Below are positions 1 to 20,799 of a stretch of 20,799 nucleotides of DNA, piece by piece. Position 1 is the stretch's first letter, and the number at the start of each line of letters is the position of its first letter. The translations under genes and the position numbers were made by a program. The DNA lies in the IMG/VR virus record IMGVR_UViG_3300037041_001338, positions 1-20,799 of that record. One strand, 5' to 3'. The notes beneath the pieces were generated by a model. It had not been told where the DNA came from. It saw only the letters and a program-made list of their open reading frames with translations, and made no database searches. The DNA comes from a virus.

Positions 1-693
1 GATAATATTCTTGAGACATTACAACCAGGTCAGACTTGGAGTCAATTAGGATTTTTTAAGTGTATCACAACTTCAGAAGAACAGAAAGATTACATTACTA
101 AATTAATGAGAAATGTATCTGTTGATATTTTAACACCGTACATTCCTGATGCATTCGCTAAGAATCCATTGCCAGCTAAACCAATTGTAGCAATCCATTC
201 TCGTGACCAAAGAGATTCATTAAATTTGGTTAAAAGTTTTTATATCAAATACCCCCAATACCGATGGATTACTTTCCGCGATATGAGAAGTTTGACTGAA
301 AAACAATTCGCCGATGGGTTAAAAGACGCTTGTTTATCAGTATGGATTGATGAAGTGAGTAGTTACGGTACTTTCCCATTAGAATCAATGAAAACAGGTA
401 TTCCCGTATTAGGATTAGTACCTAATTTAACTCCTGGGTGGATGAGTGAAACAAATGGTTTTTGGGCGAATAACAAAATTCAAATGGTTGATTTTGTCGC
501 TGATTATCTACAAAGTTGGTTAGAAGATAATGTTGACGAAAAATTATATGAAGAGATGGATAATACCGCTAAAGAATTATCAACTAAAGAAAAATTTAAT
601 GAGGAATCAGTGTTATTGTTTGAATCTTACATCAATACTAGATTGACCTCATTTGAAGACCAATTAAATAAACTAGAAACAATTGAGGAATAA
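1..693 (+). CDS. GT-B glycosyltransferase, C-terminal part (5' end outside window)
   Basis: The reading frame is open from the first base, so the ATG at 106 is probably internal and about 230 residues of the C-terminal half are visible. The segment around VWIDEVSSYGTFPLESMKTG matches the nucleotide-sugar-binding region of GT4-like glycosyltransferases (E-x7-E type, 'fG.fplEaM..G.PVlg'), and the stretch around VAIHSRDQRD is compatible with the start of the second Rossmann-like domain. The enzyme would transfer a sugar from an activated donor; the acceptor is unknown (phage DNA base, virion protein or host surface glycan). The stop at 693 is one base before the next ATG at 695, so the gene is translationally linked to a second glycosyltransferase. 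The family assignment is fairly sure; the substrate cannot be read from sequence. Confidence 0.75.
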   Translation, partial: DNILETLQPGQTWSQLGFFKCITTSEEQKDYITKLMRNVSVDILTPYIPDAFAKNPLPAKPIVAIHSRDQRDSLNLVKSFYIKYPQYRWITFRDMRSLTEKQFADGLKDACLSVWIDEVSSYGTFPLESMKTGIPVLGLVPNLTPGWMSETNGFWANNKIQMVDFVADYLQSWLEDNVDEKLYEEMDNTAKELSTKEKFNEESVLLFESYINTRLTSFEDQLNKLETIEE

Positions 694-694
694 T

Positions 695-1498
695 ATGGAA
701 AAGTTTGATGTATCAGTAATTTTACCAATTAAAACGAGTAAGTCTCTTAATTTTGAGGATTACTTCGCAAAGTGTATTGAATCGTTAAAAATTCAAAATT
801 TACCAATAAATGAATTAGTTATTGTCTATTGTAATGACACAACATTAACTGAATATTTATCTTCATTTGATTTTGGAGATTTAAATGTTAAAAAATTAGA
901 GTGGTCTGGTGAAGCTAATTACGCATCACAAATTAATTACGGTGTTGAGAACTCATCGTCTGAATGGGTATCACTTTATGAATTTGATGACGAATATTCA
1001 ACAATATGGTTTAAAAATGTTAAAAAATATTCGGAATCTTACCCTGATGTTGATGCGTTCTTACCTATCGTTGTTGACACTGATGATAAAGGTGTATTCG
1101 CAGGATTTACTAATGAGGCAACCTTTGCAGCTAATTTCGCATCGGAAATGGGTGTTCTAACTAATGAAACTTTACAGGACTATCAAAATTTCCAAATGTC
1201 AGGAATGGTTATTAAAAAATCAAAATTTATTCAGTACGGTAAAATCAAACCATCTTTTAAGTTAACTTACGGATATGAGATGTTTTTACGTTTAACACAA
1301 AATTCGGTTAAGATTATGTCAATACCAAGAATTGGGTATAAACATATTAACTTACGTGAAGGTTCAATATTTTGGAATTATAAAAATGGAGAAACCCCTC
1401 TAACAAATGATGAGGTTAAGTTTTGGGTTGAGTCGGCAAAAAAAGAATATTATTTTATTGACGATAGAAACATAAAGTATGAAGCTCAAGAAGTTTAA
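695..1498 (+). CDS. GT-A (family 2-like) glycosyltransferase
   Basis: This 267-residue protein begins with a typical GT-A strand (VSVILPIKTS) and carries the usual 'N.g...s...WV.l.eFDDEYS' block near residues 85-110, where FDDE stands in for the DxD metal and nucleotide-sugar site. The ATG at 695 is preferred over the upstream in-frame TTG at 683, because the ATG lies one base after the previous stop. GAGGA at 685-689 looks like a ribosome site but is also coding sequence of the upstream gene, so it may be coincidental. The gene overlaps the next start by one base (TAATG at 1496-1500). Together with the preceding GT-B enzyme it could form a two-step glycosylation pair. The acceptor is unknown. 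Confidence 0.75.
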   Translation: MEKFDVSVILPIKTSKSLNFEDYFAKCIESLKIQNLPINELVIVYCNDTTLTEYLSSFDFGDLNVKKLEWSGEANYASQINYGVENSSSEWVSLYEFDDEYSTIWFKNVKKYSESYPDVDAFLPIVVDTDDKGVFAGFTNEATFAANFASEMGVLTNETLQDYQNFQMSGMVIKKSKFIQYGKIKPSFKLTYGYEMFLRLTQNSVKIMSIPRIGYKHINLREGSIFWNYKNGETPLTNDEVKFWVESAKKEYYFIDDRNIKYEAQEV

Positions 1499-2244
1499 TG
1501 TCAGAAAACAATGCTAACGAAGAAACACATGTTGAGTTAAAAAAGAAAGGTAGAAAACCAAAACAAGTAAATTATTTTGATGTTCAGGAAGAAATGGCGG
1601 TGATAGATTTTTTAGCCGCCAAAACTTACGAAGAAAAAAATAAAATTTATAATGATTTTTTAAGAAAACCTTTAGATAAAATGATATCGTCAATTATAAG
1701 ACGATACAAATTATATAGAAAAGATATGGACTTCTATGAAATCCATATAGATACTCACTCATTCTTAATGACTAAAATTGATAAGTTTAAACCTTCTAAG
1801 GAGAAGAAAGCGTATTCTTATTTTGGTACTATATGTAAGAATTATCTAATGGGTCAAATTATTAAAGACCAAAAAGAAACTAATCGCAAAATTTCTTATG
1901 AAGATATCTCTAGTGATTTGGAAAATAATGAAACATATTCATATTCAATAGATAAAGACACTTTAGATTACGCTAACGTTATAAGTAAGTTTTTGTTTGA
2001 ATTAGATATATTCATTAAAAATGAAAAGTTATCTGAGAACGAAAAAAAATTAGGTTTGGCTTTATACGATTTGTTTGAGAACTATGAGAATATTTTTATC
2101 GGTAACGATAACAATAAATTTAACAAAAATATTATTTTACTCTCTTTAAGAGAAATGACTAATTTATCAACCAAAGAAATTAGAAGTTCAATGAAAAAAT
2201 TTAAAAGTATTTATTTGAATTTAATTCAGACAATGGTTAAATAA
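1498..2244 (+). CDS. Probable late-transcription sigma factor, T4 gp55-like
   Basis: This is a 248-residue protein with a lysine-rich N-terminus containing a GRKPK (AT-hook-like) patch. The core at about residues 55-130 resembles gp55 and sigma-70 region 2 proteins of marine T4-like phages: RKPLDKMISSIIRRYKLYR, then a histidine-bearing helix (IHIDTHSFLMTKIDKF), then KAYSYFGTICKNYLMGQIIKD. In T4, gp55 replaces the host sigma factor and directs RNA polymerase to short late promoters with only a -10 element. The gene overlaps the upstream glycosyltransferase stop by one base and so is coupled to it. The C-terminal 100 residues are less familiar and contain a helical 'LSTKEIRSSMKKF' segment that could be a small helix-turn-helix. 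I am fairly confident of the sigma assignment, less so that it acts only on late genes. Confidence 0.72.
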   Translation: MSENNANEETHVELKKKGRKPKQVNYFDVQEEMAVIDFLAAKTYEEKNKIYNDFLRKPLDKMISSIIRRYKLYRKDMDFYEIHIDTHSFLMTKIDKFKPSKEKKAYSYFGTICKNYLMGQIIKDQKETNRKISYEDISSDLENNETYSYSIDKDTLDYANVISKFLFELDIFIKNEKLSENEKKLGLALYDLFENYENIFIGNDNNKFNKNIILLSLREMTNLSTKEIRSSMKKFKSIYLNLIQTMVK

Positions 2245-2257
2245 ATTTGTTACTAAA

Positions 2258-2265
2258 TATTTATA
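2258..2265 (+). promoter_or_regulatory. TATTTATA octamer before the 123-residue gene
   Basis: TATTTATA lies in the 25-base gap between the gp55-like gene and the next ATG, only 4 bases before that ATG. The same octamer sits beside other gene starts in the window. So close to the start codon it would give a leaderless mRNA or serve as an AU-rich leader element rather than a normal -10 box. Confidence 0.35.
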
Positions 2266-2269
2266 TACT

Positions 2270-2641
2270 ATGGGAAGACCTCCAAAAAAAGAGATTAATT
2301 TGACGAAAGAGTCAATTTTGTCGTTGATGCAAGAGATTTATAACGAACTTGTTGAGCAACGAAATACCGCTATTAGGATACAAAATAAAATGTTGTCAAT
2401 GATGAAGGACCCTGAAGATATGACTTTAATAGGCCCTGTTATTGAGAAACAACAAAAAATTATTAATGATTGTGTGGAAAAAAAACTGTCTTTATCTAAG
2501 TTACAAGCTAATATATGGGAAAAATCTAATTCAACAACTGAGAATTTTTCACTATCTGATATTGATATGGATGATGAAATGATTAAAAGTTTAATTGAAA
2601 AAGATGTCAATCCTAAAGATGGTTCATATAAAATGAAATAA
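2270..2641 (+). CDS. Small phage protein of unknown function
   Basis: A 123-residue protein that I do not recognise. It starts with GRPPKK, an AT-hook-like basic patch, followed by predicted long helices (residues 11-45 and 57-85) and an acidic tail rich in S, D and E. It lies between the late sigma-like factor and a putative structural gene, 25 bases after the former and 8 bases before the latter. No Shine-Dalgarno sequence is present. A transcription cofactor such as T4 gp33 would suit the size and neighbour, but I see no sequence match to gp33; a small chaperone or assembly protein is equally possible. Confidence 0.6.
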   Translation: MGRPPKKEINLTKESILSLMQEIYNELVEQRNTAIRIQNKMLSMMKDPEDMTLIGPVIEKQQKIINDCVEKKLSLSKLQANIWEKSNSTTENFSLSDIDMDDEMIKSLIEKDVNPKDGSYKMK

Positions 2642-2649
2642 AAAAAATT

Positions 2650-4566
2650 ATGGCTTCAATAGATGTTAGTGCCGATTATAAAAAAATTCAATCTGAGGTT
2701 GAGTCTGCTGACGCATATAAAGATTTAAAAGAACAATATCGTGAGGTAATAAGTAGAAAGGGAGATTCTTTTGAAAAAAAATCGGATTCTACTTCCAAAC
2801 AGTCGTCCAGTTTATCAGGTAGTACTAAGGCGTACCAAAAAAAAGTAAAATCACAATTTGACCACTTACTTGATGTTAATAATGTAACAGGTAAAAAATC
2901 ATTAAGTTATGTTAAGAAAAAGTTTATCCAAGTTACAAACACTATTGAACCTGAAATTTTAACAATTATTTACGAAGAAATATTAGCATTAATTGGTTGT
3001 GACCAACAATTAGGTTACGTACCAAACACTCCTGTGTATATTAAAGTTTCATCTATAGATTTAACAGGGTTGTTAAAAATAGACCCTGCTAGTCAAGTAG
3101 GTAAATTATTATATGAAAAAAGTTCAGTGGTAATTCAGAATAACCCATTTCCATTAAATAAAGAACTTTATTCGGTTACCCAAAGTACAAACCCTTACTC
3201 GGTTGATAATTCTCAATTTTATGTCGGTACTTCAGGTCAGAATTTATTTGATATACAATTTTTAGAAATTAACCCGACCACAGGTATTGGAGGTGGTTGG
3301 TTTAAGGTTACGCCAAAAGCAAGATTTGATGTAAATAATAACCCCTCAAATTTAGTTGGGCAATTTGTTCAAGACTATTATTCAACAATTAAACTTTTTG
3401 ATGGTCACAATTTATATTCGTGGTTAATGAACTTTTTAACTGGAGCATTGTCAATTAAATTAGGTGATAGTGATGTTCAGATAAAAGACAAATCTTGGTT
3501 TAGTATCATGATTCAAAGGATACTTGGTCTATGTTTTGATAATAGGTCAGAAATAGATGTAAGTGGTAATGCAAAAATTTCACCATCAGACGGTATTGAC
3601 CAATCTTTTTTTGAACTGGACTCTATTGATTTGAGGGAGATAGACCAAAAAATAAATAACATAAAAAAAGGTGTAATTACTTTTGTGGAATGTGATAATG
3701 TTGATATACCAATTAATACTGAAGGTATATTAAATGAATTGGATAAATTAAGATATGTTAAAGATAATGACTTTAATTCAGTTGCAAATAGTTTAACCGC
3801 AAATATTGTTGACCCAAACTCACCAAATAAAAACTTACCTAACTTAGAAGTTTTTGATAAGGAATTTATTAAACTATTAATCACTGGTTTAGTTAGTGCG
3901 ATACTATCACCAAAAGTTTTATTACCAATTTTTACAATGATGAAATCGGTAGGTCAATCTATTGATGATAACGCCGACACATTTGAAAAATTCTTTAAAC
4001 AATTTAAAACATTTGCAATAAACGTTATAAGTAGAATAAGTGCAATTTTTGTAAAAACCCTTTTTGAAATTATTAAAAGGGATATTAAACAACTAATGTT
4101 GAGTGTGATTACCGATATCGCTAGAGAAAAGAAAGATAAATTAAGTAAAATGATATTAAAATTGGCGAAAATTTTACTAACCGTCGCAGAACTTTATAAG
4201 TTAGTTACCGATTGGCGAAAATGTAAAAGTGTTGTTGATGAGTTATTGGCTTTATTACAAATTTGGCAAAGTGAGATAAAAGGATTTATTCCATTTCCTT
4301 TACTGTATACGGCCAGACTTTTAGATGGTTACTCAGATACAAGAGCATTTATCGGTACTATTAAAGAATTACAAAAATTAGGGATACCTACTGGAAGGAT
4401 GCCAGACGGAAGTCCAAATCTATCTGTGTTATCAGTTTTTTCGCAGTTAAAAGCGTCTTCAGAAGAAGAAGTTCTAAATGGTAAAATACAAACGGCAATA
4501 CCACCATTAACAATAACACCTTCAGGATTTACATTACCTGCAAGTTCATTTGGAAAAAAAATGTAA
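2650..4566 (+). CDS. Large putative virion (baseplate/tail) protein
   Basis: A 638-residue protein without a recognised family. The first 80 residues are charged, helical and Ser/Lys-rich. Residues about 85-300 look mixed alpha/beta. About 300-400 is acidic. Residues about 410-545 contain long hydrophobic and amphipathic helices (for example around LLITGLVSAILSPKVLLPIF), and the C-terminal 90 residues are rich in Pro, Gly and Ser. Its position directly upstream of the gp5-like hub gene, with gaps of 2 and 1 bases around a tiny intervening gene, suggests a baseplate hub or tail component. The length is near that of T4 gp29 (tape-measure/hub protein), but I see no clear gp29 signature, so the role is inferred from position only. 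Confidence 0.6.
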   Translation: MASIDVSADYKKIQSEVESADAYKDLKEQYREVISRKGDSFEKKSDSTSKQSSSLSGSTKAYQKKVKSQFDHLLDVNNVTGKKSLSYVKKKFIQVTNTIEPEILTIIYEEILALIGCDQQLGYVPNTPVYIKVSSIDLTGLLKIDPASQVGKLLYEKSSVVIQNNPFPLNKELYSVTQSTNPYSVDNSQFYVGTSGQNLFDIQFLEINPTTGIGGGWFKVTPKARFDVNNNPSNLVGQFVQDYYSTIKLFDGHNLYSWLMNFLTGALSIKLGDSDVQIKDKSWFSIMIQRILGLCFDNRSEIDVSGNAKISPSDGIDQSFFELDSIDLREIDQKINNIKKGVITFVECDNVDIPINTEGILNELDKLRYVKDNDFNSVANSLTANIVDPNSPNKNLPNLEVFDKEFIKLLITGLVSAILSPKVLLPIFTMMKSVGQSIDDNADTFEKFFKQFKTFAINVISRISAIFVKTLFEIIKRDIKQLMLSVITDIAREKKDKLSKMILKLAKILLTVAELYKLVTDWRKCKSVVDELLALLQIWQSEIKGFIPFPLLYTARLLDGYSDTRAFIGTIKELQKLGIPTGRMPDGSPNLSVLSVFSQLKASSEEEVLNGKIQTAIPPLTITPSGFTLPASSFGKKM

Positions 4567-4568
4567 TC

Positions 4569-4778
4569 ATGGATACTGAAACTAAAGAAAAATTAGGGCA
4601 AATTATTAATGACTATAGAAATCGTTCTAATAGTGATTTAATTTTTGCAATGGATTCAATTAATAAGGAATTTGAATCCACGAAAGAATATGTAATTAAA
4701 TTAACACACCATTTAGATAATTTAGAAAAATCTTATAATGATATTTTAAAGGAATACAAACAAAGAACAAATACTTAA
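4569..4778 (+). CDS. Small coiled-coil protein
   Basis: A 69-residue, almost entirely helical, charged protein (segments such as [21 protein letters not shown] have heptad-like spacing). It lies 2 bases after the 638-residue gene and 1 base before the hub gene, so it is very probably co-translated with them. No Shine-Dalgarno sequence is visible. It could be a small baseplate assembly factor or chaperone for one of its neighbours. No family is recognised; the tight packing is the main reason to call it a gene. Confidence 0.6.
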
Positions 4779-4779
4779 T

Positions 4780-6405
4780 ATGTCAAAAAAAAGAGTTGGT
4801 GATGATGTACCTGAATATATAAGGTCATCTAATATGAGTCAGATAATTTTTCCAGGAATCGTTGTTGATAACGAAGACCCTGCAATGCTTGGTAGGATTA
4901 GAGTTGTACCTGAAACTAAGAATGAAAGAGACATATTAGCATCAATACCAAATTGGAATGAACAAAAAGATAAATGGACATCTAAAGACCCGTTAATTTG
5001 TTTACCCTTGTTACCGTTCTTTATTAGCCAAGTTCCTAAAACAAAGGAATATGTTCATATAATTTATTATAATAAAGATTTTCCATTCAGTAACCAATTC
5101 TATATTCAAGGACCATTCTCATCGCCAATGACAACATCCTTTGAAAACTACCAGGGGGCTAAAAAGTTTTTAGGTGCTGGTGATAGAATTAAGGATAGTG
5201 TTACAATTAAAAACCAAAACGGTAGTTATCAACAAGATTATAGTAAAGGTGTTTTCCCTGAACCTGGTGATAACTCTCTATTGGGTAGGGGTAGCGCTGA
5301 TGTTATTGTTAAAGAAAATGAAGTATTAATTAGAGCGGGTAAAACCACTAATTTAAGTAAAACCGAATTACCTAAAGGATTTGATAAAAGAGCATTCTTA
5401 CAACTATCAAACTTTACTCAAGAAAAAAAGGTTAAAGGTGATAAAAAAATCGCATCGTTAGTTGACGGAGTTAAATCTGTTAAAAAAATGGTTGTTTGGG
5501 ACGTTTCAAATTTAGAAAATATGCAAAACGCATATAATGGGTCTGTTTCAATTTACAATGTTTTACCAAGTCCAAAGACTAATACTCAAAATTTCAAATA
5601 TGATACCATTACAAAAATAACAATTGGGGACAACTACGTAGGTCCTATTGAGAAATTTGAGTTTAATGCAATGGGGGTTGATGATATAACAACATTAATC
5701 AATAATGTAGTTCAAGGGGTGGTTATCGGAGATTTAAATATATCAGGATATACTACGAATTCTCAATCTAACGTTGCATCAAAAGATACTTTCCCATTCA
5801 TTGTTACCCCATCAAAATTAACGTTTGAAAAAGGGTTTAAATTTCAAGTAAATACTCAACAAGATGCCGATGAATTAAGTAATTATTTAAAATTCACGGA
5901 AAAAATTAAACCAAATACAAATGATTTAGAACGAGGATTTTTCTTAGTGTGGGAAAATAAACAAGGTTATCCTGTTGTTGGGGTACAGAAAGAATTTAAG
6001 TTAAATAAATTAAAGTTATTTGAATTTAATAAAAACAACATTACTTATGGTGTGTTAGGTGGTCAAAAACTTTATCTTTTATCTCACGATTCAAAGGGAC
6101 CAAAAGGACCTATAGATTTAAAAAACACTTTATACGGTATTGACCAAGATAAATTTATTGGGGGTACAGGAGACAAGGCGTCGTCTAATAGTATCTTTGA
6201 TAAAACATATCCAACAGTTAGGGGTGACGAGTTAATGAAATTACTAATGAAAATTTTTGATTTTGTCACAGGTCACGTACATCCTATAGCAACAATGCCA
6301 CCAATACCTGTATCTTCGGGTAATGGTCAGACTACGGCTGAAATATTAACAATCCTTGCTGACGCACAAAATACAATATTAAATCAAAATATTAGAATTA
6401 ATTGA
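4780..6405 (+). CDS. Baseplate hub protein, T4 gp5-like (OB-fold type)
   Basis: A 541-residue protein. Residues about 17-115 match the OB-fold hub domain of gp5-like proteins: [20 protein letters not shown], then VVPET, a [10 protein letters not shown] strand, and the [12 protein letters not shown] strand. In T4, gp5 sits at the baseplate centre, joins the tail tube to the membrane-piercing needle and carries a lysozyme domain. No lysozyme-like domain (E-x8-D-x5-T) is apparent here. The middle is beta-rich and of unknown fold. The end has a [17 protein letters not shown] block (about residues 493-511), followed by a short amphipathic helix. The HVHP motif resembles those in other phage hub and spike proteins and may bind a metal, which is only a guess. 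The previous gene ends one base upstream. Confidence 0.8.
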
Positions 6406-6413
6406 TATTTATA
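6406..6413 (+). promoter_or_regulatory. TATTTATA octamer before the DNRLRE-like gene
   Basis: TATTTATA starts immediately after the hub gene stop and ends 14 bases before the ATG at 6428. It could be a late-promoter -10 element starting a separate tail-fibre transcript. The orientation is opposite to the T4 late consensus TATAAATA, so the assignment is tentative. Confidence 0.4.
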
Positions 6414-6427
6414 TGTAAAACATTTAA

Positions 6428-7888
6428 ATGTCAATCAACAATTCATATTTCAGCAGAAATAACACGATAATCTATAATAGCTTTGTTAATACAGGTAGAA
6501 ACCCTGTAACAGAACTTTTTTATGGTTCGGTAATCTCTACACAATATCCAAATAATTATAGTCGTTTTATATTTGATTTAGACCTAACTTTGTTAAAAGA
6601 GAAAGTTGCTGACGGTACAATAACAACAACTTGTACTGACGATATTAAACATACTTTAAGGATGGTTAATACATCAACTTTTAATGATTTATTAAATACA
6701 ACAACATCGCAAAGTAGGATGAGAGCAACCTCGTTTGACTTAATATTATTTAGAATTCCGTTTATAGAAGATAATCCAAATTTACCACAAATATGGGATG
6801 AAGGGGTCGGTTACGATTATGCCGATTTGATATACGAAATAAAAAATGATAAAAATTTTTCTGATAGACCCTCAAATTGGTATCAAACGACAACAATAGG
6901 TACTTGGACTGAACCAGGTGTTTATAATAATAAAAACGAAGGTGGTGTTAATTACTCAGGATTAACAATTGTTGACGTTCAACATTTTGAATTTGGAAAT
7001 GAGAACATTAGTTTTGATATGACTGATGAGATAAACTCAATACTAAATGGTTCATTACCGAATATTTCTGGATGGGGAATTGCATTTAAACCCCAAGTTG
7101 AGAATTTAACAGGTCTTACAGAAAACTATGAGGTTCAATTTTTTACCAGACACACTCAAACATTTTATGAACCTTATTTAGAAACATCTTACAATGATTT
7201 AATAGAAGATGATAGGAATCAATTTACTCTCGGAAAAGCTAACAAACTTTATCTTTACTTGTTTGACAATGGAAATCCAATTAACTTGGACCATACTCCA
7301 ACTGTTGACCTTCACGATTCTACGGGTAACCCAATTGTTGGATTAATAGGTTTACCTACTTGTCAAAGAACTAAAGGGGTGTATGAGGTTATCATACCTC
7401 CACTTATTGGGTATAAAACACCTTGTACATTCTCGGACAAATGGTACAATTTAAAACTAAATGGTTTTAATTTACCTGATATACTTAACGATTTTACATT
7501 ACTCCCTTTAAAAAGTTCTATTCAAATAGGAACAACATCAGTTGACCCTAAACTATATGGATTTGATTTTTATGGGATTAAACAAGATGAAAAAATATTC
7601 AATACGGATATTAGAAAAGTTGGGGTAGTGATTAAACAGGCTTACACAACACAAAAATTACTCCATCATGTTGACGCTAGTTATAGGGTTTATGTTAGAG
7701 AAGGTCAAACTGAGGTGCAAGTTCAGGATTGGACCTCAATTAACAGAACTCCAAACGAATATTATTTCATTTTTGATACTAGAGATAAAATACCTAACGA
7801 ATATTATATTGATATAAAGGTGATTAGTAGTGGTGAAGTTAATACTTATAAACAACAAATAAAATTTCAAATAATAAACTATAAATAA
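6428..7888 (+). CDS. Beta-rich virion/tail protein with DNRLRE-like domain
   Basis: A 486-residue beta-rich protein. Residues about 10-255 resemble DNRLRE/CBM-like domains of surface and phage structural proteins. An N-terminal repeated-strand region (NNTIIYNSFVNTGRNPVTEL) is followed by a core strand 'SRFIFDLDL', an internal 'tw..pgvy' stretch, then 'ISFDMTDEINSILNG', 'GWGIAFKP' and a closing 'EPYLETSY' strand. The second half (about 265-486) appears to consist of Ig-like or other beta-sandwich strands. Such folds often bind carbohydrate, so a fibre, baseplate-appendage or adhesin role is plausible. It begins the block of three fibre-like genes and is 9 bases upstream of the Cys-rich gene. 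The family call is moderate; the function is inferred from fold and location. Confidence 0.6.
   Translation: MSINNSYFSRNNTIIYNSFVNTGRNPVTELFYGSVISTQYPNNYSRFIFDLDLTLLKEKVADGTITTTCTDDIKHTLRMVNTSTFNDLLNTTTSQSRMRATSFDLILFRIPFIEDNPNLPQIWDEGVGYDYADLIYEIKNDKNFSDRPSNWYQTTTIGTWTEPGVYNNKNEGGVNYSGLTIVDVQHFEFGNENISFDMTDEINSILNGSLPNISGWGIAFKPQVENLTGLTENYEVQFFTRHTQTFYEPYLETSYNDLIEDDRNQFTLGKANKLYLYLFDNGNPINLDHTPTVDLHDSTGNPIVGLIGLPTCQRTKGVYEVIIPPLIGYKTPCTFSDKWYNLKLNGFNLPDILNDFTLLPLKSSIQIGTTSVDPKLYGFDFYGIKQDEKIFNTDIRKVGVVIKQAYTTQKLLHHVDASYRVYVREGQTEVQVQDWTSINRTPNEYYFIFDTRDKIPNEYYIDIKVISSGEVNTYKQQIKFQIINYK
7880..7887 (+). promoter_or_regulatory. TATAAATA octamer (T4 late promoter-like)
   Basis: TATAAATA overlaps the stop region of the preceding gene and ends 10 bases before the ATG at 7898. 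It matches the T4 late promoter -10 consensus in the correct orientation. An octamer of only A and T is expected several times by chance in this DNA. Confidence 0.35.
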
Positions 7889-7897
7889 GAAAATAAA

Positions 7898-8485
7898 ATG
7901 CCAAATTATAATATACAAAATTGTGCTTCAGGTGATACTTACGTAGTTAGCGCAACATCATTATCGGTAGGTGAAGTTGTTTCATTTTTTATTGGTGAAA
8001 CTTCGTTATGTGGTACTGTATTAGAAGTAACTTCAGACCCGATAACACTATTAAGTCTTTATAACTCTAGTTATGCGGACTGTTTAACTTGTTACCAAGA
8101 AAATGATAAATCATTTTTAGTTAGGGCGTGTACCAATCCTGAATTAGAAGGTCCAGTTAATGCAACTTATTTCTCACAAAACCCTATAGGTAAATTTTCA
8201 ACTATTGAAGGTCCATTTTGGGAGGGTCCTTTATGTTTTGAAATTTTAGGAGTGTTGGATACCTTGTTTGAAGAGGCATTTATTGTGAGTGGTTATTATG
8301 ATGATTGTGATTGTCAAGATAGAACCCCAAGAAGTGCAAACACTGAAACGGTAATATGTGTTGTGTGTAGTGGAGAAACTATCACTGTAACACCTCCACA
8401 CGCAGTGTATACCGATGCTCAAGGTACTGCGGTAACTCAATTAAACACGGTCGTTTTAGGAGGACCTGATGGTTTAAATAGTTAA
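7898..8485 (+). CDS. Cysteine-rich putative tail-fibre protein with shared C-terminal module
   Basis: A 195-residue protein built of two related Cys modules and a tail. In the first module, C9, C38 and the Y-x-D-C-x-x-C motif (C62, C65); in the second, C78, C113 and Y-D-D-C-D-C (C137, C139). The distance from the second Cys to the first Cys of the closing motif is 24 residues in both, which suggests an ancient internal duplication. Residues 146-195 form a third module (C154, C157) that is about 60% identical to the C-terminus of the next gene product. There is no signal peptide. Placement between two fibre-like genes suggests a receptor-binding or decoration protein. The cysteines could form disulfides after release or bind metal. 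No named family is assigned. Confidence 0.65.
   Translation: MPNYNIQNCASGDTYVVSATSLSVGEVVSFFIGETSLCGTVLEVTSDPITLLSLYNSSYADCLTCYQENDKSFLVRACTNPELEGPVNATYFSQNPIGKFSTIEGPFWEGPLCFEILGVLDTLFEEAFIVSGYYDDCDCQDRTPRSANTETVICVVCSGETITVTPPHAVYTDAQGTAVTQLNTVVLGGPDGLNS
8333..8482 (+). repeat. C-terminal 50-residue module, copy 1
   Basis: This encodes residues 146-195 of the Cys-rich protein. By eye about 30 of 50 residues match copy 2 at 9651-9800, including SANTE, CSGET, QLNTV and LGGP, with no gap. Part of the DNA is also conserved (for example around the QLNT codons). Confidence 0.85.
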
Positions 8486-8489
8486 TATT

Positions 8490-9803
8490 ATGTCAACTGC
8501 TGGATTATTAGATAACACATTTCCTCAAGGAACTAATTACGGTTTTGATAAGGATGTTCACGACATTAAATTACAATCTGATGGTAAAATTTTAATTGCT
8601 GGTGATTTTGAACATTATGATTATGAGGGAAATATTTATCCTTCACCTTTTTTATTAAGGTTAAATTCGGATGGGACTTTTGACCCCACATTTGATATAA
8701 CCATGGGCAGTTCAGGATTTAATGAAAGCGTTAGAACGATACATATCCAAACGGACGGAAAAATATTAGTTGGTGGGTTTTTCACTCAATTAATTAGAGA
8801 TAGTATAACCTATAATGTCGGTCATATTGTTCGTTTAAACCCTAATGGTACCGTTGATGATACATTTAGTGGTGGTACAAGATTTAATGGGGACGTGTTA
8901 AAAATTGAAGTTCAACCTGACGGTAAAATTATAGTTGGTGGTAAATTTACTCAATATGATGGACAATCGTATAATAGAATAATTAGATTATATGGTGACG
9001 GTAGTATTGACCCAACATTTGTTATAGGTACGGGTATTGATGGAACCTCTCCAGCAAATTATGTAAACGATGTTTTATTACAACAAAACGGTAAAATTAT
9101 TATTGGTGGTTATTTTGAAGACTACGATGGAACTTCAGTTAACTCAATTGTTAGAATATTATCAAATGGTTCTATAGATACCTCATTTAATACTGGTGTA
9201 GGTGTAAACGGTATTGTAATCACGATTGGAATCCAATCAACGGGTCACATTATTCTTGGGGGTATTTTTACTCAGTATAATGGTACTGATTTAACTTTTG
9301 GTAACATTGTAAAAATTAATAATAATGGTAGTTATTCTGATTCATTTGGATATGGTTTAGACACTGCCGTAACATCATTGATAATACAATCGGATGATAA
9401 AATCATTGTCGGTGGTGCATTTATTAAGTTTTATACATCACTTACTGAGTTTATAACCGCAAAAAAGTTAATTAAATTTTTACCCGATACTTCTTTAGAT
9501 ACTGGTTTTTATTTAAACCCTAACTATGACGATGTATTTTTAGCATTAGCATTAACACCTAATGATGGGTTTTTATTTTTAGGTGGTGATAGTAACTACC
9601 CACCATTTAATCATTTTGGTAAATTAATAAATGAAGCATTAGTCCCTATAAGTGCTAATACCGAATATTTTATGTGTATAACTTGTTCTGGTGAAACAAG
9701 TACAGTTTCTGTTCCTCATGCTATTTATAGTGATGGAAGTGGTAGAGACATTGTACAATTAAACACGGTTGCTTTAGGGGGACCAAATGGATTATATAAT
9801 TAA
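8490..9803 (+). CDS. Seven-bladed delta-60 (DUF5122-like) beta-propeller, putative tail fibre/adhesin
   Basis: A 437-residue protein made of seven tandem units of about 50-58 residues at roughly 22-80, 81-135, 136-192, 193-242, 243-294, 295-348 and 349-387. The consensus is 'v..i.lQ.DGKIlvGG.F..y.g.....ivRln.dGsiD.tF'. This is the delta-60/DUF5122 repeat, found mainly in bacterial surface proteins. The N-terminal LLDNTF resembles the outer strand 'iDptF' and could close blade seven by the usual Velcro arrangement. The last 50 residues (388-437) are the module shared with the preceding protein. The gene starts 4 bases after its neighbour without a Shine-Dalgarno site. A receptor-binding or glycan-binding fibre tip is the best guess. 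The repeat assignment is strong; virion location is inferred. Confidence 0.8.
   Translation: MSTAGLLDNTFPQGTNYGFDKDVHDIKLQSDGKILIAGDFEHYDYEGNIYPSPFLLRLNSDGTFDPTFDITMGSSGFNESVRTIHIQTDGKILVGGFFTQLIRDSITYNVGHIVRLNPNGTVDDTFSGGTRFNGDVLKIEVQPDGKIIVGGKFTQYDGQSYNRIIRLYGDGSIDPTFVIGTGIDGTSPANYVNDVLLQQNGKIIIGGYFEDYDGTSVNSIVRILSNGSIDTSFNTGVGVNGIVITIGIQSTGHIILGGIFTQYNGTDLTFGNIVKINNNGSYSDSFGYGLDTAVTSLIIQSDDKIIVGGAFIKFYTSLTEFITAKKLIKFLPDTSLDTGFYLNPNYDDVFLALALTPNDGFLFLGGDSNYPPFNHFGKLINEALVPISANTEYFMCITCSGETSTVSVPHAIYSDGSGRDIVQLNTVALGGPNGLYN
9651..9800 (+). repeat. C-terminal 50-residue module, copy 2
   Basis: This encodes residues 388-437 of the propeller protein and aligns without gaps to copy 1 at 8333-8482. 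The paired cysteines (C-x-x-C), the PHA-x-Y segment and the LGGP-x-GL end are retained. Confidence 0.85.
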
Positions 9804-9805
9804 TT

Positions 9806-10351
9806 ATGAAAAAAGTTGTTAGATTATCTGAGAATGATTTAAGTCGTTTGATAAAGAGAGTTATCAAAGAACAAGAAAACAGTAGATATATGTTCTTTTC
9901 TAATTTAGAACAAATGAAAAGACAATGTGAAATGTTGTTAGATATGGACGAAGAAGAAATAAGTTCTATATTAGAAAATGGTCACGATTGGGCTCAAGAC
10001 CATATTGCTGAAGCAAAAAACAATATGGACCAAGTGTTTGATTTCTTAATGAATGAAACAAAAAGAGATAATTCCGAAATGGAAATGTACGAAGACGATA
10101 ACACTCAAGAAGATGAGGCATTAGCAATTAGTATGACTAATCCTGATTTGGGTTTAGCAATGTCAGTTAATGAAGGTAGAAAAAAAACAGGAACTAAATT
10201 ATGTGCAAGAGGTAAGGCGGCCGCTAAATCAAAATTCAAAGTCTACCCTTCCGCTTACGGAAATGGCTACGCCGTCCAAGTTTGTAAAGGACGAATGCCT
10301 GGACTTGACGGAAAAAAAAGATGTTCAGGAAGTTATTGTAAGGGGAAATAA
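9806..10351 (+). CDS. Basic C-terminal-domain protein with head-targeting-like N-terminus
   Basis: A 181-residue protein. Residues 1-25 form an amphipathic helix (RLSENDLSRLIKRVIKE) ending in I-K-E at 20-22, which fits the T4 gp21 cleavage consensus [LI]-x-E. The middle (30-115) is acidic and helical. Residues about 124-181 form a basic Cys-containing domain (C133, C160, C173, C178) with LCARGKAAAKSKFKVYPSAY, a type that recurs in marine phage proteins of unknown function. The layout of propeptide plus basic domain would suit an internal head protein that binds DNA. This is an inference. The gene is 2 bases after the propeller gene and ends inside the terminator hairpin, so it closes the plus-strand tail operon. 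Confidence 0.6.
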   Translation: MKKVVRLSENDLSRLIKRVIKEQENSRYMFFSNLEQMKRQCEMLLDMDEEEISSILENGHDWAQDHIAEAKNNMDQVFDFLMNETKRDNSEMEMYEDDNTQEDEALAISMTNPDLGLAMSVNEGRKKTGTKLCARGKAAAKSKFKVYPSAYGNGYAVQVCKGRMPGLDGKKRCSGSYCKGK

Positions 10352-10370
10352 AAATTCCCCTTTTTTATTT
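10340..10370 (+). terminator. Rho-independent terminator of the tail operon
   Basis: An 8-bp stem (AAGGGGAA at 10340-10347 with TTCCCCTT at 10355-10362) encloses a 7-base loop and is followed by a T-rich tract. The stop codon of the 181-residue gene lies in the loop. Confidence 0.85.
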
Positions 10371-10407
10371 AAAAAAACATTCGTATACTTGTTTTAAATA
10401 ATTTAAT

Positions 10408-10842
10408 ATGTTAGAACGATTACGAACCTTAATTAAAAGACAATATGTTAAATATCTTATATGGGCAAGATATAGACATTTTAACAACACATTTGGTAAA
10501 GAAGTCCAAAAACTAAATTATAATGAACGAATTTGTAAATCAATTTGTCATAAATTGATTAACCAAGATGATTCTAAATTTTTGATTGCACCAATTTCAG
10601 GTAAACGTTATATAAAAAATACAAGATTAGGTTTATTTATTATTCTTGATGAAAGAAGGATTAGTATCACAAATCACGTATACCATTATGATGTAGTTCT
10701 AAACGAAAGAGATTGGGATAGAATTACAGGTATGTACGATAATAAAACTGAAAAGATTAGACAGGAGTTTGAGGACGAAATGATTTCACAAATTAAAAGT
10801 TCACTAAGTAGTATTTTAGAAAAAGTTAGTAAAAAATATTAA
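10408..10842 (+). CDS. Phage protein of unknown function
   Basis: A 144-residue basic protein that I do not recognise. The first 60 residues are Arg/Lys-rich and helical. The middle reads like a small alpha/beta domain (FLIAPISGKRYI, LGLFIILDERRISITNHVYHYDV), and the C-terminal 40 residues are a charged helix. It follows the tail-operon terminator, so it needs its own promoter; TATACTTG at 10384-10391 is only a weak match to the Bacteroidetes -7 element TAnnTTTG. It ends tail-to-tail with the DUF5872 gene, the two stop codons sharing the palindrome TTAA at 10839-10842. Confidence 0.6.
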   Translation: MLERLRTLIKRQYVKYLIWARYRHFNNTFGKEVQKLNYNERICKSICHKLINQDDSKFLIAPISGKRYIKNTRLGLFIILDERRISITNHVYHYDVVLNERDWDRITGMYDNKTEKIRQEFEDEMISQIKSSLSSILEKVSKKY

Positions 10843-11810
10843 CCTTTATTTTTAATAAACTCTAATAGATAGTTTTTAATTCTAACCTCAAAAGATTCAT
10901 TCTTAGAGGTTTTTTTTGGTTTGTACGATACCATCTTAGGCTTGTTACCAGTACCACTCTTAGAATGAGTTTTTTCAGCCTTTCTTTTTTGTTGACAAGC
11001 CGACCTTTTCTGAGCATCTGTCATTTTGGATGCAACACCTGCTGCTCTACATTTTGGGTAACCCTTGTCAGATGCTTCAGGTCTACCACAAGGGGGATGT
11101 CCTCCACCTTCTTTTTTACGACAAATATTCACCCAAGGTCCTTTTGGTTGTGAACTACCTTTTGGTTTTTTCTTTGTTCCAAACCAAACGGCCAAATCTT
11201 CATTAATTGTATGAACATCGTGAGTTGGATTATCATAGGTACCATCTGAACCCTTTTCCCAAACACCCACTTTTTTATTAACATTATTCTTCAATGTCTT
11301 TTGTTTCTTTTTGTGATTGATATCGCTATCAACAAATTCAGTAAAGGGGGATAAATTATTTTTTTTCCATTTCTTTAATCCTAATTCTTGGGGTCCACTA
11401 TATTCACCAGAACTCGTGTCAGTTATTGTTGCTTCAATAAGTATATCATCAACATCAATCCACTCCTTAATTGGAACAATACTTAATTTAGGTACACCTC
11501 CAGGATATTGATTAACAATATTACCATCATCGTCACTAAACGTTGCGTATGGATGTTTTTTCATGTAGTTAGTGATTTTTTTTGCTTGTTTCTCAATCTT
11601 TTTAATTTGGTCTATCCTCTCATCCATTTTCCCGTCATAACTGTCGTATTGTAGTAGTGGGCTATCAAAATCTGAAACCGCATCTGTGAATGGCGCTAAT
11701 GAACTCTTTTTAAACGGTCTCAACCCTGGCTGGATTGGGGGAATGTAAGAACCTCTACCACCATTAGAATCCGATGTTGCCTCTTTAATATGGATTTTGT
11801 TGTTTTTCAT
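10839..11810 (-). CDS. DUF5872-domain protein with duplicated I-x-E-A-T module
   Basis: A 323-residue basic protein. Residues about 204-278 resemble DUF5872: a 'DLAVWFG' start, a 'WVNICRKKEGGG..PCGR' block, 'KGYPKC' and 'MTDAQKRSACQQKRKAE' (C230, C241, C254, C272). This domain occurs in phages and large DNA viruses with unknown function. The N-terminus reads HIKEATSDS, matching the gp21 site [LI]-x-E followed by AT. A second, related segment at about 124-163 (LIEATITDTSSG) repeats the same layout, including 'GL..(F/W)KK..L(A/S)PFT(D/E)'. The C-terminal 20 residues form an amphipathic helix. It may be a protein packaged in the head and processed by the prohead protease. The function is unknown. 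Confidence 0.7.
   Translation of the reverse strand: MKNNKIHIKEATSDSNGGRGSYIPPIQPGLRPFKKSSLAPFTDAVSDFDSPLLQYDSYDGKMDERIDQIKKIEKQAKKITNYMKKHPYATFSDDDGNIVNQYPGGVPKLSIVPIKEWIDVDDILIEATITDTSSGEYSGPQELGLKKWKKNNLSPFTEFVDSDINHKKKQKTLKNNVNKKVGVWEKGSDGTYDNPTHDVHTINEDLAVWFGTKKKPKGSSQPKGPWVNICRKKEGGGHPPCGRPEASDKGYPKCRAAGVASKMTDAQKRSACQQKRKAEKTHSKSGTGNKPKMVSYKPKKTSKNESFEVRIKNYLLEFIKNKG
11322..11441 (-). repeat. Internal protein repeat, copy B (I-x-E-A-T module)
   Basis: This encodes residues 124-163 of the DUF5872 protein. Aligned to copy A, the order of motifs is kept with a 1-2 residue gap before 'GL'. Confidence 0.65.
11673..11789 (-). repeat. Internal protein repeat, copy A (I-x-E-A-T module)
   Basis: This encodes residues 8-46 of the DUF5872 protein. 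It shares IxEAT, a Ser/Gly-rich linker, 'GL', 'KK', 'PFT' and an acidic end with copy B at 11322-11441. Confidence 0.65.
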
Positions 11811-11819
11811 AACTATACT

Positions 11820-11827
11820 TATAAATA
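11820..11827. promoter_or_regulatory. Octamer between divergent genes (TATAAATA plus / TATTTATA minus)
   Basis: It lies in the 36-base gap between the minus-strand DUF5872 gene (ATG at 11810, 9 bases away) and the plus-strand 80-residue gene (ATG at 11847, 19 bases away). It reads TATAAATA on the plus strand and TATTTATA on the minus strand, so it could serve either gene. Confidence 0.4.
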
Positions 11828-11846
11828 TCTATACATTTTAAATATC

Positions 11847-12089
11847 ATGGAAGAAGAAGAAATCTACGGGAAATTATTTAATACAATTCCTTTGTATAAT
11901 GAAAACCATTTAGATGTTTTATTGCAAACATTAAATAAAGAAAATGCGACTCAGTTATTAATACATGCGGTTAAAACGGCTTTTCATCAAAATATATATT
12001 CACTTGGTGAATGTGAGGTTATTTCCAAATCAATTAGGGTACTAACAAGACCTGAAGAAACTGAAGAGCAAAAAAAAGACGGAGAGTAA
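11847..12089 (+). CDS. Small acidic protein of unknown function
   Basis: An 80-residue protein starting MEEEEIYGKLFNTI. The ATG at 11847 is preferred to an in-frame ATG at 11790, which would overlap the start of the divergent DUF5872 gene. A predicted helical core contains 'LLQTLNKENATQLLIHAVKTAFHQ' spread over residues about 23-46, followed by a charged tail. It is an isolated plus-strand gene within a minus-strand block, closed by a strong hairpin terminator. No family is recognised. Confidence 0.55.
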   Translation: MEEEEIYGKLFNTIPLYNENHLDVLLQTLNKENATQLLIHAVKTAFHQNIYSLGECEVISKSIRVLTRPEETEEQKKDGE

Positions 12090-12099
12090 GTCCGTCTTT
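12075..12099. terminator. Bidirectional terminator between convergent genes
   Basis: A 9-bp stem (AAAGACGGA at 12075-12083 with TCCGTCTTT at 12091-12099) encloses a 7-base loop holding the stop codon of the 80-residue gene. An A-tract on the left (from 12070) and a T-rich run on the right let it work for both the plus-strand gene and the minus-strand gene ending at 12106. Confidence 0.85.
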
Positions 12100-12105
12100 C
12101 TTATT

Positions 12106-13074
12106 TTAATTCGTTCTTTTAAACGGGTTTTGATTTATAATATTCTGTGCGTTTTGTTGGAATTGTTTTGCATAATCGGTTGTTGGTTTTTGTAATGGTT
12201 GAGTACTTGTATTAGGTTGTTGAGAACCTTGTAACGAAGCCAACGCTGTTTGAACCGCCGCCGCTGTTTTTGGTCCCCATTTACCATCAGGGGTTAAACC
12301 ACTTTTAAATTTTTCGTTTAGTTTATTTTGAAGGGCCTCAACTTTTGGATTTTTCACACCTTTTTGAATTACCGTGGGTTGTGCTGGAGCAACAGTTGTT
12401 GTTGTTGTTGTGTTTAAGTTATCCTTTGAATTGGTTGGAGTAACTCCTGCGAAAGAAATTTTACCACCACTTTGGTCTTCAATTGACTTTTTAATATATG
12501 GAATCAAATTTTGGTTGAAAGTTGGGTTACCGTCCTCATCCTTTTGCATCACAAAAGTATTAATATCATTAATTATATTTTGAGGAGTATCATTCAAATT
12601 AATTTTGTTATTAATTATCCATTGTTTAGCCATATCATACATAGCCTTTTCATTTTGTTGTTGTTCAGGTGTTTGAACCGCTTCTATTTTCAGTAACCCC
12701 CAATTATCCATAGTCGCATAATCAGTACAAGGATTTTGAGACTTAACCCCCTCACCATCCCTTTTGAAGTCTATTTCATTTTTACTAATTGAGAGTGATG
12801 GTAATTCGCTGTATTTAAAGTATCCATATAAAGAACGTCCAGTAGGTTTGTCTTTTGTACCTGTAAACTCAACTTCGTATACACCACAATCTTTTAAATA
12901 ATTGACAGATTTAATAATCATATTCCTCCCTTGAGCATTATCTTGAAGAATCCCTGTTGCCTTCATTCCAGGTTTAATTTGCAAATCTTCAGAAATAATT
13001 TTTTTAGTGTTTAATTGATAAAGACTCAAAATATGATTCCTATCATTTTCATTTATAATAAGTCGTCTTTCCAT
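12106..13074 (-). CDS. Peptidoglycan-binding-domain protein with head-targeting-like N-terminus
   Basis: A 322-residue protein. Residues 1-29 (LIINENDRNHILSLYQ...KIISE) form a helix ending in I-S-E, a fit to the T4 gp21 consensus; a very similar N-terminus opens the gene just upstream. Residues about 31-130 look like a small beta domain. Residues 135-200 are helical. A Thr/Pro linker (about 213-238) leads to a PG_binding_1-type domain at about 239-282 (VEALQNKLN, then DGKWGPKTAAAVQ, the usual 'DG.fGp.T..Av' signature). The tail is rich in Gln, Asn and Pro. It lies 7 bases downstream of its partner gene. It could be a cell-wall-binding cargo or virion protein. The domain call is good; the head location is inferred. 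Confidence 0.7.
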   Translation of the reverse strand: MERRLIINENDRNHILSLYQLNTKKIISEDLQIKPGMKATGILQDNAQGRNMIIKSVNYLKDCGVYEVEFTGTKDKPTGRSLYGYFKYSELPSLSISKNEIDFKRDGEGVKSQNPCTDYATMDNWGLLKIEAVQTPEQQQNEKAMYDMAKQWIINNKINLNDTPQNIINDINTFVMQKDEDGNPTFNQNLIPYIKKSIEDQSGGKISFAGVTPTNSKDNLNTTTTTTVAPAQPTVIQKGVKNPKVEALQNKLNEKFKSGLTPDGKWGPKTAAAVQTALASLQGSQQPNTSTQPLQKPTTDYAKQFQQNAQNIINQNPFKRTN

Positions 13075-13081
13075 AATATTT

Positions 13082-13825
13082 TTATCCTAATTTAGCCAAT
13101 ATTGCATCAATATCGGTATCGGTTAATTGTCCTGTTGGAGTTTGAACCCCTAAAGATGTTTGTATTTGAGTATTTAAATTTGTAACATCTTGAGTGGATT
13201 GTTTTTGTGTTCCCGTATTTTTATTACCATCCACCTTTACATCGGTAACTTTACCATCATCTTGTTTTGTTAGTTCTTGTTTTGGAGCTTTATATTGACA
13301 AACTTTAGTTAGTTGTGTTGTTAAATATCTTTCCTCATCATACCATCGTTGACTTTTGTCTTGGAATTGTACTGATGGTGTTTTTATATTCTTAACGTTA
13401 GTTAAACTAAATTTACCTGTTGCACAATTATACATAACACTTGCGGTCGCCTGACCATTTATTTTTCCTGTTAAAGTTTGTGGTAATTGGACTGTAGTTG
13501 CTTGAGTAATTAAATAAGGTTTACCTTGTTTATTAATTTTTTGAACAAACTTGGTTCCTTTAAAAAATTTTAATTCATTGTTAGATGTACCTCCTTTAGC
13601 ATTTTCTAAAGAATAACTTGCAGAACTTACAGTCCATGATTGTGGAGGAGTTATTTTTTGTTTTGGTTGTACATTAGACGCACTTGATTTTCCATAATCA
13701 GGATTTGAGACGTTCCCACCTTCCTCATTAATAATATTAAGATACTGATTTTTACTTCTTTCCTCGTGTAAAGAAAGAATTCTCATTACCTCATCAGAAT
13801 CTATTTTAAATAAATCTTTTTTCAT
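13082..13825 (-). CDS. Putative head-targeted protein, partner of the PG-binding gene
   Basis: A 247-residue protein. Its N-terminus (KIDSDEVMRILSLHEE, then YLNIINEEGG) parallels that of the next gene product: an 'I(D/N)..(D/E)......ILSL' helix that ends in I-N-E at residues 32-34, a candidate prohead-protease site. The body is rich in Thr, Gln, Lys and Asn with beta strands in the middle (about 65-165). A low-complexity Gln/Thr stretch follows, then a short C-terminal motif 'LTDTDIDAILAKLG'. No family is recognised. The shared leader and the 7-base gap suggest that the two genes are co-expressed and routed to the same place. Confidence 0.6.
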   Translation of the reverse strand: MKKDLFKIDSDEVMRILSLHEERSKNQYLNIINEEGGNVSNPDYGKSSASNVQPKQKITPPQSWTVSSASYSLENAKGGTSNNELKFFKGTKFVQKINKQGKPYLITQATTVQLPQTLTGKINGQATASVMYNCATGKFSLTNVKNIKTPSVQFQDKSQRWYDEERYLTTQLTKVCQYKAPKQELTKQDDGKVTDVKVDGNKNTGTQKQSTQDVTNLNTQIQTSLGVQTPTGQLTDTDIDAILAKLG

Positions 13826-13837
13826 AAAAAAATGTTT

Positions 13838-13848
13838 ATTTATAAATA
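13838..13848 (-). promoter_or_regulatory. Octamer-type element before the 247-residue gene
   Basis: On the minus strand the sequence is TATTTATAAATA; it contains both TATTTATA (13841-13848) and the T4 late consensus TATAAATA (13838-13845, starting 12 bases before the ATG). It is the head of the two-gene operon 13825-12106. Confidence 0.5.
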
Positions 13849-13865
13849 TCTGAAAAAGGAAAAAG

Positions 13866-14342
13866 TTACCCTTCTAATTTATGTTTTTGATACATAACTG
13901 ACATAACGTGTATAATACTATGAAGATGATACAAGCATAAGATAATAATACTATAGATTTCAAGATATAATAATCCTAATGACAAACCAACTAATGGTGA
14001 TAAAAGGTATAAATAAGCGTAAAATTTAAATCGTTTACTTTTAAATAATGGATATAGACAAGATAAAAAAAACATAACGGCAACTACATTATGTATCATT
14101 GGGTATAATTTGACTGAGAATGCGGTTAATAAAACCAATAAAAAAGATGAGAATCTCCAATTATCAATACCAAAAAAATAATAAGCAGTCATTACATTTG
14201 CCACAATAAATAACGGTTGTAACGAAGTGTCCCAATATTGTGATATTGAATTTAATTCACCCTCAATAGATAATAAAACAAATGGATATAATAATGATAT
14301 AAGAACAACAATTATTTTAATTATATAATGGGTATAACTCAT
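13866..14342 (-). CDS. Polytopic membrane protein of unknown function
   Basis: A 158-residue, strongly hydrophobic protein with about six predicted membrane segments (roughly residues 6-26, 41-57, 64-78, 83-100, 107-125 and 128-148) separated by short polar turns. Basic residues between segments four and five (KSKRFK) and at the end (QKHKLEG) suggest a cytoplasmic side. Histidines occur in or next to segments (H84, H139, H141, H145). It lies between the HNH endonuclease and the head-protein operon, with its own upstream octamer. It is longer and more polytopic than most holins. Superinfection exclusion, lysis control or a host-derived auxiliary function are all open. No family is assigned. 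Confidence 0.65.
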   Translation of the reverse strand: MSYTHYIIKIIVVLISLLYPFVLLSIEGELNSISQYWDTSLQPLFIVANVMTAYYFFGIDNWRFSSFLLVLLTAFSVKLYPMIHNVVAVMFFLSCLYPLFKSKRFKFYAYLYLLSPLVGLSLGLLYLEIYSIIILCLYHLHSIIHVMSVMYQKHKLEG

Positions 14343-14353
14343 AAAGAGGATTT

Positions 14354-14365
14354 TATTTATAAATA
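14354..14365 (-). promoter_or_regulatory. Octamer-type element before the membrane-protein gene
   Basis: On the minus strand it reads TATTTATAAATA, almost the same as the element before 13825. TATAAATA (14354-14361) ends 11 bases before the ATG. It overlaps the last codons of the HNH gene (stop at 14357). Confidence 0.5.
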
Positions 14366-15043
14366 GTCTAATTTATTTGACTTGCGAATATTTTCATCAC
14401 CCCACAATGGTTGCAAATTGTTTAATGACCAACATTCTATAAACTCATTGTCACCAATCTCTTGGATGTTGAATGATGAAATCGGTTTTATATGGTCAAC
14501 ATGCCATTCACCATAATTGTCCCAAGACATTCTTTCATCAAATTGTTTTTCCAAATGTACAATTAAATCTTCGGGTGAGTATTTTAGAATATCAAAATAA
14601 TGACCGTTTTTTTTAACATTGTTTTCCTTTAAAACCTGATAAATTGCGGTTCTGAAATTGTTGATTAGTTTATAAATGGGGTCAGTCGCTTTACGATTTC
14701 TTTCGTAATCACGTTTTATTTGACGAATTTTATCTACATTATTTTCTCGGTATTCTTTAATGTAGTTACTTAAATGTTCTTTATTTTGTTCAGACCATTT
14801 TTTATGGTATTCTGATTTTTTTTCCTTATGTTTATGATAATTTCTTTTATAGGATTCTTTTCTACCACCTAAGAATTTTCTACCACTACCTTTAATAATG
14901 ACATTATTTTCTTTTAATATTCTACTTATTGTAAATGTTGACCATCCAAATTTATTAGATATTTCACGTAAACCTTTTAATTCGTCTACAAACATTTTTT
15001 TAATTTCTATTATTTGTTCTTCAGTTGGGATAATTTTTTTCAT
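14357..15043 (-). CDS. HNH endonuclease (probable free-standing homing endonuclease)
   Basis: A 228-residue protein with three parts. Residues 1-50 are a resolvase-like helix-turn-helix (ISNKFGWSTFTISRILKEN). Residues about 55-120 form a long, very basic helix. Residues about 120-228 form an HNH nuclease domain with the core WHVDHIKPIS (H181, D183, H184), then WSLNNLQPLW and a final E-N-I-R-K-S-N-K motif (N218, K221, N223). Such enzymes cut DNA site-specifically and spread by homing, often next to conserved structural genes in T4-like phages. Here it lies directly downstream of the major capsid gene, behind that gene's terminator. The catalytic residues look intact, so it is probably active. 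Confidence 0.85.
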   Translation of the reverse strand: MKKIIPTEEQIIEIKKMFVDELKGLREISNKFGWSTFTISRILKENNVIIKGSGRKFLGGRKESYKRNYHKHKEKKSEYHKKWSEQNKEHLSNYIKEYRENNVDKIRQIKRDYERNRKATDPIYKLINNFRTAIYQVLKENNVKKNGHYFDILKYSPEDLIVHLEKQFDERMSWDNYGEWHVDHIKPISSFNIQEIGDNEFIECWSLNNLQPLWGDENIRKSNKLDYL

Positions 15044-15047
15044 ATAA

Positions 15048-15055
15048 TATAAATA
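15048..15055 (-). promoter_or_regulatory. TATTTATA octamer before the HNH gene
   Basis: On the minus strand TATTTATA ends 4 bases before the HNH start codon. As at 2258, the very short spacing does not suit a classical -10 box for this start codon unless the message is leaderless. Confidence 0.3.
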
Positions 15056-15097
15056 TACACAATTCTCACAAAAAGTTAATTATTAAATTAAGCCCAT

Positions 15098-15126
15098 AAA
15101 AAAAAGGGACATATAGTCCCTTTTTT
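15098..15126 (-). terminator. Terminator after the major capsid gene
   Basis: An 11-bp stem (GGGAC/GTCCC plus flanking A/T pairs) encloses the 5-base loop ATATA at 15111-15115 and has a T-run on the minus-strand 3' side. It lies between the capsid stop (15149) and the HNH start (15043), so it ends the gp23 message. The symmetric A/T flanks could also make it work on the plus strand. Confidence 0.85.
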
Positions 15127-15148
15127 GTTAAATATTTTAAGATTTTGA

Positions 15149-17008
15149 TTATCTCAATTCTCTTAAATCGAATGTTCTAACACCATCAACTGTAATTCGT
15201 GCGTAAAATCTGTTGTTGACCATCTTTTTCGCGTATCTCGTCATGATACCTTTGATTGGTGTGAAGTTGAATGGGTTGTACATTGTAGGAGTTAATTGTA
15301 GAGGTACATACGGTGCGTAGATGTAACCTGTGTCTAACAATGACGTTCCTTTATGTCCTAGTAACACTTGGTTAGCTGGGAAGTAAGGGTCACGGTAAAC
15401 TTGGTAACGACCTGCTAATGTACCAACTCTTTCAATACCCATGTTGTATTGGTCTTGCTCAGGTGATGCGTTAGATACGTGGAAGTATTCTAAATCATCA
15501 AAGATAGCTGAAACCTCAGAAGAAACAACAATCCAGTTAGCTCCACCTCTCAATGTAGATTTGTGGATTTGTGCTGACAATTGGTTGATTGCTGTAATCA
15601 AAGTTTGGTTCCAATCTTTTTGAGTGTAAGATGTAGTTGCTTGAATTCTTCTCCATCCATTGTAATCCCAACGTAGGTTCCAAGCCGCTCCTTTACGTAG
15701 GTCACGTAAAATTTCACGGTCAATTTCAGCCGCAACTTGTTCTGACAACAACGCTGTCAATTCAGCTTCAGCATCAATGTTATGGAACGCTGCAACGTCC
15801 TGAGCTAATTCTGGAGACCATTGTGCTCTTAGTTTTCTTTCTGTCACAGAAACTGTAACTGACTCAAGGTCAAAAGAAACCTCACCAATTTTGTCTTCAA
15901 ACTCTAACTCTTCGTAACGTCTGTAAACTGCAGTAATAGAATCAGCATCAATAGTGTCAATCAATGTACCATTGTATCCGTCAATTGATTCTGCGTCACA
16001 AGTAGCACATACAGGACAAGAAAGGTCAATTTCTAAATAGATACAACCTGTAGCATCACAGATGTTTTTGAATGAACCTCCGTTACCAGGGTTTGCACCT
16101 GTAGGCCATTGAGTTTGAACTGTATTACCGTATTTAACAATACCTTTACCATATTGTTGAGTAACAACTCTAAACAATAAAGAAACTGGGTTATCGTTAG
16201 TGTCAACAATAGTGTTACAAGATGAACCACTATCAACAACCAATTTTGTTGGGTCAGCGATTAAATGTAAGTCAGATAAGAAAGCCTCAGTATCCATTTC
16301 GTTACCATCAGGTCCGATTAATTTACCAGCTCCGTCAGATGCGAAACCACAAAGACTAACGATAAGTTTTCTAACATTTTTACCATCTAATGTAGTTCCA
16401 GTGTAATCAACTAAATCACCATTTTCCCATACTTGAACTGTAGTAGCTTCAGTGATTGCTGACCAACGACCTTTAGAGTAGTCAAATAAACCTGCTGGGT
16501 CTAAACCTGGCTCAGTTCCTTCATAGAACAAATCATAAAGATTTTTCTTATAAGCTCCTGCTCCTGTGTATCCTGCAGTAGCGTCACCAGGGTAGTTACC
16601 TGGAGAACCTACAGGTGCGTAATGGTCACCTGAACCACCAGCGTCTAATCCATTGTAAGTACCACCTGAATACCCTTGGATTTTAGGTACGAAGTAGAAC
16701 AATTTACCGATAGGTAAGTTCATAGCTTGTACTGATACGATATCATTCGCTAACAATTTAGAGAATACACGTCTAACGATAGGGAATACAACAGTTTCAA
16801 AAGAACCTGAAGACCCATCACCTGTAGCCTCATTAATTAGGTGAGACGCTTGGTTCTCATATAACTGAGCAACGTTCTCTTTTAAGTGTCCTTGTAGACC
16901 ATCTAGGAATCCTAATTTATCCCATTTACTAATAGTATCTTCTTTAATAACTTTAAGGTGCTTAAGACCGATGTTACCAACAAGACCTGATTCTAATAAT
17001 GCTCCCAT
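15149..17008 (-). CDS. Major capsid protein, T4 gp23-like
   Basis: A 619-residue protein (T4 gp23 has 521). Conserved gp23 blocks include VSVQAMNLPIGKLFYF (about 91-106), RKLRAQWSPELAQDVAAFHN (391-410), DAEAELTALLSEQVAAEIDREI (412-433), GRYQVYRDPY (533-542) and the final IYAPYVPL, FKPI-like and RFYARITVDG strands. The N-terminal 60 residues end in L-I-N-E before ATGDG, closely matching the T4 cleavage after E65 (LTE before A), so residues 1-60 are probably removed by the gp21-like protease. The stretch between the MNLPIG and SPELAQD blocks is about 300 residues, compared with about 160 in T4, and carries seven cysteines. The gene has more C- and G-ending codons than its neighbours, as expected for high expression. 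The name gene 23 is given by homology. Confidence 0.93.
   Translation of the reverse strand: MGALLESGLVGNIGLKHLKVIKEDTISKWDKLGFLDGLQGHLKENVAQLYENQASHLINEATGDGSSGSFETVVFPIVRRVFSKLLANDIVSVQAMNLPIGKLFYFVPKIQGYSGGTYNGLDAGGSGDHYAPVGSPGNYPGDATAGYTGAGAYKKNLYDLFYEGTEPGLDPAGLFDYSKGRWSAITEATTVQVWENGDLVDYTGTTLDGKNVRKLIVSLCGFASDGAGKLIGPDGNEMDTEAFLSDLHLIADPTKLVVDSGSSCNTIVDTNDNPVSLLFRVVTQQYGKGIVKYGNTVQTQWPTGANPGNGGSFKNICDATGCIYLEIDLSCPVCATCDAESIDGYNGTLIDTIDADSITAVYRRYEELEFEDKIGEVSFDLESVTVSVTERKLRAQWSPELAQDVAAFHNIDAEAELTALLSEQVAAEIDREILRDLRKGAAWNLRWDYNGWRRIQATTSYTQKDWNQTLITAINQLSAQIHKSTLRGGANWIVVSSEVSAIFDDLEYFHVSNASPEQDQYNMGIERVGTLAGRYQVYRDPYFPANQVLLGHKGTSLLDTGYIYAPYVPLQLTPTMYNPFNFTPIKGIMTRYAKKMVNNRFYARITVDGVRTFDLRELR
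16829..17008 (-). other. Predicted propeptide of the capsid protein
   Basis: Residues 1-60 end at L-I-N-E|A-T. This is the same position and pattern as the T4 gp23 cleavage site ([LI]-x-E). The length, 60, is close to the 65 of T4. Confidence 0.75.
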
Positions 17009-17046
17009 TTTATTTGGTTTTTTATTTATTTGTTTATTTTATTTTT

Positions 17047-18588
17047 TTATCTTAATTTTGTCATCAAATCTTTCATTCTCAAGAACTGAGGATTTTCGTA
17101 AGTTTTTGACTCAATTAAGTTAACCGCTGAACCTGTTGACGGAGAGTTATTAATTGTTCTCTCAATTGACTCATTCATTGGTTGAGTTTTAGTATTTGTT
17201 AATTCACTTTTAATTGTGTGATACAAGTTCTTAGATTCTTTAATAGTTTCTACAGAATCAAATCTTTTCAAGATGTTAATCTTTTCTTGTTTAGATGTTG
17301 TATGTTCAGTGAATAAACGAGTTGCGTATGCCAAGTTTGAATTGAAAACTGCAACTTCATTTAATTTATCTCTGAATACATTTAACGCTTTTCTGTATTC
17401 TTCATTTTTTTCTCTAAGGATTTGTACTTCTCTTGAAGTACTTTCTTTAATTGCGGTGTTTGATTTAGAATGTGCTCTTGGTTTTGGTAAACCTCCTTTT
17501 CTAAAATTAGACCCTGAACCTAAAGTGCGAGACGCTTCTTTAGTTTCGGCCTTTTTACCTTTAACAACTTTCATTTTACCTTCTAAGTTTTCACCATCTT
17601 TGTATGTGAAACCTTTTTTAGCACTACCTGTACCCATAGTTTTATTAACCTTTTTCTTTACGGTTTTAAAACCACCTTCTTGGTTTGGTTTTGCTGAGTA
17701 AATTTTCTTTTTGTTAGGTTTACCCATACCTACACCTTTAGCTTTAAATGATTTAGACTCCATAACTGAATCTAGGTCATATGACTCTTCGTCCTCTTCT
17801 TCATCAAACTCTTCGTCTAATTCATAAGATTCGTCTTCCTCTTCTTCCTCAAACTCTTCGTCTAATTCGTCAGATTCTGCAGTTTCATCACCTATTTCAA
17901 TTTCATAGATAACTTCATCTTCTTCATCTTCTTCATCTAATTCATCTTCTTCATCTAATTCATAAGATTCGTCTTCCTCTTCTTCCTCAAACTCTTCGTC
18001 TAATTCATAAGATTCGTCTTCTTCTTCTTCTTCGTACTCCTCGTTTGCAAAAACTTTATTGATGATGTCTTTAACATCCTCATCTTCATCTTCCTCAAAC
18101 TCATAAAGTTCGTTTTCTAAATCATAACCTTCTTCAGATTCACCTACTATCATATATTCAGTGTTATTTTTTTTATCTTTCAAGTTGATATTTCCTGAGT
18201 CATCTTTTTGAACAACGATTTCATCATCAGGTCCCATTAACTGAAATACTCTTAGTACTTCGTCAGGGTTTTCCTCTTGTGTTAAATCAATAACAGGTTC
18301 TTCTTCGTCTTCAATGCCTTCTAGGTCATCATCAACATCAAGGTTATCTGTCTCAACATCTTCCATTTCATCTGAATCTAAGTCAGAGTCAATGTCATCA
18401 ATTTCAACGTCTGTGTCTTCAACCTCATCACTATCAACATCTTGTTCTGTTAGAGATTCTTTTACTAATTGATTGATTTCTTCTTTCATTGTTGAATGAA
18501 GTATTCCTTTTGCATTTTCGGCAACAGCTTCTTCCAAATTCTTAATTTGAATGATTGCTTCTTCTACCAAAGATTTTTTGTTTTCCAT
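17047..18588 (-). CDS. Prohead core scaffolding protein, T4 gp22-like
   Basis: A 513-residue protein placed between the prohead protease and the capsid gene, as gene 22 is in T4. Residues 1-50 are helical (SLVEEAIIQIKNLEEAVAEN). Residues about 50-275 are extremely acidic with repeated blocks of the type EEEEEDESYELDEE. About 280-385 is basic and Gly/Ser-rich. Residues about 385-513 are a helical scaffold-like domain (VQILREKNEEYRKALNVFRD, LAYATRLFTEHTTSKQEK) with a conserved-looking end. Several [LI]-x-E sites (for example SLTE, AIKE, TIKE) are compatible with degradation by the protease during maturation. It is much longer than T4 gp22 (269 residues) because of the acidic and basic insertions. 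The role is inferred from synteny and composition. Confidence 0.8.
   Translation of the reverse strand: MENKKSLVEEAIIQIKNLEEAVAENAKGILHSTMKEEINQLVKESLTEQDVDSDEVEDTDVEIDDIDSDLDSDEMEDVETDNLDVDDDLEGIEDEEEPVIDLTQEENPDEVLRVFQLMGPDDEIVVQKDDSGNINLKDKKNNTEYMIVGESEEGYDLENELYEFEEDEDEDVKDIINKVFANEEYEEEEEDESYELDEEFEEEEEDESYELDEEDELDEEDEEDEVIYEIEIGDETAESDELDEEFEEEEEDESYELDEEFDEEEDEESYDLDSVMESKSFKAKGVGMGKPNKKKIYSAKPNQEGGFKTVKKKVNKTMGTGSAKKGFTYKDGENLEGKMKVVKGKKAETKEASRTLGSGSNFRKGGLPKPRAHSKSNTAIKESTSREVQILREKNEEYRKALNVFRDKLNEVAVFNSNLAYATRLFTEHTTSKQEKINILKRFDSVETIKESKNLYHTIKSELTNTKTQPMNESIERTINNSPSTGSAVNLIESKTYENPQFLRMKDLMTKLR
17816..17868 (-). repeat. 53-bp perfect direct repeat in the scaffold gene, copy 1
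   Basis: Identical to 17954-18006, with a 138-bp (46-codon, in-frame) offset. It encodes part of the acidic EEEEEDESYELDEE block. Confidence 0.9.
17954..18006 (-). repeat. 53-bp perfect direct repeat in the scaffold gene, copy 2
   Basis: Identical to 17816-17868. The surrounding region (about 17780-18040) is a TTC/TCT-rich near-microsatellite that could expand or contract in frame. Confidence 0.9.
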
Positions 18589-18611
18589 CTAATTGTTTGG
18601 TTATTTTAATA

Positions 18612-18619
18612 TATAAATA
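18612..18619 (-). promoter_or_regulatory. TATTTATA octamer before the scaffold gene
   Basis: On the minus strand TATTTATA ends 23 bases before the scaffold start at 18588, in the gap that follows the terminator at 18708-18732. Confidence 0.4.
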
Positions 18620-18670
18620 GTGTTGATTTTGAAAAAAGTTATTTTTAACGATAAATCCTCGTAACTTTTT

Positions 18671-18678
18671 TATTTATA
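18671..18678 (-). promoter_or_regulatory. TATAAATA octamer (T4 late promoter-like) upstream of scaffold and capsid genes
   Basis: On the minus strand TATAAATA lies 82 bases before the scaffold start, just downstream of the terminator that closes the gp21 unit. It matches the T4 late -10 element and is well placed to drive genes 22 and 23. Confidence 0.45.
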
Positions 18679-18707
18679 TTATAAATTCGTAAAAACCATT
18701 AAAACAA

Positions 18708-18732
18708 AAAAGGAGGGTATTTCCCTCCTTTT
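18708..18732 (-). terminator. Terminator after the gp21 / DUF4494-like unit
   Basis: A 10-bp stem (AAAAGGAGGG at 18708-18717 with CCCTCCTTTT at 18723-18732) encloses a 5-base loop, with a T-run on the minus-strand side. It lies between the 69-residue gene (stop at 18754) and the scaffold gene. Confidence 0.85.
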
Positions 18733-18753
18733 AATTTTATCGTTGAAATAATC

Positions 18754-18963
18754 TTAGTCTATCACCTCATCAATTTTACTTTCAACAATAGCGGTGATTC
18801 TCCAATCCATTGTGTAGTTTTCGTAAATTTTGGTAACCTTTGCTTCTACGTCTGTGGGACTGTAACCTTTTACCAATTTTTCTTCTTTAACTTTTTTCAC
18901 TTTACCTGAATCGGAATCTACCAAGTCAGTCGTAATTCTTGCTACAAAATATTTTTCGTCCAT
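18754..18963 (-). CDS. Small DUF4494-like protein
   Basis: A 69-residue protein, 8 bases after the prohead protease gene. Its pattern, an initial 'KYFVARI' strand, then SGKVKKVKEEKLVKGYS, then TDVEAKVTKIY and a final beta strand (WRITAIVESKIDEV), resembles DUF4494, a short protein family of Bacteroidetes and their phages with no known role. The recognition is from memory of the pattern and is moderate. In T4 the genes near 21 encode small prohead core proteins (gp67, gp68), so a core or assembly role is possible, but no gp67/68 similarity is seen. Confidence 0.6.
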   Translation of the reverse strand: MDEKYFVARITTDLVDSDSGKVKKVKEEKLVKGYSPTDVEAKVTKIYENYTMDWRITAIVESKIDEVID

Positions 18964-18971
18964 AATTTAAA

Positions 18972-19700
18972 TTATTTTCCCAAATAATCGGACAATCTTC
19001 TCATTAAGTCAAGTGATTTATTGTTATTGTCACTAACTTCTGTGTTCGCTCTCATTTTCTTTTCTTCCTCAAGATTCTCTTCGTACTTAAATCTATCATC
19101 AGGGTTTGAGAAAAGATATGCACCAGGTGTTGAAGGTGATGATACTAAGTCAAAACAAATTAATTCAAAGTCATCTTGTACTTCATTTCTTTCACCAACT
19201 TTTTTTAATGAACCGACACCTCTTGAGGAAATACCCAATGTAACCCCTTGTCTAAGATAGTTAGCCGCCATGTCACCTTTAGTTGATACAATACCTCTTT
19301 CGTGAAAACCTGGACTTGTTAGTAACAACAGTTTACCCATTAATATATTTCCTTCCCACCAAATTTCAGTAATCATATGTGAAACTCTATCTAAATCAAT
19401 CAAAGATGATTCAGGGTGATTTAATTCAGATAGAGAAACACCTTTCTGTATCATTTTTTTGTAGTTATCCGATTCACGTTTTAATATACGCTCAGGATAA
19501 ATTCTACCGTTTCTATTTGGAGTGTCGTATTTTTGTAATACAGCATAGAACTCAAAAGGTTTAGAGTGGTCTAAAAAATCTTTAGATTCTCTAATTACAT
19601 CTATATTATGTTTATCTTTTGGGGAAATATATCCCGCATCATATTCAATTAGAATACCCTTTTTATTTGTATCGTTGGGGTTTAATATTTTTAAATCCAT
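18972..19700 (-). CDS. Prohead core protease, T4 gp21-like
   Basis: A 242-residue serine protease of the phage prohead type. Candidate catalytic residues are H95 in SELNHPESS (the family's GELdHP block), S158/S159 in LGISSRGVGSL and D184 in CFDLVSSPSTPGAY, all in the family order. VSHMITEIWWEGN (106-118) is also typical. In T4 this enzyme is activated inside the prohead, removes propeptides after [LI]-x-E, degrades the scaffold and then itself. The C-terminal 40 residues are charged and probably a self-removed tail. The gene lies upstream of a small gene and the scaffold, in T4 order, and is preceded by a 24-base gap after the 155-residue gene. Confidence 0.93.
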   Translation of the reverse strand: MDLKILNPNDTNKKGILIEYDAGYISPKDKHNIDVIRESKDFLDHSKPFEFYAVLQKYDTPNRNGRIYPERILKRESDNYKKMIQKGVSLSELNHPESSLIDLDRVSHMITEIWWEGNILMGKLLLLTSPGFHERGIVSTKGDMAANYLRQGVTLGISSRGVGSLKKVGERNEVQDDFELICFDLVSSPSTPGAYLFSNPDDRFKYEENLEEEKKMRANTEVSDNNNKSLDLMRRLSDYLGK

Positions 19701-19724
19701 TTTAAATGTTTTATTTAATAAATA

Positions 19725-20192
19725 TTAAACACTTTCAGTTTGGCATAATTCTTCTTGTTTTTTACTTTTAGTTAAATAAAAATTAAAATAATCATTACCA
19801 TCAAAATTTTCGTCATAAATTCTTTTTACTATATCTTTAAAATTTTCTTTAATTTCTTTTGATTTAAAATCAACGTCTTCATTTTTTAAATAAAAATTTA
19901 TTTCTAAATTCATAAATGATTTTTTACCCAATGTTAAACCACTTGAGCGTAAATCTAAATCAACAATAAAACTATCATCAAATATCTCCCTGTCAATTGA
20001 TTCATACACTGAATGTTTTATAGCCCGACTAAGATTAAGAACAATCCTTCCCCAATTTTCCGACTCTTTTATTGGTTCAACCCAAGTTTGTAGATTTAAA
20101 TACACTGATTTAAAATTAATTGAATCAACGGTTCCATAAATTATCTTTGATGAACTGAATCCGTTTATCTTGGAGGTTTTCCCTTTTTTCAT
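19725..20192 (-). CDS. Phage protein of unknown function upstream of gp21
   Basis: A 155-residue protein with a basic N-terminus (KKGKTSKINGF) and a mixed alpha/beta body: strands around IIYGTVDSINFKSVYLNL, a helix NLSRAIKHSVYESI, a strand pair FIVDLDLRSSGLTLG and NLEINFYLK, then charged helices. It is transcribed with gp21 (24-base gap). The pattern looks like a compact single domain, but I do not recognise it. A portal-to-protease linking gene in T4 (67 or 68) does not resemble it. The start at 20192 is favoured over later Met codons by its position after the divergent region. Confidence 0.6.
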   Translation of the reverse strand: MKKGKTSKINGFSSSKIIYGTVDSINFKSVYLNLQTWVEPIKESENWGRIVLNLSRAIKHSVYESIDREIFDDSFIVDLDLRSSGLTLGKKSFMNLEINFYLKNEDVDFKSKEIKENFKDIVKRIYDENFDGNDYFNFYLTKSKKQEELCQTESV

Positions 20193-20267
20193 TATTTTTC
20201 ATATAATAATCGTTTATTTTTTTAAAATATAAGTATATTTACCATTATAGTCAAAACCCTAAAAATT

Positions 20268-20459
20268 ATGTTAATAGTTAAAGTAGATAATAACTCAAAT
20301 ATTGAAAAAGCCTTAAAAATTTATAAAAGTAAGGTTATTAAAACAAGGCAAAGTACTCATTTAAATGACAGAAAAGAATTCGTTAAAAAATCTGTTAAAA
20401 AAAGAAACGTACTTAACAAAGCCAAGTACGTTCAAAAAAAGTATAAGAGTAACGATTAA
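20268..20459 (+). CDS. rpsU: Ribosomal protein bS21 (phage-encoded)
   Basis: A 63-residue, very basic protein that aligns over its whole length with bS21: an initial strand LIVKVDNNSN, then IEKALKIYKSKV (family: 'i..ALkrfKrk.'), then RKEFVKKSVKKRNVLNKAKY (family: 'Rr.fekPs..R+...kA.y'). The usual Pro of 'KPS' is replaced (KKS). bS21 sits on the 30S platform near the 3' end of 16S rRNA and the anti-Shine-Dalgarno; in Bacteroidetes it helps to cover the anti-Shine-Dalgarno. Tyr54 here is at the position of the tyrosine reported for this role in Flavobacterium, as I recall. It is on the opposite strand to its neighbours and shares a TTAA stop overlap with the gene at 20456. The call is strong by pattern. 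Confidence 0.85.
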   Translation: MLIVKVDNNSNIEKALKIYKSKVIKTRQSTHLNDRKEFVKKSVKKRNVLNKAKYVQKKYKSND

Positions 20460-20799
20460 AGATTTTCGTTTAAACTTTTTAATTTGAAATAAGTTAATTT
20501 ATCATACTTTTCTGATTCAACCTTTTCAATTGACTCATTTATTTTTTTCACTGTTTCATAATCTGTATTTTCTCTTTTTAATGTGGTTAATTTAGAAATA
20601 ACAGAACTTTTTAACGGTTCAAAATTTTCTTTTAAAACACCATCATCTTGAGATAATAAATCCACTAATTCTTTTTTATCTGATTCGGATAAATTATTTA
20701 CGTAATTAGTTATTGTTTTATTTGCAATTGAAATTATAGTTTTGATTGGGACTTTTGGTGCATCAACAATAGATTTAGGTTTTTTCTTTAATGATTCAA
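20456..20799 (-). CDS. Phage protein of unknown function, 3' part (start outside window)
   Basis: The frame stays open from the stop at 20456 to the right edge, so the GTG at 20665 is probably an internal valine. About 113 residues are visible: a Lys-rich segment, then helices with a 'LSESDKKELVDLL' block and a C-terminal charged helix pair (TVKKINESIEKVESEKY, LTYFKLKSL). It is helical and resembles small T4-like prohead-region proteins only in general composition. No family is recognised. It ends tail-to-tail with bS21, the two stops overlapping in TTAA. Confidence 0.6.
   Translation of the reverse strand, partial: ESLKKKPKSIVDAPKVPIKTIISIANKTITNYVNNLSESDKKELVDLLSQDDGVLKENFEPLKSSVISKLTTLKRENTDYETVKKINESIEKVESEKYDKLTYFKLKSLNENL

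Follow-up and report, generated by a model that had tools for sequence, protein, structure and literature searches.

The window analysed here, a viral fragment of 20,799 bases from IMG/VR with a GC content of 27-38% per kilobase, carries a gene for what is probably a phage paralogue of bacterial bS21, the phage being a T4-like myovirus. The reading that we favour, with a confidence somewhat better than even, is that this protein is made late in infection, that it enters or tops up host 30S subunits and that it keeps the anti-Shine-Dalgarno (anti-SD) sequence masked, so that ribosomes remain suited to the phage mRNAs, which lack Shine-Dalgarno (SD) sites. The preliminary description had put forward the pairing of a phage bS21 with an SD-less phage and host as possibly new, but Chen et al. 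(2022; PMC9723584) had published this central idea before, including the masking late in infection. New here are the SD test of bS21 leaders, a promoter that diverges from the bS21 gene and the occurrence of neighbour genes without bS21.

A divergent member of the bS21 family

20268..20459, plus strand: phage bS21 gene, 63 aa, with Tyr54 and with KKS replacing KPS (open reading frame, Pfam, alignment)

The gene is a complete ATG-to-stop open reading frame of 63 codons that occupies exactly positions 20268-20459 of the plus strand. The preliminary description had called it a complete bS21 and had proposed a profile search as the check; in that search the product matches PF01165 (Ribosomal_S21) with 33.7 bits against a curated gathering cut-off of 27 (E 3e-8), which upholds the assignment with one caveat, namely that it scores 22 bits with the NCBIfam equivalog TIGR00030, below the cut-off of 28.95. 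Two other phage relatives also stay below this cut-off (23.7 and 26.9), whereas all four bacterial bS21 proteins tested pass it (50.2-63.7), and at E 0.01 or better PF01165 is matched by 44/44 aligned phage relatives. Given its TIGR00030 score, the window protein is classed within the S21 domain family as a divergent protein rather than as an equivalog of the cellular one, and by sequence the phage bS21 proteins are a divergent branch of the bS21 family. A Pfam match to VMAP-M14 fell under its own cut-off and was rejected; it is probably a composition effect of the lysine-rich helix.

The best match of solved structure is the Flavobacterium johnsoniae protein (7jil chain z, E 4.6e-8), with which residues 1-57 align without a gap at 44% identity. 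The AlphaFold2 model has the same two-helix fold (helices 12-35 and 41-62, mean pLDDT 90), and a Foldseek search with it returned 11 PDB matches, which all come from ribosomes and have weak E-values (0.28 and above). The two proteins differ in helix-1 residues and at position 41, which is proline in F. johnsoniae and lysine in the phage. In the ungapped alignment Tyr54 of the window protein pairs with Tyr54 of F. johnsoniae, just as the preliminary description had placed it on the position thought to contact the anti-SD, and the protein thus carries the aromatic residue 54 of the anti-SD-masking, Bacteroidota-type bS21.

A residue comparison of 109 unique phage proteins with 80 bacterial proteins places these features in context. 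Position 54 is Y, H or F in 105/109 phage proteins (Y87/H13/F5) and Y or H in 80/80 bacterial ones (Y75/H5). The preliminary description had left it open whether the phage copy would keep or change the masking; with an aromatic residue 54 in 105 of the 109 phage proteins, keeping it fits better than changing it. That description was also right that the KPS proline is missing, the window motif being KKS, but this is no special clue: K41 is found in 81/109 phage proteins and in 2/80 bacterial ones, and we rejected the absent proline as a functional clue because K41 is frequent among phages and present in bacteria too.

Strong differences between phage and bacterial proteins lie at positions 5, 8, 19, 21, 23, 24, 27 and 28, of which 21, 23, 24, 27 and 28 belong to helix 1, with a rough phage motif S-K-V-I-K-T-[RK]-Q versus a bacterial R-K-F-[ED]-K-T-G. 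It is possible, though in our view unlikely, that phage bS21 changes mRNA choice, an altered helix 1 at the mRNA site causing phage mRNAs to be preferred over host mRNAs. Chen et al. (2022; PMC9723584) prefer this reading, and the concentration of differences in and before helix 1, which agrees with the divergence that they reported, argues for it. However, phage and host mRNAs are alike SD-less, no leader motif common to phage mRNAs and absent from host mRNAs was found, and helix-1 differences could have arisen by drift or by evading a host factor.

The head-gene block and the probable host

15149..17008, minus strand: major capsid (major head) protein (phrog_138, E 4e-66)
17047..18588, minus strand: acidic protein between the protease gene and the capsid gene, in the place of the scaffold (assigned from position only)
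18754..18963, minus strand: small conserved head-block gene
18972..19700, minus strand: prohead core protease, Peptidase_S77 (PF03420, E 1e-22; phrog_207)
20456..20799, minus strand: 3' part of a convergent gene cut by the window end (full length about 238 aa in the relative L005)

The bS21 gene lies on the strand opposite to a T4-like head-gene block and next to head genes, as had been described beforehand, the anchors being the prohead protease and the major head protein. From bS21 the order on the opposite strand is a 155-aa gene, the protease, the small gene, the acidic protein and the major capsid protein. The window itself spans protease to capsid; in L005, the closest long relative, the 238-aa gene, the portal gene and TerL follow beyond bS21 and complete the block, which places bS21 reversed inside a TerL / portal / protease / capsid arrangement. 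Such an arrangement, with bS21 on the reverse strand of the head block between two hypothetical genes, was described for Bacteroidetes phages, along with a conserved Tyr54, anti-SD masking and a proposal that phage bS21 enters the ribosomes of Bacteroidetes at a late stage of infection (Chen et al., 2022; PMC9723584). The window shares with those phages the block, the aromatic position 54, the divergent helix 1, an SD-less Bacteroidetes host (here a probable one) and a neighbour gene that co-occurs with bS21 on the opposite strand, and we see no substantial difference from them.

The closest named phages of the capsid protein are one uncultured phage and Flavobacterium phage immuto (MW353175). 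The cultured immuto has a capsid gene related to that of the window and likewise arranges the block as TerL / gp20 / protease / capsid, but its head genes are all on one strand and bS21 is not annotated in the block. The Chen-type arrangement and the immuto-related capsid indicate that the host is probably a member of the Bacteroidota, and they support the Bacteroidota link made in the preliminary description. The 80 bacterial loci from the genome scan described below, all of this phylum, point the same way, although the scan leaned towards it.

Two further observations concern other parts of the window. Directly downstream of the capsid gene lies an endonuclease VII-like / HNH-type gene (14357-15043, minus strand; phrog_1035), perhaps a homing endonuclease. 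The adjacent genes 7898-8485 and 8490-9803, both on the plus strand, encode proteins that share a similar C-terminal stretch of about 40 residues (CSGET...PHA.Y.D..G...VQLNTV.LGGP.GL.N), the product of 8490-9803 being a DUF5122 beta-propeller.

A neighbour gene with its own divergent promoter

19725..20192, minus strand: neighbour gene of 155 aa, divergent from bS21 and a candidate bS21_CN gene (Chen et al., 2022)
20226..20254, minus strand: promoter of the neighbour gene, divergent from bS21 (TTGACT, 17 bases, TATATT)

A divergent gene lies upstream of bS21 on the opposite strand in 97/109 unique phage entries. It encodes 93-176 aa, mostly 142-159, the two starts are 63-119 bases apart in nearly all cases, and one family holds 107/108 unique neighbour products. 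Its promoter is conserved as well: TTTGAC is present in 81/88 unique intergenic regions, and TAnnnT follows exactly 17 bases after it in 96% of 80 regions with 61 distinct spacers. A conserved AGTCAAAA within the bS21 leader, considered as a regulatory RNA element of bS21, was rejected as such: it is the -35 box of this opposite-reading promoter, which explains its conservation there.

A query made solely with the neighbour gene gave 79 assessable contigs. In 71/79 the bS21 gene stands divergent to the neighbour, and in 8/79 there is a clean gap instead, so that a strict dependence of the neighbour on bS21 was rejected. The neighbour is a head-block gene that usually, but not always, has bS21 beside it. 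Whereas the neighbour occurs here without bS21, Chen et al. did not detect theirs in two outgroup phages.

The neighbour belongs to a widely conserved family, but no known fold or family could be assigned to it after comparison with Pfam, PHROG, PDB and BFVD. Its structure model has a pLDDT of 88; Pfam and PHROG gave no convincing family match, PDB gave neither a sequence match nor a fold match at E 0.001, and BFVD contained one uncharacterised relative of the fold (A0A8S5L9A5, TM 0.76). In T4, gp67 and gp68 occupy the place between the portal and protease genes, and one may guess, from position only, that the neighbour is a counterpart of gp68.

The location of bS21 between the portal and protease genes, along with the scores of phage bS21 proteins under the TIGR00030 cut-off, might also suggest a non-ribosomal protein, small, basic and binding RNA or DNA, that serves head assembly or packaging. 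We regard such a role as very improbable, since Tyr54 and other C-terminal residues are conserved, the gene is on the strand opposite to the head genes, it is missing from the block in the eight gapped contigs and goes unannotated in that of immuto, and the bS21 of Pelagibacter phage HTVC008M enters ribosomes, having been incorporated into those of E. coli (Mizuno et al., 2019; PMC6375957). HTVC008M resembles the window phage as a large myovirus with bS21, but its host belongs to another phylum.

Shine-Dalgarno sites in phage and bacterial leaders

20247..20267, plus strand: bS21 leader without an SD site (+0.8 kcal/mol for the duplex formed with the 16S tail)

SD strength was measured as the duplex energy of a leader with ACACCUCCUUUCU, which we take to be the Bacteroidota 16S tail, using cut-offs of -13 kcal/mol (extended SD) and -7 kcal/mol. 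Phage loci came from viral contigs retrieved with several bS21 queries and one neighbour-gene query and from two phage-collection records, and once repeats of protein plus leader were dropped 163 unique phage leaders were left. The bacterial set consists of 80 loci kept from a genome scan, all titled as Bacteroidota lineages, whose search pattern was built from an alignment containing Bacteroidota sequences and leans to that phylum.

At -13 kcal/mol or stronger there are 0/163 phage bS21 leaders as against 55/80 bacterial rpsU leaders, and at -7 kcal/mol or stronger 3/163 as against 56/80. Fisher's test gives p = 2e-35 for this contrast, a value that ignores common descent and, the sequences being related, overstates the evidence. 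With +0.8 kcal/mol the window gene shows no extended SD of -13 kcal/mol or stronger, the mark of SD-autoregulated rpsU (McNutt et al., 2023; PMC9976891). The claim of the preliminary description that the other phage genes start without SD sites was confirmed: 0/23 window leaders reach -7 kcal/mol, as against 2% of shuffled leaders, and among 503 unique genes of related phage loci the fraction is 1.4%, as against 2.2% at a mock position. Thus, phage bS21 obeys the phage-wide SD-less rule, and host rpsU is a known exception to the host rule. The absence of an SD at phage bS21 may, then, be a mere consequence of the phage-wide lack and carry no special meaning.

The contrast has exceptions on both sides. 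In the 735-kb phage LR756501 (LR756501.1, L194), AAAGGAGG stands upstream of bS21 at 4001 with -12.1 kcal/mol, and this bS21 may be under host-like control. Among the sampled bacterial rpsU genes such an SD is missing in 25/80, about a third, including that of a Saprospiraceae locus (L082), the top-ranked bacterial match, which has no strong SD. Many uncultured Bacteroidales (L083, L084, L086, L091, L095 and others) have a 10-base SD match, AAAGGAGGTG, upstream of rpsU, in contrast to the report that no Bacteroidales satisfy the criteria for rpsU autoregulation (McNutt et al., 2023; PMC9976891). As to precedent, Chen et al. (2022; PMC9723584) mention neither promoter nor leader nor ribosome binding site in their text, and a literature search, incomplete and hence no proof of novelty, gave no paper that deals with SD sites at the bS21 genes of phages.

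As a separate observation on the leaders, an octamer resembling TATTTATA closely precedes many window genes, at a distance of about 6 to 25 bases from the start codon: 2270 and 6428 on the plus strand and 10839-11810, 13082-13825, 13866-14342, 14357-15043 and 17047-18588 on the minus strand. If this octamer is the -10 element of a late promoter, some mRNAs would be leaderless or nearly so.

Proposed masking, escape from feedback and takeover of the bS21 pool

Masking of the anti-SD by a late phage bS21, the reading that we favour, starts from what was observed here, namely the family, the gene context, Tyr54, the SD-less leaders and the contrast with bacterial rpsU. The phage protein would be made late, as published for relatives in which bS21 is transcribed together with the structural genes (Chen et al., 2022; PMC9723584), and it would enter or top up host 30S subunits, where Tyr54 and the C-terminal helix would keep the 3' tail of the 16S rRNA masked. 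With masking kept, ribosomes stay fit for SD-less mRNAs, which those of the phage are. Counted against this reading are the TIGR00030 shortfall, the helix-1 differences, the SD of LR756501 and a host that is itself deduced from the contig.

A simpler possibility, which we consider rather improbable, is that phage bS21 merely repairs a late loss of bS21, topping up ribosomes without directed displacement of the host protein. Ribosomes losing bS21 late in infection would prefer mRNAs with an SD and be inefficient at initiating on those without; this logic agrees with the weakness of bS21-poor F. johnsoniae ribosomes on SD-less mRNAs and with the SD-less state of the phage mRNAs. It leaves unexplained, however, why helix 1 diverges so consistently from host bS21.

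Under the masking reading, the SD contrast also bears on regulation. Bacteroidota ribosomes conceal their anti-SD by means of bS21, and host rpsU exploits this for its feedback: the gene is autoregulated through an extended SD, which bS21-free ribosomes recognise; in F. johnsoniae, ribosomes without bS21 raise rpsU translation and lower that of SD-less mRNAs, and an exchange of bS21 driven by phages during infection has been discussed (McNutt et al., 2023; PMC9976891). While F. johnsoniae rpsU has both the extended SD and the autoregulation, the phage gene has no extended SD. Since the phage bS21 gene is without an SD, its synthesis should not need bS21-free ribosomes, unlike that of an extended-SD host rpsU, and the phage copy would escape the feedback of host bS21. 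As phage bS21 fills the bS21-free ribosomes, translation of host rpsU should drop, which would help the phage form to displace host bS21. One may propose, if only tentatively and with more doubt than conviction, a feedback-proof phage bS21, whose SD-less gene is read by bS21-filled ribosomes, whose masking represses rpsU and which takes over the bS21 pool of Bacteroidota ribosomes. However, 25/80 bacterial rpsU genes, that of the Saprospiraceae locus included, are without the SD, and the feedback loop may thus be absent in the real host.

Since the phage family is already known, the value of the analysis lies in a sharper prediction of feedback escape and not in the discovery of a gene. The purpose of phage bS21 becomes a question for two reporters: whether it turns strong-SD rpsU reporters down, and whether its own SD-less leader stays active meanwhile.
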